From NCBI RefSeq assembly GCF_947498095.1, contig NZ_CANMJE010000010.1:1-64000 (forward strand): DNA of 64,000 nt, given 5' to 3'. Source of the stretch: an uncultured Shimia sp. GTDB lineage: Bacteria; Pseudomonadota; Alphaproteobacteria; Rhodobacterales; Rhodobacteraceae. Below the pieces are notes generated by a model. It worked only from the letters and a program-made list of their open reading frames with translations. It searched no databases and was not told the origin of the DNA. Shown in pieces: positions 1 through 64,000 of the stretch; position 1 is the first letter of the stretch; each line of letters begins with the position of its first letter. A program made the position numbers and the translations under genes.

Positions 1-195
1 AAACCATCATACCAATGGAACCCAGGCCGATCATGCACTAACAATCAACTTGGACCCGTCAGATAGGGCTGCTCAATACCCCCAGATCGTCTGGCTGCCC
101 CCGGAATCACCTGAACGACGCTGGACTCAGAATGCAGCAAAATCATGGCGTTACCCGAAAAATCGGACGCCGTCGGACAGTGCTGGAAGTGGTAA

Positions 196-270
196 TGGTG
201 CCCGGGGGCGGAATCGAACCACCGACACGAGGATTTTCAATCCACTGCTCTACCCCTGAGCTACCCGGGC
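196..270 (-). tRNA. tRNA-Phe (GAA)
   Basis: Read on the minus strand, the 75 bases fold as a tRNA. The acceptor arms GCCCGGG and CCCGGGC pair, followed by discriminator A and an encoded CCA. The D arm is GCTC/GAGC. The anticodon loop TTGAAAA carries anticodon GAA for phenylalanine. The T arm GGTGG-TTCGATT-CCGCC contains the usual TTCGA. It lies 78 bp downstream of yacG on the same strand, so it may be cotranscribed with that operon or have its own promoter. No integrated element uses it as a target within this window. Confidence 0.96.
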
Positions 271-348
271 ACGGGTGAACATCGAGTGTTCGGGTTGCGG
301 CGTTCTATGTCAGGTCCGGGGGGCTGTCCAGAGGGTTTTGACAAAAAA

Positions 349-531
349 TCAATGTGGTCGGGACGAAAGTTGCTCTAACGTCTCGAGCGCCTCTTGCTGG
401 TCCTCGGCGTCCTGTGAGGCAAAGCTATAGTCCCCGCCCAGCCACTTGCCCAAATCGACATCTGCGCAGCGCTTTGAGCAAAAGGGCTTGTAGTCGGGTT
501 TGATGTCTTTCCGGCAGATCGGACAACTCAT
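349..531 (-). CDS. yacG: DNA gyrase inhibitor YacG (zinc-binding)
   Basis: A 60-residue protein with the YacG zinc site: Cys3-Pro-Ile-Cys6 and, twelve residues later, Cys18-Ser-Lys-Arg-Cys22, followed by the family signature Arg-Cys-Ala-Asp-Val-Asp-Leu-Gly-Lys-Trp. In E. coli the family binds GyrB and inhibits gyrase; the four cysteines hold one zinc. Its start overlaps the stop of the RNase E/G gene by 4 bp, so the two are translationally coupled. It is the last protein gene of the infA-maf-RNase-yacG run. Length is normal for the family (about 60-65 residues), with an acidic, probably disordered tail. Confidence 0.93.
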   Translation of the reverse strand: MSCPICRKDIKPDYKPFCSKRCADVDLGKWLGGDYSFASQDAEDQQEALETLEQLSSRPH

Positions 532-1553
532 TTTAGAACCTCGCTCAGTGGCAACCGGGCCCGCTTTCTTTGCAGTTCATAGTGCCCCAGGGGTGTCCAA
601 CCGACTAAGGTCGTGTCGATTGTATCGGCGCGAAACGCGCTGCGCAGCGCGCTTTCAAAAGCGCGGCGATCCTTTTTGGGCATGGGCGCCAGATCCAGTG
701 TGATCTGACCGCCAAGCCCCCGCAGGCTCAGTTGGCGCGGCAATTCACGCGCTGTGGCCATATTGGCCTTGAGCCCGGCTGCGGGCGAGGTATCGCGGCC
801 GGTATTCACATCGACGGCGACCAATGCGCGGGTTGGTTCGATGAACAGCGAGGCACCACCGCCCAGAGAAACCGAGATGTCATTCAGATCTTCGACAGCA
901 TCCAGAACCCCGTGTGTTTCAAAACTGCCTGCTGCAGTCACGATCTCGGCCGGATCGGTCCATTCCCGCCATGCCTCGGCATGCGGGGCATCACCCTCGA
1001 CCAGTGTCTCAACAGAACCCTCGGTTTCCGCGCTCACTTGGCGTGCGAGCGTCAGCATGGCGTCGATATCTTCTGCCACCTCTCCCGCCTCTGCCGTGGC
1101 ACAGGAGGATCGCAGGATCAGCCCCATGTTGTCGTCCTCATCCATGACTTCGTGGACAATTCCCAACAGCGTGTCGCGGACGTCTTCATCACGGATTGAG
1201 CGGCTGATGTTGCGACCCGGCGCATCGGGAGTGACGATGGCATAACGGCTTTTGAACAAAACCTTTTGCGTCACCGGGATGGCTTTGCCTTCCTCAGCGA
1301 AACCGGTGACTTGAACCAAAATGGTTTGACCCGGTGCCAACCCTTTGACTTGTCGCAGAAAAGCAGGACCATCCGGGGTTTTCAAAAACATGCCACCTTG
1401 ACCTTTGACAGGCCGGTCAGCAGTGGCGCGATAGATGGTGCCGGGACGCGGGGCGTCCGTGTCGACCAGGATATCCTGCAGCTTACCGTCAACCAAATGG
1501 GCCGCAGCTTCGCGTCCGTTCAAGTGGTCAAGAATGATCTGTGCGCCCTTCAT
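528..1553 (-). CDS. Ribonuclease E/G family protein, short form
   Basis: A 341-residue endoribonuclease of the RNase E/G family. The catalytic region is recognisable: Asp248 in Val-Asp-Val-Asn-Thr-Gly-Arg and Asp287 in Gln-Ile-Thr-Leu-Asp-Leu correspond to the two magnesium-binding aspartates of RNase E. RNase G is about 490 residues. This protein ends soon after the DNase-I-like part and lacks the CPxC zinc-link and the small domain that build the RNase E tetramer. The same short form next to maf and yacG is, to my knowledge, usual in Rhodobacteraceae. It overlaps maf and yacG by 4 bp each. It probably acts in RNA processing, but is distinct from the organism's main RNase E. Confidence 0.85.
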
Positions 1554-2128
1554 TTGCGCTCCTTGTAGAGGGGGTAGCCTGCTGCCTGTAGCAAAGAGGC
1601 GGTCTCAGCGACCGGCAGGCCCATGATGGCCGAAAAAGAGCCGCTAATCCACGGGACGAATGCTCCTGCTGGGCCCTGGATGGCATAGCCCCCCGCCTTG
1701 CCCTGCCAGTCGTTCGAGGCGAGGTAGGCGTTTAACTCATCATCCGAAAGGCGCTTCATCTTGACGGCGCTGACCACGGTGCGTTCCCACAATGAATCAC
1801 CACGACGCAAGGCCACCGATGTGATCACCTGATGGCGTCGGCCACCCAGTGAGACCAGAAATTCAGCGGCTTCTCCGGCATCCTGAGGCTTGCCCATGAT
1901 GCGACGACCCAGCGCGACGGTGGTGTCAGCACACAAGATGATGTCATCGCGATCCGCTTGTACCGCCATCGCCTTTTCACGGGCGATGCGTTCACAATAG
2001 GGGCGCGGAAGCTCTCCCTTCAGGGGATCTTCGTCGATATCTGGTGGACGGATATCATCGGCAACAACGCCGATCTGCAAAAGCAGTTCCTTGCGGCGCG
2101 GGCTGCCGGAGCCGAGGATCAGTTTCAT
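1550..2128 (-). CDS. Maf family nucleotide pyrophosphatase
   Basis: A 192-residue Maf/Ham1-fold protein. The N-terminal signature Gly6-Ser-Gly-Ser-Pro-Arg-Arg12, the central Asp68-Thr-Thr and Gly79-Lys-Pro81, and the Gly-Gly-Tyr-Ala-Ile-Gln-Gly segment near residue 145 are the family's nucleotide- and metal-binding motifs. Maf proteins hydrolyse canonical or modified dTTP/UTP/CTP to the monophosphate, which sanitises the pool or restrains septum formation. Subfamily (YhdE-like dTTP/UTP or YceF-like m7GTP) cannot be settled by eye. It sits 43 bp after infA and overlaps the RNase gene by 4 bp, in one operon. Confidence 0.92.
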
Positions 2129-2171
2129 GCCTTCGGTCCTGTTTGATGCCGCGCCACGAGGGCTGGTGAGC

Positions 2172-2390
2172 TTACTTAAAGCGATAGTTGATCCGACCCT
2201 TGGTCAGATCATAGGGGGTCATTTCCACCTGAACTTTGTCGCCTGCCAGAACACGGATGCGGTTCTTGCGCATCTTACCTGCCGTATGTGCGATGATCTC
2301 ATGGCCGTTCTCAAGCTCGACCCGAAACGTCGCATTGGGCAGGAGTTCCTTCACGACACCGGGAAATTCGAGCAGTTCTTCCTTGGCCAT
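2172..2390 (-). CDS. infA: Translation initiation factor IF-1
   Basis: A 72-residue protein of exactly the usual IF-1 length, made of one S1/OB fold. Diagnostic runs include Met-Ala-Lys-Glu-Glu at the start, Pro-Asn-Ala-Thr-Phe-Arg-Val, [13 protein letters not shown] and the C-terminal Lys-Gly-Arg-Ile-Asn-Tyr-Arg-Phe-Lys. It binds the A site of the 30S subunit during initiation. It is the first gene of the minus-strand operon with maf, RNase E/G and yacG. Confidence 0.98.
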
Positions 2391-2470
2391 ATTTTATCCT
2401 TCACAAATCACCCGCCAATCGCGGGCAGCCCTTAAATGGGCCGAAACGCTCTGATTTTCAAGGGCGATTC

Positions 2471-3349
2471 TCAGGTGAGCGAGGAATATGTGACCTGTTG
2501 GTGACGGGGGTCCTGTTCTTCCCAATGGGTGCGGTTCAAGACCCGACCGTCGGCACGTACGTGCGCAATGGCCGAGAGGTCGACCTCTCCATAAGTCCAA
2601 CCGGGCACACAGATTTTTCCCTCTGCGATGATCCCGGTGTCTGGGAAGCCAACATCCGGAGGCCCAAACAGCGCGCCCATGCCGGTTGTCACGTCCACCG
2701 CTTCGGACCACTCAGCCGTACCGACCAGAGAGGCCATCGCGGTCACACATTGATTCTCAAGCGCGCGCGCCATGGATCCGATCCTAACCCGCCAATAGCC
2801 CGAGAGCGCCTCGGTGCAGGAGGGAGACAGGATCACATCGCACTCTGCCAGCGCTCTTCCCAGCAATGGAAATTCACTGTCATAACAAATCAACACGCCA
2901 ATTTTGCCCAAGGCAGTCTCAAAGATTTTCAGCGGGCCACCGGGTGCGACACCCCAGGGGTCGCGCTCAAAGCGGGTCATGATTTGCTTGTCCTGAAAGT
3001 CGCTTTTCCCTTCGGGTGCGAAAAAATGCGCGCGATTGAAAGGCCGGTCAGCGCCATCAAACACCGGAGCCGATCCTCCGAGGATATGCACATCAAACTC
3101 TTGCGCGAGATGCGCATGAAGAGCGTTGGCTTCGGTCATGCGATCCGAAACGGCATGCAAGGATTTCTCCAGGTCTCCAGCAACTTCGGACCCGGATAGT
3201 GTCGCCAGTTCCATGGCCGCGTATTCTGGGAAAACCAGAAGATCTGCCCCGTGCGTGGCCGCGTCATCTACCCAGCGGAAAATCTTGTCTTCATACTCGG
3301 CCCATCCTCTCAGAAAATCGAGCGGGTAAGCGGCGGTCGCAATCTTCAT
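2471..3349 (-). CDS. Carbon-nitrogen hydrolase (nitrilase superfamily)
   Basis: A 292-residue cytosolic hydrolase with the Glu-Lys-Cys triad of the nitrilase superfamily: Glu42 in Phe-Pro-Glu-Tyr, Lys121 in Asp-Lys-Gln-Ile-Met-Thr-Arg-Phe-Glu and Cys155 in Leu-Ile-Cys-Tyr-Asp-Ser-Glu-Phe-Pro. The family cleaves nitriles, amides or N-carbamyl compounds. The Phe-Pro-Glu-Tyr/Cys-Tyr-Asp-Ser pattern suits the amidase or N-carbamoyl hydrolase branches better than true nitrilases. The substrate is not evident. It follows infA in the opposite sense of gene order (80 bp upstream of infA, same strand), so it may be the promoter-proximal member of that transcript or separate. Confidence 0.85.
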   Translation of the reverse strand: MKIATAAYPLDFLRGWAEYEDKIFRWVDDAATHGADLLVFPEYAAMELATLSGSEVAGDLEKSLHAVSDRMTEANALHAHLAQEFDVHILGGSAPVFDGADRPFNRAHFFAPEGKSDFQDKQIMTRFERDPWGVAPGGPLKIFETALGKIGVLICYDSEFPLLGRALAECDVILSPSCTEALSGYWRVRIGSMARALENQCVTAMASLVGTAEWSEAVDVTTGMGALFGPPDVGFPDTGIIAEGKICVPGWTYGEVDLSAIAHVRADGRVLNRTHWEEQDPRHQQVTYSSLT

Positions 3350-3407
3350 CGGTTGTGGTCCATATTAGTGCCAGTCGTCCCGATGTTGCCGCAAACTTTC
3401 GCGCTTG

Positions 3408-4115
3408 TCACACGTTACGCTCAAAGGGCAATGGCTTTCCGACTGTGATCTCGTTCGGGGTAATGTTGCAGTCATAGGCCATCACCTCGACCCCGGAGGC
3501 AATGGCACGATCAAAAGCGGCAGCGTAAGTCGGATCGATATCATCAGCGAGGGTCACAACTGTCGTATCGGTACGCTGAACGAGATAGAACATCACGGCG
3601 CGATGCCCTTGCGCCACCATGTCTTGCAACTCGGCCAGGTGTTTAGCACCGCGCGCTGTCACGCTGTCGGGAAATTCACCCACGCCCTCATGGCGCGACA
3701 GGGTGACGGACTTTACCTCAACGTAACAATCCGGTCCCTCCCCGGTAAGCAGAAAATCAACCCGACTGTTCTGCCCGTATTTGACCTCGGGTCGGACCGT
3801 TGGATAAGCGGCCAGTTCTGGAATTTCATGCGCCAGCAGGGCAGATCTCAGCGCCCGATTCGGCACGGAGGTATCGACGCCGGTGAAATGCCCGTTTTCA
3901 TGCTCAACCAATCGCCAGCCATATTTCAGCTTTTTCTTGGGATCGTCATTTGGCTCTAGCCAAATCCGGATGTCCGGGTCTTTCAGCCCCATCATGCTGC
4001 CCGGATTGGCACAATGGGCGGTGATCTCTCGACCATCCTCGAGCCGCGCGTCGGCAAGAAAGCGTTTGTAGCGGCGCAACAGCACGGCAGGCACAAGAGG
4101 GGTTTGAAAGCGCAT
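3408..4115 (-). CDS. sfsA: DNA/RNA nuclease SfsA
   Basis: A 235-residue protein matching SfsA in length and sequence. It begins with Met-Arg-Phe-Gln-Thr-Pro-Leu-Val-Pro-Ala and carries the OB-like N-terminal part with Cys-Ala-Asn-Pro-Gly-Ser-Met. It also has Arg-Val-Asp-Phe-Leu-Leu and Cys-Tyr-Val-Glu-Val-Lys-Ser-Val-Thr-Leu, whose Asp, Glu and Lys form a PD-(D/E)xK-like nuclease centre. SfsA was named for stimulating sugar (maltose) fermentation in E. coli and was later linked to nuclease activity. It is monocistronic, divergent from the molybdopterin-binding gene at 4161. Confidence 0.95.
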   Translation of the reverse strand: MRFQTPLVPAVLLRRYKRFLADARLEDGREITAHCANPGSMMGLKDPDIRIWLEPNDDPKKKLKYGWRLVEHENGHFTGVDTSVPNRALRSALLAHEIPELAAYPTVRPEVKYGQNSRVDFLLTGEGPDCYVEVKSVTLSRHEGVGEFPDSVTARGAKHLAELQDMVAQGHRAVMFYLVQRTDTTVVTLADDIDPTYAAAFDRAIASGVEVMAYDCNITPNEITVGKPLPFERNV

Positions 4116-4160
4116 GGCCCAGCCCTATACCTGCCAAGTAAGTCTGACAAGGAGGCCGCA

Positions 4161-4880
4161 ATGCCCAACCCCACCGCCGCCATGCTGGTCATCGGAGATG
4201 AAATCCTCTCGGGGCGCACGCGGGACGCCAATATGTACTTTTTGGCCGGCGAGCTGACAAAGCAGGGTATTGCGCTGGCCGAGGTCCGCATCGTTGGCGA
4301 TGAGAGTGAAGACATTATCGCCGCCGTCCGCGCCCTGTCCGCACGTTATGACACCGTGTTTACCAGCGGAGGTATCGGGCCGACCCACGACGATATTACG
4401 GCCGATTGCATTGCGGCAGCTTTTGAGCGCCACATCGATGTGCGCGACGATGCGCGTGCCCTGCTCGCAGCGCACTATAAAAACACCGGAAGTGAATTGA
4501 ACGATGCCCGCCTGCGCATGGCGCGCATTCCTGACGGCGCCACACTGATTGAAAACCCTGTCTCTGTCGCACCCGGCTTTACCCTTGAAAATGTCCACGT
4601 GATGGCCGGTGTTCCCAGCGTCTTTCAGGCGATGGTGGCAACTGTGTTGCCCACCATGACCGGGGGCGCGCCCCTTCTTTCGCAGTCTTTGCGTATCGAC
4701 AGAGGGGAAGGCGACATCGCTGGGCCACTGTCAGAACTGGCCGCCACTTACCCCGACCTTTCCATTGGGTCGTACCCGTTCCAAAAAAACGGCGCCTTTG
4801 GGTCGAACATTGTGATCCGCGGCACGGACGGAAGCCGCATTGACGCTGCGATCTCAGACTTGTCGGAGTTGTTTGCATGA
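4161..4880 (+). CDS. Molybdopterin-binding protein (CinA N-terminal/MoaB-like)
   Basis: A 239-residue MoaB/MogA-fold protein. Gly-Asp-Glu-Ile-Leu-Ser-Gly-Arg-Thr near residue 14 and Thr-Ser-Gly-Gly-Ile-Gly-Pro-Thr-His-Asp-Asp near residue 68 are the molybdopterin-binding signatures. Full CinA adds a C-terminal nicotinamide-nucleotide amidase domain, which is absent, so this is the short CinA-like form common in alphaproteobacteria. The start at 4161 is chosen because AAGGAGG lies just upstream and the family signature starts there. A longer open frame from 4014 runs through the sfsA region. Its 3' end overlaps the next GNAT gene by 4 bp. Precise function is not settled for this subfamily. Confidence 0.88.
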   Translation: MPNPTAAMLVIGDEILSGRTRDANMYFLAGELTKQGIALAEVRIVGDESEDIIAAVRALSARYDTVFTSGGIGPTHDDITADCIAAAFERHIDVRDDARALLAAHYKNTGSELNDARLRMARIPDGATLIENPVSVAPGFTLENVHVMAGVPSVFQAMVATVLPTMTGGAPLLSQSLRIDRGEGDIAGPLSELAATYPDLSIGSYPFQKNGAFGSNIVIRGTDGSRIDAAISDLSELFA

Positions 4881-5602
4881 CACTGCCCAGCACCCAAGAT
4901 TTGTATGAAGTGGTTGACGCAACTTGGCCGGCGGCCAAAACGTCCCGGCGAGGACCATTTCTGATCCGCGACGGTCAAGGTGGTGGCAAACGCGTCTCTG
5001 CCGCGACTCTGACAGCATCATTTGAAAGCGCTGACATTGCTGATGCGGAAAACGCGATGCGGGATCTGGGTCAAACTCCGTTGTTTCAAGTTCGCGAAGG
5101 CAACAGCGATCTGGACGACGCCCTTGCCGCACGGGGCTATGAGGTGATCGATCCTGTCACAATGTACGCTGTCGAGGCGTCCAAACTTGCCACCGAACGC
5201 CCCCCGCGCACGGTTGCGATCGAGACCACGGGCCCTCTCAACATCATGCGGGAGATGTGGGAGACCGGTGGTATCGGCCCGGAACGCGTCGAGGTGATGA
5301 ACCGGGCCTGCAAACCCAAAGCTGGGTTCGTGTCGCGTTGGCAAGACAAACCCGCTGGAACAAGTTTCATCGCCATGTACAATGGCATCTCCATGATACA
5401 TGCGGTCGAGATTTTGCCGTTCCAACGCCGGCAAGGACTGGGACGCTGGTTGATGCAACGTGCCGCGTTCTGGACGCGGGACAATGGTGGTCATACGCTT
5501 TCGGTGATTTGTACTGATCATAACGCTGCGGCAAATGGCTTGTACTCTTCCCTCGGCATGTCGGTTGTGGGACGGTATCATTACCGCATTCTGTCCGACT
5601 GA
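4877..5602 (+). CDS. GNAT family N-acetyltransferase
   Basis: A 241-residue protein whose second half is a GNAT fold. The acetyl-CoA loop appears as Arg-Arg-Gln-Gly-Leu-Gly-Arg-Trp-Leu-Met, followed by the typical Asn-Gly-Leu-Tyr-Ser-Ser-Leu-Gly-Met strand-turn near the C-terminus. The first 100 residues look like a second, degenerate GNAT repeat, as in double-GNAT proteins. The acceptor substrate is unknown. The start codon overlaps the stop of the molybdopterin-binding gene (ATGA), which argues for cotranscription; the AhpD-like gene follows after 11 bp. Confidence 0.85.
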   Translation: MTLPSTQDLYEVVDATWPAAKTSRRGPFLIRDGQGGGKRVSAATLTASFESADIADAENAMRDLGQTPLFQVREGNSDLDDALAARGYEVIDPVTMYAVEASKLATERPPRTVAIETTGPLNIMREMWETGGIGPERVEVMNRACKPKAGFVSRWQDKPAGTSFIAMYNGISMIHAVEILPFQRRQGLGRWLMQRAAFWTRDNGGHTLSVICTDHNAAANGLYSSLGMSVVGRYHYRILSD

Positions 5603-5613
5603 GAGGGAGACAC

Positions 5614-6186
5614 ATGAGCCAGTCCGATCAACCCACCGCCCTTAACCTGCCCCCGGTCGATCCCCTGCCACCCGCAACGCAGAAATATTTCGACATTTGC
5701 CAAGATAAGCTGGGCATGATCCCGAATGTCCTGCGGTCCTATACATTCGACATCTCAAAACTCGACGCGTTCACGGGGATGTATAACGACCTGATGCTCG
5801 CCGAGAGCGGCCTGACCAAACTGGAACGCGAGATGATCGCGGTGGTCGTGTCGTCCATCAACAAGTGTTTCTACTGCCTGACCGCCCACGGGGCGGCTGT
5901 CCGGGAATTGTCGGGCGATCCGATTCTGGGAGAGATGATGGTGATGAATTACCGGTCCGCCGACCTGGACCCGCGTCAGCGTGCAATGCTGGATTTTGCA
6001 GAAAAGATCACCAAGGAAAGCTACACAACAGAAGAGTCGGATCGTCAGGCGCTTCGGGATGTTGGCTTTAGCGACCGGGACATTTTCGACATCGCCAGTG
6101 TGGTTGGTTTTTTCAACATGACCAATCGCGTGGCCTCAGCCATCGATATGCGCCCCAACCCTGAGTACCACGCACAATTCAGATGA
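5614..6186 (+). CDS. Peroxidase-related AhpD/carboxymuconolactone decarboxylase-fold protein
   Basis: A 190-residue all-helical AhpD-like protein. Cys85-Phe-Tyr-Cys88 with His92 (Asn-Lys-Cys-Phe-Tyr-Cys-Leu-Thr-Ala-His-Gly) is the peroxidase-type CxxC site. The N-terminal segment Pro-Pro-Val-Asp-Pro-Leu-Pro and the C-terminal Phe-Asn-Met-Thr-Asn-Arg-Val-Ala match the uncharacterised peroxidase-related subfamily. A role in disposal of alkyl hydroperoxides is the family expectation, not shown here. An AGGGAGA ribosome site precedes it. It overlaps the following OmpA gene by 4 bp. Confidence 0.9.
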   Translation: MSQSDQPTALNLPPVDPLPPATQKYFDICQDKLGMIPNVLRSYTFDISKLDAFTGMYNDLMLAESGLTKLEREMIAVVVSSINKCFYCLTAHGAAVRELSGDPILGEMMVMNYRSADLDPRQRAMLDFAEKITKESYTTEESDRQALRDVGFSDRDIFDIASVVGFFNMTNRVASAIDMRPNPEYHAQFR

Positions 6187-7181
6187 AACTTTTTGCCGCG
6201 CTCCTCCTTCTTGTCATCCCCCAGATGGGTCTTGCTTTTGAGCCGGACCTTCCAAAAGGCGCGCGGCAACTGACGGATGAAGAGCGTACGCGCAGTTTCT
6301 ACGAGCTGCCACTGGGCCCGTATCGCAAAGGGGACATGCCGACCGAGCGTGTCGGGGGTCTGCTAAGGCTTCAGTCTTGGCGCATCGAGGGGCAGTTTGC
6401 AGCAGTGACAGAAATCGGGGCGGCACTGGCCGCGCAGCTCGAATCTCAAGGGTATGAGTTGGTGTTTCGGTGCGAGACCGACGACTGCGGCGGCTTTGAC
6501 TTTCGGTTTGAAACGATGGTTTTGCCACCCCCGGACATGTTCGTGGATCTGTCAAACTTCCGTTTTGTGTCAGCTCGCAAGGAAACCCAGAATGGGCCCG
6601 AGGTCGCTGGCGTTTTGATCAGTCATACTTCAACCGCTGCGATGCTTCAGTTGGTATCGGTCACGCCGATGCACCCGGTGCAACTCAGCCTCGTTGACAG
6701 CCAAGACCGTGAATCTGCAGAGCAAGCCGAACTCACCGCAGCCGAACTTCCAGAAGACACGCCGGAAGACGGAGGCGCCATGCGCCAGAGTCCTGGTGAC
6801 ATGGATCAGCTCATCGTCACGTTGCTCGATCGTGGTCATGTTGTTTTGGGCGACCTTAGCTTTGAGACCGGATCCTCAATTCTTGCCAACGGTACGTTTT
6901 CTTCTCTTGAGACCCTTGCGGCGTGGCTCCAGCAGGACAGTGCGCGACGCGTGGCCCTGGTCGGCCACACCGACAGCAAGGGCGGCCTGGATGGAAATGT
7001 GAAACTGTCCCAAGCCCGCGCCGCTTCGGTTCAGGCGTTTTTGACCACAGATTTGAATGTTCCAAATACTCAGGTCGAGTCACATGGGATCGGGTATCTC
7101 GCGCCGATCGCCAGCAATCTCGAGGAAGGCGGACGCGACGCGAACCGGCGCGTCGAAGCTGTTTTGTTGTCTGCACCCTGA
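6183..7181 (+). CDS. OmpA family protein (peptidoglycan-binding C-terminal domain)
   Basis: A 332-residue exported protein. The first 18 residues are a signal peptide ending near Gly-Leu-Ala-Phe. Residues about 20-190 form a domain I do not recognise, followed by an acidic linker (Pro-Glu-Asp-Thr-Pro-Glu-Asp-Gly-Gly). The last 115 residues are an OmpA C-terminal domain with Gly-Asp-Leu-Ser-Phe-Glu-Thr-Gly-Ser, Val-Gly-His-Thr-Asp-Ser-Lys-Gly and Asn-Arg-Arg-Val-Glu, which binds diaminopimelate in peptidoglycan. No lipobox cysteine is present, so it is probably a soluble periplasmic or cell-wall-attached protein. It is the last gene of the 4161-7181 run and ends just before a terminator. Confidence 0.88.
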   Translation: MKLFAALLLLVIPQMGLAFEPDLPKGARQLTDEERTRSFYELPLGPYRKGDMPTERVGGLLRLQSWRIEGQFAAVTEIGAALAAQLESQGYELVFRCETDDCGGFDFRFETMVLPPPDMFVDLSNFRFVSARKETQNGPEVAGVLISHTSTAAMLQLVSVTPMHPVQLSLVDSQDRESAEQAELTAAELPEDTPEDGGAMRQSPGDMDQLIVTLLDRGHVVLGDLSFETGSSILANGTFSSLETLAAWLQQDSARRVALVGHTDSKGGLDGNVKLSQARAASVQAFLTTDLNVPNTQVESHGIGYLAPIASNLEEGGRDANRRVEAVLLSAP

Positions 7182-7182
7182 A

Positions 7183-7214
7183 CAAAAAAAACCCGAACGT
7201 TTGAAGCGTCCGGG
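7183..7214 (-). terminator. Rho-independent terminator downstream of the LysR gene
   Basis: On the minus strand CCCGGACG (7207-7214) pairs with CGTTCGGG (7192-7199) through one G-U pair around a 7-base loop, followed by a run of eight T residues (7184-7191). That is a standard intrinsic terminator for minus-strand transcripts, 40 bp beyond the LysR stop. On the plus strand the same hairpin has an A-C mismatch and lacks a T tract in phase, but it may still help to stop the convergent OmpA transcript. Confidence 0.8.
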
Positions 7215-7254
7215 TAGTTCTTTGGCTTTTTAAAGCCGGGGGAATATTCGTGGG

Positions 7255-8160
7255 TTACCAGTCAGAGGGCCCTTTTTCGGCAAATGCATGGACAAGAAAG
7301 TCTATGAATGCGCGCACCTTGGGCTGCGTAAAGCGACCGGGCGGGTAGACGGCATAAATGCCTTGGGTCTCGATCGGAAGTTCGGGAATGGCATCCTCGA
7401 CCAAGCCTTGCTCGAGAGCGTCGGCATAAAGAAAACTTGGCAGATATGCGATCCCCAGACCAGAAATGGCCGCATTGAGAAGCGATTGGCCATCATTCAC
7501 GCTCAGCCATCCAGCGGTGCGCACCTGACGTTTTTCGCCGGATGGCGCAGTCAGTTTCCAAACCGCACCATTAGACTGGCTGGAGTAATGCAAAAGCTTG
7601 TGGTCATTCAGATCGTCAATTTTCTGCGGGCGTCCGTATTTCTCAAAGTACGCGGGGCTTGCGATCATGCGTTTGGTCGTCGCGGTCAGCTTGCGTGCCC
7701 GTAGCGAGCTGTCTTCCAGCTCACCGATGCGGATCGCCATGTCAAAGCCTTCGCTGATCAACTCAACATACCGATTGTTGAGAACCATATTGACGGTAAT
7801 CTCAGGGAATTCCGCCAAAAACTCACCCAGAACAGGACTGAGGTGATTGACGCCAAAATCTGTTGCAACGCTGATGCGCAGCAATCCGGATGGGGCCGAT
7901 TGCATGGATGTGACCAAGGCGTCCGCTTCGCCGGCATCGTTCAGAACCCGGCGCGCCCGGTCATAGTATGCCAAGCCAATTTCCGTCGGGCTGACCCGGC
8001 GCGTTGTGCGGTTCAGCAGTCGCGCGCCCAGACGGGCCTCAAGCGATGACACATGCTTAGAGACAGCAGATTTCGAGATGCCCATCTTTCGTGCGGCATC
8101 TGTGAACCCGCCCTGGTCCACCACAGTGGCAAAGGCTTCCATTTCCGTCAGGCGATCCAT
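7255..8160 (-). CDS. LysR family transcriptional regulator
   Basis: A 301-residue LysR-type regulator. Residues 1-60 are the winged helix-turn-helix (Phe-Thr-Asp-Ala-Ala-Arg-Lys-Met-Gly-Ile-Ser-Lys-Ser-Ala-Val-Ser-Lys-His). The rest is the periplasmic-binding-like co-inducer domain with Arg-Ile-Gly-Glu-Leu. It resembles the large LysR group that controls quinone, redox or aromatic-response genes, but its targets and inducer cannot be read here. The usual divergent target gene is missing: upstream lies the mobile element at 8.44 kb, which may have separated the regulator from its partner. Confidence 0.93.
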   Translation of the reverse strand: MDRLTEMEAFATVVDQGGFTDAARKMGISKSAVSKHVSSLEARLGARLLNRTTRRVSPTEIGLAYYDRARRVLNDAGEADALVTSMQSAPSGLLRISVATDFGVNHLSPVLGEFLAEFPEITVNMVLNNRYVELISEGFDMAIRIGELEDSSLRARKLTATTKRMIASPAYFEKYGRPQKIDDLNDHKLLHYSSQSNGAVWKLTAPSGEKRQVRTAGWLSVNDGQSLLNAAISGLGIAYLPSFLYADALEQGLVEDAIPELPIETQGIYAVYPPGRFTQPKVRAFIDFLVHAFAEKGPSDW

Positions 8161-8435
8161 TTTCCTACCTCAATTCTCTCGTTTGAAATAGGTTATGCTG
8201 GCGAATTTGGGCAGAAGCTGGGCAGTGCTCAGACAATATCAGGGTTTTCGAAGCCATCGTTTGCGGCTTGGAAACAGCGAAACAAGGCGTTTCCACATAC
8301 ATCCCTAGAGTAGTGCGGGACATCTACGTTATAGTCACCTGCTACTCTGAGTAGTATGGAGGCTGCACGCCGCGCTAGCCTGACTATAATGTGCTATAGG
8401 GCGTCAAGCACGTCAATTTCCCCCATCCCCCAGTC
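8161..8435. other. Gene-free region between LysR gene and mobile element
   Basis: No gene is seen. It should hold the LysR promoter. It contains a small dyad CTACT-CTG-AGTAG at 8341-8355 and a TATAAT at 8385-8390 on the plus strand without a clear -35 partner. GGCAGAAGCTGGGC near 8213 recurs with one mismatch near 10751 inside the element, possibly by chance. No tRNA-like fold is present, so the element did not enter a tRNA gene on this side. Confidence 0.5.
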
Positions 8436-8446
8436 TCCCCCCATCG
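8436..8446. repeat. Candidate left attachment core (11-bp direct repeat)
   Basis: TCCCCCCATCG occurs here, 24 bp beyond the stop codon of the integrase gene, and twice in tandem at 18017-18038 at the far end of the phage-type genes. A direct repeat that flanks an integrase-bearing segment, with one copy adjoining int, is the expected arrangement for attL/attR. The repeat is short and C-rich, so chance agreement is possible. Confidence 0.5.
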
Positions 8447-8470
8447 GACAGGGTTTTGTTCGCGCAATGT

Positions 8471-9433
8471 TCACCCAATACCACCGAGTGCGTTCCCAAT
8501 CAGGTCAACGGCATTCGCGCGGTGTTCCTCGTCTGCCGAGCAGTACAGTTGCAGTGTGGTAGAGATGTTCGCGTGGCCGAGCAGGGACTGGAGGGTCTTC
8601 GGATCGACGCCTTGGTTGTGTAGCATTGTCGCAAAGGAGTGCCGCGCCGTGTGGATGCCTTGGACATTATCTGGGAATCCCAGCTTCTTTTTCGCACGGT
8701 GCGCCCGCTGGCTCAACTTGCCCAGTTCGAGGAAGCCTCCCCGCTCGCCGGGAAACACCATTCCCTTGTCCTTATATATAGGCCCTGCTGCGAGACGTTC
8801 TTCGGCGTTCTGTTTTCGCTGGGCCGCTAGCACGTCGCGCAGCGCTTGGGATAGGGGGATAGTGCGGGCGCTGGACGCGGTCTTGGTGTCGCCCAAAGCC
8901 AGTTCGAACTTTCCGTTCTTGTCCCGGCGTTTGTAGAGGGTCCGGCGCACGTCTACGTGGGTGTCGTGAACATCTTCCCACATCAGACCGCCAAGTTCTG
9001 AGCGTCGACAGCCTGACAGGAACAGAAATCGCAGCGCATTGCCGAACCGCGATGTCCGGTCCATCAACTCTATATACTGTGCGACCTGCGCCACGGTCAG
9101 CGCTAGCGGTTTGTTCTTGCGGGCAGTAGGCAGGGTCACGCCGTCCATCGGCGACACTGGGATCAGGCGCAAAACAACCGCGTGTTTCATAGCCACGGCC
9201 AGAACGGCCTTGGTCGACTGGACGGTTCGCAGAGACAGTGGCTTGCCATTTCCGACCGGGTTGCCCTTGGTCAGCAGTTTGTTGAGAGCGAATTGGATAT
9301 CCTGACCATCCACTCTGATCAGTGGGATGTGACCTATCAGCGGAATGATAGATTCCATCTTTCCCCAGTGTGACAGGGCGCTGTTTCCCTTAAGAACACC
9401 AGAAGCCACACGTCCCTCGTGCCACTGGGTCAA
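8471..9433 (-). CDS. Tyrosine recombinase/integrase, 5'-truncated
   Basis: A 320-residue site-specific recombinase starting at TTG. All catalytic residues are present: Arg in Ser-Gly-Cys-Arg-Arg-Ser-Glu-Leu, Lys in Gly-Asp-Thr-Lys-Thr, His-Thr-Ala-Arg-His, His in Leu-Leu-Gly-His-Ala-Asn and the nucleophile Tyr in Leu-Gln-Leu-Tyr-Cys. The core-binding domain occupies about residues 1-95. The same frame stays open to 9508 and reads like integrase (Ala-Arg-Arg-Ala-Gln-Leu-Asp-Leu-Leu-His-Gly) before a TGA, with no ATG. The arm-binding N-terminal domain and native start are therefore missing. The loss coincides with the truncated primase on the other strand. Catalysis might persist from an alternative start, but recognition of arm sites should be impaired. 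Confidence 0.85.
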   Translation of the reverse strand: MTQWHEGRVASGVLKGNSALSHWGKMESIIPLIGHIPLIRVDGQDIQFALNKLLTKGNPVGNGKPLSLRTVQSTKAVLAVAMKHAVVLRLIPVSPMDGVTLPTARKNKPLALTVAQVAQYIELMDRTSRFGNALRFLFLSGCRRSELGGLMWEDVHDTHVDVRRTLYKRRDKNGKFELALGDTKTASSARTIPLSQALRDVLAAQRKQNAEERLAAGPIYKDKGMVFPGERGGFLELGKLSQRAHRAKKKLGFPDNVQGIHTARHSFATMLHNQGVDPKTLQSLLGHANISTTLQLYCSADEEHRANAVDLIGNALGGIG

Positions 9434-9459
9434 GAACTCAGCCAGAGACCCCTGCCCGC

Positions 9460-10470
9460 TTGTCCCGCGTGTGCCGTGGAGCAGGTCCAGCTGGGCGCGT
9501 CTGGCTTCTCAACTGGATGGCGTTGAAGGTGCAGTTTCCAACTCTGTTGATGGAAGTGGCACCCGTGCTGGTGTCAGATGTTCACGGCACGGGCAAGTCG
9601 ACGATTTCCAAGATAATGGGGCGCATCTTCGGCGACCATGGTGAGAGCATCAGCGATATGAACAAACTGACGGGACGGTTCTCTGTTATCGCCGAAGAAA
9701 CGTTGTTCGTTGGCGCAGACGAAATCATGTTTTCAGGTGATCGCAAGCGGGCTGACGTTCTCAAAGGCATCCTGGCCGACGACCGTATTAACGTGGAAAA
9801 GAAGTTCTTCGACGCTCAAACCATCGCCAACATGCTGGGCATCATCTTCACATCAAACCACGAGCACGTGGCACACGTCGAAGCCTCGGACCGTCGCTAC
9901 GGGTTTCTGGAGGTGATGGACACTTTGGCTGGCGACAAGGCGTACTGGGCAGAGTTCTACGCGTGGCTGAAAGGTGGTGGCTATGGCGAAATCCTGTTCC
10001 AACTACTGCAGCGCGATGTGTCCCAATTCGAACGCCGCGACATCCCAGTGTCCAAAAAGAAAGCCCAAAATATCTTGGCGTCGCTGGAAGGTGTGGACGC
10101 GTGGCTGTTGGAGAGCGCCAACCGGGGAACGATGACGCTGGAGGGGGCTAGCCTTTCCACACCTGACGCCAACAGTTGCTTTGTCGACAAGAACAACATG
10201 TACGCGGCCTACTTGGAGTGGACCCACAAGCACCACCGCTATACGTCTCCGATGGACGTGGCACAGTTCTGGAAGCACCTGCGGACCAATCTGGACGTGG
10301 TTGTTCACGAGAACAAAGGCGGCAAGGGCAACGGGCACCGTCGGAGCGTGGAACTAGTGTTGCCTCCAAAGGCCATCCAGCGGGTCCACCTTGCCAACAA
10401 CCTGACACAGCCAGAGGTCGAAGAACTAGATGACGTGCCTGAGTTGTGGGACTGGCTGAGCAAGTTCTAG
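9460..10470 (+). CDS. Helicase-primase C-terminal part (D5/DUF5906-like), 5'-truncated
   Basis: A 336-residue open frame. From about residue 14 (Val-Trp-Leu-Leu-Asn-Trp-Met) it reads as the superfamily 3 helicase part of phage and plasmid primases. It has a P-loop His-Gly-Thr-Gly-Lys-Ser-Thr at 42-48, an acidic Walker B-like Gly-Ala-Asp-Glu-Ile and a sensor Phe-Thr-Ser-Asn-His. Relatives carry about 400 more residues upstream with the primase domain; these are absent. The first 13 codons are antisense integrase, so neither TTG9460 nor ATG9517 is a native start. The first glycine of the P-loop is Asp, which may weaken ATP binding. Originally it would have driven replication of the element. Confidence 0.75.
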   Translation: MSRVCRGAGPAGRVWLLNWMALKVQFPTLLMEVAPVLVSDVHGTGKSTISKIMGRIFGDHGESISDMNKLTGRFSVIAEETLFVGADEIMFSGDRKRADVLKGILADDRINVEKKFFDAQTIANMLGIIFTSNHEHVAHVEASDRRYGFLEVMDTLAGDKAYWAEFYAWLKGGGYGEILFQLLQRDVSQFERRDIPVSKKKAQNILASLEGVDAWLLESANRGTMTLEGASLSTPDANSCFVDKNNMYAAYLEWTHKHHRYTSPMDVAQFWKHLRTNLDVVVHENKGGKGNGHRRSVELVLPPKAIQRVHLANNLTQPEVEELDDVPELWDWLSKF

Positions 10471-10815
10471 GAGGTTCTGAGGTACATACTGGTAGAAGGT
10501 GTTACATGCTTTTGCATTTCTGCTGCACCATGCTCATTTCGTTACTAGGGCGGATACCTGTCGTTCGCTGCTTTTGGCACCAATGTCTGCTTTGCGTATG
10601 ATTCGAACGTCTTGCCTTGTGCAAGCGCCCACAGTCATGGTTGTTCTGTAAGTCGATACAATCGCGGCCAACCGCAAGCAATATCGCTCAATGAGAACAA
10701 GTCAGGGGAGTAAACGCACCGAAAAGGTCTGCAAATTGTCAAAGTTGTGGCAGAAGTTGGGCGAGCTAGCTAAGATGGGAACCTGTAGAAATTTGGTACA
10801 CTGGGAGATTTCATT
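10471..10815. other. Gene-free region upstream of the VPLPA-CTERM gene
   Basis: I see no convincing gene in these 345 bases. The stretch is less GC-rich than its neighbours and presumably carries the promoter of the gene at 10816, whose start is preceded by GGGAGA. It contains one copy of a 17-base sequence (10578-10594) that recurs at 11939-11955. Confidence 0.5.
10578..10594 (+). repeat. Copy 1 of a 17-bp intergenic repeat
   Basis: CACCAATGTCTGCTTTG here and CACCAAGGTCTGCTTTG at 11939-11955 differ at one base. The copies bracket the VPLPA-CTERM gene and lie in the same orientation. Related short intergenic sequences (TGTCTGCTTTGGGCC-like) seem familiar from Roseobacter genomes, but I cannot verify that here. 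Confidence 0.4.
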
Positions 10816-11514
10816 ATGAAATTTGGTGCATTAGTCGCAATTGCCGCAGCTGGCTTGCTTTTTGCAGGCGGTGCGGGCGCGGCGACTTACATAGGAATAA
10901 CGGAAGGAAAGCGTGACTTGGTTTCCGGCACTACGGCCCTAATCGGAACGGATTGTTCACCTATTGGCTGTATTGGAGGTACCAAACTCGGATTTGGTGC
11001 GGGCGAGGCAAGCGTTGTGGATCTCCACGGTCGAATTGTCGGCGACCGAGATAGGTATATCTTCGAAGCCACATCTTCATTTACTATCTCATTTTTGTTC
11101 GGAGGTGTTCAAGCTATCGATACAATTAATGACGGACAAGAAGATGGAACAGGCGCAGAATACACCCTTAACCCCACTGGGTTTATTAGGGAAGGAGTCG
11201 ACGGGGAGGGCTTAAACAACAGATCGGTGTTTTCTCTGCTTGGTCTTCTGGGTAACCCTCTCGATTTAGAACACACGATGCGCACAAATGTTGGTGGCCC
11301 TAATAGTAATAAGCTGCCGAATCCTGGATCGCCGATCCTATTCCAAGGCGGACCTGGTTCTTATGCCTTCACTATCGACAATCGGGATTCAAATCCGAGC
11401 TATGCCGCTCGCTATGACATTCAGATCGCGGCCGTTCCCGTTCCCGCAGCGGGCTTATTGTTGCTGGCAGGCCTCGGCGGACTGGGTTTTGCGTCTCGTC
11501 GCCGCAAAACCTAA
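10816..11514 (+). CDS. VPLPA-CTERM sorting domain protein (exported cargo)
   Basis: A 232-residue secreted protein. Residues 1-22 are a signal peptide (hydrophobic core, Gly-Ala-Gly-Ala-Ala cleavage region). The C-terminus is a textbook exosortase sorting tail: Val-Pro-Val-Pro-Ala-Ala-Gly, a hydrophobic helix rich in Leu and Gly, then Arg-Arg-Arg-Lys. In Roseobacter relatives such tails are processed by a VPLPA-specific exosortase and the proteins reach the cell surface or matrix. The central part is rich in Gly, Asn and Ser and not recognised. Its place between primase and terminase makes it cargo of the element; a terminator follows directly. No exosortase gene is in the window. Confidence 0.85.
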   Translation: MKFGALVAIAAAGLLFAGGAGAATYIGITEGKRDLVSGTTALIGTDCSPIGCIGGTKLGFGAGEASVVDLHGRIVGDRDRYIFEATSSFTISFLFGGVQAIDTINDGQEDGTGAEYTLNPTGFIREGVDGEGLNNRSVFSLLGLLGNPLDLEHTMRTNVGGPNSNKLPNPGSPILFQGGPGSYAFTIDNRDSNPSYAARYDIQIAAVPVPAAGLLLLAGLGGLGFASRRRKT

Positions 11515-11544
11515 CTCCCGAACAATCTATTTGAGATCATTTTT

Positions 11545-11579
11545 GGCACCGGGTTCTTTTACTCGGTGCCTTCATTTTT
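11545..11579 (+). terminator. Rho-independent terminator after the VPLPA-CTERM gene
   Basis: GGCACCG (11545-11551) pairs perfectly with CGGTGCC (11564-11570) around a 12-base loop, followed by TTCATTTTT. It lies 30 bp after the stop codon at 11514, so the cargo gene is a self-contained transcription unit. Confidence 0.88.
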
Positions 11580-11938
11580 GTTAAGTGAAAATGGTCCTGT
11601 ATGAGCGATGGCGCTTCAGATTGGCCGGACGGCAGGCCCGAATGACAGGTAGGTTTGCCATAGTCATGGTGGTTCCTCCCGTCCGCCGCTATCCACCACA
11701 GCGCTAACCTGACAGCGGCAAAGTTAGGATAGCAAGCGGATATGAGGCTAAGTAGCAAGTCAGGAAAGAGACCATGTTACCTCGTGGTACACCATGTTTG
11801 AACGTCTGCATTGCAGAGGCTTTGCCTACTGCTCGTAAGACAGGGCCGGTTTTTCTCGTGCGATTTCGCTACGGCTAAAGATGTTGCAATTTCTCACTCG
11901 GTAGAAGTGAGCTCAATACTGCTGTTAGCTACATTGGC

Positions 11939-11955
11939 CACCAAGGTCTGCTTTG
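11939..11955 (+). repeat. Copy 2 of a 17-bp intergenic repeat
   Basis: CACCAAGGTCTGCTTTG, 16 of 17 bases identical to 10578-10594 and in the same orientation. It runs into GGCCGAAAGCG and lies immediately before the iteron-like region. Confidence 0.4.
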
Positions 11956-11973
11956 GGCCGAAAGCGACAACCC

Positions 11974-12246
11974 TGCCGAGGTTCGGCACACGTCCGAGTT
12001 GCTCCAAAGTGGTGCTCGGATAACTCCCAAATTGTGCCGTCGGCGGGGTCGGCGGGCGTCGGTAGGTCGAACCTGCCGATCCCAAAACCCCTCTTGGCCC
12101 GAACCCACGGTCTCGTCGGCAGGTTCGGCACATGGCGGCGGGTTCTGGAGGGCAAACCTCCCAAAAAATAAAAAAGGGGTTTGGTTCCAATCGCATACAT
12201 CTCTTCCCCCCAAAAAACTTTCCAAAAACCTGCCGAACCTGCCGAC
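11974..12246. repeat. Iteron-like inverted repeats; candidate replication origin
   Basis: Seen directly: a dyad TGCCGA-GGT-TCGGCA at 11974-11988, a half-related TCGAACCTGCCGA at 12067-12079, and a perfect 16-bp inverted repeat with arms GTCGGCAGGTTCGGCA (12115-12130) and TGCCGAACCTGCCGAC (12231-12246). Between the arms lies an A-rich tract at 12163-12175. Iterated sites flanking an A+T-rich unwinding region are typical of origins recognised by phage and satellite replication initiators such as P4 alpha. A primase gene in the same element supports this. Alternatives are a transcription regulator's operator cluster or a decayed coding region. Confidence 0.45.
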
Positions 12247-12587
12247 CTTGCCAACAAATCTTGGAACGACTTGGGGGATGGTGGTGTTCGTCAGGCCGAG
12301 GCCACGAGAGGGGCACGGGAGCGCCGTCCCGCGGTCCAAGCAGTGTCCACCGCCAGCCAGTGCTCAAGCCCAGGGACGACCCCGTCCGGTTGGCTCGTGT
12401 TGGGCGGGCTGGTCACACCACAGCACCGCCGCTTGCCCGCGCCAAGGTTGGGCTTTGTCCCAGTCGAACTGCGCGTGCTGGAAAGTCATCTGCCACCTGC
12501 CGACCGCCCCGAACGCATCGCCGCGCCAGCCGCTGGAATATTTGGGATGGTTCACACCTAGAGGAAGGTAGCCCAGAAAGGCTTAGG

Positions 12588-12650
12588 GGGCATTTCGTAC
12601 CGCGTTGGGGGCTATTCCTTGAGCCAATTGCGGGCATTTCCGGGCATTTC
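12588..12650. repeat. GGGCATTTC direct repeats; candidate terminase site (cos/pac)
   Basis: GGGCATTTC occurs at 12588-12596, 12632-12640 and 12642-12650; the last two sit in an exact tandem of the 10-mer CGGGCATTTC. They lie 107-169 bp upstream of the small terminase start. Small terminases bind short repeats that in many phages are close to their own gene, so this could be the packaging recognition site. That role is inferred from position only. Confidence 0.4.
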
Positions 12651-12756
12651 CAATTTATTCTGACCGATATTGCCAGCGAGGCTTCGTCGATATTTTTTGG
12701 GGGGTATCCCGTGGCCTTTTGGAGGCCCTCAGAACACCCGACGAAAGGCTTTCGAT

Positions 12757-13248
12757 ATGTCAAAATCCCACTTCCATCACGATCAGGCTGACGCGCTCGC
12801 CTCTGCTGGGAAACTGCACTCTTGGCCAGACGAGATCGAGTTGCCAGTCGATCCCGAAACCGCCGGACGAGCGCAGAAGGTTTTCGACAAAGTCCAGACG
12901 AACCGCGCCCACGGCGACTGGGCCGAGGGTGATTTGTTGGAAGTCGCGCGGTACGCTCGTCTAGTGTCCGATGTTGAAGCAGTCTACATTCAGCTGCAAC
13001 AACAGGGATGGACTGTGATGGGGGGCCGCAATGGAACAACGCCTGTCGCAAACCCTCTGGCAACAATTCACAGCAACTTGCAAGCGACATTGGGAGCCAT
13101 CGCGCGTCGCCTCAACCTAGCCGCAGGCTACCAGCCAGCGAAATCAAAGGACCGTGGCCCTCAAGACGCTAGAGCCAGAACAGAGCGCGAGGCCCGAGAG
13201 GTCCTGAAAGGCAAAGACGCTCCCGAAGGTCCACGGTTGCTTGCGTGA
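12757..13248 (+). CDS. Phage terminase small subunit, P27 family
   Basis: A 163-residue protein. The middle and C-terminal parts follow the P27 small-terminase pattern: a helix with Asp-Trp-Ala-Glu-Gly-Asp, then Arg-Asn-Gly-Thr-Thr-Pro-Val-Ala-Asn-Pro-Leu-Ala-Thr-Ile-His and the closing Ala-Ile-Ala-Arg-Arg-Leu-Asn-Leu with a charged tail. Small terminases bind the packaging site and hand DNA to the large-subunit ATPase/nuclease. Start 12757 is chosen because GAAAGG precedes it and upstream codons look non-coding. No large-subunit gene follows, which is abnormal for a phage but matches satellites that borrow a helper's TerL. It overlaps the next gene by 4 bp (GTGA). Confidence 0.72.
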   Translation: MSKSHFHHDQADALASAGKLHSWPDEIELPVDPETAGRAQKVFDKVQTNRAHGDWAEGDLLEVARYARLVSDVEAVYIQLQQQGWTVMGGRNGTTPVANPLATIHSNLQATLGAIARRLNLAAGYQPAKSKDRGPQDARARTEREAREVLKGKDAPEGPRLLA

Positions 13249-13508
13249 TACCTTTCCCTAGGCAGGTAGTGTTGCCGGACGGCCCAGAGGGGCAACACGC
13301 CGTCCAAGTGTTCGACGCGCTTGTGGAACGCTACCCGCCCGATGGTTTCCTAGACGAAATCCGGCTTGCTACCGCAGCGCGGGACGCAGCGATGTTGCAG
13401 TACCATTCAGAAGAGTTTGCAAGCATTCCAGACATCGCTGCGCTGTTGGAAGAGGACGCGCGGCGAACACTATTGGAACTCCGGCCAGCGCCGACATACG
13501 ACGCCTGA
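13245..13508 (+). CDS. Small phage-type protein of unknown function
   Basis: An 87-residue, acidic, mostly helical protein starting with GTG within the stop of the terminase gene (GTGA overlap), so its translation is coupled to TerS. I do not recognise the family. It has no membrane segment or cysteine motif. In complete phages this position would be taken by the large terminase; at 87 residues with no Walker motif it cannot be that. A terminase partner or modulator is a guess from position only. Confidence 0.6.
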   Translation: MIPFPRQVVLPDGPEGQHAVQVFDALVERYPPDGFLDEIRLATAARDAAMLQYHSEEFASIPDIAALLEEDARRTLLELRPAPTYDA

Positions 13509-13558
13509 GGTCTTCCCATTGTTGGGTGTATATCGCCTGTGGTTTTGTGGGGTGTACC

Positions 13559-13744
13559 ATGGAGATACAACCAATGCCCAACTCTTGGCCGAGCGCTGTC
13601 ATAGCGCCCCAAAATGCTGATCTTACATACGCGATATACCGCGAAATACTCAGACGAAAACCAAACTCAGATGTCATACGCGCTGCCCGTTTCGCGGTTG
13701 CCGCCGCATTTGTTGGGACACACTGTGACGCCGTAACACATTGA
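13559..13744 (+). CDS. Small hypothetical protein
   Basis: A 61-residue frame whose central segment (Asp-Leu-Thr-Tyr-Ala-Ile-Tyr-Arg-Glu-Ile-Leu-Arg-Arg) and following Val-Ile-Arg-Ala-Ala-Arg-Phe-Ala-Val-Ala-Ala-Ala-Phe look like two amphipathic helices. There is no strong ribosome site. It occupies most of a 308-bp gap otherwise lacking a gene. A long minus-strand frame overlaps it but has the composition of a shadow. No family recognised. Confidence 0.35.
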   Translation: MEIQPMPNSWPSAVIAPQNADLTYAIYREILRRKPNSDVIRAARFAVAAAFVGTHCDAVTH

Positions 13745-13816
13745 CAACAAAGCGATATATTCACGCAAGATACCTCGCGTGATAAAATGTACGTACCTGA
13801 TTTATAGGACGTACGG

Positions 13817-14377
13817 ATGCGCAACATCACTACAGCGCCGAAACTAGCCCGCAAACTTGTATCACGGGCACCTTTCCTCCGTGCCGAAATCACAAGAGCC
13901 TCGAAAGCCGAAGAAAATGGCACTGCTGGTGCTACAGTGGAACGTGAACGTCTGACGGCTAGTTTTGCCCGCGAACACAAGGCTGTCGAAGACGCGATTG
14001 TCGAGGCTGACGCCGCCGCCCGTGACTTCGATTTCGCGCATATCATTCTGAAATCAAAAACTGATTTGGGAACCCAACGTGGCCCAATTTCCGAACTGGC
14101 TGCGATGCTGGTTCGAATGTCGGATGGGGAACCTCACTGTCCATCTTTGGACACGCTCACTGAGATTGCCTCAGGCAAAACAGCAGTGGCCGCAGAACAA
14201 GCCAAGGTTCGTTTGGAAGATGCTGAACCTGAACTGCGATCCGTTGCACTGCTGGCACAATACCGAGCGGTACTCCCCTCAGTAAAATTTGATCACAGCC
14301 ACCCGAAAGTGGTGAGGCTCAAGCACGCCTTTTTCGATGCAAGCCAAATCGCTGCTAAGCGTAGAAAGACACCCTGA
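13817..14377 (+). CDS. Hypothetical phage-type protein, helical
   Basis: A 186-residue protein starting 3-4 codons after an imperfect dyad around ACGTAC. It is rich in Ala, Glu, Lys and Arg and should be largely alpha-helical; residues 30-85 could form a coiled coil. It is the first gene of a compact run that leads into the capsid gene (2-bp gap to the next frame). In HK97-like head modules this place holds a portal or protease, but the length and lack of motifs (no Ser-Lys or Ser-His protease site) rule both out. A scaffold or head accessory role is possible but unproven. Confidence 0.6.
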   Translation: MRNITTAPKLARKLVSRAPFLRAEITRASKAEENGTAGATVERERLTASFAREHKAVEDAIVEADAAARDFDFAHIILKSKTDLGTQRGPISELAAMLVRMSDGEPHCPSLDTLTEIASGKTAVAAEQAKVRLEDAEPELRSVALLAQYRAVLPSVKFDHSHPKVVRLKHAFFDASQIAAKRRKTP

Positions 14378-14379
14378 AA

Positions 14380-14727
14380 ATGACCCAGAACCCCTTCCGC
14401 TCAGCTTCCAGCCAGCGACGCCAAATGCCCCCCCAGCCGACGATTTCGAAGGCTGATATTATTGCCGAGATCGACGCTCGCATTGGGGCGGTTACGGATG
14501 TTGTCACAGACGTACTGGCGGAAGAGTTGGGACCAGTCACAAAGCGACTAGTCACGATTGAGCGTGCCTTGGACGTCACTCGGAAAGACGTTGCCGACAC
14601 AATCCAGAAGGCCACAACAGCCTATTTGGGCGGTGGCACTGTCGATGATGACGACGTCGCTCCGACTTTGGATGAACTCGAAACAATGGCTGCTCGCCAC
14701 AAGAAGACATTGGAGAACCGCAAATGA
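14380..14727 (+). CDS. Hypothetical protein upstream of capsid gene, coiled-coil
   Basis: A 115-residue protein with a proline-rich start and a predicted helical segment (about residues 23-85: Asp-Ile-Ile-Ala-Glu-Ile-Asp-Ala-Arg-Ile, then Val-Thr-Lys-Arg-Leu-Val-Thr-Ile-Glu). It ends in an acidic-to-basic tail. It overlaps the capsid gene by 4 bp (ATGA), so it is expressed in step with it. Size, helicity and position would suit a scaffold-like or head-assembly protein; this is inference. No known family recognised. Confidence 0.6.
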   Translation: MTQNPFRSASSQRRQMPPQPTISKADIIAEIDARIGAVTDVVTDVLAEELGPVTKRLVTIERALDVTRKDVADTIQKATTAYLGGGTVDDDDVAPTLDELETMAARHKKTLENRK

Positions 14728-16091
14728 CCCTATTCCAAGGCGACGACGCCGCCGACCGCAAAGCCCGACAAATCCTCGACAACGAAATGAAAGCCGTTGC
14801 CTTCGATGACGCATTGAAAGTGGCCAAAGCCGCTCCGGCAAATGCCCGAAAACTCGCTGCTGTGCAGGCAGAGAACAAGGCGCTCAAAGCGCAGGCTGAT
14901 CGCCCGGTCAATGTGACGGTTAAACCGCCCGCCGCACCACGAAAAGCCGTACAGCAGGCGAAGGTATCCTCGCTTCGTACTTTGGCATTGGCGTCATATG
15001 GTGGAATGAAACAGGCTGTCGATAAGGGCCACGTCCACGGCCACATTGAAAGCCTGTTGGAATCCAAACGGACCCACCAACACGTGATCCGCGATGCAAC
15101 AGCTGTGGCCACGACCACCAGCGCTGGTTGGGGCGCTGAACTGACCACCTCAATGAGTATGGGATTTGTGGAAGACCTAGCCCAAACGTCTTGTGCAGCC
15201 CAACTAATCGTCCGCTCCGGTGTTCAACCTTTCAACGGCGCAAACAGCCTTACTTGGGCCAAGCGTGCCGATAGTACCAAGGGGGATATCAAACCGTCTT
15301 GGGTCGGCGAAGGGGCGACCATCCCAGTAATGCAGTCTCGGTTTAGTTCTGTCACGCTGTCCCGCCATAAGATGGGCGCGATTGCCGTGGCGAGTGATGA
15401 ACTGATCCGCGTATCTAATCCTGCGATCTTGAGACTGATCGAAGACTTCATTCGCGAGGATGCTTCAACTGGTTTGGATACGTCGATGTTCGACCCAAAC
15501 ATTTCTGAAATCGCTGCCATCCGGCCAGCATCCATCACCTACAACGCGACCAACACCAGCAGTGATGGCGGATCGACGCTTGCTAGCATCCTGAAAGACA
15601 TCAAGTGGCTCCGCACCAATTTATCTGCCGTCAACGCGGTGGACCCAGTGATCCTGATCCACTCGGATCGCTATATGGCTTTGCAGATGGTCACAGGCGA
15701 TAGTGGGGATACTTTTCCTCTGCGGGACGAACTCGCCGCGACGGGTGGTTTGTTTGGAATACCAATTCTGCACAGCCCCTTTATGAATTCTCAGCACGCG
15801 ATTGCCGTTGATGCCGCCCGTCTAGTCGTCGCGATGGACGGTGTTCACGTCGACACAAGCAGCGCAGTCACTCTGGCGATGGCCGACGACGATGGCGTTG
15901 CGCCGACGATGGCCGACACCGACGCAGTGAATGATAGTGGCGGCTCTATCCACATCAGCGACGTGACATTGCCTGTTACTGAGATGCGTTCGACGTTCCA
16001 GACAAGTTCCACCGCGATCCGTCTGGTAATTCCGATGACCTACAAAATGTTAAAGCCAGCCGTGGCGTATTTGACCAACATTGGGTGGTGA
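14724..16091 (+). CDS. HK97-fold phage major capsid protein
   Basis: A 455-residue protein. The first about 125 residues are helical and charged, with a heptad-like stretch, as expected of the scaffolding delta-domain. From about Thr-Thr-Thr-Ser-Ala-Gly-Trp-Gly onward it has the HK97 capsid order. Recognisable segments are Trp-Val-Gly-Glu-Gly-Ala-Thr-Ile-Pro-Val, then Lys-Met-Gly-Ala-Ile-Ala-Val-Ala-Ser-Asp-Glu-Leu-Ile (E-loop and spine helix) and Gly-Leu-Phe-Gly-Ile-Pro-Ile-Leu (P-domain), ending Met-Thr-Tyr-Lys-Met. No capsid protease gene is nearby, so the delta-domain either stays on or is cut by a helper's protease. It is the only recognisable virion structural gene in the element. Confidence 0.85.
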   Translation: MTLFQGDDAADRKARQILDNEMKAVAFDDALKVAKAAPANARKLAAVQAENKALKAQADRPVNVTVKPPAAPRKAVQQAKVSSLRTLALASYGGMKQAVDKGHVHGHIESLLESKRTHQHVIRDATAVATTTSAGWGAELTTSMSMGFVEDLAQTSCAAQLIVRSGVQPFNGANSLTWAKRADSTKGDIKPSWVGEGATIPVMQSRFSSVTLSRHKMGAIAVASDELIRVSNPAILRLIEDFIREDASTGLDTSMFDPNISEIAAIRPASITYNATNTSSDGGSTLASILKDIKWLRTNLSAVNAVDPVILIHSDRYMALQMVTGDSGDTFPLRDELAATGGLFGIPILHSPFMNSQHAIAVDAARLVVAMDGVHVDTSSAVTLAMADDDGVAPTMADTDAVNDSGGSIHISDVTLPVTEMRSTFQTSSTAIRLVIPMTYKMLKPAVAYLTNIGW

Positions 16092-16095
16092 TACT

Positions 16096-16397
16096 ATGAC
16101 ACAGCCTCGCATCGTCAAAGCCAATCCCGAACCTCTCACTGCTTCGGTGGTGACAATCAATGTGCGGCAGACGTCACGATCAGGCAGGGCGACCCGGTCA
16201 GGATCAGTCACCCGGAGAGCATCCGCGAGGCTATTGGGTTGTACCTGCTCGACAATGGTTTCTCGGGGAATCAGACAATCCACGTCCGGACGCTGAAGCG
16301 CGCCGAGTGGGCTTGCCAGTCATTGGAATACACTGGCCTAGCCACGGGTTTGTCCAAGACCGCTGCGAATAAATTGCGAAAGGAATCCCGAAAATGA
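16096..16397 (+). pseudogene. Frameshifted small phage gene
   Basis: The ATG at 16096 opens a frame that reads well for about 23 codons (Met-Thr-Gln-Pro-Arg-Ile-Val-Lys-Ala-Asn). After about 16165 the coding pattern continues in the frame one base earlier: Asp-Val-Thr-Ile-Arg-Gln-Gly-Asp-Pro-Val-Arg-Ile-Ser-His-Pro, on to Ala-Asn-Lys-Leu-Arg-Lys-Glu-Ser-Arg-Lys and TGA at 16395-16397. That second frame has no start codon of its own before codon 60 or so. The two parts together would give about 98 residues. This may be a frameshift mutation, a sequencing error or, less likely, programmed slippage. The stop overlaps the next ATG. Confidence 0.6.
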
Positions 16398-16633
16398 TAG
16401 TCCGAGATTTTTCAAAGATCGCGACCGCTGGTGGTGGCGCAATGCCCGACAACCCGCTGATGACATATAACAAATTCGGTGTCAGCCAGCACCATATCGA
16501 CGCCTCGACCATCAAGGACGTTTCGCCCATCAATAAGACGCTGGGGGTAGTCACCAACGCCGAGGGTGTGGGCCAGCGCACCTACGTCAAACTAGCACAA
16601 TGGGAGGCATACCGTGATCGCAAAGAGAAATAA
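16394..16633 (+). CDS. Small hypothetical phage-type protein
   Basis: A 79-residue protein starting in the ATGA overlap with the preceding frameshifted gene. The sequence is polar with a Gly-Gly-Gly turn near residue 13 and a basic C-terminus. No membrane helix, signal or known motif. It belongs to the run of closely packed genes after the capsid gene, where head-tail adaptors would stand in a phage, but nothing in it identifies such a function. Confidence 0.6.
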   Translation: MIVRDFSKIATAGGGAMPDNPLMTYNKFGVSQHHIDASTIKDVSPINKTLGVVTNAEGVGQRTYVKLAQWEAYRDRKEK

Positions 16634-16796
16634 GCAAGGCACTCTGGTTGGGACATTTGACGAGGCGCGTTTCGACATCAACAAGCCAGTGCAGGGTACA
16701 ACGATGGAGGGGTTGGTTCAGATGGGACAATCCAACGGCCTCAACGCTGCGGTCTGGCACCGCGTCTACGCTCTAGCGACGGATTTGACGCCATGA
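16614..16796 (+). CDS. Small hypothetical phage-type protein
   Basis: A 60-residue protein with a GTG start inside the end of the previous gene (20-bp overlap) and a 4-bp ATGA overlap with the next. Basic N-terminus (Ala-Lys-Arg-Asn-Lys), then Phe-Asp-Glu-Ala-Arg-Phe-Asp. The overlaps and preserved frame support a real gene, but the product is unknown. Confidence 0.5.
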   Translation: MIAKRNKQGTLVGTFDEARFDINKPVQGTTMEGLVQMGQSNGLNAAVWHRVYALATDLTP

Positions 16797-16972
16797 CGAC
16801 CCGTAAAAAGGCCGAACCCGACGTTGTCCAAGTTGCCCAAGTGCAGAACGCCAAATTCGTGCGTGGCGAAACCAAGCGGCAGACCCTCGCTGCCCGACTG
16901 ATAGATTGTCGGAAGGCAGGGTTGGTGTCTGCTGCAGCCGCCTTGGAAAAGGAGTTGGAAAAATGCCGTTAG
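16793..16972 (+). CDS. Small hypothetical phage-type protein, basic
   Basis: A 59-residue protein (Met-Thr-Thr-Arg-Lys-Lys-Ala-Glu-Pro start) with a net positive charge and two probable helices (Gly-Glu-Thr-Lys-Arg-Gln-Thr-Leu-Ala-Ala-Arg-Leu and Ala-Ala-Ala-Ala-Leu-Glu-Lys-Glu-Leu). It starts in the stop of the previous gene and its end overlaps the next start by 10 bp. A nucleic-acid-binding role would fit the charge but is only a guess. Confidence 0.5.
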   Translation: MTTRKKAEPDVVQVAQVQNAKFVRGETKRQTLAARLIDCRKAGLVSAAAALEKELEKCR

Positions 16973-17133
16973 ATGACACCAACTGGGAGCCGCGTCCCGA
17001 GTATGACCGCGACGCCGTTGCAGCGTCGGTCCAGAAAGAATTGGGACGCCCGCTGTTTTGGTCCGAATATGTGAAAATTTGGAACCACCTAACGGCCCAG
17101 ATGGGTAAGACTGATTGGTGCTACGATGGATGA
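16963..17133 (+). CDS. Small hypothetical phage-type protein
   Basis: A 56-residue protein starting at the ATG preceded by GGAGTTGG. The sequence is rich in Asp, Trp and Tyr (Asn-Trp-Glu-Pro-Arg-Pro-Glu-Tyr-Asp-Arg-Asp-Ala; Phe-Trp-Ser-Glu-Tyr). An upstream in-frame start at 16906 lacks coding character. It overlaps the following gene by 8 bp. Function unknown. Confidence 0.5.
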   Translation: MPLDDTNWEPRPEYDRDAVAASVQKELGRPLFWSEYVKIWNHLTAQMGKTDWCYDG

Positions 17134-17434
17134 CTTTGAGCCTGAACTTTTAGCGACGCTGTTCGATCTCTGCCAGTTGGCTGGGAAAATGGCTGACGAT
17201 CCCAATTTTCGACATCTCAAGGGAGAGGCGCTAGGCAATCAGATGTATGCCACTATTGCCGCGCAGATGTACGTTGGTGCTTCGACGCCGCCGAGCAAGA
17301 TTGATGTGTCGTCTGTCCTGGCGACCATCGACATCGCCTTGGAAGAGGGCCGCGATGTCGGCGAAGACGTCGCTCTTTGGGTCGGCAGGCAGTCGGCACA
17401 GCGAACAATCCCTCGCGGTACAACGCTGTCATAG
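17126..17434 (+). CDS. Hypothetical phage-type protein, acidic
   Basis: A 102-residue acidic protein (Met-Asp-Asp-Phe-Glu-Pro-Glu-Leu start), helical in the first half. Its start overlaps the preceding gene by 8 bp. It contains no cysteine pair, signal or membrane segment that suggests a family. The tail (Arg-Gln-Ser-Ala-Gln-Arg-Thr-Ile-Pro-Arg) is basic. Confidence 0.55.
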   Translation: MDDFEPELLATLFDLCQLAGKMADDPNFRHLKGEALGNQMYATIAAQMYVGASTPPSKIDVSSVLATIDIALEEGRDVGEDVALWVGRQSAQRTIPRGTTLS

Positions 17435-17448
17435 GGGAGCACGGCTTG

Positions 17449-17799
17449 ATGTCTCAATCGCCAGCTAGCGCTGTATCATTAGAACGCACTTTCCTGCCGA
17501 AGAGATACCAGCCTGCTGTTAGCGTTCTGGTTTCGGCATTGCCGCTGGGTATTCACTCATCGGTCAACGGCAAGGAGGATAAGCTAGCACTATTCGCTAT
17601 CACCGCAGCGGTCGCCAACATCAACGAGGCGGTACGCCTACACAAGAACGGCACCAGACGAAAACACCACGAAGAATTTAACGAGTTTCTAGCCAGCGCG
17701 GCGTGTTGGATTGCCGACATCACGGAATTGGAGGCGGATTTTCTATATCAATGCCTTCTACGCGGTGTCTGCGCGACCGTACCCCCAGAGGACGACTGA
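17449..17799 (+). CDS. Hypothetical protein, last gene of the element
   Basis: A 116-residue protein starting at the ATG that follows AGGGGAG; an in-frame TTG start further upstream is less likely. It has a hydrophobic middle (Ala-Val-Ser-Val-Leu-Val-Ser-Ala-Leu-Pro-Leu-Gly), too polar for a clear membrane helix, and a helical C-terminal half (Glu-Phe-Asn-Glu-Phe-Leu-Ala-Ser-Ala-Ala-Cys-Trp-Ile-Ala). It closes the plus-strand run. No family recognised. Confidence 0.55.
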   Translation: MSQSPASAVSLERTFLPKRYQPAVSVLVSALPLGIHSSVNGKEDKLALFAITAAVANINEAVRLHKNGTRRKHHEEFNEFLASAACWIADITELEADFLYQCLLRGVCATVPPEDD

Positions 17800-18131
17800 T
17801 ACACCGATATCTGGCGGTATCGCCCCGCCAACGGGAGGTACATCCGAGTGCGCTTGGCATATGGTCCGCTATAACCATAGCCGCAAACATTGTTGAGACA
17901 TCCCCGCGTGTGATCTCTTTGGGACATCGCAACAACCGAGGATGACCCAATGGCTAGGCAGAGACCACCAAAGCACATTCGAGACGCAAATAAGGACGAC
18001 AAAGACTAGTCTCTCGTCCCCCCATCGTCCCCCCATCGCCTCAGACGCCAATAGCCGCAGAACCCGTCCCCGTTGGGTCTCGCGGCCATCCGGCGCTGTT
18101 GTGGAAGCGATGAAACAATCGGTTTCGTCAG
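17800..18131. other. Right end of the element, no convincing gene
   Basis: No gene is supported in these 332 bases. A 19-codon frame at 17951 and a few longer frames on both strands have poor coding character. The right copies of the putative attachment repeat are here (18017-18038). The remaining 93 bases up to the AEC transporter stop should be host sequence and contain no tRNA. Confidence 0.5.
18017..18038. repeat. Candidate right attachment core (tandem 11-bp repeats)
   Basis: Two head-to-tail copies of TCCCCCCATCG, identical to the single copy at 8436-8446. If this is the crossover core, one tandem copy may have belonged to the target and the other to the element, or a strand-slippage duplication occurred. 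It is preceded by AGTCTC, as is the left copy at a slightly different spacing. Confidence 0.5.
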
Positions 18132-19040
18132 CTACAGGAGCACTTCGATCAGCGTTATCCAAACCGGTAGAGTTGCAGCCGCCAGCAAGGTGGATTGCGC
18201 TACGAGCGTGGCTGCCAATTCGCGATCTGCACCAAAGCCTGCAGCCAGAACGTGAGCGGCAGACGCCGTGGGCATTGATGCGAACAACACAAGCGTCTGG
18301 GCGATTGGGCTTTCGATTCTGAACGCAAGACATCCAATAAGTGTCACAGTCGGCAGCACCAATAGTTTCGTCGCCGTAATAATGCCACTGAACCGATTAA
18401 GCCGCGCCAATGCACCCCAGTTCATTGTGGCTCCGACTGAGATCAACGCAACGGGAATGGCAGCCTGCGCCAGCATTTCCAGCGGGGCCATGATGGGCGC
18501 CGGTATCGTCACGCCGCTCAGCCCAACGATCACACCGGACACACTTGCAATCAGAAATGGGTTAGTGGCCACTTTTATCAAAGTCTGTTTCACACTGCCG
18601 CTACCACGGGACAACGCGGTGACGGCGAACACGTTGGCCACCGGAATGGCCAACCCTACAGCGACGGCCAACTCACCCAATGGCGGAGAAGACAACGTAC
18701 CGACCGCCACAAAGGCCATTGCAGTGTTAAACCGCCACGCAACCTGCCACGACCCGGCAAAGTCGACAAAACGCTCCGGCCCAAACGGGCGGGCCAGATA
18801 CCCGACACACAGTCCCAGTGTCAGAATGGCCCAGACCGCAGGGCCGATACTCAGGATATCACCAACAGCGATGGGGCGCCCTGAGGCCGCGACAAAGATC
18901 AGCGTCGGAAAGAGAATCTCGAAATTCAGCTTGTCCAGACCCTGCCACGCATTCACCGACAGGCGATTGCGCACCAGGCCTCCCAAGATCACCATCAGGA
19001 AACTGGGCAATAGGCCGAGGAGGATTGATACGAACACCAT
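18132..19040 (-). CDS. AEC family transporter (auxin efflux carrier fold)
   Basis: A 302-residue inner-membrane permease with about ten hydrophobic segments and the inverted-repeat layout of the AEC/BASS group (Leu-Ser-Val-Asn-Ala-Trp-Gln-Gly-Leu-Asp-Lys-Leu-Asn-Phe near residue 30). Bacterial members export or import small organic acids such as malate; the substrate is not evident. I start it at ATG 19038-19040, where a purine-rich site precedes; an upstream ATG at 19058 adds six polar residues. It is intact, so the element lies beyond its 3' end without breaking it. Confidence 0.88.
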   Translation of the reverse strand: MVFVSILLGLLPSFLMVILGGLVRNRLSVNAWQGLDKLNFEILFPTLIFVAASGRPIAVGDILSIGPAVWAILTLGLCVGYLARPFGPERFVDFAGSWQVAWRFNTAMAFVAVGTLSSPPLGELAVAVGLAIPVANVFAVTALSRGSGSVKQTLIKVATNPFLIASVSGVIVGLSGVTIPAPIMAPLEMLAQAAIPVALISVGATMNWGALARLNRFSGIITATKLLVLPTVTLIGCLAFRIESPIAQTLVLFASMPTASAAHVLAAGFGADRELAATLVAQSTLLAAATLPVWITLIEVLL

Positions 19041-19120
19041 GTGTCCATCTAGGCACAATCCCTGTCATCAGCAATCACTTAAGCGTCACAGCATGCCGCA
19101 GGGTGTCAACGAATTGCGTA

Positions 19121-19135
19121 GTGTTGGGTCAACAC
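19121..19135. promoter_or_regulatory. Inverted repeat GTGTTG-N3-CAACAC in divergent promoter
   Basis: A perfect 6-bp dyad with a 3-base spacer, 49 bp before the start of the homocysteine methyltransferase-like gene and 81 bp before the divergent AEC transporter. Size and spacing suit a dimeric regulator. The binding protein is unknown. Confidence 0.35.
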
Positions 19136-19183
19136 CCGATTTCGTGGTAGATTCGAAATCTTCTGCCCCACGAGGATAAACAA

Positions 19184-20113
19184 ATGCCCAAGTACCGCGA
19201 CAGCTTACCCCAGATGGGCGAGACTGTTTTTCTGACCTACGTGGGCATGGAAACCGATCTGATCTTTACCAAGGGCGTCGATTTACCAGGTTTTGCCTCA
19301 TATCCGTTGCTGGAAACCGAACAAGGGCGGGAAACCCTTCGTGCCTATCTTCGCGACCTGATGGCTGTCGCGCGCGCGTCAGGTTTGGGCGTTATTTTGG
19401 AAAGTGCGACGTGGGTGGCAAACGAGGATCGCGCGGCACCTCTCGGCTATTCACCTGATCAGTTGGTTGAGCTGAACAAGGCGGCCATTGAGCTAATGGC
19501 AGAACTGCGCCAGGCCGAAGGAGATCTTCCAACCGTGATCAGCGCCAATGTCGGGCCACGGGATGATGCCTATGCGCCGAGCGCGCAAATGGATGCGACT
19601 GAGGCCGAGGCCTATCACGAAACCCAGTTGGCGACGTTGGCGGAGACAGACGCGGACCTTATCAGCGCCTACACGCTGGCGTATCCGGCAGAAGCGATTG
19701 GTCTCGTCCGCGCCGCGCGCAAATTCGCGCTACCGGTCATCGTTTCCTTTACGGTCGAAACTAATGGACGCTTGCCCACAGGAGAGTCGCTTGGGCAAGC
19801 GATTGAAACCGTGGACAAGGCTACTGATGGGTATGCCAGCTATTTCATGATCAACTGCGCACATCCTGATCATCTTGCGACGACGCTAAACGATGCCGGT
19901 GGGATGTCACGTGTAAAGGGGATCGTGGCCAATGCCTCGCGGTGCAGCCATGCCGAACTGGATCAGGCAACGGAGCTAGATTCTGGCAATCCTGAAGAGT
20001 TGGGACAGCAGTTGGCTGACATTCGCCGCAGGCACCCTCAAATCTCGATTGTTGGAGGGTGCTGCGGTACGGATATGCGCCACATGACGCATATCGCAAA
20101 GAACGTCGGTTAA
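19184..20113 (+). CDS. Homocysteine S-methyltransferase family protein
   Basis: A 309-residue TIM-barrel methyltransferase. The zinc ligands of the family are present: Cys225 in Ile-Asn-Cys-Ala-His-Pro, and Cys293-Cys294 in Val-Gly-Gly-Cys-Cys-Gly-Thr-Asp. Members transfer a methyl group from S-methylmethionine, betaine or another donor to homocysteine or related thiols. The N-terminus Val-Gly-Met-Glu-Thr-Asp-Leu-Ile-Phe follows a subfamily of uncertain donor in which Asp-Gly-Gly is usual; here it is Tyr-Val-Gly. It is preceded by GAGGA and converges on fadH with a 3-bp gap. Demethylation of osmolytes such as betaine or DMSP derivatives is a possible setting in a marine host. Confidence 0.87.
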   Translation: MPKYRDSLPQMGETVFLTYVGMETDLIFTKGVDLPGFASYPLLETEQGRETLRAYLRDLMAVARASGLGVILESATWVANEDRAAPLGYSPDQLVELNKAAIELMAELRQAEGDLPTVISANVGPRDDAYAPSAQMDATEAEAYHETQLATLAETDADLISAYTLAYPAEAIGLVRAARKFALPVIVSFTVETNGRLPTGESLGQAIETVDKATDGYASYFMINCAHPDHLATTLNDAGGMSRVKGIVANASRCSHAELDQATELDSGNPEELGQQLADIRRRHPQISIVGGCCGTDMRHMTHIAKNVG

Positions 20114-20116
20114 AAA

Positions 20117-22182
<2,066 letters not shown>

Positions 22183-22344
22183 AGCGACCTTGTCATTTGG
22201 AACGCGGCGTCAAGCCGAACGGGGGACGCTGCGTAAAACAAGGTCTACGCATCAAATCACACTCTCTAAGCCAGTCAAAGTGTGTTTGGGGTGGCCCCCT
22301 TATCGCTGTCTTGGCACAATGTCAGTTGAAACAAGGGGACGCGC

Positions 22345-23106
22345 ATGTCTGACTATGGTGTTTTTTCACTGACCGGCAAAACCGCACTGGTGACGGGTTC
22401 TAACAGTGGTCTCGGGTTCGAGGCCGCCCGGCTGTTGGCCGAGGCAGGTGCCAAGGTCTGGGTCAACGGGCGGGATCATCAGGCAACTGAACAGGCCGCT
22501 CAGGCAATCTGCGACGCAGGAGGCGATGCCACAGCGTTGCCATTTGACGTCGCGGATGAAGATGCCGTGAATGCCGCCTTTGAACAGATTATCAACACGG
22601 GCGGGTTGGACATTCTGGTCAACAATGTAGGCATGCGCGACCGTCGTGCATTGGCAGAGTTTTCTAAGGCTGACCTGCAGCGCCTCTTGGACGTGGACCT
22701 GATTTCCCCATTTCGACTATGCCAACGAGCCGCAGCCATCATGCCCAACGGCAGCCGGATCGTGAACATTTCTTCAATTGCAGGGTTGCTCGCTCAGGCA
22801 GGCGACGCGGCCTATACCACGGCCAAGGCCGGTATTAACGGCTTGACCAAAGCCTTGGCTGCAGAGTTGGGGCCAAGGGAAATCACTGTCAACGCCATTG
22901 CACCTGGTTTCTTCAAGACAACTCCGAACCTCGCCAATGCTAAGAATCCGGCCATTGCCCAGCGCCTCGAGGATGCGACCTCGCTGGGCCGGTGGGGGGA
23001 ACCGGCAGAGCTGGCGCCGGCCGTTCTGTTTCTGGCCTCACCCGCAGCAAGTTATGTGACCGGGCAGGTTCTGGCGGTGGATGGTGGATACACAACGCAC
23101 TACTGA
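22345..23106 (+). CDS. SDR family oxidoreductase
   Basis: A 253-residue short-chain dehydrogenase. It has the cofactor motif Thr-Gly-Ser-Asn-Ser-Gly-Leu-Gly, Asn-Asn-Val-Gly, the catalytic Ser in Ile-Ser-Ser-Ile and Tyr-Thr-Thr-Ala-Lys. It ends with the C-terminal Gly-Gly-Tyr usual for classical SDRs. It resembles 3-oxoacyl-ACP reductase and gluconate 5-dehydrogenase-like enzymes. An Arg after the glycine motif strand (Asn-Gly-Arg-Asp) favours NADP. Divergent to fadH, which makes a lipid or ketone substrate possible but not certain. Confidence 0.9.
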   Translation: MSDYGVFSLTGKTALVTGSNSGLGFEAARLLAEAGAKVWVNGRDHQATEQAAQAICDAGGDATALPFDVADEDAVNAAFEQIINTGGLDILVNNVGMRDRRALAEFSKADLQRLLDVDLISPFRLCQRAAAIMPNGSRIVNISSIAGLLAQAGDAAYTTAKAGINGLTKALAAELGPREITVNAIAPGFFKTTPNLANAKNPAIAQRLEDATSLGRWGEPAELAPAVLFLASPAASYVTGQVLAVDGGYTTHY

Positions 23107-23164
23107 GGCTTGACGAAAAGCTGCAGTGGGCCATCCTGAAAGTAACCACAACAAAGGACCTGCC

Positions 23165-24049
23165 ATGTCGTCCCTGATCCGCCAGATTTGTCTTGTTTTA
23201 TGCCTTTCGCTCGTGAACTCGAGCGTTCACGCAGATGATGCCGCTCCGATCGGTGAAGCGATCTCAGACTTGCCGCTGTTTGATGCCCACATGCACTACA
23301 AGGAACCCGCATGGGACGCCTATCCGGTGGACAGTGTTATTGAATTGATGGATCGCAACGGCGTGGCCATGGCGCTGGTGTCTTCAACACCTGACGAGGG
23401 CACGATCATGTTGTGGGAGTATGCCCCAAACCGGATTGTTCCCGAATTGCGCCCCTACCACGGGGACGTCGGGTCTTCGAACTGGGCCAAAGCCAAAAAC
23501 ATGCAGGCATATCTGGAGAAACGCCTCAACACCTACCCACATGAAGGCATTGGCGAATTTCACATCCACCGCCTCGACACCAGCGATGAGCCGCTGTTTC
23601 GCGAAGTGATCCGGATGGCGCGCGAGCGTGACATCTATTTGCATGTGCATAGCGGCACGGAACCGATACGCTGGCTCTACAGTCTTGATCCAGAGGTCAA
23701 GATCATCTGGGCCCATGCGGGCCTCGGGGAAAGGGCGCCGGCGATTTACGATCTCATGGCAGAGTATCCCGATCTTTTGGCAGACACGTCACTCAAGGAA
23801 TACTCGATCCTGAGCGGCGGTCAGCTCAACCCGGATTGGAAGGCGATCATCTTTACGTTTCAAGATCGGTTGATGATCGGCAGCGATACATGGGTCAACG
23901 GGCAATGGGACGACTACGACGCTATCATGCAGTCAAATCGCAAGTGGTTGTCGTTCCTGCCGCGCAAGGTGGCTGAAAAAATCGCTTACAAGAATGCCGA
24001 ACGCTACTTTGGTCGTGACATCTCGAACACGTTGATAGGCACACGTTAG
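23165..24049 (+). CDS. Exported amidohydrolase-family (Amidohydro_2) protein
   Basis: A 294-residue TIM-barrel metal hydrolase with a signal peptide (about residues 1-24, ending Ser-Val-His-Ala-Asp), so it works in the periplasm. Metal ligands: His-Met-His in Phe-Asp-Ala-His-Met-His, His in Leu-His-Val-His-Ser-Gly, His in Trp-Ala-His-Ala-Gly and Asp in Ile-Gly-Ser-Asp-Thr-Trp. Relatives include decarboxylases and lactonases. The start 23165 is preferred over an upstream frame because it opens directly into the signal peptide. It follows the SDR gene by 58 bp, possibly on one transcript. Substrate unknown. Confidence 0.85.
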   Translation: MSSLIRQICLVLCLSLVNSSVHADDAAPIGEAISDLPLFDAHMHYKEPAWDAYPVDSVIELMDRNGVAMALVSSTPDEGTIMLWEYAPNRIVPELRPYHGDVGSSNWAKAKNMQAYLEKRLNTYPHEGIGEFHIHRLDTSDEPLFREVIRMARERDIYLHVHSGTEPIRWLYSLDPEVKIIWAHAGLGERAPAIYDLMAEYPDLLADTSLKEYSILSGGQLNPDWKAIIFTFQDRLMIGSDTWVNGQWDDYDAIMQSNRKWLSFLPRKVAEKIAYKNAERYFGRDISNTLIGTR

Positions 24050-24055
24050 GCGGCG

Positions 24056-24433
24056 CTACATCGTTTCTACGCAATGACGCCGAAAGGCGCGTTTGAGCAT
24101 GTCCAACTCTGCCCGCAAAAGATCCATTTCGGATCTGATGTCGTCGGCCAGCACTTCGCCAGAAATCATGGTGATCTTGTCCAATAGCGCTCCCGAATCC
24201 CCGTCACTTATGAGGAAGGTCTGAACCCCATCCGCAATCGCCTCGGTCGGAATTGGGATACGAACGACCCAACGATTTTGCGGCGCATCTTCTTTTACCT
24301 GCACCCCATGAACGGGTGAATCCAAAAACGTCACGCGAAGGTTCGGCGCAGCGCTGCCAGTTCCGGCACGCGTCAGCACTCCTTCCCAGATACCTTCGAA
24401 TAGTCGGGTCTTGGTCAGCGTCCAATCACTCAT
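24056..24433 (-). CDS. Hypothetical protein
   Basis: A 125-residue soluble protein. The first 85 residues look like a beta-rich domain (Trp-Glu-Gly-Val-Leu-Thr and Trp-Val-Val-Arg-Ile-Pro-Ile-Pro). The last 35 form a charged helix, likely a short coiled coil (Arg-Ser-Glu-Met-Asp-Leu-Leu-Arg-Ala-Glu-Leu). It lies 11 bp downstream of the DUF6478 gene on the same strand, so the two form an operon of unknown role. Not recognised. Confidence 0.75.
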   Translation of the reverse strand: MSDWTLTKTRLFEGIWEGVLTRAGTGSAAPNLRVTFLDSPVHGVQVKEDAPQNRWVVRIPIPTEAIADGVQTFLISDGDSGALLDKITMISGEVLADDIRSEMDLLRAELDMLKRAFRRHCVETM

Positions 24434-24444
24434 TGTCGGGTCTC

Positions 24445-25218
24445 CTAGAATTCTGCCCGTGGGCGGCGGCTGATTGTGACATCGCGAAGGATGATCTGGT
24501 TCATCTCGGGCCCTTCAAAAATCAAATCAATCCAGGCCTTTTCCACACGTTTTTCATTGAGCTTCGAATAGGCCAGATCAAACTCGACCATGATCTCTTC
24601 TTCGTTGAGCGGCAGCTCTCGTACGATCTGTTCCGTGTTTGGACCATGTTTGATGTTGAGACGGGCAAAAATTTCCAGCGGTTTTTCAAGCTCTACAATC
24701 GTGTCCAGCCGGATCAAGTGATTGCGTTTCAAACCATCCACCGCCGGTGCAGGCAGATCAACGACGAGCGACAGGAACGACCCGTCAAACCGGAAAACAT
24801 CAAGCCGTAGACCAAACGGCGCCAAATCCGCCTCGCGCGTGTTGCGCAGTTGGCGCATGGTCAGCTCGGAGACCCGGCAATCATGGAACAGTGTGACCTC
24901 ATCGCCCAGCATTTCACGGTTTGGTGCCGACGACACTCCGGGACGATCCAGCGGTGCGCGCCACAGCTGCGGGCGCCACGCCCAATCTGTGCCATGGGGC
25001 TTGTGAAAGGCATTTGAGCCGATTTGAGGCAAAGCCAAACGGCTTTCGGAAATAGAGATCAACGTGTTCAAGTGTTGGCGCAGCTTGCGGGCGCGCTGAC
25101 GCTGAAATCGCAGGGTGCCAAGATTGGTCTCGGACGCAACACGAGCATTTCGCGCCCAATAGCGCGCCAACCCTTTCTGATAGAGTCGTTGAACGAACCC
25201 TGTCTTACCTTGCCCCAT
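24445..25218 (-). CDS. DUF6478-like family protein
   Basis: A 257-residue cytosolic protein starting at the ATG of Met-Gly-Gln-Gly-Lys-Thr-Gly. The conserved run Thr-Asp-Trp-Ala-Trp-Arg-Pro, then Leu-Phe-His-Asp-Cys and Leu-Asn-Ile-Lys-His-Gly-Pro-Asn-Thr-Glu-Gln, matches a family I associate with Rhodobacteraceae under the label DUF6478. Its function is unknown. An upstream in-frame ATG at 25320 would add 34 residues of unlikely sequence and run into the divergent promoter. It precedes the 125-residue gene by 11 bp. Confidence 0.75.
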   Translation of the reverse strand: MGQGKTGFVQRLYQKGLARYWARNARVASETNLGTLRFQRQRARKLRQHLNTLISISESRLALPQIGSNAFHKPHGTDWAWRPQLWRAPLDRPGVSSAPNREMLGDEVTLFHDCRVSELTMRQLRNTREADLAPFGLRLDVFRFDGSFLSLVVDLPAPAVDGLKRNHLIRLDTIVELEKPLEIFARLNIKHGPNTEQIVRELPLNEEEIMVEFDLAYSKLNEKRVEKAWIDLIFEGPEMNQIILRDVTISRRPRAEF

Positions 25219-25418
25219 ACACACACTTCTCCGCTTCAGATGCCGTTTCCATACGCGAAACAATACCCGGTGGTCTTTTTCATTATGTATCGGATTGGTT
25301 TGCACGAAACAAACAACCAATGGCAGTTGTCGCGCATTTTATTCAAATCGTTGCAGTCACTTGTCCTACACGACGATGCGCCCTTGCCGGAACGACAAAA
25401 AACGGGCAAGCCGATGTC

Positions 25419-26300
25419 ATGAGCCGTTATCGATTGCACGAAGTTCTGGTTGCCCATGCACGCCCCTCTGCCGGTGTTGGTCGTCTTTTGGCAGGAATCG
25501 CGCTGATTGTGGCTGGGTTTTTCATGCTCAGCCTTGTGTATTTTCGACTGCTCGAACAGCTACCGGAATGGGATCTTATCCTGAATGAACTGTGGGATGG
25601 TCGCACACCGCGTGCTTTGTGGATCATGCTGGCGAATTTCTGGCCGCTGCTATTGGTGTTGGCGGTTGTCTTGCAGATGCTTCACGCGCGGACATTGATG
25701 ACGCTGATTGGGCCTCGCATCCTTTTCATGCTGGACTTTCGTCGTGTGTTGCGGCCCCTCATTCTGCTGTTTCTCGTGATGGCCCTGTTACCAGCCCCCG
25801 AGGCAATGACACCGATCAGGAACATGGATTTTTCGGCCTGGTTGGTTCTCGCGCCCTTTTCCCTTCTGTTGATCCTGATCCAGGTTGGTACTGAAGAGCT
25901 GTTGTTCAGGGGCTATTTGCAAAGCCAGCTGGCAGCACAGTTTCGCTCTCCGCTGGTGTGGATGGTTTTGCCGTCGCTGTTGTTTGGTGCTCTGCACTTT
26001 GAACCCGCGACTTACGGCGCCAACGCTTTGCCGCTGGCCATTTGGTCGACACTTTTTGCGCTTGCCGCGGCAGATCTGACAGCCCGCTCGGGTAATCTTG
26101 GTCCAGCCATTGCTTTACACCTGGCCAACAACGTTAGCGCAATGCTGATTACCTCGACCCAAGGCTATTGGGATGGTGTTGCCCTTTACGTCGTACCGTT
26201 TGGACCGCAAGATACGGACCTGATGCGGCAGGTTTTGCCACTAGAAGGCCTGATGGTTCTATGTTGCTGGCTGATTGGGCGCATCGCGATACGGCGCTGA
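25419..26300 (+). CDS. CPBP family intramembrane glutamic protease
   Basis: A 293-residue membrane protein with about seven hydrophobic helices. The CAAX/CPBP signature is complete: Glu-Glu-Leu-Leu-Phe-Arg-Gly-Tyr, Phe-Gly-Ala-Leu-His-Phe and His-Leu-Ala-Asn-Asn, which provide the glutamate and histidine catalytic residues inside the membrane. Bacterial members process peptides or protect against bacteriocins; the substrate here is unknown. I start it at ATG 25419 rather than at an upstream frame from 25320 that lies in the divergent promoter. accD follows after 72 bp. Confidence 0.9.
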   Translation: MSRYRLHEVLVAHARPSAGVGRLLAGIALIVAGFFMLSLVYFRLLEQLPEWDLILNELWDGRTPRALWIMLANFWPLLLVLAVVLQMLHARTLMTLIGPRILFMLDFRRVLRPLILLFLVMALLPAPEAMTPIRNMDFSAWLVLAPFSLLLILIQVGTEELLFRGYLQSQLAAQFRSPLVWMVLPSLLFGALHFEPATYGANALPLAIWSTLFALAAADLTARSGNLGPAIALHLANNVSAMLITSTQGYWDGVALYVVPFGPQDTDLMRQVLPLEGLMVLCCWLIGRIAIRR

Positions 26301-26372
26301 TTGCATTTCCTGACGTGGCGTCTTATCTGACGACAAACCGTTCTTTACGGCCAGACATGAGAAGGATTGCGC

Positions 26373-27332
26373 ATGAACTGGATCACCAACTATGTCCGCC
26401 CCCGGATCAACTCGATCTTTTCGCGTCGGGAAACGCCGGATAATCTGTGGTCGAAATGCGATGAATGCGGCACGATGCTGTTTCACCGTGAGTTGTCGAG
26501 CAATCTGAACGTTTGCACACAATGCGGACACCATATGGCCATCACCGCACGCGACCGGTTCATTGCCCTGTTTGACGGTGGCATCTTCACCGAAGTTGAC
26601 GTGCCGGCCCCGACCGCCGATCCGCTGCAATTCCGCGACCAGAAGAAATATCCCGAGCGGATGAAGGCAGCCCAGAAAAAGACCAGCGAGAAAGAGGCCA
26701 TGCTTGTGGCCGAAGGCGAGATCGGACGTACCCCGATTGTTGCCGCCTGTCAGGACTTTAGCTTTATGGGCGGGTCTATGGGCATGTATGTGGGCAACGC
26801 GATTATCGCGGCCGCACAACGTGCAGTTAAGCTAAAGCGCCCTTTGGTTCTATTCTCCGCCGCTGGTGGCGCACGCATGCAGGAAGGCATCCTATCTCTG
26901 ATGCAGATGCCACGCACCACGGTCGCCGTGCAGATGCTGAAAGAAGCAGGCCTGCCGTATATCGTTGTTCTGACCCATCCGACCACGGGTGGTGTGACCG
27001 CGTCCTATGCCATGTTGGGCGACGTGCAGATTGCTGAACCCAATGCACTGATCTGTTTCGCGGGACCACGAGTGATCGAACAGACCATTCGCGAAAAACT
27101 GCCCGAAGGATTCCAACGCGCTGAATATCTGTTGGACCACGGCATGTTGGACCGCGTCACGCCACGCACCGAGATGCGGGACGAATTGATCACCATCACT
27201 CGAATGCTGCTGGGAATGCCTCCGGCCGTGAAAGGTGATCTGCCGTCGCCCGAAGCCGTTGAAAAGGCCGAGGCCGAGGCCAAATCGGGCACGTCAACGA
27301 CAGACGAGAGCAAAACGGCCAAGAAAAAGTGA
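26373..27332 (+). CDS. accD: Acetyl-CoA carboxylase carboxyltransferase subunit beta
   Basis: A 319-residue protein with the N-terminal zinc finger Cys29-x2-Cys32...Cys48-x2-Cys51, followed by the crotonase-fold carboxyltransferase domain ([10 protein letters not shown]; Pro-Thr-Thr-Gly-Gly-Val). With AccA it moves the carboxyl group from biotin to acetyl-CoA to make malonyl-CoA, the first step of fatty acid synthesis. The start is the ATG after GAGAAGGA; a TTG six bases earlier is in frame. The C-terminus is a charged, lysine-rich tail. The stop overlaps a GTG before folC, and the accD-folC pair is widely conserved. Confidence 0.96.
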
Positions 27333-27334
27333 GC

Positions 27335-28603
27335 ATGCAAACATCGGACGCCATCCTCTCGCGGATGATGGCGCTTCACCCGAAAATCATCGACCTGACG
27401 CTGGACCGTGTCTGGCGTTTACTGGACGCGTTGGACAACCCGCAAAACCGCCTGCCACCGGTGATCCACATCGCCGGCACCAATGGCAAGGGGTCAACGC
27501 AATCCATGATCCGTGCGGGATTGGAAGGTGCGGGCCACTCGGTACACGCCTATACCTCACCGCATCTGGCGCGCTTTCACGAGCGCATCCGGCTGGCTGG
27601 AAATCTCATTTCCGAGGACGACCTGGCAGCCATTCTGGATGAGTGTTACGCCAAGAACAGCGGCGTCGACATAACCTATTTCGAGATCACGACCTGTGCG
27701 GCCTTGTTAGGTTTTGCGCGGACTCCGGCAGACTATACGCTGTTAGAGGTTGGGCTGGGTGGCCGCTTGGACGCAACCAATGTGATCGACTCACCTGCGC
27801 TGACAATCATCACGCCGGTCTCGATCGACCACGAACAGTTTCTCGGAAACACATTAGCCAAGATCGCTGCCGAGAAGGCCGGCATCATTAAACGCGGCGT
27901 GCCCTGTGTGGTAGGGCCACAACAAGACGAAGCGCTTGAGGTGATCGAGGCGACGGCCATGCGGCTAGGGGCGCCTTTGCTTGTGCATGGGCAGCATTGG
28001 CACGTCTCGCAGGAACACGGACGGTTGGTCTATCAGGACGAGGCCGGTTTACTTGATCTGCCATTGCCCGCGCTGCGGGGTGACCACCAAATTCAAAACG
28101 CAGGCGCTGCGATTGCGGCCTTGCGTCACCTCGGTGCGGATGAAGCCGCTTGCGAGGCGGCGATGACAAATGCCGAATGGCCCGCGCGCATGCAACGGCT
28201 GCGGCATGGCCCGCTGACTGAAGCGGCTCCAGAGATCGAGTTGTGGCTGGACGGCGGGCACAATGCTGCGGCGGGCTTTGCACTCGCCAAAGTTCTTGCC
28301 GATTTGCCCAAGCGGCCAACGCATCTGATCTGCGGCATGCTGAACACAAAGGACATCTCGGGATACCTCGAACCATTGGCAGCCCAGTCTGATAGCCTGA
28401 CCGCAGTGTCCATTCCGGGCGAGGCAAACACCTTACCCGCGCATGAAACAGAAGCCGCCGCAAAAGCCATTGGTATGAAAGCACAGTCTGCAGACACAGT
28501 GGCGCAGGCGCTGTCGGACATTTCGAAAGCAGACCCAAAAGCACGGGTCCTGATTTGTGGATCGCTCTACCTTGCGGGCGCAATCCTTCGCGAAAACGGC
28601 TGA
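27335..28603 (+). CDS. folC: Bifunctional folylpolyglutamate/dihydrofolate synthase
   Basis: A 422-residue Mur-ligase-fold enzyme. The ATP loop Gly-Thr-Asn-Gly-Lys-Gly-Ser-Thr is near residue 48. Also present are Thr-Ser-Pro-His-Leu, Leu-Leu-Glu-Val-Gly-Leu-Gly-Gly-Arg-Leu-Asp-Ala-Thr-Asn and Pro-Val-Ser-Ile-Asp-His. It adds glutamate to dihydropteroate and to folates. A GTG at 27329 that overlaps the accD stop (GTGA) is an alternative start adding two residues. It is the last gene before the GANTC-rich intergenic region. Confidence 0.95.
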   Translation: MQTSDAILSRMMALHPKIIDLTLDRVWRLLDALDNPQNRLPPVIHIAGTNGKGSTQSMIRAGLEGAGHSVHAYTSPHLARFHERIRLAGNLISEDDLAAILDECYAKNSGVDITYFEITTCAALLGFARTPADYTLLEVGLGGRLDATNVIDSPALTIITPVSIDHEQFLGNTLAKIAAEKAGIIKRGVPCVVGPQQDEALEVIEATAMRLGAPLLVHGQHWHVSQEHGRLVYQDEAGLLDLPLPALRGDHQIQNAGAAIAALRHLGADEAACEAAMTNAEWPARMQRLRHGPLTEAAPEIELWLDGGHNAAAGFALAKVLADLPKRPTHLICGMLNTKDISGYLEPLAAQSDSLTAVSIPGEANTLPAHETEAAAKAIGMKAQSADTVAQALSDISKADPKARVLICGSLYLAGAILRENG

Positions 28604-28628
28604 CAACCCACGAGCCGCAAAGAAAAAA

Positions 28629-28689
28629 CCGAATCAAATCAAGTGATTCGGCGTTCTGCGAATCACGCCCCATTGACTGATTCGAATCA
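28629..28689. promoter_or_regulatory. Cluster of five GANTC sites in TGATTCG dyads
   Basis: Five GANTC sites lie in 58 bp (starting at 28631, 28645, 28660, 28679 and 28684), each within the heptamer TGATTCG or its complement. Two form a hairpin-capable dyad CCGAATCA-N7-TGATTCGG (28629-28651). The last two make the 12-bp palindrome TGATTCGAATCA (28678-28689), which touches the -35 box of a promoter-like sequence. GANTC is the CcrM methylation target in alphaproteobacteria. The region lies between convergent genes, so it is not a promoter for either neighbour. Confidence 0.55.
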
Positions 28690-28702
28690 CCCCGCCTATA
28701 GT
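28673..28702 (+). promoter_or_regulatory. Sigma70-like promoter facing into the folC-zapE gap
   Basis: TTGACT (28673-28678), an 18-base spacer and TATAGT (28697-28702) agree closely with the housekeeping consensus. No annotated gene starts downstream on this strand before zapE, which is transcribed the other way. The spacer contains most of the TGATTCGAATCA palindrome. Confidence 0.5.
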
Positions 28703-28708
28703 CAAAAA

Positions 28709-28815
28709 AATTTCGGGTTTCCCTGCGAAGCATAAGCAAACAAACGGGAAACTTGTTACGGATTATCGGGACAGGCAGGCAGGTAAGAATGGGGGGTGCA
28801 GGGGCACCCCCCTAA
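28709..28815 (+). ncRNA. Candidate small RNA between folC and zapE
   Basis: A transcript from the promoter at 28673-28702 would begin near 28709 and contain two helices: GTTTCCC (28717-28723) with GGGAAAC (28746-28752), and the strong GGGGGGTGC (28791-28799) with GCACCCCCC (28804-28812). The second helix could end the RNA but lacks a U tract on either strand; it may instead serve zapE. No open frame of note is present. The call rests on promoter plus structure only and no known RNA family was recognised. Confidence 0.35.
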
Positions 28816-28843
28816 CAATTCGCGCAGACCGTTTTGAAAACTC

Positions 28844-29914
28844 TCAGGCTGCGTCCTGTCCCCAGCTTTCGTCCTGCATTTCGCGTAGTCGGCTGGCAGT
28901 GCGCTCAAACTCAAACATGCCTTCTCCTTCGATGTAGAGCATCTCGGGTTCCGACGCCGCAGAACAGATCAGCCGCACCTTGGCCTCGTAAAGCGCATCG
29001 ACCAGGATCACAAAGCGTTTGGCTTCGTTAAAGTTATGCCGCGACAAACGTGGAATATCTTCCAAAACCAAGACCTTGATCGCATCGGCAATCGCCAGGT
29101 AGTCACCGGGCCCCAGCATTGTGCCGCACAAATCAAAAAAGCTGGCTCGCGCCACACCATTTCTAAAAGCGGGCAAAACAACACTGCGCCCCTTTACGGT
29201 CAGCGTCAGCGGCTCTGCTGCCCCACCTGTCAGGTCCTGCCAAATCGCTTGAATGTCCGAGCGTGCCTCGTGCCCCGCCTGAACAAAATAGACCTGGTTC
29301 CCCTGCAGTCGGTTTTGGCGATAGTCATTGGGGCTGGCCAACTCCCAGACGGTCAGGCGCTCTTTGATCAGCGCTATGAAAGGCAGGAAAAGCTGTCGGT
29401 TCAAACCGTGCTGATAGAGGTCATCCGGTACACGGTTTGATGTGGTGACAATCACGACACCTGCCTCAAACAGCTGTTCGAACAGACGTCCAACAATCAT
29501 CGCATCCGTAATGTCTGTGATCTGCATCTCATCAAACGCCAGAACCCGCACGGACTGAGCAACAGATTGGGCGACGGGCTGGATCGCATCTTCGACGCCG
29601 CGCTGACGGGCTTCGTGCATGGCGCCGTGGATTTCCTGCATAAAGGCATGAAAATGCACGCGACGCACCGGCGCGGTCAGCGAGTCGACAAACAGGTCCA
29701 TCAGCATGGACTTACCACGCCCCACACCGCCCCACAGATACAAGCCATCGATCTGTTCCGGGGCCGACTTGCGAAACCAGCCCTTTTTGACAGGTTTCTC
29801 GACCTCGGCCCGGATCCGTTCAAACTCGGGCAGAACCGCCTCTTGAGCGTCGTCGTAGTGCAGCTCTCCGGCAGCCACCTTGGCGGCATATATCTCGGGC
29901 AGTGTTTCCATCAC
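28844..29914 (-). CDS. zapE: Cell division protein ZapE (AFG1-like ATPase)
   Basis: A 356-residue AAA-type ATPase. Walker A is Gly-Gly-Val-Gly-Arg-Gly-Lys-Ser-Met-Leu-Met-Asp near residue 62; Walker B is Leu-Ala-Phe-Asp-Glu-Met-Gln, followed by Thr-Ser-Asn-Arg-Val-Pro. This order is diagnostic of the ZapE/AFG1 family. In E. coli ZapE associates with the Z ring under stress, while the mitochondrial relative aids complex IV turnover. Two adjacent ATG codons are possible starts. It is monocistronic and convergent with folC. Confidence 0.92.
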   Translation of the reverse strand: MMETLPEIYAAKVAAGELHYDDAQEAVLPEFERIRAEVEKPVKKGWFRKSAPEQIDGLYLWGGVGRGKSMLMDLFVDSLTAPVRRVHFHAFMQEIHGAMHEARQRGVEDAIQPVAQSVAQSVRVLAFDEMQITDITDAMIVGRLFEQLFEAGVVIVTTSNRVPDDLYQHGLNRQLFLPFIALIKERLTVWELASPNDYRQNRLQGNQVYFVQAGHEARSDIQAIWQDLTGGAAEPLTLTVKGRSVVLPAFRNGVARASFFDLCGTMLGPGDYLAIADAIKVLVLEDIPRLSRHNFNEAKRFVILVDALYEAKVRLICSAASEPEMLYIEGEGMFEFERTASRLREMQDESWGQDAA

Positions 29915-30044
29915 TCTCCCTTATCCAATACGCGGCCATGAGAAAAGATGCTCGTGACGGAAGTTGATGAGGCGGTTCACAAATCTTGAATTGACCCGGC
30001 ACGTACCCAGGATCATTCTGCCATTTGCGAGACAGGAGAGCTTT

Positions 30045-31280
30045 ATGCAAGCGCGCACGCCCCTCTTTACGCCGGTGTTAATCGTCGGTTGTGCAATCAT
30101 CTTGGTATCTTTTGCGATCCGGGCCAGCTTTGGCGTGTTTCAGATTCCGATCGCAGAAGAATTTGGGTGGCTGCGCGCTGAGTTTTCTATGGCGATTGCC
30201 ATTCAGAACCTCGCTTGGGGGATTGGTCAGCCGATCTTTGGGGCGATTGCAGAAAAGATCGGGGACAGGCGCGCAATTGTCCTGGGCGCTTTGGTTTATG
30301 CTGCGGGGCTCGTGCTGTCCTCGTTTGCGGTTACGCCCGAGGCCCATCAGTTTTACGAAATTCTCGTTGGCTTTGGCATTGCGGGGACCGGGTTTGGCGT
30401 GATCCTCGCTGTCGTGGGCCGCGCGAGTTCGGACGAGAACCGCTCAATGTCGCTGGCAATCGTCACAGCGGCGGGTTCTGGTGGTCAGGTTGTTGGGCCA
30501 CCGGTGGCTGAATGGATGCTGAGCATGGTAAGCTGGCAGACAACCTTTGTGGTGTTCGCGGCAGCGATCCTTGCAACGCTTTTGCTGCTACCTGCCATGC
30601 GCGCGCCTGCTGCAACAAAGTCCGAGCTTGAGGAAAGCATGGGCACCATCCTGCGGCGGGCATTTCGTGATCCATCTTATACCTTGATTTTCCTCGGGTT
30701 CTTTTCATGTGGCTATCAACTCTCGTTTGTCACCGCCCATTTCCCGGCCATGATCACCGAGATGTGCGCGGCGGTTGACCCTTCGGGCATTCTTGCCTCA
30801 ATCGGAGTCACAACAACCTCGCAACTGGGGGCGATTGCGATCTCGCTGATTGGTTTGGCAAATATCGCGGGCACTCTGTTCGCCGGTTGGCTGGGCAAAC
30901 GATACTCCAAGAAATATCTCTTGGCTGGCATCTATACGCTCAGAACCATCATTGGCGCGGGCTTTATCCTGATGCCGATCACGCCGACCAGTGTCGTCAT
31001 CTTCTCGGTGGCAATGGGGTCACTCTGGCTGGCCACAGTGCCACTGACCAGCGGCTTGGTCGCCTATATTTACGGGCTGCGCTACATGGGCACGCTTTAT
31101 GGCATCGTGTTTTTCAGCCACCAGTTGGGCAGCTTCCTCGGCGTTTGGCTGGGCGGGCGCATGTATGACGCCTTTGGCGATTACACGGTGGTCTGGTGGA
31201 TCGGTGTGGGCGTTGGTGCCTTCAGCGCCATCGTACACCTGCCGATCCGTGAAAAACCGCTGGTGGGCGCAACCGCCTAG
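30045..31280 (+). CDS. MFS transporter
   Basis: A 411-residue permease with 12 hydrophobic segments. The motif between helices 2 and 3 is recognisable (Gly-Ala-Ile-Ala-Glu-Lys-Ile-Gly-Asp-Arg-Arg). It resembles the oxalate/monocarboxylate type of MFS carriers. The start at 30045 follows GGAGAG; upstream in-frame ATGs precede this ribosome site and are unlikely. Its stop overlaps that of the convergent alpha/beta hydrolase gene by 4 bp. Substrate not determined. Confidence 0.87.
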   Translation: MQARTPLFTPVLIVGCAIILVSFAIRASFGVFQIPIAEEFGWLRAEFSMAIAIQNLAWGIGQPIFGAIAEKIGDRRAIVLGALVYAAGLVLSSFAVTPEAHQFYEILVGFGIAGTGFGVILAVVGRASSDENRSMSLAIVTAAGSGGQVVGPPVAEWMLSMVSWQTTFVVFAAAILATLLLLPAMRAPAATKSELEESMGTILRRAFRDPSYTLIFLGFFSCGYQLSFVTAHFPAMITEMCAAVDPSGILASIGVTTTSQLGAIAISLIGLANIAGTLFAGWLGKRYSKKYLLAGIYTLRTIIGAGFILMPITPTSVVIFSVAMGSLWLATVPLTSGLVAYIYGLRYMGTLYGIVFFSHQLGSFLGVWLGGRMYDAFGDYTVVWWIGVGVGAFSAIVHLPIREKPLVGATA

Positions 31281-32197
31281 TCCATCAAAAGCTTTGGTGA
31301 CAGCACGTCCCACATTGCATTGGTATGCGTGTAGATCAGCCCATGACCGGCCTCTGGAATCAAGATGTGCTGGGCCATTGGGTTCCACTGCGCCAGACGA
31401 TCTTTGCACGAGATCGAAATGACATCATCAGTCCCCCCCCAAATTGCCAGAACAGGCAGCTTAAAATCGCACAGACTGCGGTGATCTTCTTTCAACGGAG
31501 AGGCCAAAACACCGCGAATACTGGACAAAATCGAACGTAAATACCCCCGCCAGCGCAGTTCGTCCAATTGGCGATCCACGATGCCCGGCACGGTTGATGA
31601 CAAGCCGCGTTCAGCCTCGATCCCCCTGCGCAGAACCCGCGGATAATTCATGTGAAACAACCAGTCGCCAATCAGAGGAACAGATTTGGTGAGCCGCGCA
31701 CTCAGACCCAGATCATGCCCCATGCCTGCAGGCACACACAGAACCAATTGACGTACGCGGTCAGGGTGTTGGGCGGCAAAGCAGGTTGCGACTGCCGACC
31801 CCATTGAGTTGCCAAACAATGTCACTTTGCCTTCGATTTCTTGGTCGCGCAAAATCTGTGACAGCATGGATGTGAAGAAGGCTGACGTCTGCCGGCCCCT
31901 TGGTCGATCAGACAAGCCACGCCCATAAAGATCGAAACTCAGAACTCGAAACCCTTGGGCAACCAGCAGAGGGATCAATCCGTCCCAAACAAAGGACGGT
32001 GTGGTCAGCCCATGAACGCAGACTGCGATCGGGCCATCCTTAGGGCCATGCCATCTGTAATAGATCCGCCCATCCGACAGTTCTGCGAACTTGCCTTCTG
32101 GATCGACCGGTTGCCTTTGAGACACCGGTTTGCGGACGACTTCCCGGATCACCGGGAGTGCGGCTGCGGCGCCAAGAGCATAGGCCCAAAAGGTCAT
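31277..32197 (-). CDS. Alpha/beta fold hydrolase
   Basis: A 306-residue hydrolase with an N-terminal hydrophobic stretch that may anchor it. The nucleophile elbow is Gly-Asn-Ser-Met-Gly-Ser, the oxyanion turn His-Gly-Leu-Thr follows strand 3, the acid is Asp in Trp-Gly-Gly-Thr-Asp-Asp and the base His in Gly-His-Gly-Leu. Substrate unknown. It is the last of four minus-strand genes that each overlap or nearly touch (EamA permease, HAD phosphatase, ornithine cyclodeaminase-like protein, this hydrolase), suggesting one operon. Confidence 0.88.
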   Translation of the reverse strand: MTFWAYALGAAAALPVIREVVRKPVSQRQPVDPEGKFAELSDGRIYYRWHGPKDGPIAVCVHGLTTPSFVWDGLIPLLVAQGFRVLSFDLYGRGLSDRPRGRQTSAFFTSMLSQILRDQEIEGKVTLFGNSMGSAVATCFAAQHPDRVRQLVLCVPAGMGHDLGLSARLTKSVPLIGDWLFHMNYPRVLRRGIEAERGLSSTVPGIVDRQLDELRWRGYLRSILSSIRGVLASPLKEDHRSLCDFKLPVLAIWGGTDDVISISCKDRLAQWNPMAQHILIPEAGHGLIYTHTNAMWDVLSPKLLMD

Positions 32198-33105
32198 TCT
32201 GCCTGAAAACGGTTGAGAATATAGGTGCTGGTCATCAGATCCAGATGCGCGCCGCCACCGTTCTTAAACAGCGTGATTTCATCGTCTGATGTGCGCTGAA
32301 ACTTGTCGATTGAATAATAGTCCGCCAGCACATCCTCTTTTGAAATCACACCGTTCGCGATCGGTGTTTTGTACTCGCCGATATGATCCACGGTGGTCGC
32401 GTAACTGTCAGCAAACAAACGCGCGCGTCGCAATGCCGTGTCGTCGGTTTCGCGCATGTCCGGACGGTATGCGCCGATCAGATCAATGTGCTGCCCTGGC
32501 TGGAACCAATCACCGCGCAAAAAGGGTTCCGTGGACATCGTGGCCGAGGTGACGATGTCTGCTTCGCCGACCGCAGTCTCCAAGTCCGTGGCCACAGACA
32601 GGCCTTCGATCTCGGAGGCCATCTTTTCAGCGTTCGAAATGGTTCGGTTCCAGACGGTGAAACTGGCTTGCGGGAAGGCTGTTTTGTAAGCGGCTTGCAG
32701 GTTCCGCCCGACGGTACCAGCCCCGACGATCAGAATTTTGCGGCTGTCTGGTCGCGCCAGTTTGCGGGCCGCCAAAAGGCTGTCGCCAGCGGTTTTCCAT
32801 TTGGTCACAAGATGGAAATCAATTAGGGCTGAGAGAATACCGGTGGCATCGTCGAACAACGTCACGGCCCCATGTATCAGCGGTAAATCCTTTGCCGGGT
32901 TATCCGGATAGATCGTGGCAGATTTCACTGCGATTCCAAGACCATCAATCCATGCCTGACGCTGTAAAAGCGTGTCTTTTCCGCGGTAGAGCAAGCTGTC
33001 TGAAATCTCGGCTTTGGGCAGCTTGTGGCCCGCCTCAATCGCGTCCGTGAGGCCAAGCCAGTCGAGATCTTTTTCCCCAGCCTCGAAATCGATAATCGTG
33101 GTCAT
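32194..33105 (-). CDS. Ornithine cyclodeaminase/mu-crystallin family protein
   Basis: A 303-residue NAD(P)-binding protein of the ornithine cyclodeaminase family. Its Rossmann motif is Ile-Val-Gly-Ala-Gly-Thr-Val-Gly-Arg-Asn, preceded by the family's Leu-Leu-Tyr-Arg-Gly-Lys-Asp and Lys-Ser-Ala-Thr-Ile-Tyr-Pro-Asp-Asn (substrate lysine region). Members include ornithine cyclodeaminase, ketimine reductase and alanine dehydrogenase-like enzymes; which reaction applies is not clear. It overlaps both neighbours by 4 bp. Confidence 0.88.
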   Translation of the reverse strand: MTTIIDFEAGEKDLDWLGLTDAIEAGHKLPKAEISDSLLYRGKDTLLQRQAWIDGLGIAVKSATIYPDNPAKDLPLIHGAVTLFDDATGILSALIDFHLVTKWKTAGDSLLAARKLARPDSRKILIVGAGTVGRNLQAAYKTAFPQASFTVWNRTISNAEKMASEIEGLSVATDLETAVGEADIVTSATMSTEPFLRGDWFQPGQHIDLIGAYRPDMRETDDTALRRARLFADSYATTVDHIGEYKTPIANGVISKEDVLADYYSIDKFQRTSDDEITLFKNGGGAHLDLMTSTYILNRFQAE

Positions 33106-33722
33106 CTTGCATCCTCTTCGGATAGGAGCCCTTCGGCCACCAACCGGGCCGCCCAGCCTTGTGGCCCGTCAAACAAATGAGTCTTCCAGCCTCGGTCCGA
33201 AGCTGCCGCCACATTTTCAGCGCGATCATCGGCAAATAGCAAGCGCTGAGGCGGTATTCCGCAGTCAGTTTCAACATGTGCGTAGATGGCTGGATCGGGT
33301 TTGATGAGTTTCAAGCGACCGGATACATACTCCCGGTCGAACAGTTTGAGGAATGGAAAGGCATTCTGCGAACGCGGAAAGTTATCGTGGCCAAAATTCG
33401 TAAGCGTGAAGACAGGCACCTCTTTCCGCACGAGCGCTTCTAACAAGCGTACAGAGTGGGGAATTGCGGGTGCGGCCAAGTCGTCCCAGTTGTCATGCCA
33501 CATTAGGATTTCATCGCGCCATTTTGGATGGGCATTTGCCAAGGAATACATAACGTCCTTTAGGGATTCACCCTCATCCACCTTTTGATGCTCTTCATGT
33601 AGTGGCACTTCGTCGAAAAAGGCTTTGCGTCGCGCATGCCCGATGACGCGGTCATAAAACGTTTCTGGTTGCCACTCGATCAGCACATTGCCGATATCAA
33701 AAATCACCGCCTCGATGGTCAT
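33102..33722 (-). CDS. HAD family hydrolase
   Basis: A 206-residue HAD phosphatase of the YihX/epoxide hydrolase-like type. Motif I is Ile-Phe-Asp-Ile-Gly-Asn-Val-Leu, where Gly-Asn-Val replaces the usual second Asp, as is normal in this branch. Motif II is Leu-Thr-Asn-Phe and motif IV is Leu-Leu-Phe-Ala-Asp-Asp-Arg-Ala-Glu-Asn. A helical cap lies between motifs I and II. Likely a small sugar-phosphate or nucleotide phosphatase. It overlaps the ornithine cyclodeaminase-like gene by 4 bp. Confidence 0.87.
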   Translation of the reverse strand: MTIEAVIFDIGNVLIEWQPETFYDRVIGHARRKAFFDEVPLHEEHQKVDEGESLKDVMYSLANAHPKWRDEILMWHDNWDDLAAPAIPHSVRLLEALVRKEVPVFTLTNFGHDNFPRSQNAFPFLKLFDREYVSGRLKLIKPDPAIYAHVETDCGIPPQRLLFADDRAENVAAASDRGWKTHLFDGPQGWAARLVAEGLLSEEDAR

Positions 33723-33754
33723 TCCCGCCTCGCACAGTTTGGGTCATTGCGAAC

Positions 33755-34726
33755 CTACCGACGGGTGCGTGGCCGCGCCACCCCTTTGCTGCGCCCTTGC
33801 AGGCTTTCACGCCAGAAAATGAAAAGCCCGGCGCCGATAATCAGCGACATACCCAACCACGAAAGCGGCTCGGGCCACTCCCCGAAAATCACGACACCAA
33901 AGAAGATGGCAATTGGCATGGCGGTGTATTCCAGCGGAGCGATGACGCTGGCCTCGGCCAGTCGATAGGCTTGCGAGATAAAGAAACCGCCCAATGCACT
34001 GGTGATCCCGAGAAGAAATAGAATACCCCAATCGCGGGGTTCAGCTGGCCAGGCCCAACCGCGTAGAAGGAAGTCAAACATCGGATCACCTTGGCCAACA
34101 TATTGACCGTGACCAAGAGACAGGCCGACTAACCCGCTGACAACAATAAAAGTTATCTGGATATAGACAGACATGGTTGCCGCACTTTCAGTGCCACCGA
34201 TCTTGCGAGTCAGGATGTGTAGAAACGCATAGGCAAAGGCTGCGATCATCGGCAGAAAGAGCGCAATGCGAAAGTCCTCGGTGCCGGGGCGAACCATGAT
34301 GAGCACGCCGATCAGCCCCGCAAAAACAGCCATCCAACGACGCGGCCCAACCTGTTCCCTCAGGATCAGCACCGACAGCGCCGTGATGATCAACGGAGAG
34401 ATAAAGAATACCGCGACCGCATCAGCAAGCGGTAGGACCGAGAGCCCAAGGAAGAAGGTAATGTTGGCAAAAACCACGCAAAATCCGCGGATTAGATGCA
34501 TGCCCAACCGCTGAGTCCGCAAGACTTTAAAGCCTCCGTCCAAGGGCACGATCACGACCATCAGCAACACAAGTGCAACAATGGACCGGATCAGTACGAT
34601 CTGATGCAGTGCATATCCCGAAGACAGGAACTTGATCGACGAGTCGTTTAGCGAAAAAAAGAACGTCGCAACAAGCGCGGAAATGGCGCCGAGCATGCCG
34701 GGTGACAGGGTGGATTTAGAGAACAT
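33755..34726 (-). CDS. DMT family transporter (EamA domains)
   Basis: A 323-residue permease with ten membrane helices in two EamA repeats (Ser-Leu-Asn-Asp-Ser-Ser-Ile-Lys-Phe in helix 1; Gly-Pro-Arg-Arg-Trp before the central helices; Pro-Leu-Glu-Tyr-Thr-Ala-Met-Pro in the second repeat). These proteins export amino acids or other metabolites. The start is set at Met-Phe-Ser-Lys-Ser, just before helix 1; the open frame continues upstream for 43 codons of non-coding character. It is the first gene of the minus-strand run ending at 31277. Confidence 0.88.
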   Translation of the reverse strand: MFSKSTLSPGMLGAISALVATFFFSLNDSSIKFLSSGYALHQIVLIRSIVALVLLMVVIVPLDGGFKVLRTQRLGMHLIRGFCVVFANITFFLGLSVLPLADAVAVFFISPLIITALSVLILREQVGPRRWMAVFAGLIGVLIMVRPGTEDFRIALFLPMIAAFAYAFLHILTRKIGGTESAATMSVYIQITFIVVSGLVGLSLGHGQYVGQGDPMFDFLLRGWAWPAEPRDWGILFLLGITSALGGFFISQAYRLAEASVIAPLEYTAMPIAIFFGVVIFGEWPEPLSWLGMSLIIGAGLFIFWRESLQGRSKGVARPRTRR

Positions 34727-34894
34727 GTGCACAGTTGAAAACAACCGCGATCCTAGGTCTGGCCCGTTCACGACAACAGCGTCGCAAAGGGTGTCCGGGC
34801 GGTGTTTTTTACCGGTGGTACCACATTCAGATCGGGGATGGTGCGCTTTGTACATAATAATTCGCGACCAAAGCCCGTCAGACCGCGCGTCAGA

Positions 34895-35347
34895 TCAGGC
34901 CGATTTGGCGACTCGAAGTTCGCGCTCCAGCGCGTCGAGAAACCGCGACCGGTCGGACTTGGAAAACGCCTTCCCACCGCCTTGACGAAACGGATCGGCA
35001 GAGCGCAGATCGGCCATCAGATCACGGGTCGCCAGAACGTTGCCGATGTTGGCCGCCGTTAAGGCCTCACCGTTGTGTTTGAGAACGCGCGCTCCGGCTT
35101 CGACACATTTGGCGGCAAGAGGGATATCTCCGGTGATGACGACATCCCCGGTCCCAGCCCTATCGGCGATCCACATGTCCGCCACATCCGGCCCTTCGGG
35201 CACGATTACATTCTCAACCAAAGGATTGGCCGACGGGCGCAAGCCGCCGTTGCTGACGATGAACATCTGCGCCTTGTGGCGGGTGCCAACACGCTCGACC
35301 TCGGCCTTGACCGGGCATGCGTCGGCATCAACAAAAATCCGGGGCAT
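34895..35347 (-). CDS. YaiI/YqxD family protein (DUF188)
   Basis: A 150-residue protein with the family start [11 protein letters not shown], the central Asp-Ala-Ile/Ile-Ala-Asp region (Trp-Ile-Ala-Asp-Arg-Ala) and Val-Ile-Thr-Gly-Asp-Ile-Pro-Leu-Ala. The aspartate pattern is PIN-domain-like, so a nuclease activity is suspected but not established. Length is normal. It begins 3 bp after the S-formylglutathione hydrolase stop and is probably cotranscribed with it. Confidence 0.92.
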
Positions 35348-35350
35348 GTG

Positions 35351-36184
35351 TCAGTCCGCGTAAAGCGCCTCGGCATGGAAACTCACGTGATCTTCCATGA
35401 AGGTTGAGACAAAGAAATAGCTGTGATCGTATCCCGGTTGCATGCGGTGGATCATGTGCTGGCGTCGCGTGGCGGCCGCGCCTGCCAATGCCTCTGGGCG
35501 CAGCAGGTCGATAAACTGGTCGTCGGCGCCCTGATCCACGAGAACAGGCCCATTAAAGCCCTTTTCAATCATCAAAAGCGAGGCGTCGTGCGTCGCCCAT
35601 TGGCCGGAGTCGTCACCCAGGTAGGCCTGAAGCTGTTTGCGGCCCCAATCCGCGCCCGTCGGGTTACAGATCGGCGCAAAGGCTGACACAGACCGGAAAC
35701 GTCCGGGCAGTGACATCGCCAGAGTTAATGCTCCGTGGCCGCCCATTGAGTGACCGGTAATGGCCTGACGGGACATATCGAGCGCAAAGTTTTCCTGTAG
35801 CATAGAGGGCAGGTCTTCGGCGATGTAATCCCACATCTGGAAGTGTGGCGCCCAAGGTTTTTGCGTGGCGTTCACATAGAACCCCGCGCCCTGGCCAAGG
35901 TCATAGGCGTCGTCATCGGCAACACCATCGCCGCGTGGACTGGTGTCGGGGAACACCAAAGCAATGCCTTGCTCGGCAGCCCAGGCTTGCGCGCCGGCTT
36001 TGACCATTGCGTTTTCATGGGTGCAGGTCAGGCCAGACAGATACCACAAGACCGGAACCGGGCCATCACGGGCCTCTTCCGGCATGAACAGACCAAATGT
36101 CATTTCACAACGGCAGGTTTGCGATTGGTGCGAATACACCCCTTGCACGCCGCCAAAGGCCTTGTTCTCAGAAATGGTTTCCAT
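35351..36184 (-). CDS. fghA: S-formylglutathione hydrolase
   Basis: A 277-residue esterase of the FghA/esterase D family. The nucleophile motif is Gly-His-Ser-Met-Gly-Gly-His-Gly-Ala, the N-terminal segment contains Trp-Tyr-Leu-Ser-Gly-Leu-Thr-Cys-Thr, and the acid/base residues are in Asp-Gln-Gly-Ala-Asp-Asp-Gln-Phe and Tyr-Asp-His-Ser-Tyr-Phe. It releases formate from S-formylglutathione, the last step of glutathione-dependent formaldehyde oxidation, relevant to methyl-group metabolism in marine alphaproteobacteria. The start ATG at 36182-36184 is preferred over an upstream frame that would add 34 residues. Confidence 0.95.
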   Translation of the reverse strand: METISENKAFGGVQGVYSHQSQTCRCEMTFGLFMPEEARDGPVPVLWYLSGLTCTHENAMVKAGAQAWAAEQGIALVFPDTSPRGDGVADDDAYDLGQGAGFYVNATQKPWAPHFQMWDYIAEDLPSMLQENFALDMSRQAITGHSMGGHGALTLAMSLPGRFRSVSAFAPICNPTGADWGRKQLQAYLGDDSGQWATHDASLLMIEKGFNGPVLVDQGADDQFIDLLRPEALAGAAATRRQHMIHRMQPGYDHSYFFVSTFMEDHVSFHAEALYAD

Positions 36185-36263
36185 CGCGCCCTCCAGTATT
36201 GCACTCAACATGGCTAACGCAGGCGCGGGGGGCGGGACAAGGAAAACCGCGTTCTTGGCGCGA

Positions 36264-37193
36264 TTAAAGCGCTGTGACCCAGGCAATCACGGCTGGAACG
36301 GTCGCGACGCTTATGGTTGTTGAAAACAAGATCGACGCCGAAACCCTATGGGGTGCCACCCCATAGTGTTGCGCCAGAATATACACATTTCCCGCAACGG
36401 GCAGCGCAGCTGCAGCAACGATCACACCGGCAGAATAGGGGTCGACAGGAAACAAGTAGATCGCCGCGATCGCCACAAAGAGGGGATGTAAACCAAGTTT
36501 GCAAAAGGACAACCACAGCGCTACGGAAATGCGCTCGGCAGATTTGGACGCCAGTGAGGCGCCAATGGCGAACAGGGCTCCAGGTGTGGCTGCGCCGCCC
36601 AGAATGGCCAGAAATTCGTTAGTTGGGGCGGGAATGGGAATTTCCAGAGCCGACCAGATCAGACCGCTTGAGATCGCAACAATCATCGGATTTTTGAGCA
36701 AACCCAAACCCAATGTCTTAAAGATGCCAAGGCTCATCCGGCCCTCGCGGGCGCCAGTTATCAGAATGACGATCAGGCTGGAAAACACGATCAGGTCAAC
36801 CGCCAGAACCAACATGACTGGCCCGATGGCCTGTTCCCCCATCAAAAGGGCCAGCATCGGAACGCCCAGAAAGCCGGTGTTGCCAATCGCGCCACACTGG
36901 GCCTCGACTGCGACCGTGGGCACATCCAGTCCGCGCAGATACCCGACCACTGAGGCAACCCCATAGGCCGCAGCCGTACCCCAAAGATAGGCCCAGACAA
37001 GCGGCCAATCCAAAACCTCTGCCAAAGACAAGTTGGCTGAAAACCGGAACAGCATCGCCGAAAGCGCAAAATAGAAGACGAATTTGGTCAGATAGGCGGT
37101 GGCTTCTTCAGTGAAAAACCGCGTACGGCCAGCCCAATAGCCAACGCCAATCAGCGCAAAAAAGGGCAGGGTTTTGAGGAAGATCGCCAGCAT
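36264..37193 (-). CDS. AEC family transporter
   Basis: A 309-residue permease with about ten membrane segments and the AEC layout, including Asn-Thr-Gly-Phe-Leu-Gly-Val-Pro-Met-Leu in the first repeat and Leu-Pro-Val-Ala-Gly-Asn-Val-Tyr-Ile in the second. It is a second member of the family in this window (the other is at 18132) but not a close duplicate. Substrate unknown; small carboxylates are typical. Stands alone on the minus strand. Confidence 0.9.
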   Translation of the reverse strand: MLAIFLKTLPFFALIGVGYWAGRTRFFTEEATAYLTKFVFYFALSAMLFRFSANLSLAEVLDWPLVWAYLWGTAAAYGVASVVGYLRGLDVPTVAVEAQCGAIGNTGFLGVPMLALLMGEQAIGPVMLVLAVDLIVFSSLIVILITGAREGRMSLGIFKTLGLGLLKNPMIVAISSGLIWSALEIPIPAPTNEFLAILGGAATPGALFAIGASLASKSAERISVALWLSFCKLGLHPLFVAIAAIYLFPVDPYSAGVIVAAAALPVAGNVYILAQHYGVAPHRVSASILFSTTISVATVPAVIAWVTAL

Positions 37194-37234
37194 GAGACTC
37201 TGTTAGCAGCTTGAACGCGGGTCGCCTAGTGGCT

Positions 37235-38209
37235 CTACCCGCTGCCGATCAGAACACCAGCGGCAAAGACCAGCGCGCCCCCCAGAACAACCTGGAAGGC
37301 CGCGCGGAAAAACGGCGTCTGCATAAAGCGGTTCTGGATCCACGCAATGGCCCAAAGCTCGATAAACACCACCAGTATGGCAACAGTCGTCGCTGTCCAG
37401 AAATCGGCGATCAGATAGGGCAATGCATGCCCCAGACCCCCAACCGTGGTCATGATGCCTGAGGCAAAACCACGTTTGATCGGCGAGCCACGTCCAGACA
37501 GTTCGCCATCGTCCGACGCAGCCTCGGTAAAGCCCATCGAGATGCCCGCCCCGACCGAGGCCGCAAGTCCGACAAGAAACGTGGTCCAGGTGTCCTGCGT
37601 GGCAAATGCCGTGGCAAAGATCGGTGCAAGGGTGGACACGGAGCCATCCATCAGCCCGGCAAGACCAGGTTGAACCCAGGTCAGGATAAACTGACGCTTG
37701 GACATGTCATCTTCTGAGGCGCGCGTGTCATCATCCAGATGTGTTTGCTCGAGCGAATGCGCCGCCGTCTGGTGACCCGCTTCGGCCGCGGCCAGATCAC
37801 CCAGCAGCTTGCGGGTTGCGCTATCTTGCGACCTTGCGGCGGCGGCGATGTAGAAACGTTCGGCATCCCGTTCCATGGCCGCAGCCTCGGTTCGGATGCG
37901 CTCGATCCCGAGGTTCTGGATTAGCCAGATCGGGCGACGGGCGTAGAACCCGGCCACGTGCTCGCGGCGGATCAGGGGGATGGTTGGCCCAAACCGCGAT
38001 TCATGCAGAGCAATCAGGCGCGCGCGATGGTCATCTTCTTCCACGGCCATGCCATCAAATACGCTGGCGGTTGCCGGAAATTCGTCGCGCAGACTGGCCG
38101 CGTAACTACGATAGATGCGGGCATCATCCTCTTCCGAGGATATTGCCAGCGCGATCACCTCTTGCTCGGACAAGTCGCGAAACTGGCGGCGTTGGGAAAA
38201 GAAACGCAT
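37235..38209 (-). CDS. mbfA: Iron exporter MbfA (ferritin-like domain fused to VIT1/CCC1)
   Basis: A 324-residue fusion. Residues 1-160 are a rubrerythrin/ferritin-like four-helix domain with repeated acidic and His ligands (Ser-Glu-Glu-Asp-Asp, Glu-Glu-Asp-Asp-His-Arg, Ala-Glu-Ala-Gly-His). Residues 165-324 are a VIT1/CCC1-type membrane transporter (Pro-Gly-Leu-Ala-Gly-Leu-Met-Asp-Gly-Ser-Val-Ser-Thr-Leu-Ala-Pro). In Bradyrhizobium and Agrobacterium MbfA exports excess iron and is repressed by Irr when iron is low. An Irr-type box lies 12 bp upstream of the start, consistent with that control. The TetR gene is divergent. Confidence 0.92.
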   Translation of the reverse strand: MRFFSQRRQFRDLSEQEVIALAISSEEDDARIYRSYAASLRDEFPATASVFDGMAVEEDDHRARLIALHESRFGPTIPLIRREHVAGFYARRPIWLIQNLGIERIRTEAAAMERDAERFYIAAAARSQDSATRKLLGDLAAAEAGHQTAAHSLEQTHLDDDTRASEDDMSKRQFILTWVQPGLAGLMDGSVSTLAPIFATAFATQDTWTTFLVGLAASVGAGISMGFTEAASDDGELSGRGSPIKRGFASGIMTTVGGLGHALPYLIADFWTATTVAILVVFIELWAIAWIQNRFMQTPFFRAAFQVVLGGALVFAAGVLIGSG

Positions 38210-38221
38210 GGGAGCCTCTTA

Positions 38222-38236
38222 TTAGAATGATTCTAA
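38222..38236. promoter_or_regulatory. Irr-type iron control element upstream of mbfA
   Basis: TTAGAA-TGA-TTCTAA is a perfect dyad that matches the ICE/Irr box core described in alphaproteobacteria. It starts 13 bp from the mbfA ATG and would overlap the core promoter or leader, as expected for a repressor site. Irr itself is not encoded in the window. Confidence 0.7.
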
Positions 38237-38282
38237 ATTATCACGTCACGCCGCCACCGCAAGCACCTTGTCTTGTGAAAAC

Positions 38283-38298
38283 TAAACTGAACGGTTTA
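38283..38298. promoter_or_regulatory. Inverted repeat TAAAC-N6-GTTTA before the TetR gene
   Basis: A 16-bp dyad centred about 38 bp upstream of the TetR start. TetR proteins commonly bind such dyads in their own promoters, so autoregulation is likely by analogy. It is distinct from the iron box 46 bp away. Confidence 0.45.
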
Positions 38299-38328
38299 TA
38301 TTCGAGTTTCAATACAGTTGAGGCGCGG

Positions 38329-38949
38329 ATGAACACGCAACGACCAGCCATTCGCAAAGGGCGAAAATACGATCAGGTGCTTGATGGCGCCCGCGAAGTC
38401 TTTTTGCGGGATGGGTTCGAAGGTGCCAGCGTCGACGACATTGCACGGGCTTCGGGCGTGTCCAAGGCTACGCTTTACAGCTATTTCCCTGACAAGCGCG
38501 GGATGTTCATGGAGATGGCTCGCATGCAATGCGAACGCCACGCCGACAGCATGTTGCAAGAGATCGATCAGGAAGCCCCTGTAGAGCGCGTGCTTGAAAT
38601 GGTGGCACATGGGGTTCTGAAGTTGATCCTGTCCGAGTTCGGTTTGAAGATGTTCCGCATCTGCGTAGCCGAGGCTGACCGGTTTCCAGAACTGGGCCAG
38701 CATTTTTACGAAGCTGGCCCGGCCATGGGGCGACGACATCTCGCCGAGTTTCTGGGCTGCGCTTGTGTGCGGGGCGAGCTTGAGATCGAGGATCCACAAA
38801 TGGCCGCCGCCCAGTTCCAGGAACTGGTTAAGTCGGACGTCTATATGCGGTCAGTGTTCTGTGTGGATACTGAGTTTTCCAAGAAAGAGATCGATCTGGT
38901 CGTTGCCGAAGCCGTGGCGACCTTTATGGCCCGTTACGGCAAAAGCTGA
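38329..38949 (+). CDS. TetR/AcrR family transcriptional regulator
   Basis: A 206-residue regulator. The helix-turn-helix is at about residues 30-60 (Ala-Ser-Val-Asp-Asp-Ile-Ala-Arg-Ala-Ser-Gly-Val-Ser-Lys-Ala-Thr-Leu-Tyr-Ser-Tyr), followed by Phe-Pro-Asp-Lys-Arg. The C-terminal helices form the ligand domain, with the Leu-Gly-Gln-His-Phe-Tyr-Glu segment of the AcrR C-terminal type. A very long open frame upstream reaches back into mbfA antisense and is not part of the gene. The stop shares a base with the start of the GFA gene. Confidence 0.92.
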   Translation: MNTQRPAIRKGRKYDQVLDGAREVFLRDGFEGASVDDIARASGVSKATLYSYFPDKRGMFMEMARMQCERHADSMLQEIDQEAPVERVLEMVAHGVLKLILSEFGLKMFRICVAEADRFPELGQHFYEAGPAMGRRHLAEFLGCACVRGELEIEDPQMAAAQFQELVKSDVYMRSVFCVDTEFSKKEIDLVVAEAVATFMARYGKS

Positions 38950-39320
38950 TGCAACGGATGAGTGGCGGATGTCTCTGCGGCAAGGTGCGGTTTGAAGCCA
39001 AAGGCACGCCGGATCGCGTGGGGATTTGCCACTGCAAGAACTGCCGCAAGCATCACGGTGCGGTGTTTTATGCCGCCGCGATTTATCCTCGCGAGGCCGT
39101 CACGGTAACCGGTGAAACTGCGAGCTATGAAGGGCGGCACTTCTGCCCCACCTGCGGGTCGTCGGTCTTTGCGGTGAGTGGCGATGAGGTGGAACTGCAC
39201 CTGGGTGCCTTGGATGATGCAGACCAATTTCAACCGGACTATGAGCTTTGGATACGGCGGCGCGAGCGTTGGCTGCCAACGTTTGACGACGTAGAGTCTT
39301 TTGAGGCAGACCGAGACTGA
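38949..39320 (+). CDS. GFA family protein (Gfa-type zinc protein)
   Basis: A 123-residue protein with the zinc pattern of the GFA fold: Gly-Gly-Cys-Leu-Cys-Gly, Cys-His-Cys-Lys-Asn-Cys and Cys-Pro-Thr-Cys-Gly. The founding member was proposed to speed the glutathione-formaldehyde adduct reaction, but most paralogues have unknown substrates. Its start ATG shares a base with the TetR stop, so it is probably in that regulator's transcript and possibly its target. Confidence 0.9.
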   Translation: MQRMSGGCLCGKVRFEAKGTPDRVGICHCKNCRKHHGAVFYAAAIYPREAVTVTGETASYEGRHFCPTCGSSVFAVSGDEVELHLGALDDADQFQPDYELWIRRRERWLPTFDDVESFEADRD

Positions 39321-39333
39321 GAGATCCTCTAGA

Positions 39334-40152
39334 CTAGCCTTCTGCCGGCGTCACAGCCCGCTGGTAGAGATGCCATGTGGTGTGACCGAGGATCGGCAGG
39401 GTGAACACCAAACCCAAAAACGCAGGCACCATTGACAGCAGTACGGTGACCGAGATGATCGCCGCCCAGCCCAACATGACCACAGGGTTCTCTTTGACCA
39501 CCTGAATGGAAGTCAGCATGGCTGAGACGAAATTGGTCTCGCGATCCAGCAACATGGGCATGGCGACAACGGTCACCGCGAACAGCACCGCCGACAGGAT
39601 TGCGCCCGCGCAGGTGCCAATCGCAAGAAAGGTCCAACCCTGAGGTGTATAGAGCACGGCGTTCAGAAACCCGTTGAAATCCGAGAATGAGGCGTTCTGA
39701 AGTGTGATCACCAGCCACAAGCGAATCTGATACATCCACACCCAGAATATGAACAGCGTGACAAAGGCCATCCAGCCCATCTCGCGTTTGCGTTGATCTG
39801 CCATGACGGTGAGAATGTCAGGCCAGCCAAAGGGCTCGTCCTTTTGCATCCGGCGGGACATTTCATAAAGCCCGGCGGCGGCAAATGGTGCCACCAGCGG
39901 AAAACCGACAACGGCAGGGATGATCATCCAGATCTTGCCCAGCCAGACCAGGCCCCAGACCAAAAGAATGCCAAACACCGCATAGAACAGTCCGAAAAAG
40001 CCGCTCATCACCGGGCGGGCAAGAAAGTCGGAAAACCCGGCCTTCAGGGACGCACTGATATCCGCCGCCGTGACCGTGTTAATCTCGGGCATGGCAGGCG
40101 GTTGGGGTGTCAAATTGTCCGGTGATGCGGAACCTTGGCTGTTGGGTGTCAT
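39334..40152 (-). CDS. DUF2189 domain-containing membrane protein
   Basis: A 272-residue inner-membrane protein with a soluble, proline-rich N-terminus and about six hydrophobic helices. The segment Leu-Lys-Ala-Gly-Phe-Ser-Asp-Phe-Leu-Ala-Arg-Pro before the first helix and Ala-Gly-Leu-Tyr-Glu-Met-Ser-Arg-Arg after the second are DUF2189 hallmarks. Function unknown. The start at 40152 is chosen because GGGAGGAG precedes it; upstream in-frame codons lack coding character. Confidence 0.88.
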   Translation of the reverse strand: MTPNSQGSASPDNLTPQPPAMPEINTVTAADISASLKAGFSDFLARPVMSGFFGLFYAVFGILLVWGLVWLGKIWMIIPAVVGFPLVAPFAAAGLYEMSRRMQKDEPFGWPDILTVMADQRKREMGWMAFVTLFIFWVWMYQIRLWLVITLQNASFSDFNGFLNAVLYTPQGWTFLAIGTCAGAILSAVLFAVTVVAMPMLLDRETNFVSAMLTSIQVVKENPVVMLGWAAIISVTVLLSMVPAFLGLVFTLPILGHTTWHLYQRAVTPAEG

Positions 40153-40349
40153 GGCGTACTCCTCCCGGAGCATGACGCCCTGCTGGCCGCTTGGCTTGCG
40201 GATCCAACAGTGAAACGGACATCCCTGCCCCATGCACAAGTGTGCCTTAGCCGCGGCATTGGGGCAAGGGGAGAGGTGGATAGCCCAATACGGCAGGTCA
40301 GGCGCGCTGCTGGCGCCTGTTGCAGTTTAGAGAAAGGTGCCTTGGCTGA

Positions 40350-40886
40350 TCAGAAACTGTCCATGCAAATGCGGGCGCGATCAATGGCGTTTTTCGGGGT
40401 TTTAAGGCTCACCGTGACGGTGTTGGGCGTGTCCTGAAAGGCGACGAACTCTCGAGCTTCTTCGAGATCGGCGATGAATCGTGGGTTGCTAACGACGATA
40501 TAGGCGCCACTGAACCCGCCGGACAGTGACTGTGACACGGTGGTTGCATTGCCGACATAAAGGTTGCCGTTCAAAACAATGGTGACTTCGCGCTCGCCCT
40601 CGGGAAACTCAACATCCTTCAGGAAAGCACCGAGATACCCGGCATCCTGCGCCTTGGTCAAACCGGCCTGCACGGCACTGGTCTCACCGCGCCACTCAAT
40701 AAAGCAAGACTGTCTCGTGGTATTCTTGAAAACCGTCCAGTACTTGGCGCTCCAATATGTTTCCACGGTATCGCCTGTGGTCGGCAGGATGCTTTCATCA
40801 GCGGCATAAGTCACTGAGGCCGCGCAGATCATGGCGGCAGCGGCAGCGCCGGAAAGAAGTGTTCGAACGGGTTTCAGACTAATCAT
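40350..40886 (-). CDS. Exported hypothetical protein
   Basis: A 178-residue protein with a signal peptide (about residues 1-28, Ala-Ala-Ser-Val-Thr-Tyr-Ala-Ala). The mature part has two spaced cysteines (in Gln-Ser-Cys-Phe-Ile-Glu-Trp and the C-terminal Ile-Cys-Met-Asp) that could form a disulfide in the periplasm. I do not recognise the family; a remote similarity to IalB-like proteins is suggested only by size and the cysteine/tryptophan pattern. It follows the DUF3179 gene on the same strand after 120 bp. Confidence 0.8.
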   Translation of the reverse strand: MISLKPVRTLLSGAAAAAMICAASVTYAADESILPTTGDTVETYWSAKYWTVFKNTTRQSCFIEWRGETSAVQAGLTKAQDAGYLGAFLKDVEFPEGEREVTIVLNGNLYVGNATTVSQSLSGGFSGAYIVVSNPRFIADLEEAREFVAFQDTPNTVTVSLKTPKNAIDRARICMDSF

Positions 40887-41006
40887 AGGATATGCTTCCT
40901 CTGTCGATACGTTGCGGGCCAGCGCTTGAAACGGCGCCTGGGTGCGGGGTTTGGCTACAACGGTAAGGGATGATCCGCGTTTGGTCTATCGCGGTGTTGC
41001 AGGCGG

Positions 41007-42239
41007 CTACGCAACCTCTTCCTGAGTGGCCTTCCCTGCCCGATTGATATCGGTGGTCGGGAAAAACTCGACCCAGACATGCCAGAAGAGACCGGCACGC
41101 AAGCTTTCGACACGGGTTAGTTGCCCTTGGTCGCTGTTGCCCCAGAAGTCGCAGGTTGCCACAGGTTTGCCGCTGTCATTGTACCAGACCCCGAGGCTTT
41201 CGAACTTGGGATCGTAGCTGACCACCACGTCGCGGCCGCCGACGGTGGCATTCACAAGATTGTCGTTCTCGATCACGAAATCATCGGTCCAGCAGACAGC
41301 GTCATTGCCCACAGTCACACCCCAGACATAGGTCTTGTTGGGCAGGCGGTCGTCAGAGTGAGTCATATTGTCCATCACCGGCGCGGCCTCGTGGTGCTGA
41401 CGTTCGATCCCCCAGCCAAAGACGATGCCCATCACCATGTCAAACAGCCGCAAGGCGATGTTCTTGGGCGGCATATTGATGAAGACTTCGCCCTCTGGAT
41501 AGGCCTTTTGGAAAGCGCGGAAGGACATGCGGAAAGTGGGCCATGGCTTCATGGCGAGTGCGGGGCGCAGGGGACAGGTCACACCCTCGGCAGAGGAGTC
41601 AGCGTCCTTGTCCTTGAAGCCATAGATGTGCTGGATGGCCTCGCCGGTATTGTTGTCGCGCAGAATCAGGTTGTTGCCGTGTTGGGCAAGCACTTCGAGG
41701 TTCAGTTTTTGACCGTCGATAGAGGGTGTATAGCCGACACCAAGGTTCGCCATCGCGCAGTAGGTCATGATGACATCTTCGCCGCCAAGACCCTGTTCGT
41801 TGCCGGCAAGGTGCGGGCGCATCATCTGTGCATCAGAATGGGCGCGGGCGTGGCCGTTGTTCACCACCACCATGACGCTGGCCGAAGGGTTGATGTAATC
41901 ACGGGCGACGTCGATGGGGTAATACTGTGCCTTGTCTTTCTGGTTGCGCAGGCCGACGTGCACCCACACCCAGGTGAAGGCAAAAAAGAACACCGTTAGC
42001 ACAAGGGCAACCCAGAATAGCCAACCGACCCCACCCCCCAGCACGTACCCAACGATCATGGCAAGTGTCGCAGAAAGCCCGGTGCCCACAAGTTTGTACT
42101 CATGTTTCATAAACCGAACTGTGCTCTCGCGTTTGGTCTTGATGACCATTTGCGAGATGTCTCCTAGGTCGCGGAAATAGACAAGTCCGATGCTGAAGGA
42201 CACCAAGAGACCAGCGTAAAACAGGAGATTGCCGAGCAT
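41007..42239 (-). CDS. DUF3179-like domain membrane protein
   Basis: A 410-residue protein. One hydrophobic helix at the start and two around residues 50-95 anchor it. A large globular domain follows, with Asn-Pro-Ser-Ala-Ser-Val-Met-Val-Val, Thr-Tyr-Cys-Ala-Met-Ala-Asn-Leu-Gly-Val-Gly-Tyr and Gly-Asn-Asn-Leu-Ile-Leu-Arg-Asp. This order resembles DUF3179, where a Tyr-Cys-x-x-Cys motif is common; here only the first cysteine is kept. Function unknown. It is monocistronic or leads the 40350 gene. Confidence 0.7.
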   Translation of the reverse strand: MLGNLLFYAGLLVSFSIGLVYFRDLGDISQMVIKTKRESTVRFMKHEYKLVGTGLSATLAMIVGYVLGGGVGWLFWVALVLTVFFFAFTWVWVHVGLRNQKDKAQYYPIDVARDYINPSASVMVVVNNGHARAHSDAQMMRPHLAGNEQGLGGEDVIMTYCAMANLGVGYTPSIDGQKLNLEVLAQHGNNLILRDNNTGEAIQHIYGFKDKDADSSAEGVTCPLRPALAMKPWPTFRMSFRAFQKAYPEGEVFINMPPKNIALRLFDMVMGIVFGWGIERQHHEAAPVMDNMTHSDDRLPNKTYVWGVTVGNDAVCWTDDFVIENDNLVNATVGGRDVVVSYDPKFESLGVWYNDSGKPVATCDFWGNSDQGQLTRVESLRAGLFWHVWVEFFPTTDINRAGKATQEEVA

Positions 42240-42617
42240 AGGGTGGGCCTTTCAATTGCGATGTTCAAATGGTCCGGGTTGGGCAGGCCTATAATGGCAG
42301 AGCGTCTGTGAGGCGCAATGGGTTTCAGGCAGATCCGCGTTACCCCGGTCCTAACAAGTATATGGGGTCCGAACAGCGTGTCGACATGTGATGTCGGGTC
42401 AGAAAGGGCTATGACGTCGACAGACTTGGCCCTTCAGCGCATGCATGATCAAGGGCGGCGGTCCGGGCCTTTGCAATGTGCGAAAGGCTGAAGGCCTCGG
42501 TCACTCCGCACGTTAATAGAGGCGTTGAGCGCTGTCAGTCGCTGACGGCTGAAACTGCCGTTTTTCAGCAGCGCCACGGACTTCGGCTATGACACTTCAA
42601 TTTGATTTGGGCGAGGA

Positions 42618-42631
42618 TTGATCCTGATCAA
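42618..42631 (+). promoter_or_regulatory. FNR/FnrL-type binding site
   Basis: TTGAT-CCTG-ATCAA is an exact match to the FNR family consensus TTGAT-N4-ATCAA. An AATAAT at 42653-42658 lies where the -10 of a class II FNR promoter (site centred at about -41.5) would be, giving a start near 42665 on the plus strand and a leader of about 125 bases before the GNAT gene. Regulation by oxygen or nitric oxide is inferred. Confidence 0.65.
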
Positions 42632-42671
42632 CGCGACCCGAGATTTCCCCGGAATAATTGCAAGTGGCAGG

Positions 42672-42718
42672 TTGTGTTGAACACAAAGCCGTCTGCATGG
42701 AAGGGAAAACACCCTTCC
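42672..42718 (+). other. Two consecutive hairpins in the GNAT leader
   Basis: TTGTGTT-G-AACACAA (42672-42686) is a perfect 7-bp dyad, more likely a protein-binding site than a hairpin because its centre is one base. GGAAGGG-AAAACA-CCCTTCC (42699-42718) is a perfect 7-bp stem with a 6-base loop and would fold in RNA. Both lie directly downstream of the predicted FNR-dependent start. Confidence 0.4.
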
Positions 42719-42790
42719 GGAAATCCGCCAGTGTGGGTTTGAAAGACCTTATTCGTATAGCGCGACAGAGACATATTTAGGAGCCGCCCC

Positions 42791-43372
42791 ATGACACTAA
42801 AGATCCGAAATGCGACGCTGGACGATGCACCCTTGCTTGTGCGCGTCGTTGACATGGCAAGTGACGGAGTGGTGCCCACGCTCTGGGCTGAGATGGCCAC
42901 TCCGGACATGGACGGCATCGACGTGGGGCATGCAATGGTAACCGCAGAGGACGGTGAATTCAGCTATCGGAATGGGTTCATCGCCGAACGCGGTGGCGTA
43001 GCTTTGGGTGGGCTGATCGGCTACGTGCTTCCGACCACTCCGCAGCCCGTCGCGCCTGACGTTCCCGAAGCATTTGTCTGTGTCGAGGAACTCGCTCAGC
43101 TCGTTCCGGGTCATTGGTACATCAATTTCATGGCCTCAATACCTGAAGGACGAAGGCAAGGTGTGGGCGCTGCCCTGCTGAACAAAGCTGAGGAGCAGGC
43201 ACGAGAAGGTTCTTGCCCAGGTCTCGCGCTGATCGTTGCCGCCACCAACGAGAAGGCCATAAGCGTTTATCAGCGGGCTGGTTACGCCGAGCGCGCACGG
43301 CGACCGTTCGACCTGTCTGACTTTGGCGAGGCGCCGACAGAAGCCGTGCTGATGGTGAAGGACCTCGATTAA
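42791..43372 (+). CDS. GNAT family N-acetyltransferase
   Basis: A 193-residue acetyltransferase. The acetyl-CoA loop is Arg-Arg-Gln-Gly-Val-Gly-Ala-Ala-Leu-Leu, followed by Ala-Thr-Asn-Glu-Lys-Ala-Ile-Ser-Val-Tyr-Gln-Arg-Ala-Gly-Tyr, the usual C-terminal strand-helix. AGGAG precedes the start. The target is unknown. The upstream FNR-type site suggests higher expression at low oxygen. It converges on the livF gene. Confidence 0.88.
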   Translation: MTLKIRNATLDDAPLLVRVVDMASDGVVPTLWAEMATPDMDGIDVGHAMVTAEDGEFSYRNGFIAERGGVALGGLIGYVLPTTPQPVAPDVPEAFVCVEELAQLVPGHWYINFMASIPEGRRQGVGAALLNKAEEQAREGSCPGLALIVAATNEKAISVYQRAGYAERARRPFDLSDFGEAPTEAVLMVKDLD

Positions 43373-43425
43373 CTCTTTAATCGCAGTGGCGTTTGGGCTT
43401 CGGTAAGCACGGCAGGACACTGCAA

Positions 43426-44115
43426 TCAGACCCCGAGGTACTTGTCCGTCACTTCAGGCGTCAGGTCACCAAAATCGCCATGCCAGACCGAAACACCCTT
43501 TTCGACGATCACCGCAGTGTCAGCGACAGTACCGAGTTCTTTCAGCGACTTGTCGATCACCAGAATGGCCATGCCGGTTTCCGCCTTGAGCCTGGCAATG
43601 GCGGCCCAGATTTCCTGACGCACCACCGGGGCGAGGCCCTCGGTGGCTTCGTCAAGGATCAACAAGCGTGGGTTGGTCATCAGGGCGCGGCCAACGGCGA
43701 GCATCTGCTGTTCACCACCCGAAAGCGACGCAGCCAGCTGGTCGCGGCGCTCTTCGAGGCGTGGGAACAGGCGTGCAACGGCGGCAAAGTCCCACTCACC
43801 CGGGCGCGAGGCAGCGATGAGGTTTTCGTGCACGGTGAGATTTGAAAAGCAGCGGCGCCCTTCCGGCACCAAGCCAATGCCGGATTTTGCGGCCTGAAAG
43901 GATTTGAGCCGGGCCATGTCACGACCATCAAACATGATAGACCCACCCCGGTTTTTTAACATCCGGCAGATCACCTTGACGGTCGTGGATTTGCCCATGC
44001 CGTTGCGGCCCATGAGCGCCAGTACTTGCCCTTCTTCCAGTGAGAGATGCACGTCGAACAGCGCTTGCGAGGGGCCGTAAAAGGCGGAGATATGCGAGAG
44101 TTTCAAGAGACTCAT
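43426..44115 (-). CDS. livF: Branched-chain-type ABC transporter ATP-binding protein (LivF)
   Basis: A 229-residue ABC ATPase. Walker A is Gly-Arg-Asn-Gly-Met-Gly-Lys-Ser-Thr, the signature is Leu-Ser-Gly-Gly-Glu-Gln-Gln, and Walker B is Leu-Leu-Ile-Leu-Asp-Glu-Ala-Thr-Glu-Gly-Leu, the LivF form. It pairs with LivG on the membrane domains LivH/LivM. It is the last gene of the minus-strand set livK-livH-livM-livG-livF and overlaps livG by 4 bp. The HAAT family also moves aromatic acids, urea and amides, and the neighbourhood suggests an aromatic acid. Confidence 0.92.
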   Translation of the reverse strand: MSLLKLSHISAFYGPSQALFDVHLSLEEGQVLALMGRNGMGKSTTVKVICRMLKNRGGSIMFDGRDMARLKSFQAAKSGIGLVPEGRRCFSNLTVHENLIAASRPGEWDFAAVARLFPRLEERRDQLAASLSGGEQQMLAVGRALMTNPRLLILDEATEGLAPVVRQEIWAAIARLKAETGMAILVIDKSLKELGTVADTAVIVEKGVSVWHGDFGDLTPEVTDKYLGV

Positions 44116-44867
44116 GCGGCGTCCTCCTCGCCCAGATAGGCGGTGCGTACGATGGGGTTTCCACGAATGTCGTCGACGCTGCCGGTCGCGATGATCTCGC
44201 CGTAGACCAACACGCTGACACGGTCGGCCAGCGCAAAGACCGCGTCCATATCGTGTTCCACCAATAGGATCGGGGCCCGGTGGCGCAAGCCGTCAAGGAA
44301 ATCGGTCAGACGTTCGGTCCCTTCTGCGCCAAGGCCAGCCATAGGCTCATCCATCAGGAACGCCTTAGGTTCCAGCGTGAGCGCCACGGCGACCTCAAGC
44401 TGGCGGCGTTGGCCGTGGCTGAGTTCCGAGGTGCGGAAGGCGTGGAAATCCTCAAGACCCACCTGTTCCAGCGCGGTGTGGGCCTGTTGCAGTAGCTCTT
44501 TGTCTCTCATTACCGGTTTGAAGAACCGAAAGACATCACCGCGACGGCCCAGCGCACCGAGGACAACGTTTTGCAGAACAGTGAACTCCATCGCCAGAGA
44601 CGAAATCTGAAAGGTGCGCCCCATCCCAAGCTGCGCGCGGGCTGCGGTGCTGAGGCGGGTTACGTCCTGCCCCGCGAAATGTACCGTGCCGCTGTCGGGG
44701 GTGAGACCGCCTGCGACCTGCTTGATAAGGGTCGATTTACCTGCCCCATTGGGACCAATCAGGGCATGAATCTCACCAGGCCTCAAGTTGAGCGTGATGT
44801 TGTCGCTGGCTTTCAGCGCCCCGAAGCTTTTCGAGATACCGCACACATCAAGGATTGCGTCAGTCAT
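44112..44867 (-). CDS. livG: Branched-chain-type ABC transporter ATP-binding protein (LivG)
   Basis: A 251-residue ABC ATPase with Walker A Gly-Pro-Asn-Gly-Ala-Gly-Lys-Ser-Thr, the signature Leu-Ser-His-Gly-Gln-Arg-Arg (the relaxed form usual in LivG) and Walker B Ala-Phe-Leu-Met-Asp-Glu-Pro-Met-Ala-Gly-Leu. The start is the ATG at 44865-44867, which overlaps livM; the open frame upstream is livM in another frame. Forms the ATPase heterodimer with LivF. Confidence 0.92.
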   Translation of the reverse strand: MTDAILDVCGISKSFGALKASDNITLNLRPGEIHALIGPNGAGKSTLIKQVAGGLTPDSGTVHFAGQDVTRLSTAARAQLGMGRTFQISSLAMEFTVLQNVVLGALGRRGDVFRFFKPVMRDKELLQQAHTALEQVGLEDFHAFRTSELSHGQRRQLEVAVALTLEPKAFLMDEPMAGLGAEGTERLTDFLDGLRHRAPILLVEHDMDAVFALADRVSVLVYGEIIATGSVDDIRGNPIVRTAYLGEEDAA

Positions 44868-45843
44868 GCGCCACCTCCCGTCCCGCGATAAACCCAAAAA
44901 GTCCGCCGCGGGCAAACAGAACCACCCCCAGCAGGATTGCGCCGAGATAGATGTGCCAGAACTCTGAAAGACCGCCGAGTTGGTGTTCCAGCAGGATGAA
45001 CAGCGCCGCACCTGCAACCGGGCCAAAAACCCGCCCCACCCCGCCCAGAATCACAAAAATCATGATCTCACCCGAGGTCTGCCAAGAGAACATCGTAGGG
45101 CTGACAAAGCGGTTGAGGTCGGCGAACAGCGCACCGGCAAGACCGGTGATGGCGCCGGAGATGACGTATGCCGTGAGATAGAGGCGGTAGGGTCCCTGCC
45201 CTATGGCCTGAATGCGGTCTTCGTTCTGACGCGCGGCGCTGAGGGCCAGACCAAAGGGTGAATGGGCGGCGCGGTAGACGAAGAACAGCACCAACAGAAG
45301 GATCACGTAGCAGATCGCGTAGAACTGGATCGGGTCCATCGTGTTGAGACCGGGAAAGTCATTGCGGATGTAGATCGACAGCCCATCTTCGCCACCATAG
45401 GTCGGCCATGAGATGGTGAAGAAAAAGAACATCTGCGCAAAGGCCAGCGTGATCATAATGAAGTAGACACCGGAAGTTCTGAGCGACAGTGCGCCAAGGG
45501 CCACCGCAACAATGGCCGAGGTGATGATGGCGACCAGCCAGATCACCGGCATAGATTTGGTACCCTCGATAACAAAGGGCCATTCCATAAGCGGCGTGTA
45601 GGTCTGAGCATGATAGGCGAGGATGCCCATGGCATATCCGCCAATGCCGAAGAACGCGGCATGTCCAAAGCTGACGAGGCCTCCGAAGCCCAAAGCAAAG
45701 TTGAGGCCCACGCCCGCAATCGCGAAAATCACGGCGCGGGTGGTGAGAGTGATGATAAAGGGCTCGTCTGCGGACTGCGCCCAGAGCGGGATCGCCAAAA
45801 GGATCAGCAGAAGGGCGGCGTTGAGGATGGTTTCGCGTTTCAT
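44860..45843 (-). CDS. livM: Branched-chain-type ABC transporter permease (LivM)
   Basis: A 327-residue permease with about nine membrane helices and the LivM signature Ala-Leu-Gly-Phe-Gly-Gly-Leu-Val-Ser-Phe-Gly-His-Ala-Ala-Phe-Phe-Gly-Ile-Gly. The coupling segment Ser-Ala-Ala-Arg-Gln-Asn-Glu-Asp-Arg is present. The start is set at Met-Lys-Arg-Glu-Thr; six further upstream codons overlap livH. It overlaps livG by 8 bp. Confidence 0.92.
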   Translation of the reverse strand: MKRETILNAALLLILLAIPLWAQSADEPFIITLTTRAVIFAIAGVGLNFALGFGGLVSFGHAAFFGIGGYAMGILAYHAQTYTPLMEWPFVIEGTKSMPVIWLVAIITSAIVAVALGALSLRTSGVYFIMITLAFAQMFFFFTISWPTYGGEDGLSIYIRNDFPGLNTMDPIQFYAICYVILLLVLFFVYRAAHSPFGLALSAARQNEDRIQAIGQGPYRLYLTAYVISGAITGLAGALFADLNRFVSPTMFSWQTSGEIMIFVILGGVGRVFGPVAGAALFILLEHQLGGLSEFWHIYLGAILLGVVLFARGGLFGFIAGREVAHD

Positions 45844-45844
45844 G

Positions 45845-46765
45845 TCAGTGTCCTCCGCCAAACAGACCGGATGGTTTGAACAACAGAACTCCGGCCATCA
45901 AGATGTAGATCAACATGGACGAGAGCGACGAGCCGACAGATGTGGCCGCCGAAGCATCCATGAAGAGGCCGAAAAATTGCGGCAAGAGCAAGCGGCCGAG
46001 CGTGTCGGTGAGGCCAACGAGTATTGCGCCCACAAGCGCGCCCTTGATCGAGCCGATCCCGCCGATCACGATCACCACAAAGGCTAGGATCAGAACCGGT
46101 TCACCCATGCCGACCTGCACCGACTGGATGGCTCCGATCAGGGCGCCGGCAAAGCCCGCCAGCGCCGCACCGAGGGCAAAGACCAACGTGTAAAGTCGGG
46201 AAATGTTGACGCCCAGTGCTCCGATCATCTCGCGGTCATTCTCACCGGCGCGGATCTGGATGCCGATGCGTGTACGGGCAATCATCCAGAAGAGACCCCC
46301 CGCCACGGCAAGGCCGATAAGGATGATGGTCAGACGGTAAAGGGAATACTCGATGCCAAAGGGCAGCATGACGGTACCGGAAAGCCATGCGGGTTTGTCG
46401 AGGAACAATGGAAACGAGCCAAAGACCCAGCGGGTGCCTTCGGAAAAGATCAGGATCAGGGCAAAGGTTGCAAGCACCTGATCAAGGTGGTCGCGATCAT
46501 AAAGCCGCCGGATCACCGTCATTTCGACGATCACACCCGCGATAGCCGCCGCAATCAGGCTGCCGATCAAGGCGAGGATGAACGAGCCAGTGGCCGCCGC
46601 CACAGCCGCCGCTGCAAAGGCGCCGATCATGTAGAGCGAGCCATGGGCGAGATTGATCAGGCCCATCACGCCAAAGATCAGAGTCAGACCTGCGGCCATA
46701 AGGAAGAGCATGACGCCGAATTGAAGACCGTTCAGCGTCTGCTCGATCAGCAGAATTGTAGACAT
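45845..46765 (-). CDS. livH: Branched-chain-type ABC transporter permease (LivH)
   Basis: A 306-residue permease of the LivH type with about eight membrane helices. It carries Gly-Leu-Ile-Asn-Leu-Ala-His-Gly-Ser-Leu-Tyr-Met-Ile-Gly-Ala near residue 35 and Arg-Ala-Gly-Glu-Asn-Asp-Arg-Glu-Met as the coupling segment. With LivM it forms the membrane channel. It follows livK after 61 bp, a gap that contains a small hairpin (CCCGG-N6-CCGGG) that may reduce readthrough from the highly expressed binding protein gene. Confidence 0.92.
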   Translation of the reverse strand: MSTILLIEQTLNGLQFGVMLFLMAAGLTLIFGVMGLINLAHGSLYMIGAFAAAAVAAATGSFILALIGSLIAAAIAGVIVEMTVIRRLYDRDHLDQVLATFALILIFSEGTRWVFGSFPLFLDKPAWLSGTVMLPFGIEYSLYRLTIILIGLAVAGGLFWMIARTRIGIQIRAGENDREMIGALGVNISRLYTLVFALGAALAGFAGALIGAIQSVQVGMGEPVLILAFVVIVIGGIGSIKGALVGAILVGLTDTLGRLLLPQFFGLFMDASAATSVGSSLSSMLIYILMAGVLLFKPSGLFGGGH

Positions 46766-46826
46766 GATTTCCCACCGTTCCCGTTACACCCGCCCCGGCA
46801 AATACCGGGACGAGTTCGGGGTTTGG

Positions 46827-47963
46827 TTACATCTTGCAGTCAGCCGCGTAAGCGTCTGAGTGATTTTTTAGACCAATGCCTACGATCTTGTTGGTGAAGA
46901 CATCACCCTCTTGGATGACCTCACGCACATAGATCGTCTGAACGGGATGGTGGTTGGGACCGAATTTAAAGTCGCCGCGCACCGAGTCGAACTTGGCGGC
47001 TTCCAATGCGGCACGGAAGGCGTCCTGATCGTTGACGTCTGCCGCATCCATGGCGGACATCAGAAGGTTCGCTGTGTCAAAACCCTGGCTGGCATAGAGC
47101 GACGGCAGGCGGCCATATTCAGCCTGGAAATCCGCAACAAAAGCTTTGTTGGCGGCATTGCCGAGGTCCTTGGACCATTGCGAGGTGTTTTTCACACCCA
47201 GTGCAGCCGCGCCAACGGCTTGCAAGATGCCCTGATCAAAGCTGAAGGCCGGGCCCACAACGGGCAGGTCCACGCCGCTGTCGGCATATTGCTTGAGGAA
47301 AGAAATCCCCATGCCACCCGGCAGGAAGAAGAACACGCTGTCCGCATCAGATGCACGGATCTGTGCGATCTCGGCGGCGTAATCGGTCTGACCCAGCTTG
47401 GTATAAACTTCACCCGCCAGTTCACCTTTGAAGAAGCGTTTAAATCCGGTTAGTGCGTCTTTGCCCGCGGGATAGTTCGGCGCAAGAATGAACGCTTTTT
47501 TGTGTCCCGCATCAGAGGCATAGCCGCCCGCTGCTTCGTGCAGGTTGTCGTTCTGCCACGCAACATTGAAGTAGTTTTTGTGACAACCTTTGCCCGCAAG
47601 CGGCGATGGGCCGGCATTGGGCGAGAGATAGAATTTGCCCTGCGCGGTTGCAGCCGGAACAACAGCCATTGCGAGGTTCGACCAGATGATGCCGGTCAAC
47701 ACGTCGACCTTTTCGGACTGGATCATCTTGTCGGCCAGTTGCACGGCGATATCCGGTTTGCGCTGATCGTCTTCGATCACGACTTCCAGATCGCTACGAC
47801 CCGCTTGCTTCACAGCCAGCATAAAGCCATCGCGAACGTCGATGCCAAGGCCTGCACCACCGCCGGAAAGCGTGGTAATCATGCCAACTTTGACGCCTTC
47901 GGCCTGGGCAGCAGCAACTGCCAGACCCATTGAGGCGGCCAGAATAAGTGATTTGAGTTTCAT
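46827..47963 (-). CDS. livK: ABC transporter substrate-binding protein (LivK-type)
   Basis: A 378-residue periplasmic binding protein of the leucine-binding (Peripla_BP_6) family, with a signal peptide of about 21 residues ending Ala-Ala-Ala-Gln-Ala-Glu. Typical runs: Val-Gly-Met-Ile-Thr-Thr-Leu-Ser-Gly-Gly-Gly-Ala and Ser-Gln-Gly-Phe-Asp-Thr-Ala-Asn-Leu. Mature-protein cysteines are few (Gly-Cys-His-Lys-Asn-Tyr). It is first in the transporter operon. Given the MarR-SDR-monooxygenase cluster upstream on the same strand, an aromatic carboxylate is a likelier ligand than leucine; this is inference. Confidence 0.9.
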   Translation of the reverse strand: MKLKSLILAASMGLAVAAAQAEGVKVGMITTLSGGGAGLGIDVRDGFMLAVKQAGRSDLEVVIEDDQRKPDIAVQLADKMIQSEKVDVLTGIIWSNLAMAVVPAATAQGKFYLSPNAGPSPLAGKGCHKNYFNVAWQNDNLHEAAGGYASDAGHKKAFILAPNYPAGKDALTGFKRFFKGELAGEVYTKLGQTDYAAEIAQIRASDADSVFFFLPGGMGISFLKQYADSGVDLPVVGPAFSFDQGILQAVGAAALGVKNTSQWSKDLGNAANKAFVADFQAEYGRLPSLYASQGFDTANLLMSAMDAADVNDQDAFRAALEAAKFDSVRGDFKFGPNHHPVQTIYVREVIQEGDVFTNKIVGIGLKNHSDAYAADCKM

Positions 47964-48103
47964 TGGTATCCTCCCGTTGAACCAACTTTTCTTAATTTAT
48001 GGATAATCGATACATGTTTTTGCGCTCTTGTGCAGAGGTTTGTGGTGTATCTCAAATCCGTTTCTATCCAGCGTGATCCTGACTCTCCCCAGCCATTGGC
48101 GGA

Positions 48104-48559
48104 TCATGCGGATGTTTCGTGATCGTCTCCTTCGATTTTCCAGATGATGTCGCGCAGAGCGTCGAGGTCGCTTTCGTCGAGTCCTGCAAAGAGCTTGTTG
48201 ATTTCGGTTGCATGGGCCTCGGCCTGAGCTTCGAACTCGGTGCGGCCAGCGGTGGTCAGTGTGACCAGAACGGCGCGCCGGTCGGTCTCGGACTGGACCC
48301 GTTTGGCCAACCCATCCTTCTCGAGCCGATCCACCACGGCGGTCGCGTTGCCGTTGGATACCAGAAGCGCGCGACTAAGGTCGCTCATCTTCATCGGGCC
48401 ATCGTGACGGTGCAGTGCGGCCATCACGTCAAAGCGCGGCAGGGTGGTGTCGTGGTTGACACGGAGGAACTCGCGCAGGTGATTTTCGGTGCCGCGCGTC
48501 AGGCGCAAGAGCCGCAGCCAGACACGAAGACGGCGGCGGGTCAGATCGGCGTCGCTCAT
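48104..48559 (-). CDS. MarR family transcriptional regulator
   Basis: A 151-residue winged-helix repressor. It has Met-Lys-Met-Ser-Asp-Leu-Ser-Arg-Ala-Leu-Leu-Val-Ser-Asn-Gly-Asn-Ala-Thr-Ala-Val-type recognition helix, then Val-Asp-Arg-Leu-Glu-Lys-Asp-Gly-Leu and the wing Asp-Arg-Arg-Ala-Val. Several MarR proteins respond to aromatic acyl-CoA esters (BadR, HcaR/CouR types), which would fit its place between the transporter and the monooxygenase. It overlaps the SDR gene by 4 bp. A candidate operator lies at 51644-51669. Confidence 0.9.
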   Translation of the reverse strand: MSDADLTRRRLRVWLRLLRLTRGTENHLREFLRVNHDTTLPRFDVMAALHRHDGPMKMSDLSRALLVSNGNATAVVDRLEKDGLAKRVQSETDRRAVLVTLTTAGRTEFEAQAEAHATEINKLFAGLDESDLDALRDIIWKIEGDDHETSA

Positions 48560-49290
48560 ACCTCACCTCCGGCGATGGGAATGGCCTGACCGTTGATACC
48601 TTCGGAGCCTGGCGCGCAGAGCCAGAGGGCGGCGGCGGTGACTTCAGAAGGTTGGATCAGGCGTTTTTGGGGGTTCGTTGCGGCGAGCGCAGCAATGGCG
48701 TCGTCGCGGGACTTACCGGTTTTTTCCATGATATTTGTCACGGAGCGGTCGGTCATCTCGGTATCAAGAAAACCGGGGCAGAGGGCGTTCACGGTCACGT
48801 CGCTGCGCGCCACTTCGAGCGCGAGCGACTTCACCATACCAACCACACCATGTTTGGCCGCCGCATAAGGCGCGACATAGGCGTAGCCCTTTAAGGCTGC
48901 GGTCGAGGCCACAGCTATCAGGCGGCCCCATGCGGGCATCTGGTTGAGGCCCTCTCGCAGGGTCAAAAACGTGCCAGTGAGGTTGACCGCCAGCATGGCG
49001 CTCCAGTCCGCCAGCGAGGTGCGGTTGAAGGGCGCACTGGTCGAAGCCCCGGCATTGGCGATCACGATGTCGTAGGGGCCGGTGGCGAACATGTTTGACA
49101 CGCTCGTCTCATCCGTGATGTCGGCTACAACCCAAGCGCACCCGGCCTGATCCGCAACCCGCAACAGCGGTTCTTCGCGGCGACCCGCGATGGTTACATC
49201 GGCCCCGCCAGCGGCAAAGGTGCGGGCCATCTCGGCCCCCAATCCCGACCCGCCGCCGGTGATCAACACGCTTTTGCTGTTTAGGCTCAT
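48556..49290 (-). CDS. SDR family oxidoreductase in aromatic-acid cluster
   Basis: A 244-residue classical short-chain dehydrogenase: Thr-Gly-Gly-Gly-Ser-Gly-Leu-Gly at the start, Asn-Ala-Gly-Ala, Ser in Val-Ala-Ser-Thr, Tyr-Ala-Ala-Ala-Lys and the Pro-Gly segment after it. It overlaps the MarR gene and the monooxygenase gene by 4 bp each, so it acts in the same pathway, plausibly as the 3-hydroxyacyl-CoA dehydrogenase that follows ring reduction. The exact substrate is not established. Confidence 0.88.
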
Positions 49291-51572
49291 ACCCGGATAA
49301 CTTCCTGTGCTTTCTCGGCCAAACGCCGCGCCTGATCCCGGCCTGCCTCGTATGGCAGGGGCCAGGTGGCCTGCATGTCGCCCAATTCGACCGCAGCATG
49401 CAAGGTCCAGTAAGGATCGGCAAGATGCGGACGGCCAATTGCCACGAGATCCGCACGGCCGGCCATCAGGATCGAGTTGATGTGATCGGTTTCATAGATA
49501 TTGCCAACCGCCATCGTCGCGATGCCAGTCTCGTTCTTGATCTGGTCCGAGAAGGGCGTTTGGAACATGCGACCATAGACCGGATCTGCGTCGATGGACG
49601 TCTGCCCGGCAGAGACGTCGATGATGTCGGCGCCTGCGTCGCTGAATGCCTTGGCGATCTGCACCGCCTCTTCCGGAGTGACGCCATCCTCACCCACCCA
49701 GTCGTTGGCCGAGATCCGCACCGACATGGGTTTCTCGGCAGGCCAGACCGCGCGCATGGCATTGAAAACCTCGAGCGGGTAACGCAGGCGGTTTTCCAGG
49801 GAGCCGCCATACTCGTCCTCCCGCGTGTTGGATTTCGGCGAGATGAATGACGAGATCAGATAGCCGTGGGCGGCATGCAGTTCGATCATGTCGAACCCGG
49901 CGCGGTTGGCCATTTCGGCTGAGGCCACGAATTGCGCGATCACTTCGTCCATATCGGCGCGGGTCATCGGGCGCGGTGTGGCGTTGTTGGGCGACCAAGG
50001 AATGTCACTGGCTGAAATTAGATCCCAATTACCTTCTTTCAAAGGCGCATCCATGACCTCCCAACCCAACTGGGTCGAGCCTTTGCGACCCGAATGACCG
50101 ATCTGGCAGCAAATCTTGGCTTGTGTTTCCGCGTGCACAAAATTGGTCAGCCGTTTCCAGCCCGCCTCGTGCTCGGGCGCATAAAGGCCGGGGCAACCGG
50201 GGGTGATGCGGCCCGTCGGCGACACACAGGTCATCTCGGTATAGACCAGCCCTGCCCCGCCTTTGGCGCGCTCGGCGTAGTGGGAGAAATGCCAGTCTCC
50301 GGGGACGCCATCAGTGGACTTATACTGCGCCATGGGCGAGACCACGACGCGGTTGGTCAGGGTCATCTCGCGCAGCTTATAGGGTGCAAACATCGGGGCG
50401 CGGCCCGGTTCGCCACCGGCTTGCGCCTGAAACCAATCTTCGGCACTGCCCAGCCATTCAGAATCGCGCAGACGCAGGTTTTCATGGCTGATCCTTTGCG
50501 AGCGGGTCAGAAGGGAATAGTTGAACTGGACAGGATCCATGTCGAGGTAGCGTTCCACGCGCTCAAACCACTCAAGGCTATTTCGCGCGGCGGATTGCAG
50601 GCGCAGCACCTCAAGGCGGCGCTCTTCCTGATAACGTTCAAAAGCCTGCGTCATCGTGGGTTCAGAATGAAGGAACTCGGCAAGCGCAATGGCGCTGTCA
50701 AAGGCCAGCCGCGAGCCGGAACCGATGGAAAAATGCCCCGTGGCTGCTGCATCGCCCATCAGCACGACGTTCTCATGGTGCCAGGTTTCACAAATCACCC
50801 GCGGGAAGTTCATCCACACTGCCGACCCACGCAGGTGCGCCGCGTTCGAGATCAGCTCATGCCCATCAAGGTACTTCTCAAAGACCTTGCGGCAGGTCTC
50901 GACCGTTTCCTCTTTGGACATGTCCTCAAAACCCCAGTTGTCCCAAGTGTCCTGCTGACATTCGACGATGAAGGTCGCGGTTTGATCGTCGAATTGATAA
51001 ACGTGCGCCCACATCCACCCGTGCGATGTTTTCTCAAAAATAAAGGTGAACGCGTCGTCGAACTTCTGATGCGTGCCAAGCCAGATGAACTTGCATTCGC
51101 GCATATCGATGTCTGGGCGGAAGGTGTCTTCGTATTCCGCACGCACAGCCGAGTTGATGCCATCACACCCCACAACGATGTCATAGTCCTTACGATATTC
51201 CTCTGCGGTTTTGAACACCGTCTCAAAGCGCATATCGACACCCAACTCGCGGGCGCGTTGTTGCAGCAGGATCAGCATCGCCTTGCGGCCAATTCCTGCA
51301 AAGCCATGACCGCCCGATACAGTGCGCGTACCGTTGTGCTCCACCGCAATGTCGTCCCAATAGGCAAAGTTGCTGCGGATCGCCTCGGTGCTTTGCGGAT
51401 CGTTCTCTTGCATCTGCTCCAGTGCGTCATCTGACAAAACGACACCCCAGCCGAACGTATCATTGGCGCGGTTCCGTTCGAGCACAACAACCTCGTGGTC
51501 CGGATCGCGGAGCTTCATCGAGATGGCAAAATAGAGACCCGCCGGGCCGCCCCCTAGACACATGACCTTCAA
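49287..51572 (-). CDS. Fused aminobenzoyl-/salicylyl-CoA monooxygenase-reductase
   Basis: A 761-residue two-domain flavoenzyme. Residues 1-385 are a FAD monooxygenase (Gly-Gly-Gly-Pro-Ala-Gly-Leu-Tyr near the start; Leu-Met-Gly-Asp-Ala-Ala-Ala-Thr for FAD). Residues about 395-761 are an Old Yellow Enzyme barrel (Val-Val-Ser-Pro-Met-Ala-Gln-Tyr; His-Ala-Ala-His-Gly-Tyr-Leu). This fusion is typical of 2-aminobenzoyl-CoA monooxygenase/reductase and of proteins labelled salicylyl-CoA 5-hydroxylase. Both act on aromatic CoA thioesters, hydroxylating and partly reducing the ring. Which substrate applies is open. It is the first gene of the minus-strand run and is divergent from the acyl-CoA dehydrogenase gene. 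Confidence 0.9.
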
Positions 51573-51643
51573 GATACATCCTCCGTATTTCGGGTCGATC
51601 GCGCAGTTTTTCGCGACTCAGGCTAGGCGGAAATGAAATTTGC

Positions 51644-51669
51644 TTCAAGTTTAAAATTTCAAGTTTGAA
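51644..51669. promoter_or_regulatory. Tandem TTCAAGTTT(A/G)AA sites, candidate MarR operator
   Basis: TTCAAGTTTAAA (51644-51655) and TTCAAGTTTGAA (51658-51669) repeat with a 14-bp period in the 172-bp divergent promoter. The second is a dyad TTCAA-GT-TTGAA, the first nearly so. Position between the monooxygenase and the acyl-CoA dehydrogenase genes suggests control of both by the cluster's MarR protein. Confidence 0.5.
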
Positions 51670-51744
51670 GTAAATATGCAAAATCATTGACCGGAATTTC
51701 GCTATTCGCCACGCTCGGACAAGGCAAACAATGGGAGCACAACA

Positions 51745-52920
51745 ATGGACCAGTCGCTGGGGTTTGACGCCACCACATCAAGTGACTTCTTCTTTGATGA
51801 AGATCATCACATACTGCGTACCCAAGTACGGCGTTTCGTGCAGAATGAAATCAAACCATACGGAGACGTATGGGAACATGACGGCGCAACGCCTCGCGAA
51901 TTGCTGCGCAGCATGGGAGCGCTGGGATTCTTCGGAATCCGCTATCCCGAGTCCTTTGGCGGCGCAGAAATGGATGTACGTGCCACAGTGGTTCTGGCCG
52001 AAGAACTTGGCCGAAGCACCTATGCCGGGGTGGCGATCACGGCGCTGGTCCATACTGATATGGCCTCGGTGCATATCTTCAACGCAGGCACGGATGCGCA
52101 GAAAGAGCGATTCATGCCGGGGGTAATTTCTGGTGAGACCATCACCGCAGTCGGCATCACCGAACCCGGCGCTGGGTCGGACGTCAAAGGCATCCGGACA
52201 ACAGCGCGAAAAGTTCCGAATGGCTGGATGCTAAATGGCGCTAAGGCATTTATAACAAACGGTGTTTTAGCTGATGTGTATTGTGTCGCCGCCAAAACAG
52301 ATAGCGCGGGACCAGCCAGTCAGGGTGTGACGATGTTCATCCTTGAGAAGGGCATCGAAGGGTTCATGGTCACACGGGAACTGGACAAACATGGCTGGCG
52401 CAGCTCAGACACGGCAGAGCTGAGTTTCGTCGATGTGGTCGTGCCCGAAGACAACGTGCTGGGTGCCGAGGGGCGCGGGTTCTACGAGATCATGAAGAAT
52501 TTTCAGAACGAGCGGCTGGTGCTGGCGGCCATGGCAATGGGTGAAGCGCAGGCGGCCCTCGAGCATACGGTAACGTACGCTAAGGGTCGCCAGGCTTTTG
52601 GCGCCCCGCTTTGGGACAAACAGGTTATCCGCCAGCGGCTCGCTGGCTTGGCCACGCGCGTCGAGGCAGCGCGTCAAATGACATACGCCACAGCCTCCCG
52701 AATGGCGCGTGGCGAAGATCTGGTGCGTGAGGTGTCGATGCTGAAAGCCCTATGCGGAGAATTGGTGAATGAGGTCATGTACGATTGCCTGCAATTCCAC
52801 GGAGGCACCGGCTTTATGACCGGTACGGTTATCGAGCGCATGGCGCGGGATGCGCGTGTGCAGGCCATCGGCGGTGGTGCCACCGAGGTCATGCTGGATG
52901 AGGTGGCAAAACGGATGTGA
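51745..52920 (+). CDS. Acyl-CoA dehydrogenase family protein
   Basis: A 391-residue FAD enzyme with the full acyl-CoA dehydrogenase layout. It has Val-Gly-Ile-Thr-Glu-Pro-Gly-Ala-Gly-Ser-Asp, Lys-Ala-Phe-Ile-Thr-Asn-Gly and, near the end, Gln-Phe-His-Gly-Gly-Thr-Gly-Phe-Met. The catalytic base region (Glu-Arg-Met-Ala-Arg-Asp-Ala-Arg) is of the medium/isovaleryl type. In the aminobenzoyl-CoA pathway an acyl-CoA dehydrogenase takes part after ring processing, which fits its divergent placement to the monooxygenase. Substrate is inferred from context only. Confidence 0.9.
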   Translation: MDQSLGFDATTSSDFFFDEDHHILRTQVRRFVQNEIKPYGDVWEHDGATPRELLRSMGALGFFGIRYPESFGGAEMDVRATVVLAEELGRSTYAGVAITALVHTDMASVHIFNAGTDAQKERFMPGVISGETITAVGITEPGAGSDVKGIRTTARKVPNGWMLNGAKAFITNGVLADVYCVAAKTDSAGPASQGVTMFILEKGIEGFMVTRELDKHGWRSSDTAELSFVDVVVPEDNVLGAEGRGFYEIMKNFQNERLVLAAMAMGEAQAALEHTVTYAKGRQAFGAPLWDKQVIRQRLAGLATRVEAARQMTYATASRMARGEDLVREVSMLKALCGELVNEVMYDCLQFHGGTGFMTGTVIERMARDARVQAIGGGATEVMLDEVAKRM

Positions 52921-52922
52921 GC

Positions 52923-53405
52923 TTAGAGATGCTCCTCAAACGCAGCGACCACCGCCCGATAGACGTCCCGCTTGAAGGGTACGATCTTGTCGACCAGCTG
53001 ATCCACCGGCAACCACCGCCATTCGGAAAACTCAGCATGATCGGTCTGGATATTTACGTCTGAATCCACACCGTTAAAGCGCAACAGATACCATTTCTGC
53101 TCTTGCCCTTTGTAGCGCCCTTTCCAGATGCGCGGCACCAGATCATGCGGCAGGTCATAGGGCAGCCAGTCCTCGGTTTCCGCCTCAATGGTTACCAGAT
53201 CAGCCACAACGCCGGTCTCTTCCCACAATTCACGCAAAGCGGCATCACGCGGGTCTTCCCCCTTGTCCACGCCACCCTGTGGCATTTGCCAGGCATCCGT
53301 GGGGTTGTCGATGCGCTGCCCAACAAAAACGCCACCGTTGGCATTCACCAACATCACACCAACACAAGGGCGATAGGGCAGTTTGGCAATCTCTTCGGGG
53401 GTCAT
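52923..53405 (-). CDS. rppH: RNA pyrophosphohydrolase RppH
   Basis: A 160-residue Nudix hydrolase. The Nudix box Gly-Gly-Val-Asp-Lys-Gly-Glu-Asp-Pro-x6-Arg-Glu-Leu-x-Glu-Glu-Thr-Gly is complete, preceded by Trp-Gln-Met-Pro-Gln, and the start Tyr-Arg-Pro-Cys-Val-Gly-Val-Met-Leu is typical of RppH. It removes pyrophosphate from the 5' end of triphosphorylated RNA and so triggers RNA decay. It lies downstream of ctpA on the same strand, separated by a terminator. Confidence 0.93.
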
Positions 53406-53545
53406 CTCAAATCCTTGTCACACAGAGGCCCCCAACTCCTAGCGCCCTGAGACTGTGGGTGCAAACCCCAAACCTGCTTCGTATTGCCAGAAATACTCTG
53501 GGGCGAATGGGTCGCCGGTCCAGAGAGGCAAGGCCCGTCAATTGC

Positions 53546-53570
53546 AAAAGGGCGCCCCGCAGGACGCCCT
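53546..53570 (-). terminator. Intrinsic terminator downstream of ctpA
   Basis: On the minus strand AGGGCG (53565-53570) pairs with CGCCCT (53549-53554), extended inward by partly complementary G/C bases, and is followed by TTTT. It sits 24 bp after the ctpA stop and separates ctpA from rppH. Confidence 0.7.
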
Positions 53571-53593
53571 CGCTACATGTGATCTGGATTTGG

Positions 53594-54928
53594 TTACTCT
53601 GTCGGGCCCAGCGCCGAAAGACCTTTCAGAATATCAATGGCATAAGCCAGTTGATAATCATCTTCACGCAATTGGGCTGCGGCTTCGGCCTTGGCGCGAT
53701 CCTCTTCGATCTGACGGATCTCATCCTCGCTCAGGCTGTCATTGTTAAGGCTGCCGCGCAGGTCTGCTTCGGTACGCACGCGACGCTGTTCTTCTTGCTC
53801 TTCTTCCTCAGCAGGTTGGCGGCGCGGTTGTTCGACAACGATGTCGGGGCTGACACCCAGCGCCTGAATTGAACGGCCAGAGGGCGTGTAGTAACGCGCG
53901 GTTGTCAGGCGCATCGCCGCACTTCCGCGCAACGGCATCACGGTCTGAACCGAACCCTTCCCGAAACTCTTTGTGCCAACAACTATTGCACGGCGATGGT
54001 CCTGAAGTGCACCGGCGACAATCTCGGACGCCGAGGCCGAGCCGCCATTGATCAGGACAACGATGGGTTTGCCATCCGCCAGATCTCCGACCGTCGCATT
54101 GAAGCGGTCGCCATCTTCCGGGTTACGGCCACGTGTCGAGACAATTTCACCCTTCTCAAGGAAGGCATCTGAGACGCGGATCGCTTGTGTCAAAAGCCCA
54201 CCGGGGTTGTTGCGCAGGTCCAGAACAATGCCGTTCACGTTCTCCATGCCACCCAGTTCTTCAACCTGCTTTTTCAGGCCAGCTTCTAGGTTGGGCATCG
54301 TCTGATCGTTAAAGGTGGTCACACGCAGGATCACGGTGTCGCCCTGGGTCCGGGTTCGCACTGCGGTCAGCTTGATCGTGTCGCGGATGATCGACACATC
54401 AAAGGGGTCAGGTTCACCCTCACGTCCAACGGTAATGACAATTTCGGACCCCACTGGCCCGCGCATCATTTCAACCGCCTGATCAAGCGTCAGGCCGAGC
54501 ACGCTTTCGCCGTCAACATGTGTGATAAAATCACCGGCTTCGATGCCGGCTGCATCTGCCGGGGTGCCGTCAATCGGCGAGACCACTTTGACAAAACCGT
54601 CTTCCTGGGTGACTTCAATCCCGAGCCCCCCAAATTCACCGCGCGTCTGGACACGCATGTCTTCAGCATCATCTGGCGAAAGATAAGACGAGTGCGGATC
54701 CAAAGAGGTCAGCATACCATTGATCGCAGCTTCGATCAGATCGCCTTCGTCCACTTCTTCAACATACTGAGCACGAATGCGTTCGAAAATGTCCCCGAAC
54801 AGGTCCAGCTGCTCATAAACATTGGACGTTCGCGCAGATTCCTGCGCCAACAAGGGGCCTGCGATCTGCGTCGCCGCCAGCACACCGGCCAAGGTTCCGC
54901 CTAATGCGGCCGCCACAAATTTCTTCAT
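53594..54928 (-). CDS. ctpA: S41 family C-terminal processing peptidase (CtpA)
   Basis: A 444-residue periplasmic serine protease. Residues 1-28 are a signal peptide. A PDZ domain lies at about 90-165 (Gly-Gly-Leu-Gly-Ile-Glu-Val). The catalytic domain carries the Ser-Lys dyad: Ser in Gly-Gly-Ser-Ala-Ser-Ala-Ser-Glu and Lys in Gly-Thr-Lys-Ser-Phe-Gly-Lys-Gly. A glutamate- and arginine-rich segment follows before the C-terminus. CtpA/Prc proteases trim or degrade periplasmic proteins, including cell-wall hydrolases, which suits the neighbouring envC. The gap to envC is 3 bp. Confidence 0.94.
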   Translation of the reverse strand: MKKFVAAALGGTLAGVLAATQIAGPLLAQESARTSNVYEQLDLFGDIFERIRAQYVEEVDEGDLIEAAINGMLTSLDPHSSYLSPDDAEDMRVQTRGEFGGLGIEVTQEDGFVKVVSPIDGTPADAAGIEAGDFITHVDGESVLGLTLDQAVEMMRGPVGSEIVITVGREGEPDPFDVSIIRDTIKLTAVRTRTQGDTVILRVTTFNDQTMPNLEAGLKKQVEELGGMENVNGIVLDLRNNPGGLLTQAIRVSDAFLEKGEIVSTRGRNPEDGDRFNATVGDLADGKPIVVLINGGSASASEIVAGALQDHRRAIVVGTKSFGKGSVQTVMPLRGSAAMRLTTARYYTPSGRSIQALGVSPDIVVEQPRRQPAEEEEQEEQRRVRTEADLRGSLNNDSLSEDEIRQIEEDRAKAEAAAQLREDDYQLAYAIDILKGLSALGPTE

Positions 54929-54931
54929 CGA

Positions 54932-56071
54932 TTATCCATCCTTGTCTGTGCGGAACCAGATTTCCGGGTCAACCGCATCTTCGCCTTGTCTGACCTCTAT
55001 ATAGAGCGTTTCTGTGCGTGTGTTTCCAGTGCCATCACCGCTAGTTGATAGAATTGAGCCAATTTCCGGGTCTTCTCCGCCCATCAACCCCACTGGAGAG
55101 CCTTCTGGGATCACTTCACCTGTCGCACCGAACACCACATCAAGCCCGGCGAACACGAACATCAACCCGGCCTGGGGTTCCAGAATCACGACATTTCCAT
55201 AGTCCAGAAGTGGTCCGCGATAGCGGATCGTGGCGGCCGTTGGGGACACCACCAACGCATTCGGACGCGCCGCAAGCACGAGACCGGGGCGTTGGATGCC
55301 CGCGGCGTCAGCCTCACCCGCATGTCGCAACACCCGAGATTCGACTGGCAAAGTCAGATCACCCATCCGATATGTGATGTCGACCGGGGCAGCTGCAGGG
55401 TCGTCGGTGTCTTCCTGAATATCGTTGAGCCCGCTGGCAAATCCCTCGAGCGTTTCTGTCGAGGCTATCAACAAAGCGGTTTTGACAGGGTCATCGGCAA
55501 ATCGTTGTGGCAATCCGGTTCGGTCAGAAATCGCCTGAGACAATTCGGTTCGCGCGGTTTGCACGCCACTTAGACCATCTTGCAAACGTTCAACGGCGCT
55601 CTGTTGTAGGTCACGCAGAATGGCCACTTCTTCCAGATCATGCCGCAGACGCTCCGCACGGGTTTCCAAGGCGGGCGTGACATCTGCCAAAATCATACCG
55701 CTTCGCGCAGTTCCTGTTGGCCCAGCGGGATGCAACAACATCACAGGCGCGGGGCCTTGACCCATACTTTGCAACACCCCAAGCAGGCTAGCGATCTCGT
55801 CTTCTTGCGCCTTCAGTTCACGTCCGATTTGGGCTTCACGAATTGCAGCGCGACGTAGACCTTCGCGCAAGGCTGCCAGACCTGCTTCAAAGCCCTGAAC
55901 CGTCTCAGTTAGTGCCGCGACGCGATCGCGCGCGCCGTCGGCGTCTTGCAGCGACAACGATGCCTGCTCCAACTGCTCGGCGGCTGCCCGCGCGGCCTCG
56001 GCCGGACTGGTTTCGGCGCGGGCCAATCCCGCGGCACAAACCATCAGCGTCAGCAGAGCAATCCATTTCAT
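54932..56071 (-). CDS. EnvC-like murein hydrolase activator
   Basis: A 379-residue periplasmic protein. It starts with a signal peptide (Met-Lys-Trp-Ile-Ala-Leu-Leu-Thr-Leu-Met-Val), then a long coiled coil (about residues 25-180) and ends in a LytM/M23-like domain. The domain's usual His-x-His is replaced (Leu-Met-Phe-Val-Phe-Ala-Gly), so it is probably a non-catalytic activator of amidases, as EnvC is in E. coli. The start at 56071 is preferred since the longer frame is gpmI in another phase. It overlaps the gpmI stop by 4 bp. Confidence 0.86.
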   Translation of the reverse strand: MKWIALLTLMVCAAGLARAETSPAEAARAAAEQLEQASLSLQDADGARDRVAALTETVQGFEAGLAALREGLRRAAIREAQIGRELKAQEDEIASLLGVLQSMGQGPAPVMLLHPAGPTGTARSGMILADVTPALETRAERLRHDLEEVAILRDLQQSAVERLQDGLSGVQTARTELSQAISDRTGLPQRFADDPVKTALLIASTETLEGFASGLNDIQEDTDDPAAAPVDITYRMGDLTLPVESRVLRHAGEADAAGIQRPGLVLAARPNALVVSPTAATIRYRGPLLDYGNVVILEPQAGLMFVFAGLDVVFGATGEVIPEGSPVGLMGGEDPEIGSILSTSGDGTGNTRTETLYIEVRQGEDAVDPEIWFRTDKDG

Positions 56072-57588
56072 GCGCTTATCAGGCTCTTTCCGGTCATTTC
56101 GGCGGGTTGTTCCAACCCCATCAGTTCCAGCAACGACGGCGCAAGGTCGGCCAGGCGTCCCGAATTGAGAGAGGCGCCCGAGGGCCCATTCACAAGGATA
56201 ACCGGCACCAGGTTGGTCGTATGGGCCGTATGCGGCCCGCCGGTCACAGGGTCGACCATCACTTCGCAATTGCCGTGATCTGCGGTCACAATCATCGTGC
56301 CACCCGCCTTGGTCAAGGCTTCATGCACGGCGGCCAACCCCTGATCAACGGCCTCGCACGCGCGCATTGCGGCATCAAGGTCCCCGGTGTGGCCCACCAT
56401 GTCGGGGTTGGCATAGTTGGTGACGATGAGGTCATAGCCCTCTTCAATGGCGGCCACGAACTGTTCTGTGACTTCACCTGCCGACATTTCGGGTTGGAGG
56501 TCATAGGTTGCAACTTTGGGCGAAGCCGCCATGTACCGATCTTCGCCCTGCTCAGGTGCTTCCTTGCCGCCGTTTAGGAAAAAGGTCACATGCGGATATT
56601 TTTCGGTCTCGGCAAGGTGGAATTGACGCAAGCCCTGCTTGGCCACCCATTCACCCAGCGTGTTGACGATTTCCTGCTTGGGATAGCAGGTGGTCATATA
56701 GGTGTTGTGATCGTCCGAATAGTCGACCATGCCCAAAAGCACCGCCCAGTTTGGACGCAGCCCTGTATCGAAGGCGTCAAAGCCTGGCTTCCCGATGGCC
56801 GCCAGAATTTCCCGCGCACGGTCAGCGCGGAAGTTGAGGCAAAAGAATCCATCGCCATCCTTGGCCCCGGCATAGTCGCCAATTACGGTTGGGGTGATGA
56901 ATTCGTCGCTTTCAGACCTGTTGTACGCATTTGACACGGCCGAATGCACATCGTCAGAGTGATTGCCCTCTGCCTTGATCCAAGCATTGTAGGCCTCTGA
57001 GACGCGTTCCCAACGGTTGTCGCGATCCATCGGGAAATAGCGACCTGAGAGGGTGGCAATCCGGACACTCTGGGGCAAGTGCTCAGCAAGGGTTTCGAGG
57101 TAGGTAAACGCAGATTTCGGGGCCACATCCCGACCATCCGTAATGGCATGCAATACGACCGGCACACCGGCATCAGCTACCGCTTTGGCGGCAGCCAAAA
57201 TGTGGGTGATGTGGCCATGAACACCGCCGTCCGAGATCATACCCATCAAATGCGCGGTGCCACCGGTATCCTGCAGTTTTGCGATGAAGGCCCTAAGGGC
57301 AGCGTTTTCAAAGAATGACCCATCTTCGATGGCAAGGTCGATTTGACCAAGGTCCATCGCAACCACGCGACCCGCACCGATGTTCGTGTGCCCGACTTCG
57401 GAGTTGCCCATTTGCCCAGACGGCAGGCCGACATCCGGCCCGTGCGTGATCAGCGTCGCGTTGGGGCATGTGGCCATCATCTTGTCAAAGGCAGGTGTTT
57501 CGGCCAGCGCAGGCGCATTTGCCTCAGTCGTTTCGCTGATGCCCCAGCCATCGAGGATGCAAAGCACAACTGGTTTCGGCGCGGTCAT
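56068..57588 (-). CDS. gpmI: 2,3-bisphosphoglycerate-independent phosphoglycerate mutase
   Basis: A 506-residue enzyme of the alkaline-phosphatase superfamily. It has Cys-Ile-Leu-Asp-Gly-Trp-Gly near the start (first metal Asp), the phospho-Ser in Gln-Met-Gly-Asn-Ser-Glu-Val-Gly-His, His/Asp clusters in Val-His-Gly-His and Asp-Gly-Arg-Asp, and Thr-Ala-Asp-His-Gly-Asn-Cys-Glu. It interconverts 3- and 2-phosphoglycerate using manganese. The ATG of Met-Thr-Ala-Pro-Lys is taken as start; another ATG five codons upstream is in frame. It leads the gpmI-envC-ctpA run. Confidence 0.95.
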   Translation of the reverse strand: MTAPKPVVLCILDGWGISETTEANAPALAETPAFDKMMATCPNATLITHGPDVGLPSGQMGNSEVGHTNIGAGRVVAMDLGQIDLAIEDGSFFENAALRAFIAKLQDTGGTAHLMGMISDGGVHGHITHILAAAKAVADAGVPVVLHAITDGRDVAPKSAFTYLETLAEHLPQSVRIATLSGRYFPMDRDNRWERVSEAYNAWIKAEGNHSDDVHSAVSNAYNRSESDEFITPTVIGDYAGAKDGDGFFCLNFRADRAREILAAIGKPGFDAFDTGLRPNWAVLLGMVDYSDDHNTYMTTCYPKQEIVNTLGEWVAKQGLRQFHLAETEKYPHVTFFLNGGKEAPEQGEDRYMAASPKVATYDLQPEMSAGEVTEQFVAAIEEGYDLIVTNYANPDMVGHTGDLDAAMRACEAVDQGLAAVHEALTKAGGTMIVTADHGNCEVMVDPVTGGPHTAHTTNLVPVILVNGPSGASLNSGRLADLAPSLLELMGLEQPAEMTGKSLISA

Positions 57589-57700
57589 GAGAAGTGGCTC
57601 CAAGTCTGGTTTCTGCGCGTTCTAACGCGCCACGTCGCAAGGGTGAACCGCTTTTGTGATGTCTGCTGCGAATTGCCCGATTAATCCAAGTAAGATTGGA

Positions 57701-59743
57701 CTAGCGACGGCCTTCCCGAAGCCAGCCGCCAAGGATCAGCATTGACGTCATCAACAGCACCAGCCAAGGCGGCAAAATCGGTGTGCGCGCAATGTCGCGA
57801 ACTTCAAAAGCGCCGCGCGGTGTCAGCCCCAACCAGCCGTTACCGGCCGCCGGGCGACCTTCGCGCACTGAGCGGAATGTGGGCATCCCATCTTCCAGCG
57901 CAAAACTGCCACCCCTTTGCGCGTCGAGCGCAGGAAGAAGCACCGCATCAGTCGCAATAGTTTCCTCAAATTCCTTGGGCGCCGCTGGCCCCAGACCAAT
58001 GACGGCCTCATGCGTGTCGTTTGCCAGTCGATAAAGCCCGATCTCAGGCCCGCTATAGCGCGCCTCAAATTGACCTGGGCGTGTCTCTTCCATCTGCAAG
58101 GTAACCGTGCCGCCACCGGGTGTCGTGACGATCAGTGCGCCAACATCATCTTCAAGCGAGCGCCGTATCACGCGCATTGTTTGGCCGTTGGCCTCGGCCC
58201 AGAGGGCTTCTTCTTCCAATTCCGGTTCACCCATCATCCAATGCGCCAGTCGACGCAGCAATTCCAACTGCGGACCACCACCTTCAAAGCCGCGCGCCCA
58301 AAGCCAGACCTGATCCGACGCAATCAAGGCCACGCGCCCCTCTTCAACGCGATCCAGAACCAAAAGCGGCAGCCCATCATGACCGCTCATCACGACATCG
58401 CCCTCACCGGGCTCGACCTCAACCTGGCGCAACCAGCGGCCCCATGTCTCTTGATCCGGCAGGTCTGCGGTGACGGGATGCCTGTGGCCAAGATCGGTGA
58501 TTTCCGGAACATAGCCTTGATCCAGAACCCGGGCTGTGGGCTTTGCAGGCAGCACTTCCGACAAAGGCGACCGATACAAGCTGTCGGCACTGGCGAAATC
58601 CGGCCCCGCGCTTACCAGAACGGCACCGCCATTGCGCACGTATTGAACGACATTGTCCAAGTAGAGCGACGGCAGAATGCCTCGCCGCTGATAGCGGTCA
58701 AAGATAATGAGATCGAAATCCTCAATCTTTTCCATGAACAATTCGCGCGTTGGGAAGGCGATCAGAGACAACTCACTGACCGGCACACCATCCTGTTTTT
58801 CAGGGGGCCGCAGAATGGTGAAATGCACGAGGTCCACCGAGGCGTCGGATTTCAAGAGGTTGCGCCACGTGCGCCCGCCGGGATGCGGCTCACCACTCAC
58901 AAGAAGCACCCGCAAGCGATCGCGCACGCCGTTGATCTGGACTAAAGCCGCGTTGTTGCGATCTGTGATTTCGCCCTCGCTGGCAGGCACCGTGAACTGG
59001 ATCACATTGCGCCCTCCGTGGGGCAGGGTCACAGGCAATTCAATGGATTGCCCAATAGGCACCATAAAGGCGCGCGGCTCATCGCCGTCCACTGAGATTT
59101 CTACGGGTGCCTTGCCACCGTTGGGCGGGACGGCACCGCTGTCCTCAATCCGCAATGTCAGCGTGACAGGTTCCCCCAGAATGGCGAAAGCAGGGGCGCC
59201 CGTCACGATCAGCCGCCGGTCCCAATCTGCCTCGCGCCCGGTGTGCAACAGATGCATCGGAGCAGGCAAAGGGGGCATGCTTTCCATATCGTGCACACGG
59301 CCATCACTCAGCGCCAGAATCCCCGCAATCCGTCCGCGCGGTTCCTGGGCCAGCGCCTCTGAGAGGGCGCGCATCAACTCGGTTCCGGCGTTCCCTGTCC
59401 CGTCAGCCACGTCAATTCGGCGCAATTCGGTATTGGGTCTGGCGGCGATCCGCGCCTCGATCACAGTTGCAGCGCTTTCTGTCACGTCAGACCGGTCGCC
59501 AAGATCCTGACTGGCGCTTTGGTCAACAAGCATCAGGACGATATCGGTAAGCGGTGCGCGATTTTCGCGTTGCAGGACTGGTCCCGCCAAAGCCGCTAAA
59601 ACCACGAGCATCGCCAGCAAGCGCAAGCTCCAACCGGCCAATCCGCGCCACCACGCCCAAGCAACGGCAATCAGCGTCAGACCACCCAGCACCGCGATTA
59701 TCCAAAGCGGCAAGAGAGGATCAAAGAGAACCAAGCCCGTCAT
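57701..59743 (-). CDS. Membrane protein with VWA/glutamine-amidotransferase-like regions
   Basis: A 680-residue protein. Two hydrophobic helices lie within residues 1-55, a von Willebrand-like segment follows (Ile-Val-Leu-Met-Leu-Val-Asp-Gln-Ser-Ala-Ser), then beta-rich domains. At about residues 330-450 is a class I glutamine-amidotransferase-like fold (Leu-Ile-Ile-Phe-Asp-Arg-Tyr; Gly-Gly-Ala-Val-Leu-Val-Ser-Ala-Gly-Pro-Asp), with no catalytic cysteine. One helix closes the C-terminus. It is the last gene of the MoxR-DUF58-DUF4159 operon and overlaps the DUF4159 gene by 4 bp. Role in the cell envelope is likely, function unknown. Confidence 0.8.
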   Translation of the reverse strand: MTGLVLFDPLLPLWIIAVLGGLTLIAVAWAWWRGLAGWSLRLLAMLVVLAALAGPVLQRENRAPLTDIVLMLVDQSASQDLGDRSDVTESAATVIEARIAARPNTELRRIDVADGTGNAGTELMRALSEALAQEPRGRIAGILALSDGRVHDMESMPPLPAPMHLLHTGREADWDRRLIVTGAPAFAILGEPVTLTLRIEDSGAVPPNGGKAPVEISVDGDEPRAFMVPIGQSIELPVTLPHGGRNVIQFTVPASEGEITDRNNAALVQINGVRDRLRVLLVSGEPHPGGRTWRNLLKSDASVDLVHFTILRPPEKQDGVPVSELSLIAFPTRELFMEKIEDFDLIIFDRYQRRGILPSLYLDNVVQYVRNGGAVLVSAGPDFASADSLYRSPLSEVLPAKPTARVLDQGYVPEITDLGHRHPVTADLPDQETWGRWLRQVEVEPGEGDVVMSGHDGLPLLVLDRVEEGRVALIASDQVWLWARGFEGGGPQLELLRRLAHWMMGEPELEEEALWAEANGQTMRVIRRSLEDDVGALIVTTPGGGTVTLQMEETRPGQFEARYSGPEIGLYRLANDTHEAVIGLGPAAPKEFEETIATDAVLLPALDAQRGGSFALEDGMPTFRSVREGRPAAGNGWLGLTPRGAFEVRDIARTPILPPWLVLLMTSMLILGGWLREGRR

Positions 59744-62487
59744 TGACCCAACCTATCCAAAAGCGCCGGAACATGGACCTGATCTGATTTGTAGTTGCCG
59801 GTGAGGACATGAATCACCAGATTAACCCCAAACCGATAAGCCAATTCGCGCTGCCGCTCTCCGGCCCGGCCGCGCCCGACCGGAAGCAACGCGTTGCCAC
59901 GTCGGTCCATCGCCCAGGCCGCGGCCCAGTCATTGCCACCGATTATCACTGGCGTCACACCATCGTTAAGGTTGCGAAACGGCATGCCTTCAACCAGCTC
60001 GGCATCGGCGGGTGCTGCCTCGACCCAGACATCACGCGACTCGTAGCGCCCGGGGAAATCCTGCAACAGATAGAAGGTTCGGGTCAGCACGTGATCTTGC
60101 GGCACCACCTCAAGACCCGGAATATCAAGCGGCGCAGCCAGACGCTGAAGTTTGCGTCCATTGGGGCTCGAGGCACCATAGCGCGCCACATCCGCATCGC
60201 GTGTGTCAAACAGGATCATCCCACCAGACCGCAAGTACGTGTTGAGCTTGGCATAGGCTTCGGCCGACGGCGTGGGCTGCAGCGGTGTGATAGGCCAATA
60301 GAGCATTGGATAGAGGCCCAGCGTGTCTGTCTCCAAGTCAACGGCTGCAGGCTCATCAGGCTCAACCGAGGTGCGGAAATAGAGCGTCTCGGACAGGCCC
60401 AACAGGCCAGCATGGGCCAGATCATCCACGGCTTTGTCACCGGTCAGAACATGGCCCAACACCACCTCTCGCGTGTCTGAAATCGCGCGCGTGTCCTGCG
60501 CTTCAAGGCTTTGTGGCAGCATCGCCGCCAACAGCACAACCGTCGCAACCCGAGCACCCCAAAGTCGCCCTGAGACCAACAGTGACGCCAAAACGTCCGC
60601 CGCCAATAAGATCAGGGCCGCCGCCAGGAACCACCCTGATAGATCTTTGGCGGGTGTGACGGCCAACCCTTCGACAGAGACGCCAATCGGCCAGCTTGCT
60701 GGTTCTAGCACATCCCCGTCACGCAGGACGTTGCGGGCCAAGAGCCGTGCATCATCCCGGTACAACCCGGGGCGCAAATTCTCGCTAAGGGGTGCCGAAG
60801 TCAGGTCTTCACCGGTAACACCCGGTAGCGTTTGCCCATCCGAGAGGCGGCCCAAACCATCCAAGACGCGCACAGGCTGCCAAATTGTGCCTGCCATGCG
60901 GGTTTCGTCTTCGGCATCTGTCGCGCTTAAAATGGCCAATCGGTCCAACATCTGCACAAACAACCCCGAGAGCGGCAAACCAGACCATTCCGCGTTCGCT
61001 GTGACATGGAACAGTACGACTTGTCCCTGCCCCAGTGCCTTGCGCGTCACAAGTGGCGTCCCATCGACAAGCTCTGCCACCACGCGTGACGCCAGCGTCG
61101 GGTCAGGCTGTGCCACGACTTGCGCGCTGACGCGCACTTCGTCCGACACGCTCAATCCAAAAAACGGGCTGCCCTCGGCAAAGGGCGCGAGTGTCTTGGG
61201 TTCCCCCCAGCTCATCGCACCGCCAACGCTACGCCCACCTGCCCGCAGGCGAACCGGCATCAGCGGGTGTTCCTCGCTGCGGCCCAAACCACTGGCGGCG
61301 ACTTTTGGCCCGGCAAATCGCACCAACAAACCTCCGGCTTCAACCCATTCGATCAAGGCGGCTTCGTTGCCCGGCGCCAAGGCTGCGACATCGGCCAAAA
61401 CAACCACGTCAGGATTGGCGGGCAGAACATCGCCCAAAGCGCCTTCGAGCACTTCGGCATTCGGCACAAGTGCCTGACGCAGGTAGTGCAGCGGCGACAA
61501 AAGTTGCAAGCCTTCGCGATCTTCACGCCCGGCGATCAATGCGATCTCACGCCGTTGCAAACGGTCATCAGACAATGACACGGCGCCGGCCGTTCCAGCA
61601 CTTGCGATCTCAAATCGGGAAATCCGTGCACGTAGCTCGGCGGGCAAGGCAATCTCAGCCTCGGCCTCGGTCGCGTCAGCCTCAAATGTCAGGGACATCG
61701 TGGCCAAGACCCGTGCAGCCCCGGATGGGTCCAAACCGTGCGCCTGTATCTCAACATCCCGTGCAATGCCCGCAACAGGGCGTTGTACTCGGAGCAGCAG
61801 GCGACCATCTTCGTAGACCGGCGGGAGCATCCCAAGGGTTCCTGCGCCGTCTTCGATGACCCGCAAAACTCCACGATCAGACAGCACATCCGCCAAAGTC
61901 GAACGCCCTTCCAAGGCCAACCCATCCGCCACCCAAACCGTGTCAAAAGCCCCTTGCTCCAAAACAGAGGCGAGCCTCTGCAGAGTGTCACTGCTGGGTT
62001 GCCAGGGCATTGGGCTCACACCCGGCAAACGGGCTTTCCAAATCGCAGCCTCCTGAAACGCTAAGGCTGCCGGATCACTCAGGTTCACGATGGCAACCTG
62101 CTGACCGGCGCGATCTGCCTCATCCAACAGCCCCTCGACCATCGCCATTTGGCGCGGCCAATTGCCAGCGGTGGCCCAGCTGCCGTCCAAAATCACCAGC
62201 AGGCGGTCAGCCTGACCCTCTGGCCGTTCGGTGGGGTTGAGAATTGGGCCAGCCAAGCCAACGATGACTGCCGCGATGGCGATTGCACGCAGCAGAAGCA
62301 GCCACCAAGGTGTACGGTCTGTAACCGTGTCCTCGTCTTGCAGGCCCAAAAGCAGTGCGACACCGGGAAACCGGCGACGGATCGGCGCCGGGGGAATGGC
62401 GCGCAAAATGATCCATAGGATGGGCAATGCAACAAGCGCCAGCAGCACCCAAGGTGCCGCGAAACCGATGGGGAACCCAAAGATCAT
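59740..62487 (-). CDS. DUF4159 protein with BatA-like N-terminus
   Basis: A 915-residue protein. Residues 1-80 match the aerotolerance (BatA) N-terminal region with two helices (Phe-Ala-Ala-Pro-Trp-Val-Leu-Leu; Thr-Pro-Trp-Trp-Leu-Leu-Leu-Leu-Arg). A VWA-like region comes next, and two or three helices lie at about 630-690. The final 200 residues are DUF4159, ending in the hallmark Tyr-Lys-Ser-Asp-Gln-Val-His-Val-Pro. Start ATG 62485-62487 is chosen because the fold begins there; it overlaps the DUF58 gene. Function unknown, though related operons act in envelope integrity. Confidence 0.87.
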   Translation of the reverse strand: MIFGFPIGFAAPWVLLALVALPILWIILRAIPPAPIRRRFPGVALLLGLQDEDTVTDRTPWWLLLLRAIAIAAVIVGLAGPILNPTERPEGQADRLLVILDGSWATAGNWPRQMAMVEGLLDEADRAGQQVAIVNLSDPAALAFQEAAIWKARLPGVSPMPWQPSSDTLQRLASVLEQGAFDTVWVADGLALEGRSTLADVLSDRGVLRVIEDGAGTLGMLPPVYEDGRLLLRVQRPVAGIARDVEIQAHGLDPSGAARVLATMSLTFEADATEAEAEIALPAELRARISRFEIASAGTAGAVSLSDDRLQRREIALIAGREDREGLQLLSPLHYLRQALVPNAEVLEGALGDVLPANPDVVVLADVAALAPGNEAALIEWVEAGGLLVRFAGPKVAASGLGRSEEHPLMPVRLRAGGRSVGGAMSWGEPKTLAPFAEGSPFFGLSVSDEVRVSAQVVAQPDPTLASRVVAELVDGTPLVTRKALGQGQVVLFHVTANAEWSGLPLSGLFVQMLDRLAILSATDAEDETRMAGTIWQPVRVLDGLGRLSDGQTLPGVTGEDLTSAPLSENLRPGLYRDDARLLARNVLRDGDVLEPASWPIGVSVEGLAVTPAKDLSGWFLAAALILLAADVLASLLVSGRLWGARVATVVLLAAMLPQSLEAQDTRAISDTREVVLGHVLTGDKAVDDLAHAGLLGLSETLYFRTSVEPDEPAAVDLETDTLGLYPMLYWPITPLQPTPSAEAYAKLNTYLRSGGMILFDTRDADVARYGASSPNGRKLQRLAAPLDIPGLEVVPQDHVLTRTFYLLQDFPGRYESRDVWVEAAPADAELVEGMPFRNLNDGVTPVIIGGNDWAAAWAMDRRGNALLPVGRGRAGERQRELAYRFGVNLVIHVLTGNYKSDQVHVPALLDRLGQ

Positions 62488-63356
62488 TGACGCCGCTCCA
62501 TTGCGCGATACAGCCACAACAATGCTGCCTGAGCCGATTTTGCGGTATCATGATGACCAAATTGCCAGCCTGTCACGCGGCAGAGGTGCTGCAACTGGTC
62601 GCGCCGCTCGGCGAGCCTGTCCAGATAGCGAGTCTTCAGATCAGAGGCCTTGCGCGTTTCATGGCTGACGCTTCCGCCCATACTCTCAAAGATCGCGCGC
62701 CCTTGAAACGGAAAGCTTTCTTCGGCCGGGTCCAGCACCTGATAGACAACGCCACGCACGTCGCGGTCTGCGGCCTTGTATAAGGCTGCTTCGACCGCTT
62801 CAAAATCTCCCAGAAAGTCCGAAACGAAAACGGCCCGCGCATGCGGCAACATCGCCCGTGCTTCGGGCGCGCCATAATCTTCGGCCTCGTCACTTTGAAG
62901 CATCTCGGTCAGACGCAGGATCTGCGCTTCGCCACGCCGGGGCGGCAGGCTGCTACCCGAGAGGCCGACACGCTCGCCGGCGCGGATCAGCAGGATCGAC
63001 AGCGACAGCGCCAGTACACGGGCGCGGTCAGCTTTGGTCGCGCCGTCCTTGTCTGACGTGAACCGCATTGAGGCGGATTGATCCACCCATAACATGACAG
63101 ATTGGGCAACCTGCCATTCGCGTTGGCGAATAAACTGCTGGTCAGATTTTGCAGAGCGCCGCCAATCGATCAAACGGCGGCTGTCGCCCGGCTGAACCGG
63201 ACGGTATTGCCAAAAGTCATCCCCCAGACCCGCGCGCCTGCGGCCGTGCTCGCCCAACAGCACCGTACCGGCCAAATGCTCGGCACGCGCCAACAGGGGC
63301 GGCAGACGCGCCGCCTCGGTCTCGGCGCGCGTTCGCAGGTTGGGGGCGGTGTTCAC
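62484..63356 (-). CDS. DUF58 domain-containing protein
   Basis: A 290-residue soluble protein with the DUF58 core: Gly-Asp-Asp-Phe-Trp-Gln-Tyr-Arg, [15 protein letters not shown] and a VWA-like Trp-Val-Asp-Gln-Ser-Ala-Ser-Met-Arg. DUF58 proteins regularly pair with MoxR ATPases, as here (4-bp overlap with each neighbour). A chaperone-like role on membrane or periplasmic complexes is proposed for such pairs. Confidence 0.93.
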
Positions 63357-64000
63357 GCGGCGGCTCCGATCCCATCAAGGCCCTGAACAGTCTCGGCAAT
63401 CAGGTCGGTGACGGTCTCACCTCGCGCACGGGCCGCAAAGGATAGCGCCATGCGGTGACTGAGCACGGGGCTGGCCATATCGATCACATCTTGCGCATTC
63501 GGGGCCAGGCGGCCATGCAACAAAGCCTGTGCTCGCACTGTCATCATCAGGGCCTGCGCGGCACGCGGCCCTGGCCCCCAAGCCACACTTTCGCGCACGG
63601 CTTCGGAGGCACTGTCGTCGTCGGGCCGGAAAGCGCGTACGAGATCCAGGATCATTTCCATCACGCTCTCGCCAACAGGCATTCGACGAAGCAATTTCTG
63701 CGCCGCCCGCAACTCTTCGGCGGTGAACACCTGATGGGTTTCTTCCTCTTCAACACCCGTGGTCGCCAGCAGAATATCCCGTTCGGTTCCGCGCTCAGGG
63801 TACGGCACGTCGATCTGCACGAGGAACCGGTCAAGCTGTGCTTCCGGCAAGGGATAAGTGCCTTCCTGCTCAATCGGGTTCTGGGTCGCCAGCACATGAA
63901 ACGGCTGATCCAAGGGCCGGTCGGCGCCTGCGACGGTGACCTGGCGCTCCTGCATCGCTTGCAACAAGGCAGATTGTGTGCGCGGGCTAGCCCGGTTGAT
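63353..64000 (-). CDS. MoxR family AAA ATPase (partial, runs off the window)
   Basis: The C-terminal 215 residues are present; the 5' part lies beyond 64000. The visible part begins with [18 protein letters not shown], the MoxR segment just after Walker B. [18 protein letters not shown] (sensor 1) and the lid domain follow. The Walker A motif is outside the window. It is the first visible gene of the operon with DUF58, DUF4159 and the 680-residue protein. Confidence 0.95.

Follow-up and report, generated by a model that had tools for sequence, protein, structure and literature searches.

Classical PICIs (SaPI, EcCI) carry an integrase and a primase with nearby repeats, and they use the capsid protein of their helper. 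Some of them use their own small terminase subunit (TerS) to redirect packaging, as described in PMC10690885. The same source lists capsid, protease, portal, connectors, large terminase subunit (TerL), TerS, and HNH among the genes of cf-PICIs, and TerS, TerL, portal, scaffold, and adapter among those of Mulch and Flayer, satellites of Streptomyces phages. In Vibrio cholerae, PLE11, a satellite of ICP1, is reported to carry its own tape-measure protein and to make chimeric tails (PMC12987554), and PLE is described as remodeling capsids stolen from ICP1 (PMC10945586). VEIMEs and tycheposons are presented as integrated marine elements transported in virions (PMC10803314, PMC11389934).

Here, we describe a 9.8-kb insertion within a 64,000-nucleotide stretch of DNA (the window, meaning the whole stretch analyzed). 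It has genes for a tyrosine integrase, a primase, a P27-like TerS, and an HK97-type capsid protein (Table 1) and belongs to a family represented by 12 elements, spread over 8 Rhodobacteraceae genomes from 4 genera. Like cf-PICIs, these elements have their own HK97 capsid, an integrase, a small size, and a presumably borrowed tail; unlike cf-PICIs, they lack by profile a portal, a TerL, and a maturation protease, and only 3 of the 12 encode TerS. They share with classical PICIs the integrase, the primase with nearby repeats, and, in some members, TerS, but they carry a capsid protein. A short tape-measure protein in five elements recalls PLE, compared here by description, whereas the shell is encoded by our elements and not by PLE. 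Mulch and Flayer likewise provide a satellite-encoded capsid but, in the account cited above, have TerL and portal as well. With VEIMEs and tycheposons, as far as those sources describe them, the likeness is that of marine integrated elements.

Ends and decay of the window copy

The preliminary description of this locus had named an integrase, a helicase-primase, a P27-type TerS, and an HK97 capsid gene, and PHROGs and Pfam matches confirm all four, although the TerS reaches only 17.1 bits with PF05119, below the cut-off of 24.7. The absence of TerL, portal, protease, tail, lysis, and repressor genes also holds for the ORFs scanned, since none of these families was matched by the other element ORFs (PHROGs scan of 13 ORFs, with Pfam for part of them). 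An Rfam search of the element returned no RNA family. The ends first proposed, 8436-18038, had to be replaced: the 11-bp repeat behind them is at chance level, four different 11-bp repeat pairs being present in the flanks compared versus about 0.8 expected. We used instead the empty site found in four relatives, which gives the approximate ends listed in Table 1. An imperfect 15-bp GAAACAA...GTTTC lies at both, and 15 to 17 bases of the empty site align again at the right end in three of the four relatives.

Table 1. Features of the insertion in the window
Feature	Coordinates	Strand	Evidence or distribution
Left end of insertion, attL-like, GAAACAA...GTTTC	8279..8293	.	DNA alignments to four empty-site relatives stop at 8283-8295
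Tyrosine integrase, C-terminal part only	8471..9433	-	phrog_1 3.7e-55, 172-453/611; PF00589 9.8e-21
Junction where truncated integrase abuts truncated primase	9434..9480 (about)	.	Both frames lose homology toward junction
Primase/helicase, C-terminal part (DUF5906, P-loop)	9460..10470	+	phrog_1156 6.1e-31, 539-831/855; DUF5906 3.7e-19
PEP-CTERM protein gene	10816..11514	+	PF07589 20.9 bits versus cut-off 20.7
Iteron-like cluster of ACCTGCCGA, both orientations	11969..12254	.	6 copies, <=1 mismatch, inside 400 bp
Small terminase subunit, P27-like	12670..13248	+	phrog_5601 1.5e-9, 22-147/161
87-aa ORF	13245..13508	+	Only in window copy; no homologue among 12 elements
o6, family marker	13817..14377	+	In 11/12 elements, 0/9 comparison records
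o7, small protein directly 5' of capsid gene	14380..14727	+	In 10/12 elements
HK97-type major capsid protein, no protease domain	14724..16091	+	phrog_617 9.5e-25, 311-592/626; PF05065 1.5e-8
o8, frame-broken	16081..16397	+	Parts in ORFs 16081-16296 and 16239-16397
79-aa ORF	16394..16633	+	No homologue found
60-aa ORF	16614..16796	+	Common to three other elements
59-aa ORF	16793..16972	+	Common to four other elements
56-aa ORF	16963..17133	+	Common to four other elements
Two ORFs, 17126-17434 and 17449-17799	17126..17799	+	Only in window copy
Right end of insertion, attR-like, GAAACAA...GTTTC	18112..18126	.	Empty-site alignments

Rather than an intact copy of the minimal design that had been proposed, the window holds a decayed member of the family. 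Its integrase lacks about 60 N-terminal residues, aligning to its nearest relative, the L019 integrase, only from residue 65 of 378, and its primase lacks the N-terminal half, aligning to that of L015 only from residue 452 of 872. The two truncated frames point to an internal deletion at their junction. The first gene 3' of the capsid gene, o8, is broken; both of its parts match the o8 profile, and it is a single ORF in seven other elements. This copy probably cannot move by itself.

All six elements inspected have repeat clusters beyond the 3' end of the primase gene. In the window, ACCTGCCGA reaches at most two copies per 400 bp outside its cluster, the motif itself having been picked from the cluster region, and the cluster represents a putative replication origin. 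Of the integrase, primase, and origin typical of classical PICIs, the window copy has both genes, although truncated, and the repeats that may act as an origin.

The element family and its capsid block

In five elements, spanning 12.9 to 14.8 kb and compact in gene order, repeats occur at tRNA genes; they measure 47 bp (L018) and 44 bp (L059) at tRNA-Cys, 30 bp at tRNA-Ser (L019), and a short 14 bp at tRNA-Arg (L017) and at tRNA-Ser (L060). The ends of L011, L013, L015, L016, L030, and L032 are not fixed by repeats, L019 and L032 are partial, and the G303 element is a capsid-end remnant. The start of the contig is close in two cases, at about 2 kb (G023, contig C13) and about 8 kb (contig C14 of the window's own genome, G000); the latter case is a second, apparently intact element in that genome. 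A scan of the genome contigs with the close-capsid alignment gave two loci. Eleven of the 12 elements have an integrase, and defence genes occur within or next to three.

The constant block of the family is o6-o7-capsid-o8. The genes o6, o7, and o8 were absent from seven phage records searched in the same way as the elements; within the family, L015 is without o6 and had no detected o7. A low-confidence model (pLDDT 63) predicts o6 to be helical. TerS does not accompany the capsid constantly: its three occurrences include a homologue in L015 and a weak call in G276 (phrog_5601 0.0022; PF05119 14.4 bits), whereas a different small gene, oA, occupies the TerS slot in seven elements.

All 12 element capsids form one clade (support 92/91), apart from 11 phage-type capsids taken from prophage or phage records with TerL and/or portal. 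A branch with all 12 on one side is found in 90% of 200 bootstrap trees; support for the clade is good, not overwhelming. The window capsid has no match to the protease profile, and in the three satellite capsids scanned, the phrog_617 match starts only at position 189, 221, or 311 of 626. Eleven elements have a capsid protein that spans the HK97 region in full, and eight aligned capsids have open frames at 31 to 76% identity to the window copy. Synonymous change exceeds amino acid change in this gene, with pN/pS values of 0.25 (window versus C14 copy) and 0.20 (a second pair). A third pair (window versus L013), whose synonymous sites are saturated, gave 0.51 and counts on the other side. The best Foldseek match of the window capsid, from a weak model (mean pLDDT 50.8) used solely for fold matching, is the capsid of the cf-PICI EcCI2 (9gyi).

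Nine of the 11 phage-type capsids are long fusions (one was checked: Peptidase_S78 plus capsid), so loss of the protease in the elements also needs explaining. Among the matches listed from phage and plasmid collections (20 of 28 and 20 of 27), capsid identities were 24.7 to 32.0%. Of the six matching records inspected, all but one show TerL and/or portal next to the capsid; the exception, an Ancylobacter plasmid element, has neither listed. This element and a small one from Sphingomonas carry capsid, protease, and tape measure but lack TerL and portal within the stretch covered, and their capsids fall outside the 12-element clade. They suggest that the proposed division of labor between satellite and helper arose more than once.

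Search for TerL, portal, protease, and a helper

As the sole TerL test, phrog_2 proved inadequate: the TerL of the related G360 prophage, a member of phrog_9 and PF03354, escaped it, and the search was repeated with phrog_9 and a local profile. Across all eight genomes, phrog_2, phrog_9, and the portal model phrog_12 had no match closer than 20 kb to an element on the same contig. PF03237, run on five of the eight, matched nothing within 20 kb of an element; one match was located 25 kb beyond the repeats that bound the G023 element on contig C18. Custom profiles built from related phage and element records (TerL from 8 phages, portal from 7 phages, and protease from 9 records) recovered the held-out prophage L034 as a control (2e-106, 6e-135, and 2e-51, respectively) and gave no match, even at E values as high as 1, across the 64-kb window or the 18 to 36 kb around each of the other elements.

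Candidate helpers, recognized by a phrog_9 TerL directly adjoining a phrog_12 portal on another contig, are present in two of the eight genomes (G006, from Shimia sagamensis, and G015). No phrog_9 TerL was found in the window's own genome, G008, G303, or G608. A helper resident in the own genome, which is 99.99% complete, was discarded, as phrog_2, phrog_9, PF03237, and phrog_12 had no match there.

Discussion

Judging from the sequences compared, the window likely holds a degenerate member of a family of helper-dependent satellites that encode an HK97 shell of their own and borrow the portal, TerL, and the rest of the tail. The satellite reading offered in the preliminary description is supported for the family, through recurrence in eight genomes of four genera, a single capsid clade, and the lack of TerL and portal. 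An intact minimal design does not hold for the window copy, which is decayed, nor does TerS as a constant component. Small elements without TerL that recur in several species, proposed there as the sign of a satellite family, exist with integrase, primase, and capsid, TerS being limited to three. The opposite outcome, the same genes within full prophages of close relatives with TerL, portal, and tail at the positions empty here, was not seen: all 11 capsids from records with TerL and/or portal lie outside the clade.

The capsid gene could alternatively serve interference, its product coassembling with or poisoning helper heads; the shells that package the satellite would then be those of the helper. 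Reshaping of helper heads by a satellite is known from the description of PLE (PMC10945586), and a capsid without the protease to which it is fused in related phages, in elements encoding no portal, would suit such a role. We nevertheless find it unlikely, since the full-length HK97 region and the open frames kept across divergent copies suggest a structural function. It is quite improbable that the locus is the deletion remnant of a full prophage that once had TerL, portal, and tail genes and kept only capsid, TerS, integrase, and primase. The truncated junction, the broken o8, and the G303 remnant are compatible with such erosion, but the family repeats this gene set, lacking TerL, portal, and protease, in 12 elements of four genera whose capsids make up one clade, five members combine tRNA-gene repeats with compact gene order, and a shared o6-o7-capsid-o8 block, absent from the seven phage records compared, is hardly what separate deletions would leave behind; at the family level, the capsid tree, gene matrix, and profile test lead us to reject this explanation. 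Finally, a true cf-PICI whose TerL, portal, and protease have diverged beyond recognition would account for the own HK97 capsid, the integrase, the TerS of some members, and the EcCI2 match, but it is hardly credible given that the related-phage profiles find their control and nothing in the elements and that the G276 element and the two G608 elements, both bounded, have no unassigned ORF of >361 aa between the integrase and the last element gene.

For a helper-dependent satellite with its own shell, we infer each step of the following cycle. The integrase would excise the element, and the primase would replicate it, starting at the repeats that follow the primase gene. A shell of capsid protein would be built around the helper portal; the N-terminal extension of this protein may serve as a scaffold, with o6 and o7 as candidate assembly partners. 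Helper TerL would fill this shell under the guidance of the satellite TerS; in most members, the unrelated protein oA may take that role. A helper tail would be added, in five members on a satellite-encoded ruler. Packaging would thereby be redirected, and both portal and tail borrowed.

We lean, if only slightly, toward a third type of satellite that stands between PICI and cf-PICI. Its own products would set particle size (the shell, joined in some members by the tail ruler), the helper would provide portal, motor, and all other tail parts, and satellite shells would have to nucleate on a foreign portal. If so, a shell would be exchangeable without its own portal and terminase, and the portal-shell interface would offer a testable rule of head assembly. 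The o6-o7-capsid-o8 genes provide a marker set with which marine Rhodobacteraceae can be searched for such satellites, and the family adds to the recently reported satellite-encoded tape measures.

The PEP-CTERM protein gene between the primase and the repeats, which may be cargo or a later insertion, lies inside the element and corrects the earlier gene list.

Results and Discussion

The capsid-carrying element of the window is a decayed member of a family of small elements, of which we found at least 12 in eight genomes: the window's own (G000, with a second copy on contig C14, locus L011), G006, G008, G015, G023 (three elements), G276, G303 and G608 (two). Counting the own genome each time, capsid searches matched 7 of 100 relatives (the weak matches in G050 and G093 were left out of the membership) and 4 of 394 genomes of the taxonomic family, of which G360 holds a prophage. 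Within the genus, 5 of 25 genomes had a match, the own one again included. A search of 390 genomes of the order with o6, a marker gene of the family, matched four and added G608. Since only four (394-genome capsid search) or eight (o6 search) candidates were scored per genome, further members may have escaped.

Matches to PHROGs and Pfam bear out the integrase, primase, P27-like small terminase (TerS) and HK97-type capsid genes of the preliminary description; the TerS call rests on phrog_5601, because its Pfam match is under the Pfam cut-off. The absence of large terminase (TerL), portal, protease, tail, lysis and repressor genes likewise held, with no match among the remaining scanned ORFs of the element.

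Features with coordinates (window positions unless a locus or contig is named)
Feature	Position	Strand	Evidence	Context
Tyrosine integrase	8471-9433	-	PHROGs, Pfam	window element
Primase	9460-10470		PHROGs, Pfam	window element
P27-like TerS	12670-13248		phrog_5601, 1.5e-9	window element
HK97-type capsid protein	14724-16091		PHROGs, Pfam	window element
PEP-CTERM gene	10816-11514			between primase and repeat cluster
PEP-CTERM-type protein	L011:18821-19351		C-terminus, by eye	adjoins C14 element
LysR-type gene	7255-8160			adjoins window element
LysR-type gene	L011:6231-7184			adjoins C14 element
Integrase-like fragments	L011:3719-4738		by eye	left of C14 element
TerL-portal pair	G006 C8:126465-129319		phrog_9, phrog_12	directly adjoining
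TerL-portal pair	G015 C8:491386-494255		phrog_9, phrog_12	directly adjoining
DRT reverse transcriptase	L013:8737-10476		best model Drt6, 1.7e-147	in G006 element
UG9 reverse transcriptase, RTasPolA	L019:5723-8925			inside G008 repeats
SduA (Shedu)	L015:8263-9534			adjoins G015 capsid; in or beside element, ends not fixed
Sphingomonas baiyangensis element	L021:2498-11983			flanked by two tRNA-Arg genes
Ancylobacter pratisalsi element	L065:5782-15978			plasmid pLGM

The proposed ends at 8436 and 18038 were not borne out. The permease to the right is found in 24 of the 25 genus genomes (own genome counted), and we compared five of its neighborhoods with the window. In four, the LysR gene of the left flank directly adjoins the permease, and empty-site alignments end at 8283-8295 and restart at 18102-18154, which gives a slightly wider insertion of about 9.8 kb; in the fifth (G009), the permease alone matches. 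In three empty sites (L046, L047 and L049), one stretch of 15 to 17 bases aligns to both element ends, while 48 bases separate the two alignments in L048. Each end carries GAAACAA...GTTTC, the copies differing at three bases. An 11-bp repeat was rejected as marking the ends, being at chance level (0.83 pairs expected, four found). LysR-type genes adjoin both own-genome elements and are 52% identical to each other.

The window copy differs from an intact design. The alignment of its integrase to the nearest relative begins no earlier than residue 65 of 378, and that of its primase to a relative no earlier than residue 452 of 872; the missing front parts face one another, and the simplest reading would be an internal deletion. 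The capsid gene is followed by o8, which is divided between two reading frames. The capsid gene is open and 76% identical to the C14 copy (pS 0.69), with a pN/pS of 0.25 that says there was past selection on both lineages and does not imply present selection on the window copy.

Profile searches of the 12 elements found the capsid in all, o6 in 11 (absent from L015), o7 in 10 (not in L015 or L019) and o8 in 8, the window's broken copy included. Integrase is present in 11, ten by these profiles and L015 by PF00589 (3.7e-27); in L018 the call depends on the 3' half of the gene, which lies within the repeats (PF00589, 1.4e-10), and L032 gave none. Primase or helicase-like genes, of several types, occur in 11, gpX in 4 and a tape measure in 5, namely those of G023 and G608 (L016-L018, L059 and L060). 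TerS was found in only two, plus a weak call in G276. Thus, of the suggested recurring integrase-primase-TerS-capsid set lacking TerL, the recurrence of small elements stands, but TerS is not a constant part. In seven elements (L011, L013, L016-L019 and L060), ORFs of 72 to 121 aa between primase and o6, here called oA, lie in the TerS slot; oA is restricted to elements without P27-TerS, the two never occurring together; L059 lacks both, and L032 is a truncated element. It is possible that oA is an alternative packaging redirector.

The capsid tree, built on the region beyond residue 120 of the window protein, comprised 12 satellite sequences, 11 from phages, prophages or phage-like plasmids (with TerL and/or portal) and 2 from other small elements; L024 and L029, apparent near-copies of L022 and L028, and other database matches were omitted. 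A single branch, with support 92/91 and recovered in 90% of 200 bootstrap trees, sets all 12 satellite capsids apart from the others, and the phage label needs three changes. Satellite capsids measure 437 to 471 aa (261 aa for the partial G008 copy). Nine of the 11 phage-type proteins measure 633 to 704 aa, and the one long protein scanned, from control prophage L034, combines Peptidase_S78 and Phage_capsid; those of L025 and Mcat4 are shorter, each preceded by a separate gene. The same profiles found no o6, o7 or o8 in seven capsid-bearing phage records (L034, L061-L064, L027 and L029). There, of the other element families, only the tape measure gave a match, a protein of 1080 aa in coliphage 705R7 (L064); the satellite versions, at 535 to 596 aa, are about half as long. 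Although the predicted window capsid model is poor (pLDDT 50.8, with a low-confidence N-terminal helix at 8-58), its structure search returned HK97-fold shells among its 14 matches at E ≤0.001, led by that of cf-PICI EcCI2 (9gyi, E 1.8e-4).

TerL, portal and protease profiles, built from 8, 7 and 9 related records, respectively, all recovered held-out L034, an imperfect control with TerL in two ORFs and a stop in the portal region; at E up to 1, they matched nothing else among all ORFs of at least 40 aa in the 64-kb window and 18 to 36 kb around every other element (the G023 C13 and G000 C14 elements lie near contig starts). None of phrog_2, phrog_9, phrog_12 and PF03237 matched anywhere in the own genome, which is 99.99% complete and in 51 contigs. 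Because phrog_2 missed the TerL beside the related capsid of G360, which scanning assigned to phrog_9 and PF03354, we ran phrog_9 on the eight host genomes and, as a control, on G360. It matched G360 (C17), G006, G015, G023 and G276, and had no match in G000, G008, G303 or G608. On the elements' own contigs, the nearest phrog_2, phrog_9 or phrog_12 match lies at about 130 kb (G008), 150 kb (G276 C12), 230, 255 and 410 kb (G023 C11, C13 and C18) and 375 kb (G015 C10, weak), with none for G006 C11, G303 C16 or G608. With PF03237 (five of eight genomes), one match lies 25 kb outside the G023 C18 repeats and another 138 kb from a G608 element.

With its capsid and without TerL, portal or protease, the element looks like a phage satellite making its own shell, as first proposed, albeit in a decayed copy. 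In the accessible text of the literature searched (PMC11389934, PMC10803314, PMC10690885, PMC12987554 and PMC12324425), we found no satellite with its own capsid yet without portal and TerL; novelty is limited to this set, the original cf-PICI, VEIME and tycheposon reports lying outside it. By the definition of cf-PICIs in PMC10690885, to which portal, TerL and protease belong, the window element, having none of the three, is not one. There is precedent for tape measures carried by satellites: PMC12987554 reports that PLEs encode them and have shorter tails, and that putative tmp genes occur among sampled cf-PICIs.

Terminal repeats at tRNA genes bound five elements of 12.9 to 14.8 kb: L018 (47 bp, tRNA-Cys), L019 (30 bp, tRNA-Ser), L017 (14 bp, tRNA-Arg), L059 (44 bp, tRNA-Cys) and L060 (14 bp, tRNA-Ser). 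The 14-bp repeats are short, and what chiefly speaks for them is that they end at the tRNA gene. None of use was found in L011, L013, L015, L016 or L030. All six elements examined (window, L011, L013, L015, L017 and L030) have clusters of short repeats 3' of the primase; the motif differs from one element to the next, and the L011 cluster falls inside an ORF. ACCTGCCGA-like 9-mers number 6 in 400 bp of the window versus at most 2 per 400 bp elsewhere, a background comparison for the window only with a motif chosen from its own cluster region. Read on the model of PICI and P4 biology, these clusters would be putative replication origins. Both own-genome elements are associated with PEP-CTERM-type genes, located inside the one in the window and next to the one on C14.

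Possible helpers reside in G006 and G015, where TerL-portal pairs on contigs other than those of the elements are candidate helper prophages. G276 has two phrog_9 TerLs with weak portal matches nearby, and the remaining pairs presumably resemble gene transfer agent clusters. Comparable small elements occur in Sphingomonas baiyangensis (integrase, primase, capsid, protease and tape measure) and in an annotated 17-kb stretch of Ancylobacter pratisalsi (capsid, protease, gp10-like connector, tape measure and integrase), with no TerL or portal in the stretches covered; the closest such matches in the Sphingomonas genome, which has none to phrog_9, are about 0.5 Mb away. Defense genes lie in the G006 and G008 elements and in or beside that of G015. 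Left of the C14 element, fragments resemble a second, broken integrase.
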